A DNA stretch of 64,000 bases, taken from NCBI RefSeq assembly GCF_900109995.1, contig NZ_FOCB01000001.1, positions 124,001 through 188,000 on the forward strand, read 5' to 3'. The notes beneath the pieces are model-generated. The model was given only the letters and a program-made list of their open reading frames with translations, was not told the DNA's origin and did no database searches. Below, piece by piece: positions 1 to 64,000 of this stretch. How positions within the stretch are numbered: the first letter of the stretch is position 1; every line of letters begins with the position of its first letter. The translations under genes were made by a program, and so were the position numbers. The stretch is from Pseudomonas sp. ok272. Its GTDB lineage: Bacteria > Pseudomonadota > Gammaproteobacteria > Pseudomonadales > Pseudomonadaceae.

Positions 1-1
1 C

Positions 2-418
2 GGCGCAGAAGTCAACGCGATGCACGCGGCCAACGTCGGTGTGGGCGCGGTGGTCAGCTTTGTCGGTTATGTGCGTGACTTCAACGACGGCCTCGAGGTG
101 GCAGGGATGTTCCTGGAGCACTACCCGGGCATGACCGAAAAGGCCCTGGCCAAGATCGCCCTGGAAGCCGAACAGCGCTGGCCGTTGCTCAAGCTTGAGG
201 TGTTGCACCGTATCGGTGCCCTGGAGCCGGGCGAACCCATTGTGTTTGTCGGCGCCGCCAGCGCCCATCGCCAGGCAGCGTTCGATGCCTGCGCCTTTGT
301 CATGGACTACCTCAAGACCCGCGCGCCGTTCTGGAAGAAAGAACAGACCCAGCAAGGCCCGCGCTGGGTCGAGGGGCGTGACAGTGATCATGCGGCGGCT
401 GATCGCTGGAAGCCGTAG
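2..418 (+). CDS. moaE: Molybdopterin synthase catalytic subunit MoaE (5' end missing)
   Basis: This is the large, catalytic subunit of molybdopterin synthase. It transfers sulfur from thiocarboxylated MoaD to precursor Z to form molybdopterin in the cytoplasm. The frame is open to the left edge (residues GAEVNAM before the first internal ATG at 20), so perhaps a dozen N-terminal residues are missing from a protein normally of about 150. Family hallmarks are visible: VGAVVSFVGYVRD near the start, HRIGALEPGEPIVFV in the middle, and the lysine-rich active-site stretch TRAPFWKKE near the C-terminus. Its partner genes would lie to the left of the window. The stop is followed at once by a REP pair. 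Identification is firm; only the true start is out of view. Confidence 0.95.
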   Translation, partial: GAEVNAMHAANVGVGAVVSFVGYVRDFNDGLEVAGMFLEHYPGMTEKALAKIALEAEQRWPLLKLEVLHRIGALEPGEPIVFVGAASAHRQAAFDACAFVMDYLKTRAPFWKKEQTQQGPRWVEGRDSDHAAADRWKP

Positions 419-456
419 TCAATCGTCTGTTGTTGCTTGGGTGTCTGATCTGTCGC

Positions 457-524
457 CTTCACGAGCAGGCTCGCTCCCATATGGGTTCGATGTACGTGGG
501 AGCGAGCCTGCTCGCGAAGAGGCC
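457..524. repeat. REP doublet (inverted pair) downstream of moaE
   Basis: Two REP palindromes face each other: CGAGCAGGCTCGCTCCCA at about 461-478, and GTGGGAGCGAGCCTGCTCGC at 496-515. Similar pairs recur about ten times in this window, always between genes. Confidence 0.9.
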
Positions 525-613
525 CTGCGCCACACCACCAAACCTCCTGGCTCACCGCTCCAACCCTCTGGCGCGGCATCCCTGCTTGCCCAATTGACGA
601 TTTGTACGTAAAA

Positions 614-626
614 GTCCAGTATGGAA
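614..626 (+). promoter_or_regulatory. Candidate DauR operator upstream of the binding-protein gene
   Basis: GTCCA-GTA-TGGAA is an imperfect dyad about 76 bp upstream of the ATG at 702. It lies inside a wider inverted repeat, TTTGTAC (601-607 area) and GTACAAA (about 633-639). It matches GTCCA-TTG-TGGAC upstream of dauB at 4544-4556, and both are followed by TTAT. Control by DauR is inferred from the shared motif and neighbouring genes. Confidence 0.45.
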
Positions 627-701
627 TTATAAGTACAAAAATGCCTGCCATTGCTTTGCCTCAGTCTTGCCAAACCAACAACAACCTGCGAGAGAACGAT
701 T

Positions 702-1478
702 ATGAAGCAGTTCCCCCTCATTACCGGTCTGGCCCTGAGCCTGTTGGCCTCGACCAGTCTGTTCGCGGCCGAGAAAACCTTGCGCATCGGCATCGAAGCC
801 GCCTATCCACCGTTCGCCTCCAAGACGGACAAGGGTGAGATCGTCGGGTTTGACTACGACATCGGCAATGCCTTGTGCGCGCAGATGAAGGTCAAGTGTG
901 AGTGGACCGAGGTCGAGTTCGATGGCCTGATTCCGTCCCTCAAGGTGAAGAAAATCGACGCGGCCCTGTCGTCCATGACCATCAACGAAGACCGCAAGAA
1001 GTCAGTGGATTTCACCCACAAGTACTACTTCACGTCATCGCGGTTCGTGATGAAGGACGGCGCGGTGGTGGATGACCAGTACGCCAGCCTCAAGGGCAAG
1101 ACCGTCGGTGTGCAGCGCGCGACCACCACTGACCGTTATGCCACCGAAGTGCTGGAGCCCAAGGGCATCGTGATCAAGCGCTACGGCAACAACGAAGAAA
1201 TCTACATGGACTTGGCCGCCGGTCGCCTGGATGCGGTGTTCGCCGATACCATTCCCCTGGCGGACTTCCTGTCGATGCCCCGTGGCCAGGGCTACGCCTT
1301 TGTCGGACCTGAACTCAAAGACCCGAAATACGTGGGCGAGGGTGCCGGGATTGCGGTGCGCAAGGGCAATACCGCGCTGGTCGGCGAGTTGAACGCGGCC
1401 ATCGACGGCATTCGGGCCAGCGGTGAGTACCAGAAGATTTCCGACAAGTATTTCAAGTCGGATATCTACGGCGACTGA
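702..1478 (+). CDS. Periplasmic amino-acid-binding protein, Lys/Arg/Orn (ArgT/HisJ/AotJ) type
   Basis: This is a solute-binding protein of a polar amino-acid ABC transporter (SBP family 3), 258 residues. The start at 702 is chosen because it gives a clean signal peptide ([22 protein letters not shown], cut before AEKT) and follows a GAGAGAA ribosome-binding site. The mature protein opens with [32 protein letters not shown], the typical first-lobe signature, followed by [20 protein letters not shown] and [12 protein letters not shown]. No permease or ATPase gene adjoins it. It probably feeds a transporter encoded elsewhere. It is divergent from the dau operon's far end, and in PAO1 the equivalent gene (PA3865, from memory) also sits beside dauBAR. 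This suggests a role in D- or L-arginine uptake. The exact ligand is not shown by the sequence. Confidence 0.9.
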
Positions 1479-1487
1479 TCAAACGCC

Positions 1488-1554
1488 AATCGCGAGCAGG
1501 CTCGCTCCCACAGGTTCAGCGCCATCCTTGTGGGAGCGAGCCTGCTCGCGAAGG
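1488..1554. repeat. REP doublet between the binding-protein gene and dauR
   Basis: Inverted REP pair (TCGCGAGCAGGCTCGCTCCC, then GTGGGAGCGAGCCTGCTCGC) between the convergent 3' ends of the binding-protein gene and dauR. It probably forms a stable hairpin and may help end both transcripts. Confidence 0.9.
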
Positions 1555-1571
1555 CATCGATCCAGGAAGAC

Positions 1572-2198
1572 TCAGCCCTTCAATTCCTTCAAATGCTTGT
1601 ACACCGTCGCCCGCCCCATGTTCAGCACATTGGCCACATAGTTGGAGGCGCTCTTGCCTTTGAAGGCGCCTTCGGCATGCAGCGCCAGCACCAGTTCGCG
1701 CTTGTGTTCGCGGTTGAGCATGTTCAAGCCCAGTTGCCGTTCCCGTAGCCAGCTATGCAGGAAGGTGTTGATGCGCTCCTGCCAGTCATCGCGAAACAGC
1801 GCGTCGGGCTGTGGGATCAGTTTGCTGGGGGAGAGGAACAAATCCAGGGCCGCCCGGGCACTCTCGAACAGTGAAATGTTCAGGTTGATGCACAGCAGCG
1901 CCAGCGGACGCCCCTCGCTGTCACGCAGGACAGTGCTGACGCTGCGAATCTTCTGACCATCCCAATTGAGCTTTTCATACGGCCCGATGTTTCGCTCGTT
2001 GATGCCTTCCTTGAGCATGTCCTCCAGCGCCGCTTCATCACCGACCTCGCGCTTGGACAGGTTGTTGGCGATGTAGTCGATTTTTTGCGTGCGCACGTCG
2101 TGCAGCACCACCTCGGCATGGGGAAAGAACAGCGTGGCAATGGCGTCGGCGATTGCCCGGAAGTTATCCAGTGCGGGGTCTTGAAGCGGTGGGGTCAT
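1572..2198 (-). CDS. dauR: Transcriptional regulator DauR (YheO-like PAS plus HTH)
   Basis: This 208-residue protein has a YheO-like PAS domain (about residues 10-125; e.g. EVVLHDVRTQKIDYIANNLS and PLALLCINLNIS) followed by a C-terminal helix-turn-helix (LVLALHAEGAFKGKSASNYVANVLNMGRATVYKHLKEL). This is the architecture of DauR. In P. aeruginosa DauR represses the dauBAR operon and is relieved by D-arginine. The ATG at 2198 is preferred because GGAG lies nine bases upstream; an in-frame TTG at 2216 has no such site. It is the last gene of the dauB-dauA-dauR order on the minus strand, 86 bp after dauA. The function assignment rests on domain architecture and synteny. Confidence 0.88.
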   Translation of the reverse strand: MTPPLQDPALDNFRAIADAIATLFFPHAEVVLHDVRTQKIDYIANNLSKREVGDEAALEDMLKEGINERNIGPYEKLNWDGQKIRSVSTVLRDSEGRPLALLCINLNISLFESARAALDLFLSPSKLIPQPDALFRDDWQERINTFLHSWLRERQLGLNMLNREHKRELVLALHAEGAFKGKSASNYVANVLNMGRATVYKHLKELKG

Positions 2199-2284
2199 CG
2201 GTCGGGCTCCAGGCAATCAGCGCCCCTGGGGTGGGGCGCTGGGAGTTTGCCGCAATCAGGATCGGGCGTCACCCCAGGGCCGGT

Positions 2285-3559
<1,275 letters not shown>

Positions 3560-4507
3560 TCAGCGCTGTAGCTGGTACACCGCATTCGCCAGGGCGATGT
3601 CTTCCAGGCCCAGGCCGATGGAGCGGAAGAACACCGGGCGATCATAGACCGGGCGCGGTGTTTGCTCGCTCAACAGTTCGGCCAGGTCGCCGATGATCGC
3701 CGCCTTGTCCCAGCCATGCTGCTCGCTGGCGATCAGCATCTCGCCGGCCGAGCCGGGGGTGGTCAGGCGATAGTCACAGTAGACCTGCATCTGCCCCAGG
3801 GTTTGCGGCGGCACTTCGTGCGCGCGTGCCGCGTTGGTGCTGATGGAGGTGATCAGCGCCGGGCGACTCAAGGTGCGCGGGTCGATCACCGGCGTGGCCG
3901 ATGAGGTGCAGAGCATGATCACGTCGGCGTCGTGGATGGCGGCTTCACGGCTATCGGACACCTGCGCGCGCGGGTCGATGGCCTGGAGTTGCGCGAGCAT
4001 CTCGGGGCGGCCAGCCAGGCGGGGTGAATAGACGCTGATGCGCTGCCAGGCGCGCAGGTCTTTGGCATAGCGCAGGTGCGCCAGGGCCACCGGGCCGCTG
4101 CCGATGATGGCCAGGCGCGAGGCCTGCAGGGGCGCGAGGGCATCGACCGCCACGGCCGTGGTGGCCGCCGTGCGGGCGGTGGTCAGCTCGCCTGCATCAC
4201 AGAGCATCAAGGGCTGGCCGGTGTGCATCGACATCAGCAGCGTCCAAGCGGTGACCAACGGGCCGCCTTCCTGGCGAACGATGTAGGGTGAAGTCTTCAC
4301 CCCGTACACGCCGTCTTCGGCCAACACGCCCAGGTAGTTGATGAAGTCGCCGGCCCCCTGGGGGAACTCCACCAGTTGTTGCGCCGGTTGCACCGCCTGG
4401 CCCGCCGCCAGGTCACGGAACAGCTTGCGCAGAATCTTGGGCACGTCGACGCGCTCAAGCAGTTCGCGGGCCTGGGGTTTGGCGATCACAACCGGGGTGC
4501 TGGACAT
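3560..4507 (-). CDS. dauB: NAD(P)H-dependent anabolic L-arginine dehydrogenase DauB (ornithine cyclodeaminase/mu-crystallin family)
   Basis: This 315-residue protein reduces 2-ketoarginine to L-arginine with NAD(P)H, completing D-to-L-arginine conversion with DauA. It belongs to the ornithine cyclodeaminase family. GAGDFINYLGVLAEDGVYGVKTSPYIV is near residue 55, TARTAATTAVAVDALAP precedes the Rossmann stretch LAIIGSGPVALAHLRYAK (about 135-152), and DADVIMLCTSSATPVID is the usual nucleotide-side loop. It is the first gene of the dau operon on the minus strand; its promoter region (4508-4586) carries the GTCCA-N3-TGGAC dyad. A true ornithine cyclodeaminase is the alternative, but synteny with dauA and dauR argues for DauB. 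Confidence 0.9.
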   Translation of the reverse strand: MSSTPVVIAKPQARELLERVDVPKILRKLFRDLAAGQAVQPAQQLVEFPQGAGDFINYLGVLAEDGVYGVKTSPYIVRQEGGPLVTAWTLLMSMHTGQPLMLCDAGELTTARTAATTAVAVDALAPLQASRLAIIGSGPVALAHLRYAKDLRAWQRISVYSPRLAGRPEMLAQLQAIDPRAQVSDSREAAIHDADVIMLCTSSATPVIDPRTLSRPALITSISTNAARAHEVPPQTLGQMQVYCDYRLTTPGSAGEMLIASEQHGWDKAAIIGDLAELLSEQTPRPVYDRPVFFRSIGLGLEDIALANAVYQLQR

Positions 4508-4543
4508 GCGGAGGGCTCCGTGGGGCTGATGTTAAACTAATTT

Positions 4544-4556
4544 GTCCATTGTGGAC
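4544..4556 (-). promoter_or_regulatory. Candidate DauR operator in the dauB promoter
   Basis: GTCCA-TTG-TGGAC is a perfect 5-bp dyad, 37 bp upstream of the dauB start. It recurs with one arm mismatch at 614-626. Fourteen of the 17 aligned bases of the two sites are identical, including the flanking TTAT. Confidence 0.5.
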
Positions 4557-4586
4557 TTATTGTCCTGATTGGCAACATCCAGGCGT

Positions 4587-4620
4587 AAAAAAAGCGCAGT
4601 CCGTTGCCGGGCTGCGCCTT
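4587..4620 (-). terminator. Rho-independent terminator of rhlB
   Basis: Read on the minus strand, a GCGCAG/CTGCGC stem just after the rhlB stop is followed by seven T residues. It separates rhlB from the dau promoter. Confidence 0.85.
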
Positions 4621-4637
4621 CTGTGTCCCACCGATAG

Positions 4638-6113
4638 TTACGGCCGCTTGCGCTCGACAGGGCGCAGCAGATGGGTCGGCGGGGTTTCGCAACTGATCTT
4701 GCGCCCCAGCAACGCCTCGATGGACGGCAACTGATAGGAGTCGTCTTCACCGGCAAAGCTGATGGACACGCCTGCGGCGCCTGCCCGGCCGGTCCGGCCA
4801 ATGCGGTGGACGTAATCGTCGGGGGTTTCCGGCAGCGTGAAGTTGATCACGTGGCTGATGCCGTCGATGTGGATCCCGCGTCCGGCGACATCGGTGGCCA
4901 CCAGCACGCGGATCTTGCCTTCGCGGAACCCTTCCAGGGTCTTGATGCGCTTGTGCTGCGGCACGTCGCCCGACAGTTGGGCGGCGTTGACGCCATCGCG
5001 CACCAGGCGCTCTTCGATGCGGCGCACTTCGTCCTTGCGGTTGGCGAAGACCATCACCCGTTCCCAGCCGTTGTCGTTCACCAGGTTGTAGAGCAGCTTG
5101 TACTTGTCTGCACCGGCGACGGCGTAGATGTGCTGTTCGACGTTCTCGCTGGCGACGTTCTCGGCCTCGATCTCGACGATGGCCGGATCGGTGGTCCATT
5201 GCTTGGCCAGGTTCATCACGTCTTCGGTGAAGGTCGCGGAGAACAGCAGGGTCTGGCGTTCGTTTTTCGGTGGGGTCTGGCGAATGATCTGGCGCACTTG
5301 TGGGATGAAACCCATGTCGAGCATCCGGTCGGCTTCGTCCAGCACCATCACCTCGACCATGTCCAGGTGCACATCGCCGCGCTGGTTGAAGTCCAGCAGG
5401 CGGCCAGGCGTGGCGACAAGGATGTCGCAGTGACGGGCTTCGAGGTGCTTGAGCTGCTTGTCGAAGTCCATGCCGCCGACGAAGGTCATCACGTTGAGGC
5501 CGGTGTACTTGGTCAGGTCGGCGGCGTCTTTGGCGATCTGCACCACCAGTTCACGGGTCGGCGCGATGATCAAGGCCCGTGGCTCGCCCATGTAGCGCTC
5601 TTTGGGCGGTGGGGTCTGCAGCAACTGGGTGATGATCGAGATCAGGAACGCGGCAGTCTTGCCGGTGCCGGTCTGGGCGCGACCGATGGCGTCTTTGCCG
5701 GCGAGGGTGAAGCCCAAGACTTGCGCCTGGATCGGCGTGCAGTACGGGAAGCCCAGGTCCTGGATGGCGTGCATCAGCTCCGGGGCGAGGTTGAAATCGT
5801 GGAAGCGGGTCTTGCCTTCCTGGGGTTCGACGGCGAAGTCTTCGAGCTTCCACGGGATGACCGGGGCCTTGGGCTTCGGCTCGCGGCGCGGTCGGGCGGG
5901 TTTCGGCGCTTCGTCGGGTTGCGGTTCGGCAACGACAGCGGCGGCCTCGACGGGCTTGGGCGCGTGTTGCGGGGCGTCTACCGGAGCGGGGCGTTCGGCC
6001 TGCCGAGTCTCGTTGCGGGGGGCGGGGGCGTGCGATGGCGCACTGGAAACTGGCGCGAGCTGCTCAGCCTCGCTTTTACCGAACATTTTTTTGAGTGCTT
6101 TGAGCACGGTCAT
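4638..6113 (-). CDS. rhlB: DEAD-box ATP-dependent RNA helicase RhlB
   Basis: This DEAD-box RNA helicase, 491 residues, unwinds short RNA duplexes. RhlB proteins can work with RNase E in the degradosome. All core motifs are present: Q motif ([13 protein letters not shown]), motif I AQTGTGKT, Ia [14 protein letters not shown] ([10 protein letters not shown]), III SAT, and [12 protein letters not shown]. The first roughly 100 residues are a low-complexity extension rich in Ala, Pro and charged residues, and differ from the short N-terminus of the E. coli protein. The PAO1 equivalent (PA3861) also neighbours the dau genes, which supports the assignment. It is transcribed alone and ends at a clear terminator. 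Another DEAD-box paralogue is the only real alternative. Confidence 0.88.
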
Positions 6114-6206
6114 CTCATCAGTTGGTTAAGGAATGTACGCCGGCCAGTGTAATGCAAGAACCGGGCGCGGCGTAGTGTGTTGGTCATACGGCTACAAGTT
6201 GTTGAC

Positions 6207-7329
<1,123 letters not shown>

Positions 7330-8361
7330 ATGAAGATGTTGAAATCCACCCTGGCAGTCGTGACTGCAGCCGCGGTACTCGGTGTCAGTGGGTTCGCCCA
7401 GGCGGGTGCAACCCTGGATGCGGTACAGAAGAAAGGTTTCGTACAGTGCGGTGTGAGTGATGGCTTGCCGGGTTTCTCGGTTCCAGACTCCACCGGCAAG
7501 ATCGTCGGTATCGATGCTGACTTCTGTCGCGCCGTGGCGGCCGCCGTGTTCGGCGACGCCACCAAGGTCAAGTTCAGCCAGTTGAACGCCAAGGAGCGTT
7601 TCACCGCGCTGCAGTCGGGCGAAATCGATGTGCTGTCGCGTAACTCCACCATGACCAGTTCCCGTGACGCGGGCATGGGCCTGAAGTTTCCCGGCTTCAT
7701 TACCTACTACGACGGCATCGGCTTTTTGGCCAACAGTAAACTGGGGGTGAAAAGCGCCAAGGAACTGGACGGCGCCACCATCTGCATTCAAGCCGGTACC
7801 ACCACCGAGTTGAACGTCTCCGACTACTTCCGCGCCAATGGCCTGAAGTACACCCCCATCACGTTCGATACCTCCGATGAAAGCGCCAAGTCGCTGGAGT
7901 CCGGTCGTTGCGACGTGCTGACGTCCGACAAGTCCCAACTGTTTGCCCAGCGCAGCAAGCTGGCCGCACCGAAAGAGTATGTGGTGCTGCCGGAAACCAT
8001 CTCCAAGGAGCCTTTGGGGCCGGTGGTGCGTAACGGCGACGACGAGTGGCTGGCAGTTGTCCGTTGGGTGGGCTACGCCATGCTCAACGCTGAAGAGGCG
8101 GGCATTACCTCGAAAAACGTCGAGGCTGAAGCCAAGTCGACCAAGAACCCGGATGTCGCGCGTCTGCTGGGGGGCGACGGTGAATACGGCAAGGACCTGA
8201 AACTGCGCAAGGACTGGGTGGTACAGATCGTCAAGCAAGTGGGTAACTACGGCGAAGTCTTCGAGAAAAACCTGGGCAAGGGCACGCCGCTGGAAATCGA
8301 CCGTGGCCTGAATGCGCTGTGGACCAATGGCGGCATTCAATACGCACCACCTGTGCGCTGA
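7330..8361 (+). CDS. aapJ: General L-amino-acid ABC transporter, periplasmic binding protein AapJ
   Basis: This 343-residue SBP-family-3 protein has a clear signal peptide (MKMLKSTLAVVTAAAVLGVSGFAQA, cut before GATL). Mature-protein signatures include VQCGVSDGLPGFSVPDSTGKIVGIDADFCRAVAAAVFGD and the long insert TSSRDAGMGLKFPGFITYYDGIGFL seen in AapJ-type proteins, which are larger than HisJ-type ones. ICIQAGTTTELNVSDYFR marks the second lobe. A strong GGAGG ribosome-binding site sits a few bases upstream. It is the first gene of aapJQMP. The binding protein delivers a broad range of L-amino acids (family knowledge) to the AapQM membrane pair. Confidence 0.93.
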   Translation: MKMLKSTLAVVTAAAVLGVSGFAQAGATLDAVQKKGFVQCGVSDGLPGFSVPDSTGKIVGIDADFCRAVAAAVFGDATKVKFSQLNAKERFTALQSGEIDVLSRNSTMTSSRDAGMGLKFPGFITYYDGIGFLANSKLGVKSAKELDGATICIQAGTTTELNVSDYFRANGLKYTPITFDTSDESAKSLESGRCDVLTSDKSQLFAQRSKLAAPKEYVVLPETISKEPLGPVVRNGDDEWLAVVRWVGYAMLNAEEAGITSKNVEAEAKSTKNPDVARLLGGDGEYGKDLKLRKDWVVQIVKQVGNYGEVFEKNLGKGTPLEIDRGLNALWTNGGIQYAPPVR

Positions 8362-8368
8362 TGGATCT

Positions 8369-8397
8369 ATCACCCGGTGGGCCAACCACCGGGTGAT
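8369..8397 (+). promoter_or_regulatory. Intercistronic hairpin between aapJ and aapQ
   Basis: ATCACCCGGTGG (8369-8380) and CCACCGGGTGAT (8386-8397) are perfect 12-bp arms around a 5-base loop. They lie immediately after the aapJ stop, with no T-run. Such hairpins usually protect the upstream mRNA and cut downstream expression. Confidence 0.75.
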
Positions 8398-8426
8398 GTT
8401 CTGTTCCATTCCTTGCGGGGCACTTC

Positions 8427-9608
8427 ATGCAAAAATCAATCGGCGCACCCAAGCAGAGGCTCAGCCTCAGCGATCCGCGCGTGCGTGCGTGGCTGTTTCA
8501 GATCATCACTATCGTGGCCGTGGTCGCGATGGGCTGGTACCTGTTCAACAATACGCAAACCAACCTCCAGCACCGGGGCATTACCTCCGGTTTCGGCTTT
8601 CTTGAGCGCAGTGCCGGTTTCGGTATCGCGCAACACCTGATCGACTACACCGAATCGGACAGCTATGCCCGGGTGTTTGTCATCGGCCTGCTCAATACCT
8701 TGTTGGTGACGTTCATCGGGGTGATCCTGGCGACGATCCTGGGCTTCATTGTCGGCGTCGCCCGGCTGTCGCCGAACTGGATCATCAGCAAGCTGGCGAC
8801 GGTCTACGTGGAAGTCTTCCGCAACATTCCGCCGCTGCTGCAAATCCTGTTCTGGTACTTCGCGGTGTTCCTGACCATGCCGGGGCCGCGCAACAGCCAT
8901 AACTTCAGCGATACGTTCTTCGTCAGCAGCCGTGGCCTGAACATGCCGGCGGCGAAGATCGCGGAGGGCTTCTGGCCATTTTTCATCGCGGTGGTGGTGG
9001 CGATTGTGGCAATCGTGCTGATGTGCCGCTGGGCTAACAAACGCTTCGAGGCGACCGGTGTGCCGTTCCATAAGTTCTGGGTCGGCCTGGCGTTGCTGCT
9101 GGTGATCCCGGCACTGTGCGCGCTGGTCGTTGGTGCACCGCTGCATTGGGAGTTGCCACAGCTCAAGGGCTTCAATTTTGTCGGCGGCTGGGTGCTGATT
9201 CCCGAACTGCTGGCCTTGACCTTGGCCTTGACGGTGTACACCGCGGCGTTCATCGCCGAGATCGTGCGCTCGGGCATCAAGTCGGTCAGCCACGGCCAGA
9301 CCGAGGCGGCGCGTTCGCTGGGCCTGCGCAATGGCCCGACGTTGCGCAAGGTGATCATCCCGCAGGCCTTGCGGGTGATCATCCCGCCCTTGACCAGCCA
9401 ATACCTGAATCTGGCGAAGAACTCCTCGCTGGCGGCCGGTATCGGCTACCCGGAAATGGTCTCGTTGTTTGCCGGCACGGTGCTGAACCAGACCGGGCAG
9501 GCGATCGAAGTCATTGCCATCACCATGAGCGTGTACCTGGCGATCAGTATCAGCATTTCCCTGCTGATGAACTGGTACAACAAGCGCATTGCGCTGATCG
9601 AGCGGTGA
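8427..9608 (+). CDS. aapQ: General L-amino-acid ABC transporter permease AapQ
   Basis: This inner-membrane permease of 393 residues is of the HisMQ type. A first membrane segment lies near residues 20-40. The transport domain then starts around FVIGLLNTLLVTFIGVILATILGFIVGVARLS. The EAA loop, which contacts the ATPase, is visible as QTEAARSLGLRNGPTLRKVIIPQALRVIIPPL near residue 290. A long periplasmic or extra-membrane insertion in the middle (about 150-260) is typical of AapQ and longer than in HisQ. It is followed ten bases later by aapM and works as a heterodimer with it. Confidence 0.93.
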   Translation: MQKSIGAPKQRLSLSDPRVRAWLFQIITIVAVVAMGWYLFNNTQTNLQHRGITSGFGFLERSAGFGIAQHLIDYTESDSYARVFVIGLLNTLLVTFIGVILATILGFIVGVARLSPNWIISKLATVYVEVFRNIPPLLQILFWYFAVFLTMPGPRNSHNFSDTFFVSSRGLNMPAAKIAEGFWPFFIAVVVAIVAIVLMCRWANKRFEATGVPFHKFWVGLALLLVIPALCALVVGAPLHWELPQLKGFNFVGGWVLIPELLALTLALTVYTAAFIAEIVRSGIKSVSHGQTEAARSLGLRNGPTLRKVIIPQALRVIIPPLTSQYLNLAKNSSLAAGIGYPEMVSLFAGTVLNQTGQAIEVIAITMSVYLAISISISLLMNWYNKRIALIER

Positions 9609-9618
9609 GGAAACGCGC

Positions 9619-10716
9619 ATGAGCACTCATACTTTCAAACCTGACATGCCGCCACCGAGCAACGCTATCGGTGTGGTGGCGTGGATGCGCGCCAACATGT
9701 TCTCCAGTTGGCTCAACACCTTGCTGACGTTGTTCGCGTTCTACCTGATCTACCTGGTGGTGCCGCCGATCGTGCAGTGGGCGATCCTGGACGCCAATTG
9801 GGTCGGCACCACACGGGCCGACTGCACCAAGGACGGCGCCTGCTGGGTGTTCATCCAGCAGCGCTTCGGCCAGTTCATGTATGGCTACTACCCGCCGGAC
9901 CTGCGCTGGCGCGTCGACCTGACCGTGTGGCTGGCGGTGATTGGCGTGGCGCCGCTGTTCATCTCGCGCTTTCATCGCAAGGCCATCTATGGCCTGGGCT
10001 TCCTGGTGCTGTACCCGATCATTGCCTACTGCCTGTTGCATGGCGGAGTGTTCGGCCTGAGTAACGTGGCGACCAGCCAATGGGGCGGCTTGATGCTGAC
10101 CCTGGTGATCGCCACCGTCGGCATCGCCGGGGCCTTGCCGCTGGGGATCATCCTGGCGCTGGGGCGCCGTTCGAACATGCCGGCGATTCGGGTGATCTGC
10201 GTGACCTTCATCGAGTTCTGGCGCGGCGTGCCGTTGATCACCGTGCTGTTCATGTCCTCGGTGATGCTGCCGTTGTTCCTGCCCGAGGGCATGAACTTCG
10301 ACAAGCTGCTGCGGGCCTTAATCGGGGTGATTCTGTTCCAGTCGGCCTATGTCGCCGAGGTGGTGCGCGGTGGCCTGCAAGCGATCCCCAAGGGTCAGTA
10401 CGAAGCCGCGGCCGCGATGGGCCTGGGCTACTGGCGCAGCATGGGCCTGGTGATTCTGCCGCAGGCCTTGAAACTGGTGATCCCGGGCATCGTCAACACC
10501 TTCATCGCGCTGTTCAAGGACACTAGCCTGGTGATCATCATCGGCCTGTTCGACCTGCTCAACAGCGTCAAGCAAGCCGCCGCCGACCCCGCCTGGCTGG
10601 GCATGGCCACCGAGGGCTATGTGTTCGCCGCCCTGGTGTTCTGGATCTTCTGCTTTGGTATGTCGCGCTACTCCATGCATTTGGAGCGCAAGTTGGACAC
10701 AGGCCACAAGCGCTGA
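9619..10716 (+). CDS. aapM: General L-amino-acid ABC transporter permease AapM
   Basis: This is the second membrane subunit, 365 residues, partner of AapQ. Several hydrophobic helices are visible, e.g. [24 protein letters not shown] near residue 32 and [28 protein letters not shown] near 155. The EAA loop is [35 protein letters not shown]. The start ATG at 9619 follows a GAGGAAACGC ribosome-binding site overlapping the end of aapQ, so translation is probably coupled. The C-terminal helix ends in a short basic tail (RKLDTGHKR). Confidence 0.93.
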
Positions 10717-10744
10717 GTCGCCACCTAATTTGGGAAGTTTTGTC

Positions 10745-11509
10745 ATGAGCGAAGCAATCAAACAGCCTGTGAGCCCTGAAGGCATTATTCAGATGCAGGG
10801 CGTGAACAAGTGGTACGGCCAGTTCCACGTGTTGAAAGACATCAACCTCGACGTCAAGCAGGGCGAGCGTATCGTCCTGTGCGGGCCGTCGGGCTCGGGC
10901 AAGTCGACCACCATTCGCTGCCTCAATCGCCTGGAGGAACACCAGCAAGGGCGCATCGTCGTCGATGGCGTGGAGCTGACCAACGACCTCAAGCAGATCG
11001 AGGCGATCCGCCGTGAGGTCGGCATGGTGTTCCAGCACTTCAACCTGTTCCCGCACCTGACCATCCTGCAGAACTGCACGCTGGCGCCGATGTGGGTGCG
11101 CAAGCTGCCCAAGCGCAAGGCCGAGGAAATCGCCATGCACTACCTGGAGCGCGTGCGCATTCCGGAGCAGGCGCACAAGTTTCCGGGGCAACTGTCCGGG
11201 GGCCAGCAACAGCGCGTGGCGATTGCCCGGGCGCTGTGCATGAAGCCCAAGATCATGCTGTTCGACGAACCGACCTCGGCGCTCGACCCGGAGATGGTCA
11301 AGGAGGTGCTGGACACCATGATCGGCCTGGCCGAAGACGGCATGACCATGCTCTGCGTGACCCACGAAATGGGCTTTGCCCGGACCGTGGCCAACCGGGT
11401 GATCTTCATGGACAAGGGCGAGATCGTCGAACAGGCCGCGCCGAACGACTTCTTCGACAACCCGCAGAATGAACGCACCAAGCTGTTCTTGAGCCAGATC
11501 CTGCATTGA
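10745..11509 (+). CDS. aapP: General L-amino-acid ABC transporter ATP-binding protein AapP
   Basis: This cytoplasmic ATPase of 254 residues powers AapQM. Walker A is GPSGSGKST, the Q-loop is [11 protein letters not shown], the ABC signature is LSGGQQQR, Walker B is [12 protein letters not shown], and the H-loop is VTHEMG. All are intact. The ATG at 10745 begins [13 protein letters not shown]; the frame is open further upstream but overlaps aapM out of register. It closes the aap operon and is followed by a terminator hairpin at 11526-11560. Confidence 0.95.
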
Positions 11510-11525
11510 TGCGCCGTAGACGCTG

Positions 11526-11560
11526 AACAATGAACCCGGCCGAGTGCCGGGTTTATTGTT
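11526..11560 (+). terminator. Terminator of the aap operon
   Basis: A two-part stem: AACAAT (11526-11531) with ATTGTT (11555-11560), enclosing AACCCGGC (11533-11540) with GCCGGGTT (11546-11553). The T-rich side is short. It lies between the convergent aapP and mqsA genes and may serve both. Confidence 0.75.
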
Positions 11561-11574
11561 ATCAGCGGTTTGGA

Positions 11575-12063
11575 TCAGCGCGAAGGCGTCGTTTGGTGTT
11601 CCGGGTGACGTGTTGCCAGCAGTTGCTTCAAGTCATCCCCCGCGCTCAGCGATTGCACGTCGGCAAGCAGGTGAGGGTGGCGATCCAGCAGGCGCATCAG
11701 CGTGAACAGGGGCTGCGGTGGCGGCAGTTCACCGCGCTCATAACGGGAAAAGGCATTGTGGCCGCCCCCGGAGAGTAGTTTGACGGCGGTCTTTTGGGTG
11801 AGGTGCAACTTGCGCCGGATCCGCTGCACTTCTGATCCCATCAGTTGAAGGCAGTCGTCGAGCAGCTTGTCGCCCTGATCGACATAGCGCTCTGCGCTGT
11901 CGGTAGCAGGATCAAACTCGATTTCACCACAAACCGTGCACTCCCATCCCGCGAGGTCGTGCACGGGCCGGGACATTTGCTTGTAGTTGACTGAGAGGCT
12001 GCGGCCTTTGAACGGATGCATGCCCTCCCGAGTGCCGCAGCTAACGCATGGCTGTGTGTTCAT
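11575..12063 (-). CDS. mqsA: MqsA-like antitoxin and transcriptional repressor
   Basis: This type II antitoxin of 162 residues is paired with MqsR. The N-terminal zinc-binding part has CxxC pairs at Cys6/Cys9 and Cys42/Cys45 (PCVSCG and ECTVCG). The C-terminal Xre-type helix-turn-helix is around residues 85-120 (TQKTAVKLLSGGGHNAFSRYERG), closely resembling the DNA-reading NAFSRYE segment of E. coli MqsA. The protein is longer than E. coli MqsA (131 residues), with an extra C-terminal tail after LLDRHPHLL. Its start overlaps the mqsR stop by four bases, so toxin precedes antitoxin as in E. coli. It should neutralise MqsR and, with it, repress the promoter palindrome at 12397-12415. Confidence 0.9.
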   Translation of the reverse strand: MNTQPCVSCGTREGMHPFKGRSLSVNYKQMSRPVHDLAGWECTVCGEIEFDPATDSAERYVDQGDKLLDDCLQLMGSEVQRIRRKLHLTQKTAVKLLSGGGHNAFSRYERGELPPPQPLFTLMRLLDRHPHLLADVQSLSAGDDLKQLLATRHPEHQTTPSR

Positions 12064-12371
12064 TGGTCTTTCTCCTTGAAAGAGATTACCGGGGGCCCTC
12101 CGCCAGGGCGGTAAGTCACTTTGATGTAGATCTGCAGGCCACGAAATGTCGTGTGGTACACGTCGTGCCAGCGTCGATGGTCGTCATAGGAGGTCATCGA
12201 TTTGTAGAGCATCCTGCGTTCAAGTGCAGCGATCACCTGCACCATCGACGGATAGCTCAAGCCGATATCCCTGCCTGACTCCAGGGCGCTGCGGGTGAAC
12301 GCCTTCTTCCCCAGCAGGACAACCTGCGCTTTCACCACCCGCAAGTCGTAATGAGGTGTGTTCTTGTCCAT
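12060..12371 (-). CDS. mqsR: MqsR-type mRNA interferase toxin
   Basis: This toxin of the RelE-like fold has 103 residues; MqsR proteins cut mRNA mainly at GCU. It aligns with E. coli MqsR almost end to end: opening residues KNTPHYDL, LYKSMTSYDDHRRWHDVY, IYIKV and the C-terminal VISFKEK. By this alignment the E. coli active-site residues Lys56, Tyr81 and Lys96 correspond to Lys57, Tyr82 and Lys99 here, but Gln68 is replaced by His69. Whether that changes activity is unknown. It is the first gene of a two-gene operon with mqsA. Confidence 0.92.
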   Translation of the reverse strand: MDKNTPHYDLRVVKAQVVLLGKKAFTRSALESGRDIGLSYPSMVQVIAALERRMLYKSMTSYDDHRRWHDVYHTTFRGLQIYIKVTYRPGGGPPVISFKEKDQ

Positions 12372-12396
12372 AAGAGCTAAGCACCTTGAGTTGAAA

Positions 12397-12415
12397 ATTA
12401 CCCTTAAAGGGTAAT
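12397..12415 (-). promoter_or_regulatory. MqsA operator palindrome upstream of mqsR
   Basis: ATTACCCTT-A-AAGGGTAAT is a perfect 9-bp inverted repeat, 26 bp upstream of the mqsR start. A partial copy (CCCTTTAACCCT) lies at about 12459-12470, and CGAAA-A-TTTCG at about 12426-12436. Binding by MqsA is inferred from position and from the way such operons autoregulate. Confidence 0.7.
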
Positions 12416-12504
12416 AATGACTAATCGAAAATTTCGCTCGATACCTTGCCCTTTAACCCTAGAAGCTTGCCCTCTCGGACGAAGCTGACTAACCTGTCGG
12501 AAAA

Positions 12505-12525
12505 TTCATCCTATGATTGGATGAA
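12505..12525 (+). promoter_or_regulatory. Perfect dyad over the ribosome-binding region of the GntR gene
   Basis: TTCATCC-N7-GGATGAA (12505-12511 and 12519-12525) ends 12 bases before the ATG at 12538 and touches the AAAGGA ribosome-binding site. It is a candidate autorepression site for the GntR/FadR-type regulator that follows. Confidence 0.55.
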
Positions 12526-12537
12526 AGGACGATAGCC

Positions 12538-13197
12538 ATGACAGAGATTGCTCCCTTGATCAAACGCTCCCTGGTCGATCAGGCCCTGGAGCAATTGCGC
12601 CTGCGCATCAATCAGGGCACCTGGCAGGTAGGCCAGCGCTTGCCCACCGAGCCCGAGCTGTCCGCCGAGTTGGGCATCAGCCGCAATACCGTGCGTGAAG
12701 CCATGCGCGTGCTGGCGTTTTCCGGGTTGATCGAGATCCGCCAGGGCGATGGCAGTTACCTGCGGGCGGTGGTCGATCCGCTGGATACGATGAAAGCCTT
12801 GTCCCGTTGCTCCCCTGAGCAGGCCCGCGAGACTCGGCGCATCCTCGAAGTCGAGGCCATTGGCCTGGCGGCGCTGCGCCGCACCGACGAAGACCTGGTG
12901 GCGCTGCGCGAGGCGCTCGGCGTCAGCGGCACGCACTACCACGGTGATCTTGACCATTACATCGCCTGCGACCTGGTGTTCCATCGCCGTCTGGTGGACG
13001 CCGCGCACAACCCGACCCTCAGCGAGCTATACCGCTACTTCTCCAGCATCGTCGGCGCGCAACTGCGCCAGAGCCTGAACATCGTCCCCCGACGCCAGGA
13101 AGTGTTCGACTTGCACGTCGATCTGCTCGATGCCGTCGAGCAACGCGACCCGGAACGGGCCAAAGCGATTTGCCGGCAGTTGATCAATGAACCTTGA
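12538..13197 (+). CDS. GntR-family transcriptional regulator, FadR/FCD subfamily
   Basis: This one-component regulator has 219 residues. An N-terminal winged helix-turn-helix (about 8-75; GQRLPTEPELSAELGISRNTVREAMRVLAFSGLIEIRQGDGSYL) is followed by an all-helical FCD ligand-binding domain (about 90-215). The FCD metal-site residues look present (HYHGDLDHYIACDLVFHRRLVDAAHN, and a later DLHVDLLDAV). The start at 12538 has AAAGGAC upstream. It overlaps or abuts the downstream exporter gene, so it most likely controls that transporter. The ligand is unknown. Confidence 0.9.
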   Translation: MTEIAPLIKRSLVDQALEQLRLRINQGTWQVGQRLPTEPELSAELGISRNTVREAMRVLAFSGLIEIRQGDGSYLRAVVDPLDTMKALSRCSPEQARETRRILEVEAIGLAALRRTDEDLVALREALGVSGTHYHGDLDHYIACDLVFHRRLVDAAHNPTLSELYRYFSSIVGAQLRQSLNIVPRRQEVFDLHVDLLDAVEQRDPERAKAICRQLINEP

Positions 13198-13210
13198 ACC
13201 CGAGACCACC

Positions 13211-14503
13211 ATGACTGGCCACCCGGCAAGCCCCAGCGATACCCCCGCAGCCAAGCGCACCGCAGAGCTCGAAGAGCTGCTGATCGATGCCGAGGCCGAC
13301 GACGAGCTCGTCCAACAAACCCCGCCGGCCTTGCATCGCCCGTGGCTATTGCTGCTGGGGCTGGTGCTGGTGGCGTTGAACCTGCGCCCGGCGTTGTCGA
13401 GCATGGCGCCGTTGCTCAGCGAAGTGTCGAATGCCCTTGGGCTGTCGGCGGCCAAGGCCGGTTTGCTGACCACCTTGCCGGTCCTGTGCCTGGGGCTGTT
13501 CGCGCCGCTGGCGCCGATCCTGGCGCGGCGTTTTGGTGCCGAGCGGGTGGTGCTGGGGATTTTGCTGACGCTGGCGGGCGGGATCATCCTGCGCAGTTCG
13601 TTCGGTGAGGTGGGCCTGTTTGCCGGCAGTATCCTGGCGGGCGCCAGCATCGGGGTGATCGGTGTGTTGCTGCCGGGTATCGTCAAGCGCGACTTCGCCA
13701 AGCACGCCGGCACCATGACCGGTGTCTACACCATGGCCCTGTGCCTGGGGGCGGCGATGGCAGCGGGGGCGAGCGTGCCATTGAGCGAGCACTTCGACCA
13801 GCGCTGGGCCGCGGGCCTGGGGTTCTGGGTGTTGCCGGCGCTGGTGGCGGCGATCTTCTGGTTGCCGCAAGTGGGCCCGAAACACAGCGGCCACAACGTG
13901 GCTTATCGGGTACGTGGATTGCTGCGTGATCCGCTGGCTTGGCAAGTGACCTTGTACATGGGCCTGCAGTCGTCCCTGGCCTACATCGTGTTTGGCTGGT
14001 TGCCGTCGATCCTGATCGACCGTGGCCTGACGGCGACCCAGGCGGGGCTGGTGCTATCGGGCTCGGTGATCGTGCAGTTGACCAGCTCCCTGGCCGCGCC
14101 CTGGCTGGCCACGCGGGGCAAGGACCAGCGCCCGGCGATTGTCGTCGTCATGCTGATGACCCTGGGCGGCCTGTTCGGCTGCCTGTTCGCGCCCATCGAT
14201 GGGCTGTGGGGCTGGGCGATTCTGCTTGGGCTGGGCCAGGGCGCGACCTTCGCCCTGGCGCTGACCTTGATCGTGCTGCGCTCGCGCGATGCCCATGTGG
14301 CGGCCAACCTGTCGAGCATGGCCCAGGGCTTTGGTTACACCCTGGCGTCCATGGGGCCGTTCGCGGTCGGCGTGGTTCATGACTGGACCGGTGGCTGGGG
14401 CGCGGTGGGCTGGATCTTCGGGCTCATTGGCCTGGGCGCGATCATCGCCGGCCTGGGCGCCGGGCGTTCGCGCTACGTGCAGGCCACCTGCGAAAAGCTC
14501 TAG
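13211..14503 (+). CDS. MFS transporter of the CynX/NimT family
   Basis: This inner-membrane transporter of 430 residues has about twelve hydrophobic helices, beginning with PWLLLLGLVLVALNLRPALSSMAPLL. That NLRPALSS motif is typical of the CynX/NimT (cyanate/2-nitroimidazole) branch. The hydrophilic N-terminus of about 45 residues (rich in Glu/Asp) is longer than usual. The start is uncertain: ATG 13187 would overlap the GntR gene by 11 bases, and ATG 13211 does not. Its stop overlaps, by the TAG/CTA bases at 14500-14503, the stop of the convergent fimbrial operon. The substrate is unknown; control by the adjacent GntR regulator is likely. Confidence 0.87.
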   Translation: MTGHPASPSDTPAAKRTAELEELLIDAEADDELVQQTPPALHRPWLLLLGLVLVALNLRPALSSMAPLLSEVSNALGLSAAKAGLLTTLPVLCLGLFAPLAPILARRFGAERVVLGILLTLAGGIILRSSFGEVGLFAGSILAGASIGVIGVLLPGIVKRDFAKHAGTMTGVYTMALCLGAAMAAGASVPLSEHFDQRWAAGLGFWVLPALVAAIFWLPQVGPKHSGHNVAYRVRGLLRDPLAWQVTLYMGLQSSLAYIVFGWLPSILIDRGLTATQAGLVLSGSVIVQLTSSLAAPWLATRGKDQRPAIVVVMLMTLGGLFGCLFAPIDGLWGWAILLGLGQGATFALALTLIVLRSRDAHVAANLSSMAQGFGYTLASMGPFAVGVVHDWTGGWGAVGWIFGLIGLGAIIAGLGAGRSRYVQATCEKL

Positions 14504-15150
14504 AGGTAGACCACCTCCAGCGTCGCCGAACCGTCGAGCAGCACCTCGTGGCTCAAGTCCAGGTTCTGTTTGGCGTTGATCACCGTTTCCACCGTGACCG
14601 TGCTGCTCAAGGCCTGGATCGCGGCGGGGCCGGCGGTGCTGCCGTCCTGGTCGGTGAAGCCCAGGTAGCTCTTGGCGCCAATGTCGATGCGATTGCGGTT
14701 GGCCGTGCGCCAGGCAACGCCGCCGGTGGTGGACTCGGTGCCGTACACCGGGTTCATGGCATCGGCGCTGGTTTGCGTCGGGTCGAACGTCATCGAGTAC
14801 AGCCCGACCTTGTTGCCGCTGCCGTCCAATCCCAGGCCGTAGTAGATCTCGCTGTTGACCGTGGCCGTGCCGTCGCGGTTGTCGCCCATGCGCAGGGCGA
14901 AACGACTCGGGCCGGTGCAGCCGAGGGTCAGCACCAGCGTCCTGACCGGCAGGCGTGTGCCTTTGTCGAAATTGAGGTCCTGTTGGGAAATCTTGCCGTA
15001 GTCGATCACCCCGCCACTCGACAGTTGCGGGGTGCACGCCGTCGGGGTGATCTGCCCGTGCAGGCCCAGTTCGGTGGTCGAGGCCGCCAGGGCCGTCGAG
15101 CCGACGGTCCAGAGCGGGAGGGTTGCCAGTGCCAGCCAACGTCGGTTCAT
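14500..15150 (-). CDS. DUF1120 pilin-like fimbrial subunit (last gene of operon)
   Basis: This secreted DUF1120 protein of 216 residues is predicted to be a fimbrial subunit. The signal peptide MNRRWLALATLPLWTVGSTALAA is followed by the donor-strand-like TTELGLHGQITPTAC and then GGVIDYGKIS, two Cys (second in LTLGC), DNRDGTA and YYGLGLDG. The C-terminus DLSHEVLLDGSATLEVVYL ends in Tyr-Leu, as in all seven paralogues here. The ATG at 15150 has AAGGA eight bases upstream. It is the last gene of the minus-strand operon. Confidence 0.85.
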   Translation of the reverse strand: MNRRWLALATLPLWTVGSTALAASTTELGLHGQITPTACTPQLSSGGVIDYGKISQQDLNFDKGTRLPVRTLVLTLGCTGPSRFALRMGDNRDGTATVNSEIYYGLGLDGSGNKVGLYSMTFDPTQTSADAMNPVYGTESTTGGVAWRTANRNRIDIGAKSYLGFTDQDGSTAGPAAIQALSSTVTVETVINAKQNLDLSHEVLLDGSATLEVVYL

Positions 15151-15172
15151 CACAGCGTCCTTTGCTTGAGGG

Positions 15173-16321
15173 TTACAGGTAAATGATTTCAAGGGTGCCC
15201 GAGCCGTCCAGCACCACCTCGGTGCTCAGGTCCAGGCTGTTCATCGGTGCGAGCATCGCCCTGACGTTGACCAGGCCGGACAGGTGCTGGATCGCCGTGG
15301 GCCCGGCCACACTGCCAGGCACGTTGGTGAAGCCCAGGTAGCTGTTGGCGCCAATGGGGATCGGGTAGCTGCTGGAGGTGCTCCAGGCCGCGCCGGAGGT
15401 GGTCGAGTCGGTGCGATAGACCTGGGGCAGGGCATCGGCGCTGAGGTCGACGGGGTCGAAGTACAGGTAGTAGCGGCCGATCTTGTTCGCGCTGCTGTCG
15501 ACCCCCAGGCCAAAGGCGGTTTCGTCCACGCCGCCGGTGGCCGAGCCGTGGCGATTGTCCTGCATGAGCAGGGCAAAGTGCGTGGGCCCATCGCAACCGA
15601 TGTTCAGCATCAGGCTGCGCGAGGCCAGCGCCGTGTCGTGCTCGGCGTTGAGGTTCTTGGCCCACATCCGACCAAAGTCCACCACGCCATTGTTGGACAG
15701 CGTCGGCTCGCACGCGGCGGGGGCGAAACGGGCGTGCAGGCCCAGTTCGCGTGAACGCCCGGTGGCCGGGCTGTCGATCAGCCCGCTGACGTCCCAGGTC
15801 ACGGCGTCGCGCACTTGCGCGGCGTCCTCTTGTGCCCAGGCGCTGACCAGCAGTTGCGCGGAGAAGCTGCTGCCCTGCGCCGGGCTACCGTCCGCCAGCG
15901 GCACGATGGCGTGCTCGGGGCGCCAGGTCAGTGTGCTGGCGCTGAGGCTCGGCGCCTGCCCGCTGCCGGCGAGCAAGCCCAGCTCCACGGCCTTGCCATC
16001 GAGCACCGCGTCGCTGACCTGTACGTGGTAGCTGCCGCGATCGGTGAAGCGCAAGCGTTCGCCAAAGGCCGCCAGGCCACGATAGAACAGGCTCATGTCG
16101 GTGGGGTGCGGGCAGTTGAGGGTCAGGCTCACGCGCCGCTCGCCGAGCAAGCGTTCGCGAGCCTGGGTGCTGTGGATCGCCCGGTTCATCAGGCCGAAAT
16201 CGAGCTGCGTCTGGCTGAGGGAGAGCCGGCACTCATCCGCCAGGGCCGGTGCCGGCGATAGCGCCGCCAGCCCGAGCAGCGCCAGGCAAAGGGTCAGCCT
16301 CGGGATGTGATCGGTGTTCAT
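15173..16321 (-). CDS. Two-domain DUF1120 protein, candidate fimbrial tip adhesin
   Basis: At 382 residues this is nearly twice the length of its paralogues. The signal peptide ends at ALA. The mature protein then starts directly with DECRLSLSQTQLDFG, so the first Cys has no donor strand before it. That first domain (about 30-200) is a Cys-containing beta-rich module (LTLNC, YHVQVSDAVLDG). A second, ordinary DUF1120 domain follows with its own donor-like segment (ELGLHARFAPAAC) and the Tyr-Leu end (TLEIIYL). A subunit unable to donate an N-terminal strand is expected at the fibre tip. The start overlaps the usher stop by ATGA, implying coupled translation. The tip role is inference. Confidence 0.8.
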   Translation of the reverse strand: MNTDHIPRLTLCLALLGLAALSPAPALADECRLSLSQTQLDFGLMNRAIHSTQARERLLGERRVSLTLNCPHPTDMSLFYRGLAAFGERLRFTDRGSYHVQVSDAVLDGKAVELGLLAGSGQAPSLSASTLTWRPEHAIVPLADGSPAQGSSFSAQLLVSAWAQEDAAQVRDAVTWDVSGLIDSPATGRSRELGLHARFAPAACEPTLSNNGVVDFGRMWAKNLNAEHDTALASRSLMLNIGCDGPTHFALLMQDNRHGSATGGVDETAFGLGVDSSANKIGRYYLYFDPVDLSADALPQVYRTDSTTSGAAWSTSSSYPIPIGANSYLGFTNVPGSVAGPTAIQHLSGLVNVRAMLAPMNSLDLSTEVVLDGSGTLEIIYL

Positions 16322-18735
16322 GGTGCGGTTCCTCCGGGGCTCAGGCAACGTGCCGGCGCGGTTTCGTAATACACCTGCGGGTCGGCTTTTGACGGCAGTT
16401 CGTAGTGCAGTTCACAGCGCGCCAGTCCCGGCGCCGTGACCCACAGCCGTCGGCCATCCAGGACGTTGGGCAGGAACACTTGGCTGCCTTGCTGGACCAG
16501 CGTGACGAACTCGCCATCGGCGGTGCTGACGGTGGCGCCGCGTGGCAGCGGGGTGCCGGTTTCAGTGGTGACGTCCAGCAGTGCGCGGCGGGTCAGGGCG
16601 ACTCCGAAGTCGACGCGGTCCACCGCCCCGCGCCCGGCGGATATGACGGCCAGGCCGTTGTTGATATCGGCGTTGCGGGGCAGCGAGCGGGTCTCGACTT
16701 CCACCGGGCTGCGGCCGTAGGCGGCCACTTGCGCGACCACCGCCTGGCCCTGGCCGTCGGTCCAGACCGGACCGCTCGGGGTGCTGAGCTTGACGCCCTG
16801 CATCTCGCCCACCGACACCAGGGCGAAGGTGTCGCGCACCGGGTACGGCGACAGGCTGACGCCGCCGCCATGCACCACCACCGCGCCGCGAGCGCCGCCC
16901 TGGTAGCTGGAGCGTTCGGCATCCGAGCGGGTGTAATTGAGGTCCAGTTGGGTGTAGCGCGGCAGCAGCGAAACCCCCAGCGTCGACTCGACTGCTTGAT
17001 CGCGACTGTCGTGTTCGACGCTGACCCGGTAGTTGAATTGATCGTTGACCTGCTCGTTCACGCCGGCCCCGATGCGGTGCTCGCCGCCCGAGTTGCGCAC
17101 CCAGGTGCGGCCCCGGCGGTTTTCCCCCAGCGGGATGCCAAGGGTCAGGTACAGGGCGTTGTCATTGCGTTGCTGGCCACTGACTTGGCGCTCGGCGGTG
17201 GCGGAAATCGACACGCCGCGCACGCTGGTGCCCCAGGAGGCGAGCGCGCGGCTGCTGCTGTCGTTGTTGAAGTCGCTGGAGCGCGAGATCCCGGCGCTGA
17301 ACGCCCCCAGCCACGGGTGTGACCAACCCAGCGAGAGGCTTTGTTGATCGCGGTAGCGCGAGCGTTCCCGGGAATGGTCGTCGGTGGCGTAGGCGGTGTC
17401 GTCCAGTTCCCGGTAGCCTTCGCTGCGGTGGGACGCGGCCGCGGTGATTGACCAGCGGCTGCCCAGCAGTTGGGACAGCGCCAGGTCGGTCTGCACCCCG
17501 CGCTCGCGTTCCCAGGTGTAGGCGTCCGCGACCTGGCTGGTGAGTTGCAGTTGCGCGTCTGGCCAGGGCTGCAGCCCCAGGCTGACGCCGGTCGAGCGGT
17601 AGTCGTTGGCCACCAGCCCGCCGAGGCTCAGGCTGGTGCGCGTGTTCAGCGCGCCGCTCCAGCCGGCACTGAGCACCCACGGGTTTTCGCCCGGGGAGTC
17701 GCCGATGCGGCGAACCTGTCCCGCCCCCAGCGAGTAGCCGGCGGCCGGCTGGCCGAGGCCGAGCATGGCGGCGGGCACGGTAAAGCGGCGTTCGTCGCCG
17801 GAGGATTCCTTGACGGTGACTTCGACGTCGGAGCGGCCATTGAGGCGCCGCACGTCGGTCAGGGAAAACGGCCCGGCGGGGACCACCGTGGAGTGGATCA
17901 GCGCACCGTTCTGCCGCACCTCGACCTGGGCCGGGCTGTTGGCGATGCCGTCGATGGTCGCGCCTTGCGCCTGGTCTTGCAGCGTTTGTTCGGTGAACAG
18001 CTGGACGCCGTTGATCTGCGCCCCGGACGAGACCGGGTTGTAGAGGCTGATCTGCCCGGCCTGCAACACCGTCTGGTGCTCGGCAAAAGTGCGTTGGGCG
18101 TAGGCTTCCAGGTGGGTGCTGCTGGAACGGTCGTCCTGCCAGGTCTGCACCTGGCGGCTGCGCACGATCCAGTCACCGGCGTTGAACCCGACTTCGGTGT
18201 TGGCCGAGCCGAACCGGTTGCTGTTATCGCCGTAGTGGTTGTACAGGCCCGTCAGGTCATAGTTGAGCAGGCCCGCGACCCCACCGCTCTGGTAGCCGCT
18301 GACATCGCGTTGCTGCGGGCGCAGCGCGTCGGTGGGCACCACCAGGGTCACGCTGAGGCTGGCGGGGTCTTGTTCGACCAGGGTTTGTGGGTACTGGGCG
18401 AGAAACCCGTGGCAGTCGCCGTCCGGCACCGAGGGCTGCGGCACGATCAGGTTGGCGGCGTCCAGTAGGGTGCGGTCGAAGCACAGCGCGCCCTGGTTGT
18501 CGAAGCGCGCGTCGAGCCGTCCGCGTCGCTGGCCGTTGACGATCAGGCTCACGGCGTGACTGCCGGCGGTGAAGCGCGGGGCGTCCAGCAGCAGGTGCGC
18601 GAGCGCCGGGTCGATACCGCGCTGGTGCAGGGTTTGTGCGTCGAAGGACGGTGTGGCCCTGGCTTGCGACGGGTTCACGTGCAGGGCGATGGCCAGGGCC
18701 AGTAGCAGCGGCGTGGTGCGCTTGGCGTGGGGCAT
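16318..18735 (-). CDS. Fimbrial outer-membrane usher (FimD/PapC family)
   Basis: This outer-membrane assembly platform for chaperone-usher fibres has about 805 residues. It has a signal peptide (ending SQARA), an N-terminal periplasmic domain (FDAQTLHQRGIDPALAHLL), and a 24-stranded barrel region with GLLNYDLTGLYNHYG and the plug-flanking GPFSLTDVRRLNGRSDVEVTVKESSGDERRFTVP. C-terminal domains include ATVSTADGEFVTLVQQGSQVFL and the final Cys pair (LARCELHYELPSK...ARCLSPGG). The start is uncertain: ATG 18735 is favoured by the signal peptide, while ATG 18759 or GTG 18771 are in frame. It is the only usher in the operon, so it should serve all seven subunits. Confidence 0.93.
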   Translation of the reverse strand: MPHAKRTTPLLLALAIALHVNPSQARATPSFDAQTLHQRGIDPALAHLLLDAPRFTAGSHAVSLIVNGQRRGRLDARFDNQGALCFDRTLLDAANLIVPQPSVPDGDCHGFLAQYPQTLVEQDPASLSVTLVVPTDALRPQQRDVSGYQSGGVAGLLNYDLTGLYNHYGDNSNRFGSANTEVGFNAGDWIVRSRQVQTWQDDRSSSTHLEAYAQRTFAEHQTVLQAGQISLYNPVSSGAQINGVQLFTEQTLQDQAQGATIDGIANSPAQVEVRQNGALIHSTVVPAGPFSLTDVRRLNGRSDVEVTVKESSGDERRFTVPAAMLGLGQPAAGYSLGAGQVRRIGDSPGENPWVLSAGWSGALNTRTSLSLGGLVANDYRSTGVSLGLQPWPDAQLQLTSQVADAYTWERERGVQTDLALSQLLGSRWSITAAASHRSEGYRELDDTAYATDDHSRERSRYRDQQSLSLGWSHPWLGAFSAGISRSSDFNNDSSSRALASWGTSVRGVSISATAERQVSGQQRNDNALYLTLGIPLGENRRGRTWVRNSGGEHRIGAGVNEQVNDQFNYRVSVEHDSRDQAVESTLGVSLLPRYTQLDLNYTRSDAERSSYQGGARGAVVVHGGGVSLSPYPVRDTFALVSVGEMQGVKLSTPSGPVWTDGQGQAVVAQVAAYGRSPVEVETRSLPRNADINNGLAVISAGRGAVDRVDFGVALTRRALLDVTTETGTPLPRGATVSTADGEFVTLVQQGSQVFLPNVLDGRRLWVTAPGLARCELHYELPSKADPQVYYETAPARCLSPGGTAP

Positions 18736-18846
18736 GGCTTCGCCACCACGGTAAGTCATTACTGTGTTCACAGGGTGTGCTCGGATGATGAACGTGGCGT
18801 CTACCGGGTCGTCACGGTGTAGTTGCCGGGGGCTGGGACGTGGGTA

Positions 18847-19557
18847 TTAACGGTCGGCCACGGTGAGGGGCGCGTCATAGGGTGCGACGGCGAATCCGTA
18901 GACGGTGGCCGGCTGCATGCGTACCGCAGTGGCAACGCCGGGGGGCGCGCTCATGTGCAGGGTTTCGCCGGGCAGGATGTAGGTGCGCGGCAGCATGGCC
19001 TTGCCGTTCCCCGGCAGCAGTTGCAGTTCCTGGGCGGTGCGGACCACGTAGGGCGTGGCGTTTTGCACGCGCAATTGGCCCTTGTCCAGCGTCCAGCTCA
19101 GCCCGGTCCAGGGCGTACGGTTGGTGGCCAGGCCCTTGGGGTGCAGGATCACGGGCAGGTTCTGGCGCACCGTGACGCCGACGCGGGCGTGGCCATCCTT
19201 TGCCGCAGGACGACCCTGGGGCATGCCTTCAAAGATCACGCGCTTGAGGCGCTGGGTTTTCAGCGGCTCCTGGGTTTGCAGGATGAAGCGCACCAGTTGG
19301 CTTTTGCCGGGCTCGACCCGCGCCAGTGGCGGGGTCACGAACAGCAGGGGCTGGGTGTCCTCGGGAATGTCCTGGAGGGTGACGTGCAACAGCGCCAGGT
19401 TGGTGTCGGTGTTGGTGACGGACACGGCGGCTTCGCCATCGGCCTCTTCGACAATCACCACGGAGGTGTCCGGGACCATGCCATCGGCCTGGACCAAGGG
19501 GCTGGCCAACAAAGTCAGGGCGCAGGCGAAGCCGCCCAATGTTGCGTAAATCGTCAT
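18847..19557 (-). CDS. Periplasmic fimbrial chaperone (PapD/FimC family)
   Basis: This is a two-domain immunoglobulin-like chaperone of 236 residues. A signal peptide (to VQA) precedes GMVPDTSVVIVEEADGEAAVSVTNTD, the G1-donor strand region VEPGKSQLVRFILQ, and PQGRPAAKDGHARVGVTVRQNLPVILHPKGL, the typical domain linker. It should fold each DUF1120 subunit by donor-strand complementation and deliver it to the usher. One chaperone serves seven subunits here. It lies between two groups of subunit genes (five upstream; usher, tip candidate and one more subunit downstream). Confidence 0.92.
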   Translation of the reverse strand: MTIYATLGGFACALTLLASPLVQADGMVPDTSVVIVEEADGEAAVSVTNTDTNLALLHVTLQDIPEDTQPLLFVTPPLARVEPGKSQLVRFILQTQEPLKTQRLKRVIFEGMPQGRPAAKDGHARVGVTVRQNLPVILHPKGLATNRTPWTGLSWTLDKGQLRVQNATPYVVRTAQELQLLPGNGKAMLPRTYILPGETLHMSAPPGVATAVRMQPATVYGFAVAPYDAPLTVADR

Positions 19558-19578
19558 GGTTGTTTCCTGGAGTGGGGA

Positions 19579-20205
19579 TTAGAGGTAGCGCAGGTCCAGC
19601 ACAATCGCACCGTCGAGTGGGACTTCCTGCTTGAGGCTCAGGTTGTTCGCCGGGCTGATGGACGTGTCCACCCGCAGCGTGGTGACCAAGTGAATGATCG
19701 GCTCCGGCAACGGGCGGCCGGGACGGGCGAAGCCCATCCAGTGGCGTGGGTAAATGTTGGGTTCCGGCGACCAACTGGTGCCGTTGTTGTAGGTGGTCAG
19801 CGACAACATGGGCTGGCCGTCCCCCAGCGGATTGCGAAAGGACAAGGCGACGGAGCCCAGGCGTTCGTCGGGGGCGTGGGGGTTTTTGCCCAGGCCATAA
19901 AAAAAGTCCGGGGCCAGGGAAGAGTCTTCCCGGCCGTCCAGGCCAACGAGTGTGAACAGCAACGGGGCGCTGCAGTTCACCTCCAGTACCATCAGTTGCC
20001 CGGGCATGACCGTGAACTCATCGCGCTTGAGGCTGCTGGCGGGGATCCGGCCATGGTCGATGACGCCGTTGGCAGACAACCCAATCAGGCAGGCGCTGGG
20101 GGTGATGTTCCCGGTGGCGCTCAATTGCGTTTCGCTCGCCGCCAGCAGGTGTGGCGCGAGCAGGGTCAAAACCAGTGTGGCCAGAAAGTGCGAGAACGTA
20201 TTCAT
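19579..20205 (-). CDS. DUF1120 pilin-like fimbrial subunit
   Basis: This secreted protein has 208 residues. The signal peptide MNTFSHFLATLVLTLLAPHLLA is followed by SETQLSATGNITPSACLIGL, a weaker match to the donor strand since GN replaces GK. NGVIDHGRIPASSL and a second Cys (LEVNC) follow. The loop DNRxGS of the paralogues reads DGREDSS here, and the C-terminus is IVLDLRYL. It is the most divergent of the single-domain members and lies directly upstream of the chaperone gene. It may be a specialised or terminating subunit, but this cannot be told from sequence. Confidence 0.82.
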   Translation of the reverse strand: MNTFSHFLATLVLTLLAPHLLAASETQLSATGNITPSACLIGLSANGVIDHGRIPASSLKRDEFTVMPGQLMVLEVNCSAPLLFTLVGLDGREDSSLAPDFFYGLGKNPHAPDERLGSVALSFRNPLGDGQPMLSLTTYNNGTSWSPEPNIYPRHWMGFARPGRPLPEPIIHLVTTLRVDTSISPANNLSLKQEVPLDGAIVLDLRYL

Positions 20206-20311
20206 TCGTGGAGTTCGGTCCTGGGCATTGACGGTGGAGGCGGTGACGTCGCGGGTTTGGCACGCCCATGCCAGCGGGGATTGGGTATGGCATGGGCGAC
20301 CACGGCGTGGG

Positions 20312-20941
20312 TTACAGGTAATTGATTTCTAAGGTGGCCAAACCGTCGATGGGTTGCTCGTCGGTCAGGTCCAGTTGATCGGCCCGGGCAATCGCGCCTT
20401 GCACCACCAGGTTGGTCGTCAGGTTGGCGATCGCCTTGGGCGACCATTTCCCGCCGGTCTGGTCACCGAAACCGGCCCAGACCGCTGGAGGCAGCGTCCC
20501 CTCACCGAGTAGACCCCAGGTAATGCCCTCGTCGACGGACTGGAGAATGTTGGTCTCCAGCGAGTCGGCGATGGCGCTGTTGAGGTACAGGGCGTAGTAG
20601 CCCAACTGCTGGTTGCCATTGATCAAGCCCAGGCCGTAGGCCCCGGGTTGGGAGGCGCTGCCTGAGCGATTGTCGGCGCCGCTGACACTGAACAGTGTGG
20701 GGGCGTCGCAATCCACGGCCAGTTGCAGGGTGACCTCGGGCAGTGCGGTCGGCGTGGCCTGGTTCAAGTCTTTGGCGGAGATCTTGCCGTAGTCCACCAC
20801 GCCGTTGCGTGACAGGCTGGGCGTGCAAGAGCTGAGGACAATCTTGCCGGTGACGCGCAGGTCGACGGTCGAGGTCGCCAGTGCCGAGGTACTGGTGGCC
20901 AGCAAGGCGGTGGCGGTCAGCGCGTAAAACGTTTTGTTCAT
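20312..20941 (-). CDS. DUF1120 pilin-like fimbrial subunit
   Basis: This secreted DUF1120 protein has 209 residues. The signal peptide ends at ALA, then TSTVDLRVTGKIVLSSC forms the donor-strand-like segment (alternating V, L, V, then GK) before the first Cys. NGVVDYGKISAKDLNQ, LAVDC, DNRSGSASQ and AYGLGLINGNQQLGYYAL are shared with its neighbours. The C-terminus is LATLEINYL. The start at 20941 is preferred over an upstream in-frame codon because it begins the signal peptide MNKTFYALTATALLATS. Confidence 0.85.
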   Translation of the reverse strand: MNKTFYALTATALLATSTSALATSTVDLRVTGKIVLSSCTPSLSRNGVVDYGKISAKDLNQATPTALPEVTLQLAVDCDAPTLFSVSGADNRSGSASQPGAYGLGLINGNQQLGYYALYLNSAIADSLETNILQSVDEGITWGLLGEGTLPPAVWAGFGDQTGGKWSPKAIANLTTNLVVQGAIARADQLDLTDEQPIDGLATLEINYL

Positions 20942-20980
20942 GGGGGCTGAGTTCCTTTCAGTGGGATGCATTCGCGGTGC

Positions 20981-21595
20981 TTACAAGTAGTTCAATTGCA
21001 CGGTAGTGTGCCCATCCATGGGGATTTCATCGGTGAGGGTCAGGCTGTTGGCATGGGCGATCAGGGTGTACAGCACCAGCTCGGCATCGAAGTCCTTGAC
21101 GGCAATCGGTGTCAGGCCAGTGCCCTGGGCGACGGCGAGCAAGAGCTGGTGGCCCAGCACGGAGCCGGGATGCCAGGTCGCACCGCCGTCTTCAGAGATG
21201 ATGGTGCGTGCCTCAGCCCCGTCGGCGACCGGGTGGTACAGGCCGAATCCGACGCTACCGAGTTTCTCATCGTTGGGCGTCATGCCCAGGCCGTGCCAGT
21301 CATCGTGGATGGCGGAGGAACCTGAACGATTGTCCTGGGTGGTCAGGTTGAACAGCGTCAGGCCTTCACAGCGCACGCTCAGTAGCAGCGACTGCCGGGG
21401 CAGTGAGGTGGGCTGTTCTGGATCAAGTGTCTTGGCCGACATCTTGCCGTAGTCGACAGTGCCCCCACCGGAGATCATCGGCTCACAGGCCGTGGGGACA
21501 ATGGCGCCGCGCAGCGAAAGGTTCGTGGCGCTGTCGGCAAACACCGCCGGGGCGACCAGTAGCATCATCAGAAGGCGTGGGACAAAAGCGTTCAT
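20981..21595 (-). CDS. DUF1120 pilin-like fimbrial subunit
   Basis: This secreted protein has 204 residues and follows the same plan: signal peptide ending VFA, DSATNLSLRGAIVPTAC before the first Cys, GGGTVDYGKMSAKTL, LSVRC at the second Cys, DNRSGSSA, GLGMTPNDEKLGSVGFGLY and the C-terminal TTVQLNYL. The glycine of the donor strand is followed by Ala rather than Lys. It sits in the run of five subunit genes that opens the operon. Confidence 0.85.
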   Translation of the reverse strand: MNAFVPRLLMMLLVAPAVFADSATNLSLRGAIVPTACEPMISGGGTVDYGKMSAKTLDPEQPTSLPRQSLLLSVRCEGLTLFNLTTQDNRSGSSAIHDDWHGLGMTPNDEKLGSVGFGLYHPVADGAEARTIISEDGGATWHPGSVLGHQLLLAVAQGTGLTPIAVKDFDAELVLYTLIAHANSLTLTDEIPMDGHTTVQLNYL

Positions 21596-21639
21596 ATCGT
21601 AGAGACCTCGGTTGGGGACAACGCAAAGGGGATTGGCCC

Positions 21640-22284
21640 TTACAGGTACAGCACCTCAACGGTGGTTGAACCGTCCAGCGTCACTTCGTTGTTCAGCGTC
21701 AGGGAGTTAGCGGGGGCGATACCGGGATTGACCTCAATATCGACGGTCAGGTTTTGCAGAGGATGGGGTGCCCAGCCTGTGCTGATGTCGAAGTGGCCGA
21801 GGGCGATCCAATAATTGGGCAGTACGGAATCGTCATCGAAAAGCTCACGCCATGTCGTGCCGCTGTTCGTTGAATGCAGCAAGGTTGATGGTTGGTCCGC
21901 ATCGGCGACGGGGTTCATAAAACTCATGTAGTAGAAACCCAGCTTCTCGCTCTCGTTGATCAAGCCCAAGCCGTAAGTGACTGCGGGTTGATAGGACGAT
22001 GTGCCTGCTCGATTGTCGGTGAGCCCAAGCGCAAGCAAGGTTTTTGCCTCACAGGTCACCGCCAGCGGAACTTTTCGTTTACCCAGGTAGGTATTCGCCG
22101 CTTGGTTCAAGTCTTTAGCCGAAATTTTCCCATAGTCGATAACGCCGGCATTGGGCAGCGTGGGCGTGCACGCGCTCGGCGTAATTTTGCCGGTGATGGT
22201 CAAGTCCACGGTGCTGGCCGCGAAGGCAGACGGTGCGCAGGTCAGAAGCAGTGCAGTGGCAAGGGTAGGGTAGAGCTTGTTCAT
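21640..22284 (-). CDS. DUF1120 pilin-like fimbrial subunit
   Basis: This secreted protein has 214 residues: signal peptide (MNKLYPTLATALLLTCAPSA, cut after AFA), STVDLTITGKITPSAC, AGVIDYGKISAKDL, LAVTC, DNRAGTSSY, YGLGLINESEKLGFYYMSF, and the C-terminus TTVEVLYL. Its first 30 or so codons are nearly identical, also at DNA level, to those of the preceding gene (22316-22936). This points to a recent duplication or gene conversion. The central parts differ. Confidence 0.85.
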   Translation of the reverse strand: MNKLYPTLATALLLTCAPSAFAASTVDLTITGKITPSACTPTLPNAGVIDYGKISAKDLNQAANTYLGKRKVPLAVTCEAKTLLALGLTDNRAGTSSYQPAVTYGLGLINESEKLGFYYMSFMNPVADADQPSTLLHSTNSGTTWRELFDDDSVLPNYWIALGHFDISTGWAPHPLQNLTVDIEVNPGIAPANSLTLNNEVTLDGSTTVEVLYL

Positions 22285-22315
22285 TTGAGGTTGTTCCGGT
22301 GTGGGTCAGAGGGGA

Positions 22316-22936
22316 TTACAGGTACTTGATGTCCAGCGTGGCGGAACCGTCGAGCGTGACCTCGTCGGTGAAGTCGAACTGGTCGGCGCGAGCGATCTGG
22401 GTACTCACTTGAAAGTCCAGGCTCAGGTCTTTCACGGCCAGCAAGGTTGTACCGTCATCGGTGGCTGCGACGCCCCAAATCCCCTCCAGCTCCCAGTAAG
22501 AGCCGGCATGCCAGGTGCTACCGCCGTCGTTCGACACAATGGGTTGAACGGGGGTGGTGTCAGCGATCATGTTCAACGGGTCCAGGTAGAAACGCCCCAG
22601 CTTTTTATTGCCATTGACCAGGCCCAGGCCGAAATCGCTTGACTGGGTGGATGAGCCGGCGCGGTTGTCCGTGGGCTTGATCGCAAACTGAGTGTGCGCC
22701 TCGCAGTTGACCCTGAACTGCAAGATGACTTTGGGTAAGCTCGTCGAGTTGTTCGGCCTCAGGTCTTTGGCCGAGATTTTGCCGTGATCGACCACGCCAC
22801 CGCCCGATAGGCTAGGCGTGCAGGCGCTCGGCGTAATCTTGCCGGTGACGGTCAAGTCCACGGTGCTGGCCGCGAAGGCGGACGGTGCGCAGGTCAGAAA
22901 TAATGCGGTAGCAAGAGCTGGGTAGAGTGTGTTCAT
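22316..22936 (-). CDS. DUF1120 pilin-like fimbrial subunit, first gene of the operon
   Basis: This secreted protein of 206 residues is promoter-proximal and therefore the best candidate for the major shaft subunit (inference). The donor-strand segment STVDLTVTGKITPSAC matches in layout the FimG strand DVTITVNGKVVAKPC: alternating hydrophobics, then GK, then the first Cys. GGGVVDHGKISAKDL, FRVNC, DNRAGSSTQ, FGLGLVNGNKKLGRFYL and the C-terminal LDIKYL follow. No strong ribosome-binding site precedes the ATG (ACACCCTCTA). Upstream lies a 13-base poly-C tract in transcript sense. Confidence 0.87.
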   Translation of the reverse strand: MNTLYPALATALFLTCAPSAFAASTVDLTVTGKITPSACTPSLSGGGVVDHGKISAKDLRPNNSTSLPKVILQFRVNCEAHTQFAIKPTDNRAGSSTQSSDFGLGLVNGNKKLGRFYLDPLNMIADTTPVQPIVSNDGGSTWHAGSYWELEGIWGVAATDDGTTLLAVKDLSLDFQVSTQIARADQFDFTDEVTLDGSATLDIKYL

Positions 22937-23085
22937 TAGAGGGTGTTCCGGTGTCAGGCGACTGACGAGCGAGCGCGCTCTTTAGGCGTCGATCCGCGTC
23001 GGTGTCGCGCGTCAGTTTTAAAGGTCGGTCACCCTGTGACAGGGCGGATGTCTGCACCCCCGAAGCGGTGCGCGGCGAAAGATAC

Positions 23086-23098
23086 GGGGGGGGGGGGG
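23086..23098. repeat. 13-base G homopolymer (poly-C on the fimbrial coding strand)
   Basis: Thirteen consecutive G residues on the plus strand, 150-162 bp upstream of the first fimbrial start codon. A run of this length is prone to slipped-strand mispairing. Bordetella fim2/fim3 promoters carry a comparable poly-C tract that drives phase variation. Confidence 0.95.
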
Positions 23099-23106
23099 CC
23101 GGGGAA

Positions 23107-23209
23107 ATACAACAATTACGACAATGCTTGAGTGGCTTCGATAGGACGGGTAATTGTCGGAAACTTGGTGTGGCGGCGTAGGACGATTGCTGTTTCGTAG
23201 TTGTTGTAT
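23107..23209. repeat. Cluster of inverted repeats upstream of the poly-C tract
   Basis: ACAATTAC (23112-23119) pairs with GTAATTGT (23150-23157), CGACAAT (23119-23125) with ATTGTCG (23153-23159), and ATACAACAA (23107-23115) with TTGTTGTAT (23201-23209). TAGGACG occurs twice in direct orientation. These are plausible regulator half-sites immediately upstream of the tract. Confidence 0.7.
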
Positions 23210-23287
23210 GGCCATCTGAATGTTTACCGCTGTAGCGTGCGCCCTCCATCACACGCACACAGACAAGGGTGCGCGCGGGTGCCTTCA

Positions 23288-24190
23288 ATGCGCTGTCGAA
23301 TGCAGTCATGTGGGCGGCGCCAGGCGCATATCCCCCGTGTGCGTCTCGCCCACAGCAAGGTGACAACGGCATTGAAGGCGCTTTCCTGCAACCCCCCACG
23401 ACCCGGCCCGACCCTCTTCGCGGCCCCACCACGGCATTGGCGCAACCGCGTGGTGCTGGTGGTGGAGGACCATGCCTGCTATCGACTGTTGATCGCCTGC
23501 TATCTCGATACCCTGGGGCTGGCCCACGAGGTGGTTGAAAACGCTCAGTTGGCGCTGGACGCCCTGGAGCGCCGGCACTTTGATCTGCTGATCAGCGATT
23601 GCCAGATGCCGGGCATGGACGGCATCGCGCTGGCCCGCGCCGTACGCCAGCGCGAGCGTGGCCTGGGGGTGGCGCGGGTGCCGTTCATTGTCCTGACGGC
23701 GGCCCTGGATCAGGAACGGGCCGCGCGCGCGCTGGCCGTCGACATCGATGCCTGGATGAGCAAACCCCTGACGCTGCAACGCCTGCAGCCGGTGTTGGAA
23801 CACTGGCTGCCCGGGACGGATGCGCTGACCGCGGGCCAGGCACTGGCAGCGTTCGAGCACGGCGTTGATCAACCCACGCGCGCCAGCCTGATCCAGCTCT
23901 TTGGTTCTGCCGAGGTGGTGGAGCGTCTCTTGTCCAGCTTGCTTGAAGAAACCGCCAAGGACCGAGCCGCGCTGGCCCTCGCGTTGGTGCGCCGGGACCC
24001 GGTGCAGGTGTTGGAGCACTTGCATCGCCTGGTGGGCAGCATGGCCTTTCTCGGTGTCCCGGGACTGGAGCGCCAGAGCGTTGGCTTGATCGGTGCGGTG
24101 CGTCGCTCGGGGATTGCCGCCAACCGCGTCTCACTGGAGCGCTTGCTGGATGATTTGGAACACTGTCTTGACGATCTGGCGCGGATTTGA
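23288..24190 (+). CDS. Receiver-Hpt phosphorelay protein
   Basis: This protein of up to about 300 residues has no kinase domain. A receiver domain starts near VVLVVEDHACYRLL (acidic pocket E-D) with phosphoacceptor Asp104 in LLISDCQMPGMDG, T in IVLTAA and K in MSKPL. A C-terminal Hpt domain follows, with LHRLVGSMAFLG carrying the likely phosphohistidine His246; the usual Lys two residues before Gly is Val. The start is uncertain (ATG 23288 or 23300, or a GTG/TTG nearer the receiver), because the first 50 residues look non-conserved. The order REC-Hpt resembles the tail of hybrid kinases such as BvgS or EvgS cut off from its sensor. It is divergent from the fimbrial operon and 207 bp upstream of an RcsB-like regulator, to which it probably passes phosphate. 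Confidence 0.85.
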   Translation: MRCRMQSCGRRQAHIPRVRLAHSKVTTALKALSCNPPRPGPTLFAAPPRHWRNRVVLVVEDHACYRLLIACYLDTLGLAHEVVENAQLALDALERRHFDLLISDCQMPGMDGIALARAVRQRERGLGVARVPFIVLTAALDQERAARALAVDIDAWMSKPLTLQRLQPVLEHWLPGTDALTAGQALAAFEHGVDQPTRASLIQLFGSAEVVERLLSSLLEETAKDRAALALALVRRDPVQVLEHLHRLVGSMAFLGVPGLERQSVGLIGAVRRSGIAANRVSLERLLDDLEHCLDDLARI

Positions 24191-24397
24191 CGCCGGTTTT
24201 TTTGGACGCGGTGGCGAGCCGTTTCCTGACTAAAGTCTATTTTTAATCTGTAGGTGTTTTCTCTTTATTTTGTGGGAATTGGAGTTTGGCCCAAGGAACA
24301 TTGGCGCTCGTAAATCGGGAGGATTCATTGACGGTTGTAGGGCAAAGTCTGTGGGGGTATTTTGCGCGAATTCAATTTGCCATCATGAGTGGGTCCA

Positions 24398-25033
24398 ATG
24401 CTTCGTGTGATTATTGCTGACGATCACCCCCTTATCCGTATCGGGCAGAAAGTCGTGATCGAGGCGAACCAAAGATGCACGGTCGTGGGGGAGGCTGATG
24501 GCCCGGATGCGCTGCTGGCGTTGTTGGCGTCCACGCCCTGCGATGTCCTGGTCACGGACTTCGCCATGCCGGGTGACCGGCACAGCGACGGCTACGGCTT
24601 GCTGAGCCTGCTGCGGCGTCAATACCCGCGGTTGCCGGTGATCCTGGTGACCATGTTTGCCAACGTGGCGACCCTCAGGGCTTCGTTCGCCCATGGCGCG
24701 CAGGCGATTGTGGCCAAGAGTGGCGCGGCCCTTGAGTTGCCGTTGGCGATCAAGGCGGTGAGCGAGGGGCAGACCTTCATCAGCCGGTGCTTGCGTGACC
24801 AACTGAGTGAGGCGGGCATCGGCGATCAATCGCGCGAGCCTGAGTTGTCCTGCAAGGAGCGTGAGGTGGTCAGGATGCTTGCCAGCGGCATGACCGTCAG
24901 CCAGATTGCCGCACGGGTCAATCGCAGCATCTCGACCATCAGCAAGCAGAAGAGCACGGCCATGAGCCGCTTGTGCATCTCCACCGACGTGGACTTGTTC
25001 GCCTACGCCCGGGCCAGCGGTATGGTGCCTTAG
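24398..25033 (+). CDS. RcsB-like response regulator (NarL/LuxR family)
   Basis: This response regulator of 211 residues has a receiver with the acidic pair D8/D9 and phosphoacceptor Asp54 (DVLVTDFAMPGDRHSDG), followed by a LuxR-type helix-turn-helix (LSCKEREVVRMLASGMTVSQIAARVNRSISTISKQKSTAM, about 147-190). Segments MPGDxxxDGxxLL, IVAKSGAALELPLAI and NRSISTISKQKSTAMSRL closely follow E. coli RcsB, so it belongs to that branch rather than a generic NarL one. No partner kinase is present; the adjacent REC-Hpt protein is the likely donor. It is the best candidate regulator of the divergent fimbrial operon. The 207 bp before it is A+T-richer than its surroundings and may hold its own promoter. 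Confidence 0.9.
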   Translation: MLRVIIADDHPLIRIGQKVVIEANQRCTVVGEADGPDALLALLASTPCDVLVTDFAMPGDRHSDGYGLLSLLRRQYPRLPVILVTMFANVATLRASFAHGAQAIVAKSGAALELPLAIKAVSEGQTFISRCLRDQLSEAGIGDQSREPELSCKEREVVRMLASGMTVSQIAARVNRSISTISKQKSTAMSRLCISTDVDLFAYARASGMVP

Positions 25034-25058
25034 CACGGGGTATTTGCCGGGTGGATGG

Positions 25059-25089
25059 CGATAGTGTTTCGTTCGCCGGCACACTATCG
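25059..25089 (+). terminator. Hairpin after the RcsB-like gene
   Basis: CGATAGTGT (25059-25067) and ACACTATCG (25081-25089) form a perfect 9-bp stem with a 13-base loop. There is no T-run, so it is either a weak terminator or a regulatory dyad for the next gene. Confidence 0.5.
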
Positions 25090-25123
25090 TGCGAGGCCCG
25101 CCTGTTGATGCTGGAGTCAGCCC

Positions 25124-25594
25124 ATGAATGATCCCCATAGCGCCTTGATCACCGCGTTCTATCAGGCGTTCCAACGCCTGGACGCTGAAGCCATGGCGGC
25201 CTGCTACACCGAGGACGTGCTGTTCAGCGACCCGGCCTTTGGCGAGTTGCGCGGGCGCGATGCCGCTGACATGTGGCGCATGCTGACCACCCGGGCCAAG
25301 GACTTTTCCCTGGTGTTCGACAGTGTGCAGGCCGATGAGCACGGCGGGAGCGCCCATTGGGTGGCGACGTACCTGTTCAGCCAGACCGGCCACACGGTGG
25401 TCAACGACATCCAGGCGCGCTTCGTGTTTCGCGACGGCAAGATCTGCGAGCACCACGACCGCTTCGACCTGTGGCGGTGGTCGCGCCAGGCGCTGGGGTT
25501 CAAGGGCTGGCTGCTGGGCTGGACACCGCTGGTGCGCAACGCGGTTCGTGGCCAGGCGCTCAAAGGCCTGAAGGCGTTTCAGGCCAGTCGCTGA
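25124..25594 (+). CDS. Nuclear-transport-factor-2/SnoaL-like protein
   Basis: This small cytoplasmic protein of 156 residues has an NTF2/SnoaL-like cone fold. Typical parts are [47 protein letters not shown] at the N-terminus and the central strands with [28 protein letters not shown]. Homologues are widespread in Pseudomonas and of unknown function; the family includes isomerases, dehydratases and non-enzymatic binding proteins. The gene stands alone after the regulator, followed 40 bases later by the GIY-YIG gene. Confidence 0.8.
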
Positions 25595-25634
25595 TAAGAT
25601 CGGCACCTGTCCACTTTCAAGCCTTGAACGTCAC

Positions 25635-25943
25635 GTGAGCACCCTGAGCGATTGCCCTTCCCGCGCCGTTGAGCCGGACATTGCGCCGAGCAAGTCCTGG
25701 TTCGTCTACCTCGTGCGCGCCGCCAACGGTGCGTTGTACTGCGGGATCAGCGACGATCCGCAAAAGCGCTTCGCCAAGCACCAGAGCGGCAAGGGCGCGC
25801 GTTTTTTCCTCTCAAGCCCTGCCGTGGCGCTGGTCTACACCGAAGCGTGCCGCGACAAGGGCGAGGCGCTGCGCCAGGAGCGCTTGATCAAGAAGCTCAA
25901 GAAGAGCGCCAAGGAATGCCTGGTGGCGAGCCAAGCTGACTGA
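25635..25943 (+). CDS. GIY-YIG domain protein (UPF0213/YhbQ type)
   Basis: This GIY-YIG nuclease-superfamily protein has 102 residues. The signature appears as [36 protein letters not shown], with the conserved Arg, then [25 protein letters not shown]. Proteins of this YhbQ/UPF0213 group are small stand-alone domains; the E. coli member has been reported to act on DNA, but the role here is unknown. It starts with GTG at 25635; no ATG fits. Confidence 0.85.
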
Positions 25944-26026
25944 GCGGTTCTCGTCACGCCGACGGGTAGGCCACGCTGCGATTGCGCGCTAAGCTGCCGG
26001 TTCCTCACATCCGCGGCGGGCCCAGC

Positions 26027-26962
26027 ATGTCAGCGTTAATCCTGCACCATTACCCGACATCCCCATTCGCCGAGAAAGCCCGGTTGCTGCTGGGCTTCAA
26101 AGGCTTGTCCTGGCACTCGGTGAAGATCTCGCCGGTGATGCCCAAGCCGGACCTGACGGCCTTGACCGGTGGCTATCGCAAGACCCCGGTCTTGCAGGTC
26201 GGCGCGGACATCTATTGCGACACCGCGCTGATCGCCCGCCGCCTGGAGCACGCCAAGGCTTCGCCTACGTTGTTCCCGCAGGGCCAGCAGATGACCTGCG
26301 CCGCCTTTGCCGCCTGGGCGGATTCAGTGGTGTTCCAGCACGCGGTGAGCCTGGTGTTCCAGCCGGCGTCGGTGGCGGCGCGTTTTGGGCAGTTGCCGCC
26401 GGAAGCGATCAAGGCGTTCCTGGCCGACCGTGCCGGGCTGTTCAGCGGCGGCAGCGCCACGCGGCTGTCGGCCGAGCAGGCCCGGCACCAATGGCCAGTG
26501 CTCATGGCCCGCCTGGAGGCGCAGTTGCTGCATGAGGAGGGTGACTTCCTGTTCGGCGAGCCTTCGATTGCTGACTTTGCCATGGCTCATCCCTTGTGGT
26601 TCCTCAAGGGCACGCCGGTGACGGCGCCGCTGGTGGACGCTTATCCGGCCGTGTCGGCGTGGTTGGCGCGAGTGTTGGGCTTTGGCCATGGCGCATCGAG
26701 CGAGATGACGGCCGAAGAGGCGTTGCAGGTTGCCCGGGATTCGACCCCGGCGCCGTTGCCGGATGAAGTCTTCAGCGAGCCAAACGGTTTTAAGGTGGGC
26801 CAGCAGGTGACGATTGCGGCGACCGATTATGGTGTCGATCCGGTGCAGGGCGAGTTGTTGTTTGCGGGGTGTGAAGAGTTGATCCTGCGCCGTGAGGATC
26901 CCCGTGGTGGGCGGGTGCATGTGCATTTTCCGCGGTATGGGTTTGCTCTCCAGGCCTGCTAG
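26027..26962 (+). CDS. Glutathione S-transferase-like protein with C-terminal extension
   Basis: This protein has 311 residues. Residues 1-80 are a thioredoxin-like GST N-terminal domain (ALILHHYPTSPFAEKARLLLGFKGL, then YRKTPVLQVGADIYCDTALIARRLE with the cis-Pro). A helical GST C-terminal domain follows (about 90-210; GDFLFGEPSIADFAMAHPLWFL). An extra C-terminal part of about 80 residues (VGQQVTIAATDYGVDPVQGELLFAGCEELILRRED) is not a normal GST feature and looks beta-rich. The start at 26027 is preferred because the GST strand begins there. The substrate is unknown. Confidence 0.82.
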   Translation: MSALILHHYPTSPFAEKARLLLGFKGLSWHSVKISPVMPKPDLTALTGGYRKTPVLQVGADIYCDTALIARRLEHAKASPTLFPQGQQMTCAAFAAWADSVVFQHAVSLVFQPASVAARFGQLPPEAIKAFLADRAGLFSGGSATRLSAEQARHQWPVLMARLEAQLLHEEGDFLFGEPSIADFAMAHPLWFLKGTPVTAPLVDAYPAVSAWLARVLGFGHGASSEMTAEEALQVARDSTPAPLPDEVFSEPNGFKVGQQVTIAATDYGVDPVQGELLFAGCEELILRREDPRGGRVHVHFPRYGFALQAC

Positions 26963-27221
26963 CCGGTCTAGCTCTGGCGGGTGTACATATCCGTTGCTGC
27001 GGTAACGGCTGCTGGCGGGTGCGCCCTTACGGCGAGTCCCTTTTGGCAAACGCGTCGAGCGGCGCTGCGCGCCAGTCCCCCAGAGGCATACCTCCACTCA
27101 GCCTACCGATGGGGCGGGTGGATCAAGATCAAGAGCTGCAGGCGAGCTACCGCTCGGCCTGTTGAGTGGTGGAGGGCGGATCGGGGTGATTGGGAGTCTG
27201 GTGGTTTTGCTTTTGCTTTTG
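26963..27221. other. Intergenic stretch with possible degraded dispersed repeat
   Basis: No gene is supported. The stretch with TGTACATATCCGTTGCTG and CTTACGGCGAGTCCCTTTTGG resembles a dispersed intergenic repeat I recognise from Pseudomonas genomes, here probably degraded. That recognition is from memory. Confidence 0.4.
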
Positions 27222-27302
27222 GTGGGAGCAACTGTCTTAGCCATGTCGCTCATCACCGCCATCGCGAGCAGGAATCTGAGCCCGTAGGAGCGAGGCTTGC
27301 CC
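27222..27302 (+). repeat. Long REP-associated repeat, copy A
   Basis: An 81-bp sequence, starting GTGGGAGCAACTGTCTTAGC and ending GGAGCGAGGCTTGCCC, recurs at 30783-30868 with two substitutions and a 5-bp insertion. It runs straight into an uninterrupted REP palindrome. Confidence 0.9.
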
Positions 27303-27441
27303 GCGAAGAGGCCGGCACAGCCAGCATCTCCGTTGACTGACCCACCGCTTTCGCGAGCGGGCTCGCTCCCACGGGGATCCGTGTCGAGCGCCGGATTTGC
27401 ATTCGCTGAGGACCCGCGTGGGAGCGAGCCCGCTCGCGAAG
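27286..27441. repeat. REP cluster before the glutaredoxin gene
   Basis: REP units include GTAGGAGCGAGGCTTGCCCG (from 27284), CGCGAGCGGGCTCGCTCCCA (about 27352-27371) and GTGGGAGCGAGCCCGCTCGC (about 27419-27438). The first two form a doublet. Its centre, CAGCATCTCCGTTGACTGAC, reappears reverse-complemented inside the mobile element at 30869-31013. Confidence 0.85.
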
Positions 27442-27457
27442 GGGCCCGCCCAGGTCG

Positions 27458-27808
27458 TTACTTCAACGCGGCCAGGATCGCTTCGGGCTCGAAACCACGG
27501 ATCAACGTGCCGTTGACGTCCAGGATCGGGATCCCCCGTCCGCCCAGGGCTTCGTACGCCTTGCGCGCTTCAGTGTCGGTGTCGATATCCACATCCTTGA
27601 ACGGGATGCCCTTGGCATCGAGAAAACGCCTGATCTGCGTGCAGTAGCCGCACCACGAGGTGGCGTAGAGCACGACCTGAGCGTTGGCCCGGGTCTGATC
27701 GGCCACCACGAGCGAGGGGTTGAACACTCGCTCGATCTTGCCCCAGTTCTGGTAGACCACCACCACCAGCATGATCAGCAGGACTTTCTTCAGCGTCCTT
27801 GCCAGCAT
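27458..27808 (-). CDS. Membrane-anchored glutaredoxin-like protein
   Basis: This protein of 116 residues has one N-terminal hydrophobic segment (VLLIMLVVVVYQNWG) that should anchor it in the inner membrane. A glutaredoxin domain follows: VVLYATSWCGYCTQIRRFLDAKGIPFKDVDIDTD has a CGYC dithiol motif, and RGIPILDVNG carries the cis-Pro. The domain order suggests a periplasmic or membrane-side thiol reductase. Its start overlaps the ndpA stop by one base (TGATG-like arrangement), so the two are co-transcribed. The specific substrate is not indicated. Confidence 0.85.
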   Translation of the reverse strand: MLARTLKKVLLIMLVVVVYQNWGKIERVFNPSLVVADQTRANAQVVLYATSWCGYCTQIRRFLDAKGIPFKDVDIDTDTEARKAYEALGGRGIPILDVNGTLIRGFEPEAILAALK

Positions 27809-28812
27809 CAGTTGCGACGCTTGAGCTGGTCGGTGAGCGAAGTCGGCAGGCCCTTGATGATCAGCGTGCCGGCTTCTTCGTCGTATTCGATCTTCGAGCC
27901 CAGCAGGTGCGCTTCGAAGCTGATGGACAGGCCCTCGGCGCGGCCGGTGAAGCGGCGGAACTGGTTCAAGGTGCGTTTGTCGGCCGGGATCTCGGGCGAC
28001 AGGCCGTAGTCCTTGTTGCGGATGTGGTCGTAGAAGGCTTTCGGGCGCTCTTCGTCGATCAATTCCGACAGCTCCTCCAGGCCCATCGGTTCACCGAGCT
28101 TGGCCTGGCTGCTGGCGTAGTCGACCAGGGTCTTGGTCTTCTCTCGGGCGGACTCTTCGGGCAGGTCTTCGCTTTCGACGAAGTCACTGAAGGCCTTGAG
28201 CAAGGTGCGAGTCTCGCCGGGGCCGTCGACGCCTTCCTGGCAGCCGATGAAGTCGCGGAAATACTCTGAAACCTTCTTTCCGTTCTTGCCTTTGATGAAC
28301 GAAATGTACTGCTTGGACTGCTTGTTGTTCTGCCACTCGGAGATATTGATCCGGGCCGCCAGGTGCAGCTGGCCCAGGTCCAGGTGGCGCGAGGGCGTCA
28401 CGTCGAGTTGGTCGGTCACCGCCACGCCTTCGCTGTGGTGCAGCAGGGCGATGGCCAGGTAGTCGGTCATGCCTTGCTGGTAGTGGGCAAACAGCACGTG
28501 GCCACCGGTCGACAGGTTGGACTCTTCCATCAACTTTTGCAGGTGCTCGACCGCCACGCGGCTGAACGCGGTGAAGTCCTTGCCGCCGTCCAGGTACTCC
28601 TTCAGCCAGCCGCTGAAGGGGTGCGCGCCGGACTCGGCATGGAAGAACCCCCAGGCCTTGCCCTGCTTGGCGTTATAGCTTTCGTTGAGGTCGGCGAGCA
28701 TGTTCTCGATGGCACTGGATTCGGCCAGTTCCGAGTCGCGGGCGTGCAGGACTGCGGGCGTGCCGTCGGGTTTTTTGTCGATCAAGTGGACGATGCAATG
28801 ACGGATCGGCAT
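27808..28812 (-). CDS. ndpA: Nucleoid-associated protein NdpA/YejK
   Basis: This cytoplasmic nucleoid-associated protein has 334 residues, the usual family length. The N-terminus is [13 protein letters not shown], followed by [25 protein letters not shown] and [46 protein letters not shown], all characteristic. The C-terminal part ends [26 protein letters not shown]. Its precise role in chromosome organisation is not known. It is followed, with a one-base overlap, by the glutaredoxin gene. Confidence 0.92.
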
Positions 28813-29206
28813 GGGTTTCTCGGCTCAATGAATGGAGGAGGGCGTGCTCCCCGAAAAAGTGCCCAGTGTAGCGCAACAGCGGGTTTTGGCGGTGCTTGAA
28901 CGGGGCGCCGGGTGCGTCTGGTCGGGCTTATGCGTTTTTTTACCGATTTAGAGCAATAAAGCTGACCAAATGGGTAGGTAGAGGCGGATATTTCCCCGGC
29001 GCTGTGCTAGTTTTGCCCCGTCTTACGCGAAGTCACTGCGTTAAGCGTGCATTCAGCATTTGTCAGGTCGAACCAAACCCTGATTTCGGCATCTATAACC
29101 CGCCCCGTCGGTGTTATGGCCGAGGGTGCCAGGTCCAGAAGATCGGGCTCGATGGCTGACACTGCACTCTGCAATCCATATGAATTTGATAGGGAAGGAA
29201 CACTAC
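28813..29206. other. Divergent promoter region between ndpA and the HU gene
   Basis: This 394-bp intergenic region has no gene I can support. It is A+T-rich around 28925-29010. A GGGAAGGAA ribosome-binding site precedes the HU start. The distance is long for a small gene, so a long HU leader is likely; no known RNA motif was recognised. Confidence 0.5.
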
Positions 29207-29488
29207 ATGGCTCTTACTAAAGACCAACTGATCGCCGATATCGCTGAAGCTATCGACGCGCCAAAAACCACCGCGCGTAACGCTCTGGACCAACTGGGCC
29301 AAATCGTTGCTGATCAACTGGAAAACGGCGGCGAAATCACCCTGCCAGGTATCGGTAAGCTGAAAGTGACCGAGCGTCCTGCCCGTACCGGCCGCAACCC
29401 TTCGACTGGCGCTGCCATCGAAATCGCTGCCAAGAAAGTTATCAAGCTGGTCGTGGCCAAAGGCCTGACTGACGCTGTTAACAAGTAA
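29207..29488 (+). CDS. hupN: HU-family DNA-binding protein (HupN-type)
   Basis: This histone-like HU protein of 93 residues bends and compacts DNA. MALTKDQLIADIAEAIDAP starts the helical dimerisation part, LPGIGKLKVTERPARTGRNPSTGAAIEIAA is the DNA-binding arm with the GRNPxTG and IxIxA signature, and KKVIKLVVAKGLTDAV closes. The longer frame upstream is ignored because the protein starts exactly at the ATG after GGGAAGGAA. Pseudomonas carry three HU genes (hupA, hupB, hupN); the context here fits hupN (PA3940 type), though the paralogue name is less certain than the family. Confidence 0.9.
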   Translation: MALTKDQLIADIAEAIDAPKTTARNALDQLGQIVADQLENGGEITLPGIGKLKVTERPARTGRNPSTGAAIEIAAKKVIKLVVAKGLTDAVNK

Positions 29489-29491
29489 GAC

Positions 29492-29542
29492 GCATAAAAA
29501 AGAACCGTGCCTCGGAGCGATCCGGGCACGGTTTTTTTATGC
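29492..29542 (+). terminator. Strong bidirectional terminator after hupN
   Basis: Stem AACCGTGCC/GGCACGGTT with a T-run on the plus strand (29531-29538) and an A-run before it (29496-29501). It would stop the HU transcript and also block transcription arriving on the minus strand. Confidence 0.92.
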
Positions 29543-29583
29543 CTGCGATTTGGTGATGGCCTCTGTCAGCACCCTTAATCTCT

Positions 29584-29678
29584 GTGGGAGCGAGCCCGCT
29601 CGCGAAGGCGCCATAACATTCAGCATCAATGTTGAAGGTCAGACCGCTTTCGCCGGCAAGCCGGTCTTGCTCCTACCA
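29584..29678. repeat. Mixed REP pair downstream of hupN
   Basis: GTGGGAGCGAGCCCGCTCGC at about 29585, and in the opposite sense CCGGCAAGCCGGTCTTGCTCC at about 29655-29675. The second arm belongs to a different REP subtype, also seen at 63030. Confidence 0.8.
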
Positions 29679-29686
29679 ATGGCTTG

Positions 29687-30709
29687 TCAGCTCTTGCGCG
29701 CCCAACGCTGGCGCCACACTTGCTGCTCGGACTTGGTCTGGAAGGTCCAGGCGACGAAGCGGCTTTGCTTCTGCCCTTGGGACATCTCCACGACCTGGCT
29801 TTCCAGCACGCCGGCCTTCTTCAGGGCGGTCTGAATCGCGGGCAGGTTGGAGGCTTTGGAGACCAGGGTGCTGAACCACAGCACCTTGTGCTGAAAGTGC
29901 GCGCTCTCGGCGATCAGTTGGGTCACAAAGCGCGCTTCACCGCCCTCACACCACAATTCGGCCGATTGTCCGCCAAAGTTCAGTACCGGCAGTTTGCGTT
30001 TCGGGTCGGCACGTCCCAGGGCACGCCACTTGCGCTCGCTGCCTTTGGTCGCTTCGTCCATCGAGGCGTGGAAGGGCGGGTTGCACATGGTCAGGTCAAA
30101 GCGCTCGCCCGGCTCCAGCAGGCCCAGCAGGATGTGCTTGGGGTTGCTCTGCTGGCGCAGCTGGATGGCCTTGTTCAGCCCGTTGGACTGCACGATGGCT
30201 TTGGCGGCGGCCACGGCCGTCGGGTCGATTTCCGAGCCGAGGAAGTGCCAGCGGTAGTCGCTGTAGCCGATCAGCGGGTAGACGCAGTTGGCGCCCATGC
30301 CGATGTCGAGCACCTTGACCGGCGCCCCGCGTGGGATCTCGCCGTCATTGACGCTGGCCAGCAGGTCGGCCAGGAAGTGCACGTAGTCGGCGCGCCCCGG
30401 AACCGGCGGGCACAGGTAGTCGGCGGGAATGTCCCAGTGCGCGACACCGTAGAACGACTTGAGCAACGCCCGGTTGAACACCCGCACCGCGTCGGGGCTG
30501 GCGAAGTCGATGCTTTCCTTGCCGTACGGGTTGATGATCACGAACTTCGCCAGTTCCGGCGTGGTCTTGATCAGCGCCGGGAAGTCGTAACGGCCCTGGT
30601 GGCGGTTGCGCGGGTGCAGGCTGGCCTTTTCGCGCGGTTCCACGGTCTTGGCCGGGGTCGCGGACTCGGGCTTCTTGCGCGCAGGGCGGGGTGTGCGGGG
30701 GGTGGTCAT
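29687..30709 (-). CDS. rlmF: 23S rRNA (adenine-1618-N6)-methyltransferase RlmF
   Basis: This SAM-dependent methyltransferase has 340 residues; RlmF N6-methylates A1618 of 23S rRNA. The N-terminus is basic and low in complexity. The conserved part begins at [17 protein letters not shown], with [16 protein letters not shown] (SAM-binding) and the catalytic CNPPFHAS motif for adenine N6 chemistry, then [17 protein letters not shown]. The start at 30709 is preferred over one 38 codons upstream because the extra part is REP-derived. It is transcribed alone and convergent with hupN. Confidence 0.92.
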
Positions 30710-30782
30710 GGGCGTAGTCGATTCGGGTATGGCTGAAAGTGGGGGCATTGTCCCACATCCAGGCCTTCTGAACGCAATCCCT

Positions 30783-30868
30783 GTGGGAGCAACTGTCTTA
30801 GCCATGCCGCTCGTCACCGCCATCGCGAGCAGGAATCTGGGCTGAGCCCGTAGGAGCGAGGCTTGCCC
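30783..30868 (+). repeat. Long REP-associated repeat, copy B
   Basis: This 86-bp counterpart of copy A at 27222-27302 has two base changes and five extra bases. Its end (AGGCTTGCCC, 30859-30868) is the left target duplication of the element that follows. Confidence 0.9.
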
Positions 30869-31096
30869 TAATGCCAGTCAGTTAAGCGAAAACCACGTGG
30901 GAGCGAGCCTGCTCGCGATAGCAGTAGGTCAGTCAACGGAGATGTTGGCTGTGTTGCCGTCTTCGCGAGCAGGCTCGCTCCCACAGGTTTGGCGCCTTAA
31001 CTGACTGGCATTAAGGCTTGCCCGCGAACCGGCCAGCCCATTCAACATCGATGTCGCCAGACTTACCGCCTTCGCGGGCAAGCCTCGCTCCTACAA
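30849..31096. repeat. REP doublet split by the MITE-like element
   Basis: The left part GTAGGAGCGAGGCTTGCCC and the right part CGCGGGCAAGCCTCGCTCCT (about 31073-31092) form a REP pair. The pair is contiguous once the 145-bp element and one target copy are removed. Confidence 0.85.
30869..31013. mobile_element. 145-bp MITE-like element carrying a REP doublet
   Basis: Both ends carry a perfect 18-bp terminal inverted repeat: TAATGCCAGTCAGTTAAG at 30869-30886 and its reverse complement at 30996-31013. Exactly at both borders is a 10-bp direct repeat AGGCTTGCCC (30859-30868 and 31014-31023), the expected target duplication. The interior is a REP doublet, so the whole can fold into a long hairpin. 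It encodes no protein. It interrupts a REP palindrome, and a related uninterrupted copy exists at 27284-27310. Confidence 0.9.
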
Positions 31097-31139
31097 GGAG
31101 TTGAGCTGCCCCCGGATGTGTGTTCGCCGTGGACCAGGG

Positions 31140-31226
31140 TGGAGCGGGCTTGCCCGCGATGACGTAGACACACGCAATACAGAGGCTGGCTGACCCGCCG
31201 CTATCGCGGACAAGCCCGCTCCCACA
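31140..31226. repeat. REP doublet downstream of valS
   Basis: GGAGCGGGCTTGCCCGCGAT (31141-31160) and CGCGGACAAGCCCGCTCCCA (31206-31225) face each other across about 45 bp. Confidence 0.88.
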
Positions 31227-31259
31227 GGGGATTGTTGGTGTTTTGGGAATGATGCGAAC

Positions 31260-31290
31260 AAAAAAGGGAGGCCGTTGCGGGCCTCCCTGT
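31260..31290 (-). terminator. Rho-independent terminator of valS
   Basis: On the minus strand a GGGAGGC/GCCTCCC stem is followed by a run of six T residues, 18 bp after the valS stop. Confidence 0.92.
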
Positions 31291-31307
31291 TTCATTGCGG
31301 TTTACCG

Positions 31308-34154
31308 TTACAAACTGGCAATCCGCGCGTGCTGCTCGGCCAACTTGCCCAGGGCCTGTTCGGCCTCGGCCAGTTTGGCGCGTTCCTTCTCGATGACTTC
31401 GGCCGGGGCCTTGTCAACGAAGCCGGCGTTGGACAGCTTGCCGCCGACACGCTGGACTTCACCCTGCAGACGCTGGATTTCCTTGTCCAGGCGCGCCAGT
31501 TCGGCGCCCTTGTCGATCAGGCCGGCCATGGGCACCAGCACTTCCATCTCACCGACCAGGGCGGTAGCGGACAGCGGTGCTTCTTCGCCGGCCGCCAGCA
31601 CGGTGATCGATTCGAGCTTGGCCAGCTTCTTGAGCAGGGTCTCGTTCTCGCTCAGGCGACGCTGATCCTCGGCACTGACGTTCTTCAGGAAGATCGGCAG
31701 CGGCTTGCCCGGACCGATGTTCATCTCGCCACGGATGTTGCGCGTGCCCAGCATCAGGCCCTTGAGCCATTCGATGTCGTCTTCGGCGGCCTGGTCGATG
31801 CGCGCTTCGTTGGCCACTGGCCAAGGTTGCAGCATGATCGTCTTGCCTTCGACGCCAGCCAGCGGCGCGATGCGCTGCCAGATTTCTTCGGTGATGAACG
31901 GCATGAACGGATGCGCCAGGCGCAGGGCCACTTCCAGCACGCGAACCAGGGTGCGGCGGGTGCCGCGCTGACGTTCGATCGGGCCGTTTTCGTCCCACAG
32001 CACGGGCTTGGACAGTTCCAGGTACCAGTCGCAGTACTGGTTCCAGATGAACTCGTACAAGGCCTGTGCCGCCAGGTCGAAACGGAACTGGTCGAGTTGG
32101 CGGGTCACTTCGGCTTCGGTGCGCTGCAACTGCGAGATGATCCAGCGATCCGCCAGGGACAGCTCAAAGGCTTCGCCGTTCTGGCCGCAGTCTTCGCCCT
32201 TGTCCAGCACGTAGCGCGCAGCGTTCCAGATCTTGTTGCAGAAGTTGCGATAGCCTTCGACGCGGCCCATGTCGAACTTGATGTCGCGACCGGTGGACGC
32301 CAGCGAGCAGAAGGTGAAGCGCAGCGCATCGGTGCCGTAGCTGGCGATGCCGTCGGCGAACTCGTCGCGGGTCTGCTTCTCGATCTTCTTCGCCAGTTTC
32401 GGCTGCATCAGGCCCGAGGTGCGCTTTTGCACCAGTTCTTCGAGCTCGATGCCGTCGATGATGTCCAGCGGGTCCAGGACGTTGCCCTTGGACTTGGACA
32501 TCTTCTGGCCCTGGCCATCACGCACCAGGCCGTGCACGTACACCGTCTTGAACGGCACCTGCGGCGTACCGTCTTCGTTCTTCACCAAGTGCATGGTGAG
32601 CATGATCATCCGGGCAACCCAGAAGAAAATGATGTCGAAGCCGGTCACCAGGACGTCGGTGGAGTGGAACTTCTTCAGGAACTCGGTCTGCTGTGGCCAA
32701 CCGAGGGTGGAGAAGGTCCACAGCCCCGAGCTGAACCAGGTGTCGAGGACGTCATTGTCCTGTTGCAACGCAACGTCCGGGCCCAGGTTGTGCTTGGCCC
32801 GCACTTCGGCTTCGTCGCGGCCCACGTAGACCTTGCCCGACTCGTCGTACCAGGCGGGAATCCGGTGGCCCCACCACAGCTGGCGGCTGATGCACCAGTC
32901 CTGGATGTCGCGCATCCAGGAGAAGTACATATTCTCGTACTGCTTGGGCACGAACTGGATGCGGCCGTCTTCGACAGCAGCGATGGCCGGTTCGGCCAGG
33001 GGCTTGGTGGACACGTACCACTGATCGGTCAGCCACGGCTCGATGATGGTGCCGGAGCGATCGCCCTTGGGCACTTTCAGGTTGTGGTCGTCAACGCTGA
33101 CCAGCAGGCCGGCGGCGTCGAACGCAGCGACGATTTGCTTGCGCGCTTCGAAGCGGTCGAGGCCGGCGTACTCAGCCGGGATCTTGCCGTCGATGCTCTC
33201 GTTCAGCGTACCGTCGAGGTTGAACACCTGGCAGGCGGGCAGCACGGCGGCGTTCTTGTCGAAGATGTTGAGCAGCGGCAGGTTGTGGCGCTTGCCGACT
33301 TCGTAGTCGTTGAAGTCATGGGCTGGGGTGATTTTCACACAGCCGGTGCCGAATTCGGGGTCGCAGTAATCGTCGGCGATGATCGGGATGCGGCGGCCAA
33401 CCAGTGGCAGCTCGACAAACTTGCCGATCAGGGCTTGGTAGCGTTCATCGTTCGGGTTCACCGCGACGGCGCTGTCGCCGAGCATGGTTTCCGGACGAGT
33501 GGTCGCGACGATCAGGAAATCGTTGCCTTCAGCGGTCTTGGCGCCGTCGGCCAGTGGGTACTTGAGGTTCCACAGGAAACCCTTCTCGTCGTGGTTCTCC
33601 ACTTCAAGGTCGGAAATCGCCGTGTGCAGCTTGGTATCCCAGTTGACCAGGCGTTTGCCACGGTAGATCAGGCCGTCTTCGTGCAGACGGACGAAGGCTT
33701 CCTTGACCGCTTCCGACAGGCCATCGTCCATGGTGAAGCGCTCGCGGCTCCAATCCACCGACGAGCCGAGGCGACGGATTTGACGGCTGATGTTGCCGCC
33801 AGACTCATCCTTCCATTCCCAGATCTTTTCCAGGAACTTCTCGCGGCCCAGGTCGTGGCGGCTCTGGCCCTTGGCTTCGAGTTGGCGCTCCACCAGCATC
33901 TGGGTGGCGATACCGGCGTGGTCGGTGCCCGGCTGCCACAGGGTGTTGCGACCCTGCATGCGGCGGAAACGGATCAGGGCGTCCATGATCGCGTTGTTGA
34001 AGCCATGGCCCATGTGCAGGCTGCCGGTGACGTTCGGCGGCGGGATCATGATGGTGTAGGAATCGCCCGCGCCTTGCGGGGCGAAGTAGTTCTCGGACTC
34101 CCAGGTCTTGTACCAGGAAGTTTCAATGGCGTGCGGCTGGTAGGTCTTATCCAT
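31308..34154 (-). CDS. valS: Valyl-tRNA synthetase
   Basis: This class I aminoacyl-tRNA synthetase has 948 residues and charges tRNA-Val. The HIGH motif is at 47-50 ([13 protein letters not shown]), KMSKS at 551-555, and the editing domain between them contains the [10 protein letters not shown] motif used to hydrolyse mischarged Thr. The C-terminal 70 residues form the basic coiled coil usual for ValRS ([21 protein letters not shown]). No defect is visible. The C-terminal end is followed by a strong terminator. It lies downstream of pepA and holC on the same strand, as in other Pseudomonas, but separated from them by a small plus-strand gene. Confidence 0.97.
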
Positions 34155-34402
34155 GCGCGGCGGGACCCTATTGGCATTTATTCAGGAAAAGCCGGCAAGT
34201 ATAGCGGGGATGTTGCCTGGGGCGTAGAGCGAGCTGATGGCAGGGGGAGAAAATTCAGTCTTTTCGTGCTGCAGGCCGCGACGGCGCGTGGCGGTGTCGA
34301 GGGCGCTGGGCATCGGCTGCGCCCCCCTCTGCCCGATACGCCCTGATTGGGCCGGCAGGCGCGTGAGACGAATTTGAAGCGAATGATGTCGGTGATTTTT
34401 CG

Positions 34403-34431
34403 CTTACATGTAAGGACTTTCCCTACAAGTC
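34403..34431 (+). promoter_or_regulatory. Palindrome and RcsB/GacA-like dyad upstream of the DUF3757 gene
   Basis: CTTACATGTAAG (34403-34414) is a perfect 12-bp palindrome. It is followed by GACTT-N7-AAGTC, giving TAAGGACTTTCCCTA overall. This resembles the RcsAB-box layout TAAG...TCCTA; it is a less good match to the GacA box TGTAAG-N6-CTTACA because of N7 spacing. No regulator can be named with certainty. Confidence 0.45.
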
Positions 34432-34550
34432 TGCATGTTTGAGTGCGGGGTGGGTATGAGTAATATTCAGCGGGCACAACAAGGCAGTTACGACTTGTGC
34501 GAAGTGTCTGTGAATCAATCATGGCGTTTCAATAACTAAATGGAGTGTTT

Positions 34551-34988
34551 ATGGCTATCAAGAAAGTGGTGCTGTTGTTTTGTGTTCTGTTGTCGGCAAA
34601 TGCGTGGGCCGGGCCAATGGAGCATTGTCCGAAGATCGCCGATATAAAGGAAGTGGGTGTGGGAACCTATACGGCGCCAACCGTGGGCGGCACGGGCGAC
34701 TGGTATGGCACGTCACAAACCGGTCGCGGGGCGGTTGGGCGTTTCGAGGAAGCGATCTTCAAGGCCCACGGGGAGCCGAAAAAAGGCGCTGTCGTCGGTG
34801 AGCTCCTGCATTGTGGCTACGCGTTGCGCGATGGCGGGAAGTTGGACATGAGATTCAAGCAAGAGGGAACGGTCGTCAGTATCAAGGCGGGCAAAGTGTG
34901 GGAGCAGTGGTACAACCAATACTACTGTGAAGATAAAGCCGAAGGTGCCTGCACGTTCAAAGAGTTGGTGCGTCCAGGTAAAGGCTGA
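34551..34988 (+). CDS. Secreted DUF3757-like protein
   Basis: This exported protein of 145 residues has a clear signal peptide (MAIKKVVLLFCVLLSANAWA, cut before GPME). The mature part begins HCPKIADIKEVGVGTYTAPT, with GDWYGTSQ, GYALRDGGKLDMRF and Cys-containing QYYCEDKAEGACTF; four Cys would allow two disulfides. The layout resembles the DUF3757 family, of unknown function. The ATG at 34551 has GGAG seven bases upstream. It is a single-gene unit with its own terminator, placed on the plus strand inside the otherwise minus-strand valS-holC-pepA block. Confidence 0.75.
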   Translation: MAIKKVVLLFCVLLSANAWAGPMEHCPKIADIKEVGVGTYTAPTVGGTGDWYGTSQTGRGAVGRFEEAIFKAHGEPKKGAVVGELLHCGYALRDGGKLDMRFKQEGTVVSIKAGKVWEQWYNQYYCEDKAEGACTFKELVRPGKG

Positions 34989-35088
34989 TTATATAAATGA
35001 TGAGTGTTGGGTCGGCTGATGGTTGCCGGCCGTGACGCAATCAATCGTTATAGGTCGGGTTTACGGCGGTAGTTGCCTGCGTTAATAA

Positions 35089-35131
35089 CTGCCCGCTACA
35101 TGTTATTTGTAGGGGGCAGGTTAATTGTTTT
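35089..35131 (+). terminator. Terminator of the DUF3757 gene
   Basis: CTGCCCGCTACA (35089-35100) pairs with TGTAGGGGGCAG (35108-35119) with one mismatch and a 7-base loop. It is followed by a T-rich stretch (TTAATTGTTTTCT). Confidence 0.8.
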
Positions 35132-35179
35132 CTAGTGCGTTTAAAGGGGCGGGGAGTGCGTTCACTTCCGCCCATAGCG

Positions 35180-35605
35180 TCAGTGGTCGTATTGACTCAA
35201 CAATCGCTCCATCCGTGCATCAAGGCGGCGCTTGATCTCGGTCTCGATGTGCGGCGCGAAATCGTCGATCACGTCTTGCATGATCAATTGCGCGGCGGCG
35301 CGCAGTTCACTGTCCAGGTGCAGCATGACGTCGGCGGCTTGCTGGGCGGTCGTTGCCGGCTGGGCAGCAGGTGCTTGCACAGGCGCAGGCGTTGGACCTG
35401 GAGCTGGCTCTTCGATGGCTGCCGCGGGCGCCTGGGCGCCAATCTGGTCGAACAGCAATGGAATCTGGCCCTCATCACCGCCCACGGGATCGACCGTATC
35501 GGTCAACAGGGGAGGTTGCAGGTTGTCGTCGCCGAGCAGTTGGCGGATCGACTCGAGGTCGTCCAGCAGGTGCGCGGACTTGGGAAGCGGATTTGGCGTG
35601 TCCAT
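35180..35605 (-). CDS. Conserved hypothetical protein next to holC
   Basis: This protein of 141 residues has no recognised enzyme motif. It is acidic and Pro/Ala-rich in the middle (EEPAPGPTPAPVQAPAAQPATTAQ). The N-terminal MDTPNPLPKSAHLLDDLESIRQLLGD and a helical C-terminus (LAAAQ-like, HIETEIKRRLDARMERLLSQ) are conserved-looking. The start at 35605 excludes an upstream REP-free but unlikely extension. A gene in this spot between holC and valS is standard in Pseudomonas (PA3833 in PAO1, from memory). It is probably co-transcribed with holC. No function is assigned. Confidence 0.78.
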   Translation of the reverse strand: MDTPNPLPKSAHLLDDLESIRQLLGDDNLQPPLLTDTVDPVGGDEGQIPLLFDQIGAQAPAAAIEEPAPGPTPAPVQAPAAQPATTAQQAADVMLHLDSELRAAAQLIMQDVIDDFAPHIETEIKRRLDARMERLLSQYDH

Positions 35606-35612
35606 CGTGTAC

Positions 35613-36041
35613 TCAGAGGCGCTGTAGACGGTGATCTTGCAGAGGATAGCCCTGTTCGCGGTAGAAGCGGAAACTCTCCCGCGCGGCCTGACGAATAGCG
35701 GGGTCTTCCACCACCACCTCTGCCACGCGGGCAAAGCGCTGGGCAAAAGACGGAACCTTGAGGTCGAGATTGACCAGCAAGTCCCGGTGTTGCCCGGGGT
35801 CATCGCCCAGGCCCAGGACAATCAAGCCCTCCGGCTCGCTTTCGGCGGGGCCGTGGGGCACGAAACTCTCGCCCTTGAATGCCCACAAGCGTGCATCGAG
35901 ATCGTCGCGCTGGGCCGCATCGCTGCAATGCAGGTAGATGCGGTGGCCCATGCGCCAGGCTTTTTCGGTGAGCTTGCAGGCAAAGTCCAGCCGCGCCGAC
36001 GGATCGGCGCTGGGCAGGATATAAAAGTCGACTTTGGTCAT
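35613..36041 (-). CDS. holC: DNA polymerase III chi subunit
   Basis: This is the chi subunit of the replicative polymerase clamp-loader complex, 142 residues; chi links the clamp loader to SSB. It starts MTKVDFYILPSADPSARLDFACKLTEKAWRMGHRIYLHCSD. The WAFKGESFVPHG segment and LIVLGLGDDP are typical of the family. It sits 57 bp downstream of pepA on the same strand and seven bases before the hypothetical gene, the usual pepA-holC-x-valS order. Confidence 0.93.
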   Translation of the reverse strand: MTKVDFYILPSADPSARLDFACKLTEKAWRMGHRIYLHCSDAAQRDDLDARLWAFKGESFVPHGPAESEPEGLIVLGLGDDPGQHRDLLVNLDLKVPSFAQRFARVAEVVVEDPAIRQAARESFRFYREQGYPLQDHRLQRL

Positions 36042-36098
36042 TGCGGTTCCTGAGCCCCGTGCGGCGCCATGGGTGGGCGCCGCGCAGGGTCATCGGTT

Positions 36099-37885
<1,787 letters not shown>

Positions 37886-39004
37886 TTGATTGTCTTCCGT
37901 TATCTCTCCCGCGAAGTCCTGTTGACCTTGAGCGCCGTCAGCGCCGTGTTGCTGGTCATCATCATGAGCGGACGCTTCATCAAATACCTCGCCCAGGCGG
38001 CTTCCGGTCTGTTGGACCCGGGCTCCCTGTTCCTGATCATGGGCTTTCGCCTGCCGGGCTTCCTGCAACTGATCCTGCCGCTGGGGCTGTTTCTCGGGAT
38101 CTTGCTGGCTTATGGCCGCTTGTACCTCGAAAGTGAAATGACCGTGCTCTCGGCCACCGGCATGAGCCAGCAACGCCTGCTGGGCATGACCCTGTTTCCG
38201 GCGACCCTGGTGGCCCTGCTGGTCGCATGGCTGAGCCTGAGTCTGGCCCCGCAAGGCGCCAACCAGTTCCAGTTGCTGCTGAACAAACAGGACGCCCTGA
38301 CCGAGTTCGATACCCTGGAGCCCGGGCGTTTCCAGGCCCTGCGCGATGGCACCCGAGTGACCTACACCGAGCATTTGTCCGATGATCGGGTCAATCTGGG
38401 GGGCGTGTTCATTACGCAAAAGAACGTCGCCAGCGACGGTAAGGACCGTGGTATCTCGGTACTGGTGGCGGAAAAGGGCCGCCAGGAAGTCCTGGCCGAC
38501 GGCAATCGCTACCTGATTCTGGACAATGGCTATCGCTACGACGGTAACCCTGGCCAGGCCGACTACCGGGCCATCCAGTACGAAACCTACGGTGTCGTGC
38601 TGCCAAAGCCCGATGTCAGTGACGAGGTGACTGATCGCGATGCCATCAGCACCCGTGTCCTGATGGCGAGCGACGATGTGCGTAACCATGCCGAACTGCA
38701 GTGGCGCCTGTCCTTGCCCTTGCTGGTGTTCATCGTGACCCTGATGGCGGTGCCGCTGTCGCGGGTCAACCCGCGCCAGGGGCGTTTCCTCAAGCTGCTG
38801 CCGGCGATTCTGCTCTACATGGCTTATCTGACCATCCTGATTGCCGCTCGCGGCGCCCTTGAAAAAGGCAAGCTGCCGGTGGCGCTGGGGTTGTGGTGGG
38901 TCCACGGGATCTTCCTGGTCGTTGGCCTTGGCCTGCTGTATTGGGAACCGTTGCGATTGAAGATGGCGAGTCGCCGCAGTGCGCAGGAGGTGACCCGTGG
39001 TTAA
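37886..39004 (+). CDS. lptF: LPS export permease LptF
   Basis: This inner-membrane subunit of the LptB2FG transporter extracts lipopolysaccharide from the inner membrane. It has 372 residues in the YjgP/YjgQ layout: N-terminal helices (VLLTLSAVSAVLLVIIMSGRFIKYL, FLIMGFRLPGFLQLILPLGLFLGILLAYG), a central periplasmic beta-jellyroll and C-terminal helices. It begins with TTG at 37886 (IVFRYLSREVLL), as expected for Pseudomonas LptF; a GTG nine bases upstream is possible. It overlaps lptG by eight bases. Confidence 0.93.
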   Translation: MIVFRYLSREVLLTLSAVSAVLLVIIMSGRFIKYLAQAASGLLDPGSLFLIMGFRLPGFLQLILPLGLFLGILLAYGRLYLESEMTVLSATGMSQQRLLGMTLFPATLVALLVAWLSLSLAPQGANQFQLLLNKQDALTEFDTLEPGRFQALRDGTRVTYTEHLSDDRVNLGGVFITQKNVASDGKDRGISVLVAEKGRQEVLADGNRYLILDNGYRYDGNPGQADYRAIQYETYGVVLPKPDVSDEVTDRDAISTRVLMASDDVRNHAELQWRLSLPLLVFIVTLMAVPLSRVNPRQGRFLKLLPAILLYMAYLTILIAARGALEKGKLPVALGLWWVHGIFLVVGLGLLYWEPLRLKMASRRSAQEVTRG

Positions 39005-40058
39005 GCTCGATCGCTACATTGGTAGCAGCGTGTTCATGGCGATCTTGGCGGTTCTGGGGATTATCCTCGGCCTGGCGACCCTGTTTGCGTTCATCGATGA
39101 AATGGGTGATGCCAGCGACACGTACACCGTGCTGGATGTCTTGAGCTATGTACTGCTGACCGCGCCGCGCCGCATGTACGACATGTTGCCGATGGCCGCG
39201 CTGATCGGTTGCCTGATCGGCCTGGGCAATCTGGCCAGTAACAGCGAGCTGACCATCATGCGTGCGGCCGGTGTGTCCATCGGGCGCATCGTTTGGGCAG
39301 TCATGAAGCCGATGTTGGTGCTGATGCTGGCGGGCTTGCTGATTGGTGAGTACGTGGCGCCAGCGACGGAAAACATCGCCCAGGCCAATCGCTCACTGGC
39401 CCAGGGCAGTGGCGACGCGCAAAGCGCCAAGCACGGCCTATGGCACCGCCAGGGTGACGAGTTCATTCACGTCAACTCGGTACAGCCCGACGGCGTGCTG
39501 TATGGCGTGACCCGCTATCACTTCGATAAAGAGCGGCACTTGTTGTCCGCGAGCTTTTCCAAGCGTGCGGAGTTCGACAAGGACCATTGGCAACTGACCG
39601 ACGTCAGTACCACGCTGTTCCACGACAAGAGCACCGAGGTCGTGAGCACGCCGAGCGAGCGCTGGGACGTGGCCTTGAGCCCGGAGTTGCTCAATACTGT
39701 GGTCATGACCCCGGAAACCCTGTCGATCAGCGGCTTGTGGGGTTACACCCACTACCTGGCGGAGCAGGGTCTGAACAATGGCCGTTACTGGCTGGCATTT
39801 TGGGTCAAGGTGTTGCAACCGTTGGTCACCGCAGCACTGGTGCTGATGGCGATTTCCTTCATCTTCGGTCCGTTGCGTTCAGTGACCCTGGGGCAGCGGG
39901 TCTTCACCGGTGTGCTGGTGGGGTTCACCTTTCGGATCGCCCAGGACTTGCTGGGCCCATCGAGCCTGGTGTTCGGCTTCTCGCCGCTGTTTGCGGTCCT
40001 GATACCCGCGTCCATCTGTGCGCTGGCCGGCTTCTGGCTGTTGCGTCGGGCCGGTTGA
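38997..40058 (+). CDS. lptG: LPS export permease LptG
   Basis: This is the second membrane subunit of the LptB2FG exporter, 353 residues. It starts with GTG at 38997, overlapping lptF, so translation is coupled. DMLPMAALIGCLIGLGNLASNSELTIMRAAGVS is the family signature near residue 60, with a periplasmic domain in the middle and closing helices (VTAALVLMAISFIFGPLRSVTLGQRVFTGVLVGFTFRI). It is followed by a strong terminator. Confidence 0.94.
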   Translation: MVKLDRYIGSSVFMAILAVLGIILGLATLFAFIDEMGDASDTYTVLDVLSYVLLTAPRRMYDMLPMAALIGCLIGLGNLASNSELTIMRAAGVSIGRIVWAVMKPMLVLMLAGLLIGEYVAPATENIAQANRSLAQGSGDAQSAKHGLWHRQGDEFIHVNSVQPDGVLYGVTRYHFDKERHLLSASFSKRAEFDKDHWQLTDVSTTLFHDKSTEVVSTPSERWDVALSPELLNTVVMTPETLSISGLWGYTHYLAEQGLNNGRYWLAFWVKVLQPLVTAALVLMAISFIFGPLRSVTLGQRVFTGVLVGFTFRIAQDLLGPSSLVFGFSPLFAVLIPASICALAGFWLLRRAG

Positions 40059-40090
40059 CGGTCGGTATTTTCAGCCGTTGCAGGCCTTTC

Positions 40091-40122
40091 AAACGCCCCG
40101 TTCGCCAGGACGGGGCGTTTTT
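40091..40122 (+). terminator. Terminator of the lptFG operon
   Basis: AAACGCCCCG/CGGGGCGTTT stem with a 10-base loop followed by T residues. Confidence 0.93.
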
Positions 40123-40146
40123 GCATGGTTTGCCTGGCCAGCAAAC

Positions 40147-40176
40147 GTGACGCTCGCGCCACGGATCAGGTACAAT
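40147..40176 (+). promoter_or_regulatory. Candidate sigma-70 promoter for the lepA operon
   Basis: GTGACG (40147-40152), 18-bp spacer, TACAAT (40171-40176), about 50 bp before the lepA start. The -10 box is good and the -35 is weak. Confidence 0.5.
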
Positions 40177-40228
40177 TCCCGGCTATTTTTCGGCGGGCTA
40201 TGCCTGCAGCCTTTTTGAGTGTTGATCC

Positions 40229-42028
40229 GTGAGTGATTTGAGTCATATCCGCAATTTCTCCATCATCGCCCACATTGACCATGGCAAGTCGACGCTGGCC
40301 GATCGCTTCATCCAGATGTGCGGTGGCCTGGCCGAGCGTGAAATGGAAGCCCAGGTACTGGACTCCATGGACCTTGAGCGTGAGCGCGGCATCACCATCA
40401 AGGCCCACAGCGTTACCTTGTATTACACCGCCAAAGACGGCATCAAATATCAGTTGAACTTCATCGACACCCCCGGCCACGTTGACTTTACCTATGAAGT
40501 CAGCCGCTCGTTGGCGGCCTGTGAAGGTGCACTGCTGGTGGTCGATGCCGGCCAGGGCGTGGAAGCGCAATCGGTCGCCAACTGCTACACGGCGATCGAG
40601 CAGGGCCTGGAAGTGATGCCGGTGCTGAACAAGATCGACCTGCCACAGGCCGATCCGGACCGGGTCAAAGAGGAAATCGAAAAAATCATCGGCATCGATG
40701 CCACCGATGCGGTCGAGTGCAGCGCCAAGACCGGCCTGGGCGTCGATGAAGTGCTCGAACGCCTGGTCAAGACCATTCCCGCGCCAACCGGCAACTACGA
40801 AGATCCGCTGCAAGCGTTGATCATCGACTCCTGGTTCGATAACTACCTGGGCGTTGTGTCCCTGGTTCGCGTGCGCCATGGCCGCGTGAAGAAGGGCGAC
40901 AAGATTCTGGTCAAGTCCACCGGCAAGATCCACCTGGTGGACAGCGTCGGTGTATTCAACCCGAAACACACCGCCACCGTTGACCTCAAGGCCGGTGAAG
41001 TAGGCTTCATCATCGCGGGCATCAAGGACATCCACGGTGCGCCCGTCGGCGACACCCTGACCTTGAGCTCCACGCCCGATGTCGACGTGCTGCCAGGCTT
41101 CAAGCGTATCCAGCCGCAGGTGTATGCCGGTCTGTTCCCGGTCAGCTCCGACGACTTCGAAGACTTCCGTGAAGCGCTGCAGAAGCTCACCCTGAACGAC
41201 TCGTCGTTGCAGTACACCCCGGAAAGCTCCGACGCCCTGGGCTTCGGCTTCCGTTGCGGGTTCCTCGGCATGCTGCACATGGAAATCATCCAGGAGCGCC
41301 TGGAGCGCGAGTACGACCTGGACCTGATCACCACGGCGCCGACGGTTATTTTTGAGTTGGTGCTCAAGACCGGCGAGACGATCTACGTCGACAACCCGTC
41401 CAAGCTGCCGGACGTGTCGTCTATCGAAGACATGCGTGAGCCGATCGTGCGGGCCAATATTCTTGTGCCGCAAGAGCACCTGGGTAACGTCATCACCCTG
41501 TGCATCGAGAAGCGTGGCGTGCAGCACGACATGCTGTTCCTCGGTTCCCAGGTCCAGGTGACCTACGATATTCCGATGAACGAAGTGGTCCTGGACTTCT
41601 TCGACCGTCTGAAATCCACCAGTCGCGGCTATGCTTCTCTGGATTACCATTTCGATCGTTACCAATCGGCTAGTCTGGTGAAGCTGGATGTGCTGATCAA
41701 TGGTGACAAGGTCGACGCCCTGGCGTTGATCGTGCACAAAGATAATGCGCACTACAAAGGTCGCCAGTTGACCGAGAAGATGAAGGAACTGATTCCTCGT
41801 CAGATGTTCGACGTCGCGATCCAGGCCGCCATTGGCGGGCAGATCATTGCGCGGACTTCCGTCAAGGCTCTCAGAAAGAACGTATTGGCCAAGTGCTACG
41901 GCGGTGACGTTAGCCGTAAGCGCAAGCTGTTGGAAAAGCAGAAGGCCGGTAAAAAACGCATGAAGCAGGTCGGCAACGTGGAAATTCCACAAGAAGCCTT
42001 CCTTGCTGTGCTCAGGTTGGATAGTTAG
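40229..42028 (+). CDS. lepA: Elongation factor 4 (LepA)
   Basis: This ribosome-associated translational GTPase has 599 residues. The GTPase motifs are [13 protein letters not shown] (P-loop), [12 protein letters not shown] (switch I), [14 protein letters not shown] and the SAK-type G5. Domains II, III and the LepA-specific C-terminal domain follow, ending with a basic tail ([33 protein letters not shown]). It begins with GTG at 40229. Five bases separate it from lepB, the normal pair. Confidence 0.97.
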
Positions 42029-42033
42029 GTCCT

Positions 42034-42888
42034 ATGTCACTAAATTTCCCGCTGTTGCTGGTTATTGCTGTCTTCGTCTGCGGTTTGCTGGCGTTGCTCG
42101 ATCTGGTTTTCCTGGCACCGCGCCGGCGGACCGCGATTGCGTCCTATCAAGGCAGCGTCAGCCCGCCTGATGTGGCCGTGATCGAGAAGCTGAGCAAAGA
42201 GCCGTTGCTGGTCGAATACGGCAAGTCGTTCTTCCCGGTGCTGTTCATCGTGTTGGTGCTGCGCTCGTTCCTGGTGGAGCCGTTCCAGATTCCGTCTGGC
42301 TCGATGAAGCCAACCCTGGACGTGGGTGACTTCATCCTGGTGAACAAGTTTTCCTACGGGATCCGCTTGCCGGTGATCGATAAGAAAGTCATCGAAGTCG
42401 GTGATCCGCAGCGCGGGGATGTGATGGTGTTCCGCTACCCGAGCGACCCGAACGTCAACTACATCAAGCGTGTAGTCGGTCTGCCGGGCGACACGGTGCG
42501 CTATACCGCTGACAAGCGTCTGTTCGTCAACGGCCAGTCGATTGCCGAGCAACTGGTTGGCTCCGAGCCGGGCACCCTGGGCAGCGCGGAACTCTACAAG
42601 GAAAAACTCGGCACTGCCGAGCACCTGATCCGCAAGGAAATGAGCCGCTACCGGGCAACGCCTGACCGTACATGGACCGTGCCTGCCGGGCACTACTTCA
42701 TGATGGGCGACAACCGCGACAACTCCAACGACAGTCGCTATTGGGATGACCCTACTATTCCCAAGGACATGCTAGGCATGGTTCCCGACCAGAATATCGT
42801 CGGCAAGGCCTTCGCGGTCTGGATGAGCTGGCCAGAACCCAAACTCAGCCACCTGCCGAATTTCTCGCGGGTTGGCCTGATCAAGTAA
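42034..42888 (+). CDS. lepB: Signal peptidase I
   Basis: This inner-membrane leader peptidase, 284 residues, cleaves Sec and Tat signal peptides. It has two N-terminal membrane segments (about 4-28 and 66-82). The catalytic serine is Ser90 in IPSGSMKPTL, and the general-base lysine is Lys145 in NYIKRVVGLPGD. The box-E segment GDNRDNSNDSR is intact. It follows lepA by five bases, and rnc follows after 177 bp. Confidence 0.97.
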   Translation: MSLNFPLLLVIAVFVCGLLALLDLVFLAPRRRTAIASYQGSVSPPDVAVIEKLSKEPLLVEYGKSFFPVLFIVLVLRSFLVEPFQIPSGSMKPTLDVGDFILVNKFSYGIRLPVIDKKVIEVGDPQRGDVMVFRYPSDPNVNYIKRVVGLPGDTVRYTADKRLFVNGQSIAEQLVGSEPGTLGSAELYKEKLGTAEHLIRKEMSRYRATPDRTWTVPAGHYFMMGDNRDNSNDSRYWDDPTIPKDMLGMVPDQNIVGKAFAVWMSWPEPKLSHLPNFSRVGLIK

Positions 42889-42895
42889 TCACCCA

Positions 42896-42928
42896 CGGCG
42901 CTGTTGAACACAGCGCCGAATGCTTTTC
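42896..42928 (+). terminator. Hairpin after lepB
   Basis: CGGCGCTGT (42896-42904) and ACAGCGCCG (42910-42918) form a perfect 9-bp stem with a short T-stretch after it. The sequence TTGAACACAGCG (42904-42915) is repeated at 42986-42997. Confidence 0.7.
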
Positions 42929-43065
42929 TGGAGCCTGAACAAGGTTGCACGAAGCATGAAGCCAACGATATTCAGGAAGTCATTTTTGAACACAGCGTTA
43001 ATTGTCCAAACGCCTAGCAGCCTCGCTGCGACGGACGTCGACCACGAACTCAGCGTGGGTACACC

Positions 43066-43755
43066 GTGAGCGTCTCCTTAAGCCGTCTCGAGCGTCAGCT
43101 CGGCTACACCTTCAAGGACCAGGAACTGATGATCCTGGCCCTGACTCACCGCAGTTTTGCCGGGCGCAACAACGAACGCCTGGAATTCCTCGGTGACGCC
43201 ATTCTCAACTTCGTTGCCGGCGAGGCGCTGTTCGACCGCTTCCCGCTGGCCCGCGAAGGCCAACTGTCGCGTCTGCGTGCGCGCTTGGTAAAAGGTGAGA
43301 CGCTGGCGGTACTGGCCCGTGGTTTTGACCTGGGTGAGTACCTGCGCCTGGGCTCTGGTGAATTGAAGAGCGGCGGCTTTCGTCGCGAGTCGATCCTGGC
43401 CGACGCCCTTGAAGCGCTGATCGGTGCGATCTACCTGGATGCAGGCATGGACATGGCGCGTGAGCGCGTATTGGCCTGGCTGGCGTCCGAGTTCGAGAGC
43501 CTGACCCTGGTCGATACCAACAAAGATCCAAAGACCCGACTGCAGGAGTTCCTGCAGTCGCGTGCCTGTGAGCTGCCGCGTTACGAAGTGGTGGATATCC
43601 AGGGTGAGCCCCATTGCCGGACGTTCTTCGTCGAATGCGAAATCACCCTACTGAACGAAAAAAGCCGAGGTCAGGGTGTGAGTCGTCGTATTGCCGAACA
43701 GGTAGCGGCCGCCGCAGCACTGATAGCCCTGGGCGTGGAGAATGGCCATGACTGA
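43066..43755 (+). CDS. rnc: Ribonuclease III
   Basis: This is a double-stranded-RNA endonuclease of 229 residues. The catalytic signature [13 protein letters not shown] has Glu40 and Asp44, and the second cluster [16 protein letters not shown] has Asp113 and Glu116, equal to the E. coli metal-binding set. The C-terminal dsRNA-binding domain runs from about 155 ([15 protein letters not shown]). It begins with GTG at 43066. The stop overlaps the era start by 14 bases, so the two are coupled as usual. Confidence 0.96.
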
Positions 43756-44650
43756 TTCAACTGCAACTCGCTGTGGCTATGTCGCCATCGTCGGCCGTCC
43801 GAACGTGGGCAAGTCCACGTTGCTGAACCACATCCTCGGCCAGAAGCTGGCCATCACCTCGCGCAAGCCGCAAACCACCCGCCACAACATGCTCGGGATC
43901 AAGACCGAGGGCGCCGTGCAGGCGGTCTACGTCGACACCCCCGGCATGCACAAAGGTGGCGAGAAGGCCCTGAACCGCTACATGAACAAGACCGCTTCGG
44001 CGGCGTTGAAAGACGTCGACGTGGTGATCTTCGTGGTCGACCGCACCAAGTGGACCGACGAAGACCAGATGGTTCTCGAACGCGTCCAGTACGTCACGGG
44101 CCCCTTGATCGTCGCGTTGAACAAGACCGACCGTATCGAAGACAAGGCCGAGTTGATGCCGCACCTGAGCTGGTTGCAGGAGCAGTTGCCGAACGCGCAG
44201 ATCATCCCGATCTCTGCCCAGCACGGCCACAACCTCGATGCCTTGGAGCGGGTGATCGCCGAGCACCTGCCGGAAAACGAACACTTTTTCCCGGAAGACC
44301 AGATCACCGACCGCAGCAGTCGTTTCCTGGCTGCCGAGCTGGTGCGCGAGAAAATCATGCGCCAGATGGGTGCCGAGCTGCCGTACCAGATCACCGTCGA
44401 AATCGAAGAGTTCAAGCAGCAAGGCAAGACCTTGCACATCCATGCCTTGATCCTCGTCGAGCGTGACGGCCAGAAGAAAATCATCATTGGCGACAAGGGC
44501 GAGCGCATCAAGCGCATCGGCACCGAAGCGCGCAAGGACATGGAGCTGTTGTTCGACTCCAAGGTCATGCTCAACCTGTGGGTCAAGGTGAAGGGCGGCT
44601 GGTCCGATGACGAGCGCGCCTTGCGTTCGCTGGGTTATGGCGATTTGTAG
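43742..44650 (+). CDS. era: GTPase Era
   Basis: This essential GTPase binds the 16S rRNA 3' end in small-subunit maturation. It has 302 residues. The G motifs are [19 protein letters not shown] and NKTD, and the C-terminal KH domain has the GxxG-type loop in [25 protein letters not shown]. Start ATG 43742, inside the end of rnc; a second ATG at 43748 is possible. Confidence 0.97.
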
Positions 44651-44679
44651 TACCGATTTTGGCCACATTGTAGAACCTT

Positions 44680-44768
44680 GTGGGAGCGGGCTTGCTCGCG
44701 AAGGCAGAGTGTCAGGCGCTATCCATGCCGACTGAGACTCCCTCTTCGCGAGCAAGCCCGCTCCCACA
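44680..44768. repeat. REP doublet between era and recO
   Basis: GTGGGAGCGGGCTTGCTCGC (about 44682) and CGCGAGCAAGCCCGCTCCCA (about 44747) flank a central segment. The pair lies inside what is a tightly coupled era-recO operon in many genera. Confidence 0.9.
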
Positions 44769-44820
44769 TTGGTTTGAGGTCGTTAGTAAAACTGCATTCC
44801 CACACTAAGATGCGATTTCT

Positions 44821-45504
44821 ATGTCCCAACCCCTCGCCCAACCCGCCTACGTTCTCCACTCTCGCGCCTACCGTGAGACCAGCGCGTTGGTCGACTTCCT
44901 CACGCCGCAAGGGCGGCTGCGGGCGGTGTTGCGCAGTGCGCGGGGCAAGGCCGGGACACTGGCTCGGCCTTTTGTACCGCTGGAGGTCGAGTTCCGGGGG
45001 CGCGGCGAGTTGAAAAACGTCGGGCGCATGGAGAGTGCGGGCGTCTCTACCTGGCTCAGCGGTGAAGCGCTGTTCAGCGGCCTGTACCTCAATGAGTTGC
45101 TGATTCGCCTGCTGCCTGCCGAAGATCCCCATCCCGCGGTGTTTGAGCACTACGCCGCCACGTTGCTGGCCTTGGCGGAAGGTCGCGCGCTGGAGCCCTT
45201 GCTGCGTTCCTTCGAATGGCGCCTGCTGGATGACCTGGGTTACGGCTTTGCGTTGACCGCAGACGTGCAGGGCGAACCCATTGCCGTTGATGGCCTGTAT
45301 CGCTTGCAGGTCGATGCTGGACTCGAGCGGGTCTACCTGCTGCAACCTGGCCTGTTCAACGGCGCCGAGTTGCTGGCGATGGCGAGCACCGACTGGAGCG
45401 CCCCCGGCGCGTTGTCGGCGGCCAAGCGGCTGATGCGCCAGGCGCTGGCCGTTCATCTGGGTGGCCGGCCATTGGTCAGTCGCGAGTTGTTTCGCAAGCC
45501 CTGA
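44821..45504 (+). CDS. recO: DNA repair protein RecO
   Basis: This RecF-pathway mediator, 227 residues, anneals ssDNA and loads RecA onto SSB-coated DNA. The N-terminal OB fold is [35 protein letters not shown]; the helical C-terminal part lies after about residue 80 ([32 protein letters not shown]). The length is close to the family norm. No zinc Cys pair is seen, which is common in gamma-proteobacteria. Confidence 0.93.
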
Positions 45505-45554
45505 TCAATCCGTATGCTGTGCACCGAACTTTCTCTTCTTCTGGAGCGCTTGCC

Positions 45555-46301
45555 GTGACCACCAGCACCCGTATTCTTCTTGGCGTGAACATCGACCACG
45601 TTGCCACCCTGCGTCAGGCCCGGGGCACGCGTTATCCTGATCCGGTGAAGGCGGCGCTGGATGCGGAAGAAGCGGGCGCCGATGGCATCACCGTGCATTT
45701 GCGCGAAGATCGCCGGCACATCCAGGAGCGCGACGTGCTGTTGCTCAAGGACGTGCTGCAAACCCGCATGAACTTCGAAATGGGCGTCACCGAAGAAATG
45801 ATGCTGTTCGCCGAGCGCATCCGCCCGGCACACATCTGCCTGGTGCCGGAAACCCGCCAGGAGCTGACCACCGAGGGCGGCCTGGACGTGGCGGGGCAGG
45901 AGGCGCGGATCAAGGCCGCGGTGGAGCGCCTGGCGAAGATTGGCTGCGAAGTGTCGCTGTTCATCGATGCCGACGAGCGCCAGATCGCCGCCTCCAAGCG
46001 CGTCGGCGCACCGGCGATTGAATTGCACACCGGGCGCTACGCCGATGCGCAGACACCGACGTCGGTGGCCGAGGAGTTGAAGCGCGTGGCCGATGGCGTG
46101 GCGTTTGGTCTGGCCCAGGGCTTGATCGTCAACGCCGGCCATGGCCTGCACTACCACAACGTCGAAGCCGTGGCCGCCATCAAGGGGATCAACGAGCTGA
46201 ACATCGGCCACGCGCTAGTGGCGCATGCGCTGTTCGTCGGGTTCAAGTCGGCGGTGTCGGAGATGAAGGCACTGATCCTGGCGGCGGCCGCCAAGGCCTG
46301 A
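45555..46301 (+). CDS. pdxJ: Pyridoxine 5'-phosphate synthase PdxJ
   Basis: This enzyme condenses 1-deoxyxylulose 5-phosphate with the PdxA product to form PNP, the last ring-forming step of vitamin B6 synthesis. It has 248 residues starting at GTG 45555, with GGAG upstream. [14 protein letters not shown] (12-25), [15 protein letters not shown] and [10 protein letters not shown] are the conserved active-site loops of this TIM barrel. A longer in-frame start at 45519 is unlikely. Confidence 0.95.
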
Positions 46302-46317
46302 ACCTTGCTCAATCCCC

Positions 46318-46417
46318 TGTGGGAGCGGGCAAGCCTCGCTCCTACAAGGGTCCTGGGTGACCACAAAACATGTGGCCAGCACAAATCCCCTGTGGGAGCG
46401 AGGCTTGCCCGCGAAGC
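46318..46417. repeat. REP pair between pdxJ and mltF
   Basis: GTGGGAGCGGGCAAGCCTCGCTCC (from about 46320) and GTGGGAGCGAGGCTTGCCCG (from about 46395) flank a central spacer between the convergent genes. Confidence 0.85.
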
Positions 46418-46419
46418 TT

Positions 46420-48039
<1,620 letters not shown>

Positions 48040-48167
48040 TTATAGGCTGCGGACCGCTGGCCGACGTTCGGGCAATGGCCGGTGCAGCGTTTCGGGTGCC
48101 GTCGCGGGCGGTTTAGGCTAGAATGCACGGCCTCAAAGCACACCCCCTTCCCGAGGCTGTCCCGAAG

Positions 48168-51100
48168 ATGTTGATCCTGCGCGGCGCTCCTGCCCTTTCT
48201 GCCTTTCGCCACAGCAAACTCCTTGAGCAACTGAGCCAAAAAGTCCCGGCTGTCAGTGGCTTGTATGCTGAATTCGCTCACTTCGCCGAAGTCACGGGCG
48301 TCCTGACCGGCGACGAACAGCAGGTGCTTGCGCGCCTTCTGAAGTACGGTCCTAGTGTTCCGGTACAGGAACCTGCCGGTCGTCTGTTCCTGGTGTTGCC
48401 ACGTTTTGGCACCATCTCGCCCTGGTCGAGCAAGGCCAGCGACATCGCCCGCAACTGCGGCCTGGCGAAGATCCAGCGCCTGGAGCGCGGCATCGCGTTC
48501 TACGTGGCGGGTGAGTTCACCGACGCCCAGGCCCAACTCGTGGCCGACGCGCTGCACGACCGCATGACCCAGATCGTGCTGGATAACCTGGAACAGGCCG
48601 CCGGCCTGTTCAGCCACGCCGAACCCAAGCCGCTGACCGCGATTGACGTGCTCGGTGGCGGTCGCGCCGCCCTGGAACGCGCCAACGTCGAGCTGGGCCT
48701 GGCCCTGGCGGAAGACGAGATCGACTATCTGGTCGACGCCTTCATCGGTTTGAAGCGCAACCCCCATGACATCGAACTGATGATGTTCGCCCAGGCGAAC
48801 TCCGAGCACTGCCGTCACAAGATCTTCAACGCCAGTTGGGACATCGACGGCCAGAGCCAGGAAAAAAGCCTGTTCGGCATGATCAAGAACACCTACGTGA
48901 TGCACAGCGAAGGCGTCCTGTCGGCCTACAAGGACAACGCCTCGGTGATCGTCGGCAACGTCGCCGGCCGCTTCTTCCCGGACCCCGAGACCCGCCAGTA
49001 CGGCGCGGTGCAGGAGCCGGTGCACATCCTGATGAAGGTCGAGACCCACAACCACCCGACTGCGATTGCCCCGTTCCCGGGCGCATCCACCGGCTCCGGT
49101 GGTGAGATTCGCGACGAAGGCGCCACCGGTCGCGGTGCCAAGCCCAAGGCTGGCCTGACCGGCTTCACCGTGTCCAACCTGCAGATCCCCGGCTTCGAAC
49201 AGCCGTGGGAAGTGCCCTACGGCAAGCCCGAGCGCATCGTTACCGCGCTGGACATCATGATCGAAGGCCCCTTGGGCGGCGCGGCGTTCAACAACGAATT
49301 CGGCCGTCCGGCACTGACCGGTTACTTCCGTACCTTCGAGCAGTCCATCACCACCCCGCACGGCGATGAAGTGCGCGGTTACCACAAGCCGATCATGTTG
49401 GCCGGCGGCATGGGCAACATCCGCGCCGAACACGTGCAGAAGGCCGAGATCCTCGTCGGCTCCAAGCTGATCGTCCTCGGCGGCCCGGCGATGCTGATCG
49501 GCCTGGGTGGCGGTGCGGCGTCCTCGATGGCCACCGGCACCAGCTCGGCGGACCTGGACTTCGCTTCCGTGCAGCGCGAGAACCCGGAGATGGAGCGCCG
49601 TTGCCAGGAGGTCATCGACCGTTGCTGGCAGTTGGGCGACAAGAACCCGATCAGCTTCATCCACGACGTCGGCGCCGGTGGCTTGTCCAACGCCTTCCCG
49701 GAACTGGTCAACGACGGCGACCGTGGTGGCCGTTTCGAACTGCGCAACATTCCAAACGACGAGCCGGGCATGGCCCCGCACGAAATCTGGAGCAACGAAT
49801 CCCAGGAGCGTTACGTCCTGGCCGTTGGCCCGGCGGACTTCGAGATCTTCAAGGCGATCTGCGAGCGCGAGCGTTGCCCGTTCGCCGTGGTTGGCGAAGC
49901 GACTGCCGAGCCGCAGCTTACTGTCACGGATAGCCACTTCGGCAACAGCCCGGTGGACATGCCGCTGGAAGTGTTGCTGGGCAAGGCACCGCGCATGCAC
50001 CGTTCGGTGGTGCGTGAAAGCGAGATGGGCGACGATTTCGATCCGTCGACCCTGAACATCGCCGACTGCGTCGAGCGCGTCCTGCATCACCCGGCCGTGG
50101 CCAGCAAAAGCTTTCTGATCACCATCGGCGACCGTACCATCACCGGCCTTGTGGCCCGTGACCAAATGGTCGGCCCATGGCAGGTGCCGGTGGCCGACGT
50201 TGCCGTCACCGCGACCAGCTTCGACGTCTACACCGGCGAAGCCATGGCCATGGGCGAGCGTACGCCGCTGGCCTTGCTGGACGCCCCGGCGTCGGGCCGC
50301 ATGGCCATCGGTGAAACCCTGACCAACATCTGCGCCTCGCGTATCGGCAAGCTCTCCGACATCAAGCTGTCCGCCAACTGGATGTCCGCTGCCGGCCACC
50401 CCGGCGAAGACGCGCGTCTGTACGACACCGTCAAGGCTGTCGGCATGGAGTTGTGCCCGGAACTGGGCATCACCATTCCGGTGGGCAAGGACTCGATGTC
50501 CATGGCCACGCGCTGGAACGATGATGGCGTGGACAAGACCGTCACCTCGCCGATGTCGTTGATCGTCACCGGCTTCGCCCCAGTGACGGACATCCGCCAG
50601 ACCCTGACCCCGCAACTGCGCATGGACAAGGGCACCACCGACCTGATCCTGGTCGACCTGGGCCGTGGCCAGAACCGCATGGGCGCCTCGATCCTTGCCC
50701 AGGTTCACGGCAAGCTCGGCAGCCAGGCCCCGGACGTCGATGACGCCGAAGACCTGAAAGCCTTCTTCGCCGTGATCCAGGGCCTGAACGCCGACGGTCA
50801 CTTGCTGGCCTACCACGACCGTTCCGACGGTGGTTTGCTGACCAGCGCTGTGGAAATGGCCTTCGCCGGTCATTGCGGCCTGAGCCTGAACCTCGATGGC
50901 CTGGCGGAAACCTCGGCCGATATCGCCGCGATCCTGTTCAACGAAGAGTTGGGCGCCGTGATCCAGGTCCGCCAGGACGCCACCCCGGACATCCTCGCGC
51001 AGTTCAGCGCGGCGGGCCTGGGCGACTGCGTGGCGGTGATCGGCCAGCCGATCAACAACAGCGAAATCAGCATCACCTTCAACGGCGAGACCGTGTTCGA

Positions 51101-52064
51101 AGGTCAGCGTCGGGTGATGCAACGCCAGTGGGCCGAGACCAGCTACCAGATCCAGCGCCTGCGCGACAACGCCGACTGTGCCGATCAAGAGTTCGACGTG
51201 ATCCTGGAAGAAGACAACCCGGGCCTGAGCGCCAAGCTCAGCTTCGACGTCAACCAGGACATCGCCGCGCCCTACATCAAGAAAGGCATTCGCCCACAGG
51301 TTGCCGTGCTGCGTGAGCAGGGCGTCAACGGCCAGGTGGAAATGGCAGCGGCGTTCGACCGCGCCGGCTTCAGTGCGATCGACGTGCACATGAGCGACAT
51401 CCTCGCCGGTCGCGTTGACCTCAACGAGTTCAAGGGCCTGGTGGCCTGCGGTGGTTTCTCCTACGGCGACGTGCTGGGTGCCGGTGAAGGCTGGGCCAAG
51501 TCGGCCTTGTTCAACAGCCGTGCCCGCGATGCGTTCCAGGGCTTCTTCGAACGCAACGACAGCTTCACCCTGGGTGTGTGCAACGGTTGCCAGATGATGT
51601 CCAACCTGCATGAACTGATCCCGGGCAGCGAGTTCTGGCCGCACTTCGTGCGCAACCGTTCCGAGCAGTTCGAGGCCCGCGTGGCGATGGTCCAGGTCCA
51701 GGAGTCGAACTCGATCTTCCTGCAGGGCATGGCCGGTTCGCGCATGCCGATCGCCATCGCCCACGGTGAAGGCCATGCCGAGTTCGAAAGCGAAGAAGCG
51801 TTGCTCGAAGCCGACCTGTCCGGTTGCGTGGCGATGCGTTTCGTCGACAACCACGGCAAGGTCACTGAACGCTACCCGGCCAACCCGAACGGCTCGCCGC
51901 GGGGGATCACCGGGCTGACCAGCCGTGACGGTCGCGTGACCATCATGATGCCGCACCCGGAGCGGGTGTTCCGTGCCGTGCAGAACTCGTGGCGCTCGGA
52001 AGAGTGGAACGAAGACGCACCGTGGATGCGCATGTTCCGTAACGCTCGCGTGTGGGTGAACTAA
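48168..52064 (+). CDS. purL: Phosphoribosylformylglycinamidine synthase PurL
   Basis: This fourth-step enzyme of de novo purine synthesis, 1298 residues, is the large single-chain form. A linker and two AIRS-type FGAM synthase halves ([36 protein letters not shown]) are followed by a glutaminase domain with Cys1138 in GVCNGCQMM and the C-terminal catalytic PHPERVFR. The start ATG 48168 is preferred over one 15 codons upstream. A plausible -10 box (TAGAAT) lies at 48119-48124. The 287 bp between mltF and purL holds the divergent promoters and nothing else I can support. Confidence 0.97.
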
Positions 52065-52069
52065 GCGCC

Positions 52070-52381
52070 GTGTACAAGCTCGCTTTCTTCGTCCCGCCCA
52101 GCCACGTCGACGTGGTCAAGAACGCCGTATTCGCTGCCGGTGGCGGACGAGTCGGCGCCTATGACCGCTGTTCGTGGCAGGTGCTCGGGCTTGGTCAGTT
52201 TCGCCCATTGGACGGCAGTCAGCCGTTCCTTGGGCAAACCGGTCTGCTCGAGCAGGTCGAAGAGTGGCGGGTCGAGTTGGTGGTGGCCGATGAGTTGATC
52301 ACGGCCGTGGTGGCTGCGCTCAAACTCAGTCACCCCTACGAAACACCGGCGTATGAGGTGTGGTTGCTGGCGGATTATTGA
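52070..52381 (+). CDS. NIF3-like/YqfO-type small protein
   Basis: This protein of 103 residues has the form of the inserted domain found inside NIF3 (YqfO) proteins: YKLAFFVPPSHVDVVKNAVFAAGGGRVGAYDRCSWQVLGLGQFRPLDGSQPFLGQTG, ending HPYETPAYEVWLLADY. Stand-alone versions are common in Pseudomonas and of unknown function. It starts with GTG at 52070, six bases after purL, so it is probably in the purL transcript. An in-frame start at 52052 would overlap purL. A terminator follows. Confidence 0.8.
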   Translation: MYKLAFFVPPSHVDVVKNAVFAAGGGRVGAYDRCSWQVLGLGQFRPLDGSQPFLGQTGLLEQVEEWRVELVVADELITAVVAALKLSHPYETPAYEVWLLADY

Positions 52382-52399
52382 TCCGCTTGTCCACGACAT

Positions 52400-52438
52400 A
52401 AAAAACCCGCTGGGCCAGGTTGGCCAGCGGGTTTTTTG
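52400..52438. terminator. Bidirectional terminator between the purL unit and the toxin gene
   Basis: AACCCGCTGG.../...CCAGCGGGTT stem with T-run on the plus strand (TTTTTT) and A-run before it. It serves the convergent NIF3-like and toxin genes. Confidence 0.92.
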
Positions 52439-52481
52439 TGCGCGCCGGGTTATGGCGCCACCGGGGACGAACCCTCCGTGG

Positions 52482-55400
52482 TTACGGAGCCGGCCTCAGC
52501 CTGACTTTACTCTTGAGGGCATCGAGCAAGGTGTTCTGGTACTCGAAACGTTCTTGTTCCATGCCCCAGCGATGGATAAAGAACCTTCCGTTGTCGTCCA
52601 CCTGTATGGGGGTGGAGACAATCTCCCCGCTGTTGGAGTGATGCAACAAGTTGGTCTCGGCGGCCGTAGGGCGTTCGACCAGGAAGTGGCCCGGCTGGCT
52701 CAGCCTTGAGCGGTCGACCGGCACGAAGGGGGCTGGTGCGCGCTGGCCGGCGATGGCGACCTCCAGCTTGAAGTCACTGCGGACCGCGGTCCAATAGACG
52801 CCAAGCATATCGGTTTCCCAGTAGCCAGGGTGAATGCTCCTGGCCAGTGCCGGGGCGCTGTCGCGTACGTGCAGGCCAATCGTGCCTTGCAGCTCGGCCA
52901 GCCCCGGAGTGCCCAGGTAGGTATTGGTGTGGGCGCTGCCCACGAAGGCAATCCATTTATGGGGGCCCTGCGCGGCCTGGTCGGCCTGGATGATTTGGTT
53001 GGCAAAGTAGCTGAACATCTGGGGGCGTGTAATGTGCTCGTCACCCAGGCCCTTGACGTGATAGCTGGAGGTACAGTCGAGCGCCCGCACGCGGATGCCG
53101 TGTTTGCCCGCGGCCTGGATCACCTCGGTGTAGGTGTCGGAGCCGCGGTAGAACGGCATGTGGCCGTTGTCCTGGTACTTGAGGTAGGTCTTGAGAGTGT
53201 CCGGCAGGCGCTGGGTACGATGGAACACATCCAGGTCCGCCTGGTGCAGGTCGGTGAACAGGTGTTCGACGTACAGGGTTTTGTACCCGGCGTCCTTGAG
53301 GGTTTTCATCTGGTTGCGCAGCAGTGCCTTGCTCGACTGCGCCATGTGGGCTTCGCCGATCACCAATCCCGGCAAGTCGCTTTGGCCGACCTGCTTGATG
53401 AATGACTCGGGCGTGGTGCTCGCGGTGATCGTCGGCAGCGTCGGCCTGGGCGGGGGGACGTGGTCGGCGAGGTACGCTTGGGCCTTGTCCAGGAGCTTGC
53501 GGCGCAGGTCCATAACGGTATTGAGCGCTTTGATGCTACGCGGATTGGACGAGGCGAACCGTGGGTCCAGGCCTCGGTATTCTTGCGCCAGGTGCGCGAC
53601 GGTGTCCCGCATCTCGGTGGGGACATCGAACTCGGCGAAATGCTCGACCGGGGCAGCGGCTGCGGCGGCTGGTGGAACGACGGGTTCAGGGGCCTTGTAC
53701 GCCGTGTGCAGGGTCATGCGGTAGTCGGCCCTGGCCAATGGATCACCGGCGATCGCGCCGGCGCGGTCCGGCCAGATACCCACGGGTTGATCCAGGCCGA
53801 CATCCTCGACGCGCAGGGCAACGGCAGGTTGCAGGTCCGCCAGGCCGGGAGTGTCACCGACGGTGCGCAGGCGCGATTCATCGACCAGGGCGATCCAGCG
53901 CTCATTCGGGGTGTCGACGCTGTCGGCCGCGATGACCTTGTGTGAGTAGAAGTTTCGCACCGCGTTGCTCCGCGGTGCCGTCGGCGAAGTACCGGCCATG
54001 GCCATGACGTCTTCGAGTTGGTACGAGGTCGAGGCATCCAGCGCCCTGATGGTCATGCCCTTCTCGTGCGCCTTGCGCACCAGGGCGTAGTAGGAGTATT
54101 CCGCGTCCTTGGGGGTGCCGAAGGACTGGTCGATGGCTTTCAAGTGCTTCTCGATGTGCCGCCACGACCCGCCGTTGTTGAGCTTCACCAGCTTTGGCTG
54201 GAACACGTCACCCGGCAGGTACTCCACATACAGGTGCTTGTACCCTTGCTCGATCAGGGTATCGAGGTTGTCGATCAGTGCCTGCTTGCTGGCGATCGAC
54301 CCCGGTACGGCGCCGATGATCAGGTTCTGGTCGCCGGCCGGGGCACCGCTGGCGGTCAGTTGCGTCAATGGGCTGCTGGCCTCGATGGGCGGTACGTCGG
54401 CGCGGGGCGGCAGCGGGTCGAGGTAGCGGAAAAAGTTATCCGCGTCCTTGCTCAACAACTCGACCTGTTGCAGGTAGGCGGCGCGTAGCGGGCTCAGCTC
54501 TTTGGCGGCGTTGGTCAGCGTGAGGCTGATCATATGGTTGTCGACCCACGGTGCTTGTCGGATCAGGTATTCGCGTAGCTGCGGGTCAAGGACGTGCTCA
54601 AGCTGGCTCCAGTATTTGGCGGGCATTCCATAGTCTTTCGACGGGCCAGGTGTCTGCGGCACCGTTTCGTATTTCGGCGCGCCTCCGACAACACCGGTGC
54701 GAGCCCACACGCCTTCACTGTTGGGGGCCACCAGGCGGGTGGTCGAGACCAGCTTGCCCGTGGCCGGGTCCAGGCGATACAGCAAGTAACGGCCAATCGG
54801 GTCCGGGGTCTTGGGGGCCCAAAGCGCTTGCCCGTCGAAGAACACCGGCTGCATGCCGGTGGGGGTCGGCGCCACGGGCTCCAACTGGCGGATCAGCGTC
54901 ATTGCCTGAGCGTGCTCGGTGCTGGCCGTCACCAACCGCACGGGGTTACGGACCGGGGTGAGTGAGCGAAGCGCCGGGCGCAGGTCGGTAAAAATGGCGC
55001 CGGCACTGTTCAGCAGATAACCGGCGAAGTGCTCCAGGGCGGCGGCGTTATCGCCCTGGTTGTAGGCGTGCAGCGCGAGCATGCCGTCCTTGAATGCCAG
55101 GAGCATGCCAGCACTGAGGCTCAAGACGGGGAAGGGCGCGGTGGCAACGGCGGTGACCCATTCCACACAGGTCCAGAGGATGCTGGTGATCATTTGCGTA
55201 CGGTTGACGGTGCTGCCTTCAACGTCGTCGATCCGCCGTTGTTGCTTGAGGTCATAGAATTCCAGGCGCAGGTCGAGCAACGGGGTTTGCCGGTGTGTCG
55301 AGTCATAGCGCGGCGGGCTGGCGCTGGTTTTATCCAGGTCATCGGGCAGTTGGCGCTTGGCGTCTTCGAGGAAGGCTTGGACCCGGACCTGGGACTGCAT

Positions 55401-58214
55401 CGCGACCCGAGGAACGAAGTAGCCGAGCATGCCGGGGATCTTTTTCAGCGCATAGTTGAACAGCTTGGCTTCGCGAAAGCTGATCCCGTCCGGGGCATTG
55501 GGGGTGTACAGCAGGGTCGGGTGGTCTTGGTGGCTGAACAGGTAGTTGTCGATCACCCAGTCGCCGTCGATCATCAGGCGATGGATGGGGTAGGCGTTAC
55601 GCGCCTGCACCGAGGTATCGCCCATGTTGGCGATGCTTTGCTCAAGCCATTGCAGGTCAACCCCGGCGATATACCCTTGCAGGCGACACTCCAGCGCCGC
55701 GTTGTGCATTTGCAACTGGGTGATGGCCAGGGTCACGTTGCGCCGCAGGTCATAGTCCGCATCGCCGGTATTGAGCAGGCGGCGCCGAACCTCGTTGATG
55801 TAGCGTTGGCCGATCCATACGCCCGTTACCGAGCGCGCGACCTTTTCTGGCGTTAACCGGCTGATGTCGAGGCCCAGGGGGCCGGTGAAGCGTGCGGAGC
55901 GGGAGAATTTTTCATCGATAATCCCAACGCTATCGGCGTAGCCGTCGCGGTAGAGCTGGGTGTAGGTCACCGGCGGCGGGGTCCATGCACCGATCAGCGA
56001 CGGGGGCGAGTAGGCCCAGACGGTGTCGGGGTCGACGTCGTTTTGCGGGCGGCCCAGCAGTTGGTTCAGGGTGCTTTTCGCTTGCTCGTGCAGGTACGCG
56101 TTGAAGGGTGGGAAGCGTGCATCGGACAGGGGAAAGTCGTTGTAGGTGTGCAAGGCGCCTTCGGCGTCGTCGGCTAACTTGAGCAGCCTCTGGCGCGTGT
56201 CGACGCTGGCCGAGCGATACCAGCCCGGGGTGCAGAACTCATAGTCATCGACACGGGTGGCCAGGACATGGGCCGCCATGGCCTTGAGGCAATCGGCGTG
56301 GCTGCCGGTGTTGCCGAAGACCACCTCGTTGTACTCCTGCGCGAGTGGCTTGAAGCTCAGGCCGTTCAACACCTGTTTCATCTTGGCGCGAAAACGCAGG
56401 GCGACCCGGTTGATCAGGTAGTCCGCCAGGCTGCCTGGAGGTTCCTTGCGGCCATTGTCCAGTGCCCAGGCGAGGACGTGGCTCTGACAGGCGACTTCGT
56501 TGTCGAACGCCTGGAACTGCTGCTCTTGTGGGGCTTCAGGCGTGCACAGCAGCACGCGCTTGACCCGGCCATGGGGGTCGCGCTGGCGCAGCACCCATAC
56601 GTCCTGCAGTTGGGCCTCGTGCAGCGACAGGGTCGAGGCGCTCAGGGCGGGATCGCTGCCTTGGCGCAGGCTCTGGATCAACTGCAGGTCGTCTTCGCTG
56701 AGGTGGCCTTGCAGCAGCGCGGTGTAGGCCAGTGCGCTGATCCGCTGATCGAGCAAGTGTTCGATGGCGCGGTTGAGTTCGGTCTTTTCATGCAGTTGCC
56801 GTTGCACTTCGCCAAACCCGACGCGCGTTGGCAGGGTGTTCAGCTGTTGCACCAGCCAACGGAGTGTCAGTTCCTTGTAGGGCACTGGCGCGCCTTGGTA
56901 GGTGAGGGTGGTGCTCTTCAGGAAATCCGAGCCGTCGCGTTCATCGCCGGTGTGCAGGCCGCGCAGTGCCCATTCGATCAGGCTGCGCTCCTGGGTGTAT
57001 TCGCCGATGGGCGAGACATAGCGCCGGGTTTTGAGGATCAGGTGCCCGGGGTCCAGGTCATGGATATCCAAGTCCTCGCTCAGGCGTTGCAGCCAGTGAT
57101 AGTGGCTCAGCGCTTCGGGGGTCGCGACCGGGCCCAACACTTCCAGCATGGCCTGACGCGCCTGGTTGTAGTCCCCCAGGTGTTGAGCCAATGCCGTGCG
57201 CCTGGGCGCGCTGGCGCTGCGATACCAATCCGGTGCGCTGAGGCGCAGGCACCGTTCGAACAGCGTCTGGGCGCGCAGTTCGAGGCGGGCGCCAAGGTCA
57301 GGCAGGGCGGCGCCGATGGCGTGCTCCAGGGCGTCGATCAACCGGGCCGGATCGTGCTCCGGGTTGTCGTCAAGGCTCAAGGCGCGCTCGACGTCTTGCA
57401 TGCGTTTGTCGATGAGCGCAGCGAAGGTGTGTTCGAACACCGACGTGTCGTTGATGGGCGACAGCTCCAGGGGCCAGATTCCGCTGGCGCTGAGTGCGTG
57501 GTAGCGCACGGGCAGTTGCTGCATGAACTCGTCGCGGGCGCTGGGGTGTTCCAGGGTTTGCAGCAGGCGATCATTGAGTTGGGCCAGCGAGTCGAAGGAT
57601 TCGAGCCCGCGAGCGGGGGTGAACAGCATCACGTGGCCGACATCCAGGGTGCTCGTCAGGTCGCTGGGCACCGGGCTGTTCTGTTGCGTGACGACAAAGG
57701 CCCCGGCCAGTTCGACACGCTGCGCCTGGTAGCGGAAGGTCAAGGCGTACAGCCCGGGGCGCAGGGTTGGGTACAGCGCCAGGCGCTCCAGGATCGCGCC
57801 GGCTTGCGGGTGCAGCAGGCGATCCTGGACGGCGAGCCGGGCTTCGTTGTCGAGGGCGCTGAAGCCCGCCTCAAAGGTCATGAAGGATTTGCGTGACTTG
57901 CCATCGATTTGCGCGTGCAGGTCCAGTTCCAGCAACTGATTGTTGAGTGTGACCTTGAGGCTGGCGAGCAGCTCCAGGCCCTGGGGGCTGCGCAGGTCGG
58001 CGTTTTCCAGGGCTTGAAAGTGGCTGCGGCTCAGGTGCAGGAATTGCTCGCGGTAGCGCCTGAGGATCCCATCCAGGCGTTCCAGGTAGCGCTGTTCGGC
58101 CGTGGGTGGGGTGTCAGGCAGCAGCGGGGCCTGGCTGTTGAACAGATGGTGGCCGATCTGATTGAGATAGCCTTTGATCGCGTCAAAGGACGGCGGTGTG
58201 GTGGGTGTGCTCAT
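52482..58214 (-). CDS. Dermonecrotic-type toxin (DUF6543) with tandem TIKI/PMT-like domains
   Basis: This protein of 1910 residues from the ATG at 58214 (GGAG nine bases upstream) has no signal peptide. The N-terminal 1100 residues are mostly helical and resemble the DUF6543/dermonecrotic-toxin region of large Pseudomonas toxins. WYRSAS motifs recur near residues 330 and 665. A hydrophobic stretch lies about 1008-1045 (WTCVEWVTAVATAPFPVLSL). Two copies of a roughly 150-residue domain follow, about 1290-1470 and 1610-1780. The second has both GX2H motifs of the TIKI/TraB/EreA/PMT superfamily: GEAH at 1620-1623 and GSAH at 1759-1762. The first reads GAVP (1301-1304) and DESR (1445-1448) instead and is probably inactive. 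It is secreted by an unknown route; no immunity gene is evident. The membrane-targeting and enzyme role are inferred from family resemblance. Confidence 0.8.
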   Translation of the reverse strand: MSTPTTPPSFDAIKGYLNQIGHHLFNSQAPLLPDTPPTAEQRYLERLDGILRRYREQFLHLSRSHFQALENADLRSPQGLELLASLKVTLNNQLLELDLHAQIDGKSRKSFMTFEAGFSALDNEARLAVQDRLLHPQAGAILERLALYPTLRPGLYALTFRYQAQRVELAGAFVVTQQNSPVPSDLTSTLDVGHVMLFTPARGLESFDSLAQLNDRLLQTLEHPSARDEFMQQLPVRYHALSASGIWPLELSPINDTSVFEHTFAALIDKRMQDVERALSLDDNPEHDPARLIDALEHAIGAALPDLGARLELRAQTLFERCLRLSAPDWYRSASAPRRTALAQHLGDYNQARQAMLEVLGPVATPEALSHYHWLQRLSEDLDIHDLDPGHLILKTRRYVSPIGEYTQERSLIEWALRGLHTGDERDGSDFLKSTTLTYQGAPVPYKELTLRWLVQQLNTLPTRVGFGEVQRQLHEKTELNRAIEHLLDQRISALAYTALLQGHLSEDDLQLIQSLRQGSDPALSASTLSLHEAQLQDVWVLRQRDPHGRVKRVLLCTPEAPQEQQFQAFDNEVACQSHVLAWALDNGRKEPPGSLADYLINRVALRFRAKMKQVLNGLSFKPLAQEYNEVVFGNTGSHADCLKAMAAHVLATRVDDYEFCTPGWYRSASVDTRQRLLKLADDAEGALHTYNDFPLSDARFPPFNAYLHEQAKSTLNQLLGRPQNDVDPDTVWAYSPPSLIGAWTPPPVTYTQLYRDGYADSVGIIDEKFSRSARFTGPLGLDISRLTPEKVARSVTGVWIGQRYINEVRRRLLNTGDADYDLRRNVTLAITQLQMHNAALECRLQGYIAGVDLQWLEQSIANMGDTSVQARNAYPIHRLMIDGDWVIDNYLFSHQDHPTLLYTPNAPDGISFREAKLFNYALKKIPGMLGYFVPRVAMQSQVRVQAFLEDAKRQLPDDLDKTSASPPRYDSTHRQTPLLDLRLEFYDLKQQRRIDDVEGSTVNRTQMITSILWTCVEWVTAVATAPFPVLSLSAGMLLAFKDGMLALHAYNQGDNAAALEHFAGYLLNSAGAIFTDLRPALRSLTPVRNPVRLVTASTEHAQAMTLIRQLEPVAPTPTGMQPVFFDGQALWAPKTPDPIGRYLLYRLDPATGKLVSTTRLVAPNSEGVWARTGVVGGAPKYETVPQTPGPSKDYGMPAKYWSQLEHVLDPQLREYLIRQAPWVDNHMISLTLTNAAKELSPLRAAYLQQVELLSKDADNFFRYLDPLPPRADVPPIEASSPLTQLTASGAPAGDQNLIIGAVPGSIASKQALIDNLDTLIEQGYKHLYVEYLPGDVFQPKLVKLNNGGSWRHIEKHLKAIDQSFGTPKDAEYSYYALVRKAHEKGMTIRALDASTSYQLEDVMAMAGTSPTAPRSNAVRNFYSHKVIAADSVDTPNERWIALVDESRLRTVGDTPGLADLQPAVALRVEDVGLDQPVGIWPDRAGAIAGDPLARADYRMTLHTAYKAPEPVVPPAAAAAAPVEHFAEFDVPTEMRDTVAHLAQEYRGLDPRFASSNPRSIKALNTVMDLRRKLLDKAQAYLADHVPPPRPTLPTITASTTPESFIKQVGQSDLPGLVIGEAHMAQSSKALLRNQMKTLKDAGYKTLYVEHLFTDLHQADLDVFHRTQRLPDTLKTYLKYQDNGHMPFYRGSDTYTEVIQAAGKHGIRVRALDCTSSYHVKGLGDEHITRPQMFSYFANQIIQADQAAQGPHKWIAFVGSAHTNTYLGTPGLAELQGTIGLHVRDSAPALARSIHPGYWETDMLGVYWTAVRSDFKLEVAIAGQRAPAPFVPVDRSRLSQPGHFLVERPTAAETNLLHHSNSGEIVSTPIQVDDNGRFFIHRWGMEQERFEYQNTLLDALKSKVRLRPAP

Positions 58215-58327
58215 GGGCACAGTCTCCATGCTGATCGATAGAACTCTCAGCATGGGGAGCGGAATGTGGGCGGTGGCGGTACATATGTATCGCGCGGGGC
58301 GTGGCCCGATGTCCGCCCGCTACGGCA

Positions 58328-58831
58328 TCACGGGCGGATTTCGATCATCGTGCCGTCCGGCACCAGGCCCCAGACTTCGCGCATGTCGACGTTGCGCATG
58401 GCGATGCAACCGTCGGTCCAGTCCAGGGTGTGGAACAGGTCTTCGGGGTTGTCCTCGGTGTCCGGGGTGCCGTGGATCATGATCATGCCACCGGGGTTTA
58501 CCCCTTCACGGCGTGAGCGCGCGGCGTCACTGATGTTCGGGTAGGAGATGTGCATCGCCAGGTTGAAGCGGTCGCTGACCTTGCGCCAGTCGATCCAGTA
58601 CAGGCCTTCGGGCGTGCGGCGGTCGCCTTCCATGAGCTTGTGGCCCCTGGGGCTTTTACCCAATGAGATGCGGTAGGTCTTGAGCGGCTTGCCGTCATTG
58701 ATCAGTTGCAACTGATGGGCGGATTTGAGCACCAGGATTTTTTCGATGCGTTTACCGTTCAGGGTTTCCGTACTGGAAGCCTGGGAGACGGCAACGAACG
58801 ACAGGCAGAAGAACACAAGCAACCAACGCAT
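58328..58831 (-). CDS. L,D-transpeptidase-like (YkuD) protein
   Basis: This periplasmic YkuD-domain protein of 167 residues is of the YafK-like kind. The signal peptide is MRWLLVFFCLSFVAVSQA. The catalytic site is HGTPDTEDNPEDLFHTLDWTDGCIAMRN, with the His and the nucleophilic Cys in DGCIAMRN. Such enzymes form or cut 3-3 peptide cross-links or anchor lipoproteins. It begins at 58831 because the signal peptide starts there. It is probably monocistronic. Confidence 0.9.
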   Translation of the reverse strand: MRWLLVFFCLSFVAVSQASSTETLNGKRIEKILVLKSAHQLQLINDGKPLKTYRISLGKSPRGHKLMEGDRRTPEGLYWIDWRKVSDRFNLAMHISYPNISDAARSRREGVNPGGMIMIHGTPDTEDNPEDLFHTLDWTDGCIAMRNVDMREVWGLVPDGTMIEIRP

Positions 58832-58863
58832 TAAAACGATATCCCTAGGTACTTTCTTGTTGT

Positions 58864-59415
58864 TTAAGTGATCGCTGCCTGGGCAAGCGCAGGTATGGAC
58901 TCGCAGCGCACCGGGAACTCCCCGGTGCGGCGGTCGGCGAAGAAGCATTCTAGGGTACGGCCCACCGTGCGGAAAGCCAGCTCTGACCAAGGGATGTCGG
59001 CTTCGTCGAAAAGCCGTACCTCAAGGCTCTCGATACCGGCGGCAAAATCCGGGTCGGTCAGCTCTGCGCGAAAGAACACATGCACCTGGCTGATGTGCGG
59101 CACGTCGATCAGGGTGTAGAGGTGCAGGTTGCGCACCCGGGCGCAGGCTTCTTCGGCGGTTTCGCGGGCGGCGGCCTGTGCGACCGTCTCGCCGTTCTCC
59201 ATGAAGCCGGCCGGCAGGGTCCAATAGCCGAGGCGCGGTTCGATCGCACGGCGGCACAACAGCACCTGGCGGCCCCACGTCGGCACGCAACCGGCAACGA
59301 TATTCGGGTTCTGGTAGTGAATGGTCTGGCAGTGATTGCAGACGTAGCGCAGGCGTGAATCGCCTTCGGGAATGCGCTGGGTGACCGGGTTACCGCAGTG
59401 GCTGCAGAATTTCAT
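58864..59415 (-). CDS. Nudix hydrolase with N-terminal zinc ribbon
   Basis: This protein has 183 residues. Cys4/Cys7 and Cys26/Cys29 form a zinc ribbon (CSHCGNP...YVCNHCQTIHY). The Nudix box at 70-92 (GFMENGETVAQAAARETAEEAC) matches GX5EX7REUXEEXGU. The layout is like NudC-type NADH pyrophosphatases, but it is shorter and lacks the SQPWPFPxS motif of NudC. The substrate is therefore open. Start 59415 is set by the ribbon. It diverges from the other Nudix gene at 59564. Confidence 0.88.
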   Translation of the reverse strand: MKFCSHCGNPVTQRIPEGDSRLRYVCNHCQTIHYQNPNIVAGCVPTWGRQVLLCRRAIEPRLGYWTLPAGFMENGETVAQAAARETAEEACARVRNLHLYTLIDVPHISQVHVFFRAELTDPDFAAGIESLEVRLFDEADIPWSELAFRTVGRTLECFFADRRTGEFPVRCESIPALAQAAIT

Positions 59416-59563
59416 GCTGGGGGTTCCGAATAGGCTGCGCCTATCTTGGCGCGCTACGATGGCTGTCGGCAAGTTGTCGTTTCGCGACATGCCGGGGTTC
59501 GGGGGTTGGGCGGCTGGTGTGATTGGTGCATGATGCCCAGTAGCCAACAGATCGAGAGCGCTT

Positions 59564-60163
59564 ATGCTGGACGAGCTACTGCAGCGGATAAGCAACCACA
59601 CGCCACGGATCCTGGAGACGGACAGCCGTTTTCCGGAGGCTGCCGTGTTGGTGCCCATTACCCGTAGCGACGCCCCGGAACTGGTGTTGACCCTGCGTGC
59701 CAGCGGGTTGTCGACCCATGGCGGGGAAGTGGCCTTCCCCGGCGGGCGGCGCGACCCCGAAGACCCGGACCTGATCTTTACCGCCCTGCGCGAAGCCGAA
59801 GAAGAAATCGGCCTGCCACCGGGGCTGGTCGAGGTGATCGGGCCGTTGAGCCCGCTGATCTCACTGCATGGCATCAGGGTTACGCCTTATGTGGCGGTGA
59901 TCCCCGATTTCGTCGAGTACCGCGCCAACGATGCCGAGATTGCCGCGGTGTTCAGCGTGCCACTGGAGTTCTTTCGCAGCGACCCCCGGGAACACACGCA
60001 CCGCATCGATTACCAGGGCCACAGCTGGTACGTGCCGAGCTACCGATTTGGCGAGTACAAGATCTGGGGGCTGACGGCAATCATGATCGTCGAGTTGATC
60101 AACCTGCTCTATGACGCCAAGATCAACCTGCACCAGCCGCCCAAAAGCTTTATCGCTGTTTGA
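59564..60163 (+). CDS. CoA pyrophosphatase-type Nudix hydrolase (NudL-like)
   Basis: This protein of 199 residues has the NuCoA motif (LRASGLSTHGGEVAFPGG), typical of CoA/acyl-CoA diphosphatases, followed by a Nudix helix with REAEEEIGL. These enzymes hydrolyse CoA to 3',5'-ADP and phosphopantetheine. The length fits. The YrdA-like gene follows on the same strand after about 60 bp. Confidence 0.88.
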   Translation: MLDELLQRISNHTPRILETDSRFPEAAVLVPITRSDAPELVLTLRASGLSTHGGEVAFPGGRRDPEDPDLIFTALREAEEEIGLPPGLVEVIGPLSPLISLHGIRVTPYVAVIPDFVEYRANDAEIAAVFSVPLEFFRSDPREHTHRIDYQGHSWYVPSYRFGEYKIWGLTAIMIVELINLLYDAKINLHQPPKSFIAV

Positions 60164-60222
60164 AGCCATCGCTCGTATGGCGTGACGATTGAAGGCCTGT
60201 CTGAGGCTTGAGGATAACCACG

Positions 60223-60747
60223 ATGAAATACCGCCTGGGCGACGCCCGAGTCGAGACCCACCCGCAGAGCTGGGTTGCGCCCAACGCCGTGCTGGTGGGC
60301 AAGGTCAAGCTTGAAGAAGGGGCCAGCGTCTGGTTCAACGCCGTACTGCGTGGCGACAACGAGCTGATCCTGATCGGCAAGGACAGCAACGTGCAGGACG
60401 GCGCGGTGATGCACACCGACATGGGGTACCCGCTGACCCTCGGCACTGGCGTGACCATCGGCCACAACGCCATGCTCCATGGCTGTACGGTGGGCGACTA
60501 CAGCCTGATCGGCATCAACGCGGTGATCCTCAATGGCGCGAAGATCGGCAAGCACTGCATCATCGGCGCCAATGCGCTGATTGGCGAAGGCAAGGAAATC
60601 CCCGACGGCTCGCTGGTCATGGGGTCGCCGGGCAAGGTGGTGCGCGAGCTGACCGAGCAGCAGAAGAGCATGCTCCAGGCCAGCGCGGCGCACTATGTGC
60701 ACAATGCCCAGCGTTATGCCCGGGACTTGGCAGAGCAGGAACAATGA
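60223..60747 (+). CDS. Gamma-carbonic anhydrase family protein (YrdA type)
   Basis: This left-handed beta-helix protein of 174 residues has hexapeptide repeats and the three zinc histidines His64, His81 and His86 ([17 protein letters not shown]). YrdA-like members often lack tested carbonic anhydrase activity, so the function is provisional. GAGGA lies about eight bases before the ATG at 60223. It overlaps the next gene by ATGA. Confidence 0.88.
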
Positions 60748-60959
60748 ATCCCGTTGAACGCCCGGTGACGTCGCCCTGCGTCAGCATTTGTGCGCTCGAC
60801 GAGCAGGACCTGTGCACCGGCTGCCAGCGCACGGTGGACGAAATCACCCGCTGGAGCCGCATGGACAACGATGAGCGGCGTCGGGTGCTGGGGTTGTGCC
60901 ATGAGCGGGCGCTGGCCAATGGACTGGTGTGGATGATCCCCGGGAAGTCTAGCGCCTGA
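60744..60959 (+). CDS. DUF1289 domain protein
   Basis: This small protein of 71 residues has the DUF1289 Cys pattern ([28 protein letters not shown]12, C16, C24, C27), likely binding a metal ion. Its start overlaps the stop of the gamma-carbonic-anhydrase gene, so the pair is translationally coupled. Function unknown. Confidence 0.88.
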
Positions 60960-60976
60960 GCGGATATCCCTCCAGC

Positions 60977-61138
60977 CCCTGTGGGCGCGAGCCTGCTCGC
61001 GAAGGGGCCGCATCAGTCGACACTTACGTAGCTTGACACTCTGCTTTCGCGAGCAGGCTCGCTCCCACGGGTTTTGCGCCGATCACGTTCTATGTGCTCG
61101 CGCAAATCCATTGTGGGAGCGAGCCTGCTCGCGAAGAG
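60977..61138. repeat. REP cluster upstream of the VUT gene
   Basis: Three REP units: GCGAGCCTGCTCGCGAAGG (about 60988), TTCGCGAGCAGGCTCGCTCC (about 61046) and GTGGGAGCGAGCCTGCTCGC (about 61113). The first two form a doublet. The stretch holds no gene. Confidence 0.88.
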
Positions 61139-61206
61139 GTTCTTGGCGACGACATCACTTTAATTGTGAAGTACCCTGTCGCCCTTATTCACAGGTCCTT
61201 CGCCCC

Positions 61207-61674
61207 ATGCTCTTCCTGATTGCCTATATCAGCAGTGTCGTGCTGATCAACTACGCCTTTTCCACCGCGCCACACCTGGACATCATTTGGTCGGCCTGGG
61301 GTGGCCTGGTATTTGTCCTGCGCGACATGGTGCAGATCCGCTTCGGTCACGGCGCGATCATTGCCATGCTGGCCGCGCTGGTGCTGTCGTACCTGACCTC
61401 CGACCCGTCCATTGCCCTGGCCAGCGCCACGGCGTTCGCGGTGTCCGAGTGCATCGACTGGCTGGTGTTCAGCATCACCAAGCGCCCGTTGCATGACCGC
61501 CTGTGGATCAGTTCGGCGCTGAGCATCCCGCTGGATACCTTTATCTTCTTCGGCATGATCGATGCGCTGACGCCGGGCGTGATCCTCACGGCCCTGGGCT
61601 CCAAGTTCGCCGGTGTCACCGCCGTGTGGCTGATCATGGCCTGGCGCTTGCGCAAGCAGGCTGTGGCCAACTGA
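61207..61674 (+). CDS. VUT-family membrane protein (YhhQ-like)
   Basis: This inner-membrane protein of 155 residues, with about five membrane segments, is of the VUT/YhhQ type: [38 protein letters not shown], then [21 protein letters not shown]. YhhQ is a queuosine-precursor transporter in E. coli; this one is shorter, so transport of preQ0/preQ1 is only a suggestion. ATG 61207. Confidence 0.75.
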
Positions 61675-61774
61675 AGCCAAACCCCGCGGTTCATGTAAAA
61701 TGCCGCGCTTTCTCCCCCGGGAAGCGCTTGTTGCGCGCTGTCCCTCGATGATCCGCTCCTTTGAGGACCTTCAG

Positions 61775-62956
61775 ATGACTCGTATCGGAACTCCATTGTC
61801 GCCAACCGCGACCCGCGTATTGCTGTGTGGCTGTGGTGAGTTGGGCAAGGAAGTGGTGATCGAACTGCAACGCCTGGGCGTTGAAGTGATTGCCGTGGAC
61901 CGTTACGCCAACGCCCCGGCCATGCAAGTGGCCCACCGCAGCCATGTGATCAACATGCTCGACGGTGCCGCGCTGCGTGCGGTGATCGAAGCCGAGAAGC
62001 CGCACTTCATCGTGCCGGAAATCGAAGCCATCGCGACCGCCACCCTGGTGGAACTGGAGGCTGAAGGCTTCACCGTGATCCCGACCGCCCGTGCCGCGCA
62101 GTTGACCATGAACCGTGAAGGCATCCGTCGCCTGGCCGCTGAAGAGCTGGACCTGCCGACCTCGCCGTACCACTTTGCCGACACCTTCGAGGACTACAGC
62201 CGCGCGGTTCAAGACCTCGGCTTCCCGTGCGTGGTCAAGCCGGTCATGAGTTCCTCGGGCAAGGGCCAGAGCCTGCTGCGCAGCGCCGATGACGTGCAAA
62301 AAGCCTGGGACTACGCCCAGGAAGGCGGACGTGCGGGCAAGGGCCGGGTGATCATCGAAGGTTTTATCGACTTCGACTACGAAATCACCTTGCTCACCGT
62401 GCGTCATGTCGGCGGCACCACGTTCTGTGCGCCGGTCGGCCATCGCCAGGAGAAGGGCGATTACCAGGAGTCGTGGCAGCCGCAAGCGATGAGCCCGATT
62501 GCCCTGGCCGAGTCCGAGCGCGTGGCCAAGGCGGTGACCGAAGCCCTGGGTGGCCGTGGCCTGTTCGGCGTCGAGCTGTTCATCAAAGGTGATCAGGTGT
62601 GGTTCAGCGAAGTCTCGCCGCGTCCGCACGACACGGGCCTGGTGACCCTGATTTCCCAGGACCTGTCGCAGTTCGCCCTGCATGCGCGGGCGATCCTCGG
62701 CTTGCCGATCCCGCTGATCCGTCAGTTCGGTCCATCGGCGTCGGCGGTGATCCTGGTGGAAGGGCAGTCGACCCAGACCGCGTTCGCCAACCTGGGCGCT
62801 GCACTGAGCGAGCCAGACACCGCACTGCGCCTGTTCGGCAAGCCGGAAGTGAACGGCCAGCGCCGCATGGGCGTGGCATTGGCGCGGGATGAGTCGATTG
62901 AAGCCGCTCGTGCCAAGGCGACCCGTGCGGCCCAGGCTGTGGTGGTCGAGCTGTAA
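61775..62956 (+). CDS. purT: Formate-dependent GAR transformylase PurT
   Basis: This ATP-grasp enzyme converts GAR to FGAR using formate and ATP, 393 residues, a folate-free alternative to Pur[36 protein letters not shown] starts the N-domain. ATP-grasp loops [13 protein letters not shown] and [16 protein letters not shown] are intact. ATG 61775 has GAGGA upstream; TAAAAT at 61696-61701 may be the -10 box. Confidence 0.96.
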
Positions 62957-62969
62957 ACCGAGGCGCGTC

Positions 62970-63052
62970 CATTCGCGAGCAGGCTCGCTCCCACAGTTGA
63001 CCGCGGTGAACACCAGGTCAGTGTGGGAGCGAGACCGGCTTGCCGGCGAAGC
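62970..63052. repeat. REP pair between purT and the MFS gene
   Basis: TCGCGAGCAGGCTCGCTCCC (from about 62974) and, in the other sense, GTGGGAGCGAGACCGGCTTGCC (from about 63022). The second arm is of the mixed type also seen at 29655. Confidence 0.82.
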
Positions 63053-63063
63053 CTTTGCTTTGC

Positions 63064-64000
63064 TTAGGCGACCTTGTTCAGGTCGTTGTCCCGCGTCTCT
63101 TTCAGGCACAGCACCGCAATCAAACTGAGCAACGCTGCCGCCGACACATACCCGCCGACATAACTCAGCCCACCCATCGCCACCAGTTTGGTCGCGAAAA
63201 ACGGTGCGGCCGACGCCCCGACAATCCCACCCAGGTTATACGCCGCCGACGCGCCGGTATAACGCACGCGGGTCGGGAACAGTTCCGGCAACAGCGCGCC
63301 CATCGGGGCGAATGTCACGCCCATCAGGAACAACTCCAGGCACAGGAACAGGGCCACGGCCCAGGTCGAGCCGTGGGTCAGCAACGGTTCCATGGTGAAG
63401 CCCGAGAGAATCGCCAGTATCGCCCCGACAATCAGCACCGGCTTGCGGCCATAACGGTCACTGGCCAAGGCGGCCAACGGCGTCGCGGCGCCCATGAACA
63501 GTACGGCAAAGCACAGCAGCGCGAGGAAGGTTTCGCGGCTGTAGCCCAGCGTCGTGACCCCGTAGCTCAGGGAAAACGCGGTGGTGATGTAGAACAGCGC
63601 ATAGCACACCACCATCGCCGCCGCGCCCAGCAGCACCTGCAACCAATGTCCGCTGAACAGCTCCACCAGCGGCACTTTCACCGGTTTCTCTTTGGCGACT
63701 GAGTTGGCGAATACGGGGGTTTCGTGCAGTTTCAGGCGCGCATACAAGCCGACCATCACCAGCGCAGCGCTGAGCAGGAACGGAATGCGCCAGCCCCAGC
63801 TGCGGAACTGTTCGTCGTTCAGGTTCAACGCCAGGATCAGGAACAGTCCGTTGGCCGCCAGGAAGCCAATGGAGGGCCCCAACTGCGGGAACATGCCGAA
63901 CCAGGCACGCTTGCCCTTGGGGGCGTTCTCCGTGGCGAGCAATGCCGCGCCGCCCCATTCCCCGCCCAGGCCCAGGCCTTGGCCAAAGCGCAGCACACAG
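63064..64000 (-). CDS. MFS transporter, metabolite:H+ symporter type (N-terminus off window)
   Basis: This is the C-terminal part (about 311 residues) of a major-facilitator protein of the MHS (metabolite:proton symporter) subfamily. The frame is open to the right edge. RFGQGLGLGGEWGGAALLATENAP is the family signature, and ASDRYGRKPVLIVGA is the repeat of the MFS motif A. Six or more hydrophobic helices are seen. The substrate cannot be told; relatives move proline/betaine, citrate, shikimate or alpha-ketoglutarate. Confidence 0.88.
   Translation of the reverse strand, partial: CVLRFGQGLGLGGEWGGAALLATENAPKGKRAWFGMFPQLGPSIGFLAANGLFLILALNLNDEQFRSWGWRIPFLLSAALVMVGLYARLKLHETPVFANSVAKEKPVKVPLVELFSGHWLQVLLGAAAMVVCYALFYITTAFSLSYGVTTLGYSRETFLALLCFAVLFMGAATPLAALASDRYGRKPVLIVGAILAILSGFTMEPLLTHGSTWAVALFLCLELFLMGVTFAPMGALLPELFPTRVRYTGASAAYNLGGIVGASAAPFFATKLVAMGGLSYVGGYVSAAALLSLIAVLCLKETRDNDLNKVA

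Follow-up and report, generated by a model that had tools for sequence, protein, structure and literature searches.

Gene content of the fimbrial locus

The window, by which we mean the whole 64-kb stretch of DNA that was analyzed, contains a fimbrial operon on the minus strand and a divergently oriented REC-Hpt unit on the plus strand. Searches against Pfam returned an usher (Usher, 287.9 bits), a chaperone (PapD_N, 69.1 bits), and seven DUF1120 proteins. Because usher, PapD-type chaperone, and pilin-fold subunits lie together, with the first DUF1120 protein predicted to be pilin-like, the operon was assigned to the chaperone-usher type. The features of the locus are as follows.

14500 to 15192, minus strand: last DUF1120 gene (start codon uncertain)
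15173 to 16321, minus strand: two-part protein with a C-terminal DUF1120, likely the tip adhesin
16318 to 18735, minus strand: outer membrane usher (reading frame may begin at 18771)
18847 to 19557, minus strand: PapD-type chaperone
19579 to 20205, minus strand: DUF1120 gene 5
20312 to 20941, minus strand: DUF1120 gene 4 (reading frame may begin at 20971)
20981 to 21595, minus strand: DUF1120 gene 3
21640 to 22284, minus strand: DUF1120 gene 2
22316 to 22936, minus strand: first DUF1120 gene, predicted pilin fold
23079 to 23084, minus strand: predicted -10 hexamer TATCTT
23085 to 23102, minus strand: 18-nt spacer CCGG-C13-G, separating box and -10
23086 to 23098, minus strand: C13 homopolymer (G13 on the plus strand)
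23103 to 23124, minus strand: conserved box TTGTCGTAATTGTTGTATTTCC, predicted regulator site
23191 to 23209, plus strand: sibling box TGTTTCGTAGTTGTTGTAT in the promoter of the divergent REC-Hpt unit
23233 to 23238, plus strand: TAGCGT, a weak candidate for the -10 of the REC-Hpt promoter, 23 nt 3' of TTGTAT
23288 to 24190, plus strand: REC-Hpt gene (reading frame open from 23201, with its first in-frame ATG at 23288)
24389 to 25033, plus strand: RcsB-like response regulator gene, its product predicted to bind the boxes

The first pilin shares 36-67% identity with its closest DUF1120 counterpart in related loci. The regulator is far more conserved, at 64-84% identity in Pseudomonas loci, as if the subunits diverged fast or were shuffled. 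Literature searches on DUF1120 yielded nothing beyond a cysteine database.

The C13 tract

The run of 13 identical bases reported by the sequence-only reading was confirmed at 23086-23098, about 150 bp upstream of the ATG of the first DUF1120 gene (22936); as for any long homopolymer, the assembled length of 13 may be a base or so off. Read on the coding strand, the order is box (TTGTCGTAATTGTTGTATTTCC), CCGG, C13, G, and TATCTT, the last of which ends 142 bp before the DUF1120 ATG. The tract is the only C/G run of at least 7 in the window, where 27 were expected from base composition and 14 from a first-order Markov model. The 5.29-Mb genome holds two C/G runs of at least 10; calculated with the base frequencies of the window, composition would give 73 and the Markov model 25. 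Runs of at least 13 are expected about 2.5 times per genome of this size by composition and 0.6 times by the Markov model, so tract length alone is indecisive and the argument depends on the position of the tract. The rarity attributed to such homopolymers was overstated as far as length alone is concerned.

The other C/G run of at least 10 in this genome is a C11 tract on contig C24 (175702-175712; positions 1501-1511 of locus L005). It sits between frames that by eye resemble a molybdopterin oxidoreductase and an ornithine carbamoyltransferase, and no box was found in the 3-kb stretch that contains it.

Promoter architecture upstream of the DUF1120 genes

A promoter common to related Pseudomonas consists of a 22-bp box (TTGTCGTAWTWGTTGTATTTCC), a C-rich interrupted spacer, and a TA[AG]ATT-like -10. 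Sites were defined as distinct 72-nt sequences with at most 5 mismatches to the box and its core letters fixed, and boxes continuing with CG or GG were assigned to the REC-Hpt type. This yielded 112 distinct DUF1120-side sites, of which 8 without a recognizable -10 (TA[AGT][AC][TG]T) were left out. Among the remaining 104, the window included, the spacer between box and -10 measured 18 nt in 97, 19 nt in six, and 17 nt in one. Counts based on 107 or 110 sites drew on fewer loci than the 112-site set. When all offsets from 5 to 49 were scanned in 110 sites, the -10 motif was encountered at 17 (one site), 18 (95 sites), and 19 (six sites) only; shuffled controls gave 0.08 per offset. The spacer of the window is exactly 18 nt long, 13 of these belonging to the C run.

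TATCTT, earlier suggested as a possible -10, gains support from its fixed distance to the conserved box; it aligns with the TA[AG]ATT-like hexamers of the relatives and, together with the two bases preceding it, deviates from their consensus. The promoter scan detected no sigma-70 -35/-10 pair, and the promoter was therefore assumed to be activator-dependent. With the predicted -10 as reference, the box would occupy about -52 to -31, over the -35 region. The earlier proposal that tract length sets the distance between activator and polymerase agrees with this arrangement, in which the tract lies within a near-invariant spacer between the predicted activator site and the -10.

Directly 3' of the -10, the relatives share the motif CACCCC-N-AGAGGG. 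The corresponding stretch of the window (23054-23071, minus strand) reads GCACCGCTTCGGGGGTGC, likewise a sequence able to pair with itself. Folding of the leader RNA just past the -10 was inconsistent (z-scores from -2.5 to +0.9 in six sequences), and an Rfam search gave no match at E-values up to 1.

The divergent REC-Hpt unit

On the REC-Hpt side, a TANNNT hexamer was found 22 nt after TTGTAT in 30/57 sites (control: 1.3 per offset), and 9 sites formed a smaller second peak at 40 nt. For the stricter pattern TANNTT, 26 of the 57 sites had a match at 22 nt (control: 0.4). The distance from TTGTAT to the -10 on the DUF1120 side is also 22 nt (4 + 18). Since this distance is equal on both arms despite different spacer sequences, it appears to be a property of the promoter type and not merely the shared descent of one spacer.

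The REC-Hpt box points the opposite way, with the C13 tract 92 bp behind it, so that the tract cannot alter the spacing there and any joint variation could at most be indirect. Control of the REC-Hpt unit by tract length was accordingly rejected on geometry: the unit has a box of its own, and the tract is outside its box-to--10 spacer. The earlier suggestion that both units vary together thus found no support.

In seven of the related loci (L142, L143, L146, L149, L153, L154, and L190) the REC-Hpt protein matches over its Hpt part only (approximately residues 220-308), and the receiver domain seems to have been lost or to have diverged there.

The RcsB-like regulator and its co-occurrence with the box

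The regulator scored 156.9 bits against the NCBIfam RcsB model, below the curated cutoff of 235, and is for this reason called RcsB-like and not an RcsB orthologue. RcsB is nonetheless the nearest of the NCBIfam models, and the best solved relatives of the protein are RcsB chains.

At 3 mismatches or fewer, the box was present in 68/398 genomes of the genus, and once in the genome studied here. A control in which the box pattern was read backwards matched approximately 32/398 genomes at up to 3 mismatches, and the genome studied here once. Single 3-mismatch matches may consequently be due to chance, and it is the spacing and the gene neighborhood that carry the argument. An RcsB-like protein (at least 59% identity) was encoded in 61 of the 68 box-positive genomes, including the one under study. 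For the other seven (G314, G207, G084, G042, G092, G073, and G353), no match to DUF1120, chaperone, usher, or REC-Hpt was detected near the fetched box (G042 has two box matches, and its neighborhood covers one), so these matches look like chance. Among box-negative genomes, four of 68 examined (out of 330) carried an RcsB-like protein at 58% identity or more. All four have a degenerate box with 4-5 mismatches, and in three of them a -10-like hexamer could be recognized by eye at 18 nt. From gene neighborhood and co-occurrence, we infer that the RcsB-like protein binds the boxes.

When named genomes were scanned for the RcsB-like protein, 71 loci were recovered, of which 69 belong to Pseudomonas, mostly the P. 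fluorescens group with some viridiflava, and two to Dyella. DUF1120, REC-Hpt, RcsB-like, and NTF2-like genes were found together in 63 of the 71, with DUF1120 divergent from the others. The remaining eight comprised four loci that lack REC-Hpt and keep the box, two cut by a contig end before DUF1120, and the two Dyella loci, which match the regulator only. Some of the 71 have no DUF1120-side box within 5 mismatches. In at least 15 loci (L134, L137, L144, L156, L160, and others) the RcsB-like and NTF2-like genes lay approximately 850-900 bp farther apart, leaving room for an extra gene.

Distribution of the tract among related genomes

A DNA search with the intergenic region in the 398 genus genomes returned the genome under study and otherwise mostly short matches with box and C-rich stretch at their center. 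No close match that would indicate a conspecific or sister genome was obtained among 398 genus, 95 relative, and 398 family genomes (overlapping sets), and searches of viral contigs revealed no relative. The best promoter match was from Pseudomonas sp. Irchel 3E20 (L127), with C8 and a 19-nt spacer.

Related spacers are 52% C and interrupted, and their longest C run is 8. Nine or more Cs within the 12 nt after an exact GTTGYATTYC occurred in one of the 398 genus genomes, namely the one studied here. As the tract was seen in no other genome of the 398, a conserved switch cannot be claimed. Spacing that was off by one base was found in 3/4 sites with C runs of 7-8 vs. 4/99 with shorter runs (p = 8e-4), where the cut of 7 was picked post hoc and the sites share descent; with the cut at 6 the p-value was 0.013. 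The excess of off-by-one spacing at C7-8 sites fits with slippage.

Discussion

We consider it reasonably probable that slippage of the C13 tract, within the near-invariant 18-nt spacer from the predicted RcsB-like site to the predicted -10, would switch transcription of the DUF1120 operon. The regulator on the box and the polymerase at TATCTT would need to be in register. Given that the C run supplies 13 of the 18 nt, slippage in the cell would shift the box relative to the -10, and gain or loss of a C would likely bring regulator and polymerase out of register and move fimbrial expression up or down. Thirteen Cs give precisely the conserved 18 nt, and the assembled state is therefore predicted to be ON; the present tract length presumably represents the conserved ON register. 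Seven of the 104 sites have 17 or 19 nt, and a step of one base may thus only modulate expression.

The closest parallel is provided by the BvgA-activated fim2, fim3, and fimX promoters of Bordetella, whose architecture was reportedly described by Chen et al. 2010. As there, a monotonic C run is situated in the promoter of a chaperone-usher pilin (here a DUF1120 gene with a predicted pilin fold), between a response-regulator site, which in our case is predicted, and the -10. That this distance matters is suggested, at the level of sequence, by its constancy across sites. The likeness to fim2/fim3 noted by the sequence-only reading therefore gained in weight: the C run would occupy a length-critical spacer. 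The window differs in belonging to another genus, in having an RcsB-like regulator encoded beside the operon, and in its DUF1120 subunits. Its promoter also heads a whole operon, whereas Bordetella C-stretch promoters drive single subunit genes. We propose that the promoter would work like a Bordetella C-stretch promoter in its arrangement, and claim no membership by descent. The cup fimbriae of P. aeruginosa, which are under RcsB/PvrR and Roc control, likewise combine chaperone-usher fimbriae with an RcsB-type regulator and Hpt/REC relay proteins that adjoin or control them. To our knowledge they have no poly-C tract, and their subunits are not DUF1120 proteins.

In B. pertussis, deletion of one C from the poly(C) tract of the fim3 promoter abolished expression and Fim3 production (PMC10172299), and a review sentence in the same source attributes the defect to one C more or fewer. 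Tract lengths of 10 to 15 for fim2 and 13 to 18 for fim3 have been given, and the fimX transcript was 3.8-fold lower with C8 than with C7 (PMC1891110). One B. parapertussis fim3 promoter carries the interrupted tract C6TC3 (PMC1891110), so that related promoters with shorter or interrupted C tracts exist there as they do here. Indels in intergenic homopolymers have been proposed to mediate phase variation in P. aeruginosa hypermutators during experimental evolution (PMC8115180). This concerns the same genus in the wide sense, but the excerpt of that study names neither a fixed activator-to--10 spacer nor a fimbrial poly-C tract. Among the titles and abstract openings returned by literature searches, none dealt with a switch of this kind in Pseudomonas fimbriae, and a search on BvgA and poly-C tracts gave no result.

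The main competing explanation is that the tract is a neutral by-product, in which substitutions and slippage acted on a C-rich spacer, selection kept the 18 nt, and promoter regulation involves no switching. We regard this as unlikely, though it deserves serious weight. It would account for the spacer having exactly the conserved length and for the confinement of the tract to one genome of 398. With spacers that are 52% C, the probability of a run of at least 13 is 3e-4 per spacer and approximately 0.03 across about 100 spacers (positional C frequencies from 93 related spacers), which is not negligible. Yet this genome is poor in C/G runs of at least 10 (2 vs. 25-73 expected), and its longest falls at this very place. 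Moreover, C13 is expected to slip appreciably, as such tracts do elsewhere (PMC1891110, PMC8115180), so that a length-critical spacer built of C13 would vary, whether adaptive or not.

It is very improbable that the run is an assembly or sequencing artefact and in truth shorter or interrupted: homopolymers are prone to assembly error and the assembly is a 50-contig draft, but a random error would seldom hit the conserved 18 nt exactly. A frameshift switch varying translation, with the tract inside a coding frame (ORF 22812-23432, minus strand), is scarcely credible and was rejected. In the window this frame has no stop within the tract region, but over 198 nt it is open in just 7/110 sites, the window included; the ORF and the 5' end of the first DUF1120 gene overlap, and the aligned region conserves promoter-like elements instead.

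Returning to slippage in the promoter spacer as our preferred reading, an evolutionary scenario can be put forward more tentatively, as one that may well prove wrong. The fimbrial promoter of the fluorescens group, served by a dedicated regulator and with its fixed-length C-rich spacer, would have been pre-adapted to slippage, and this species may have made it a switch, inventing the Bordetella C-stretch mechanism independently while its relatives kept the unswitched ground state. If so, poly-C spacing switches of fimbrial promoters would recur beyond Bordetella wherever a two-component activator depends on a C-rich spacer of fixed length. The roughly 100 related promoters that lack the tract serve as natural controls, and the step from a fixed spacer to a contingency locus would thus be open to direct study. 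For the organism itself, the tract would provide a simple bet-hedging switch for surface attachment in a fluorescens-group Pseudomonas.
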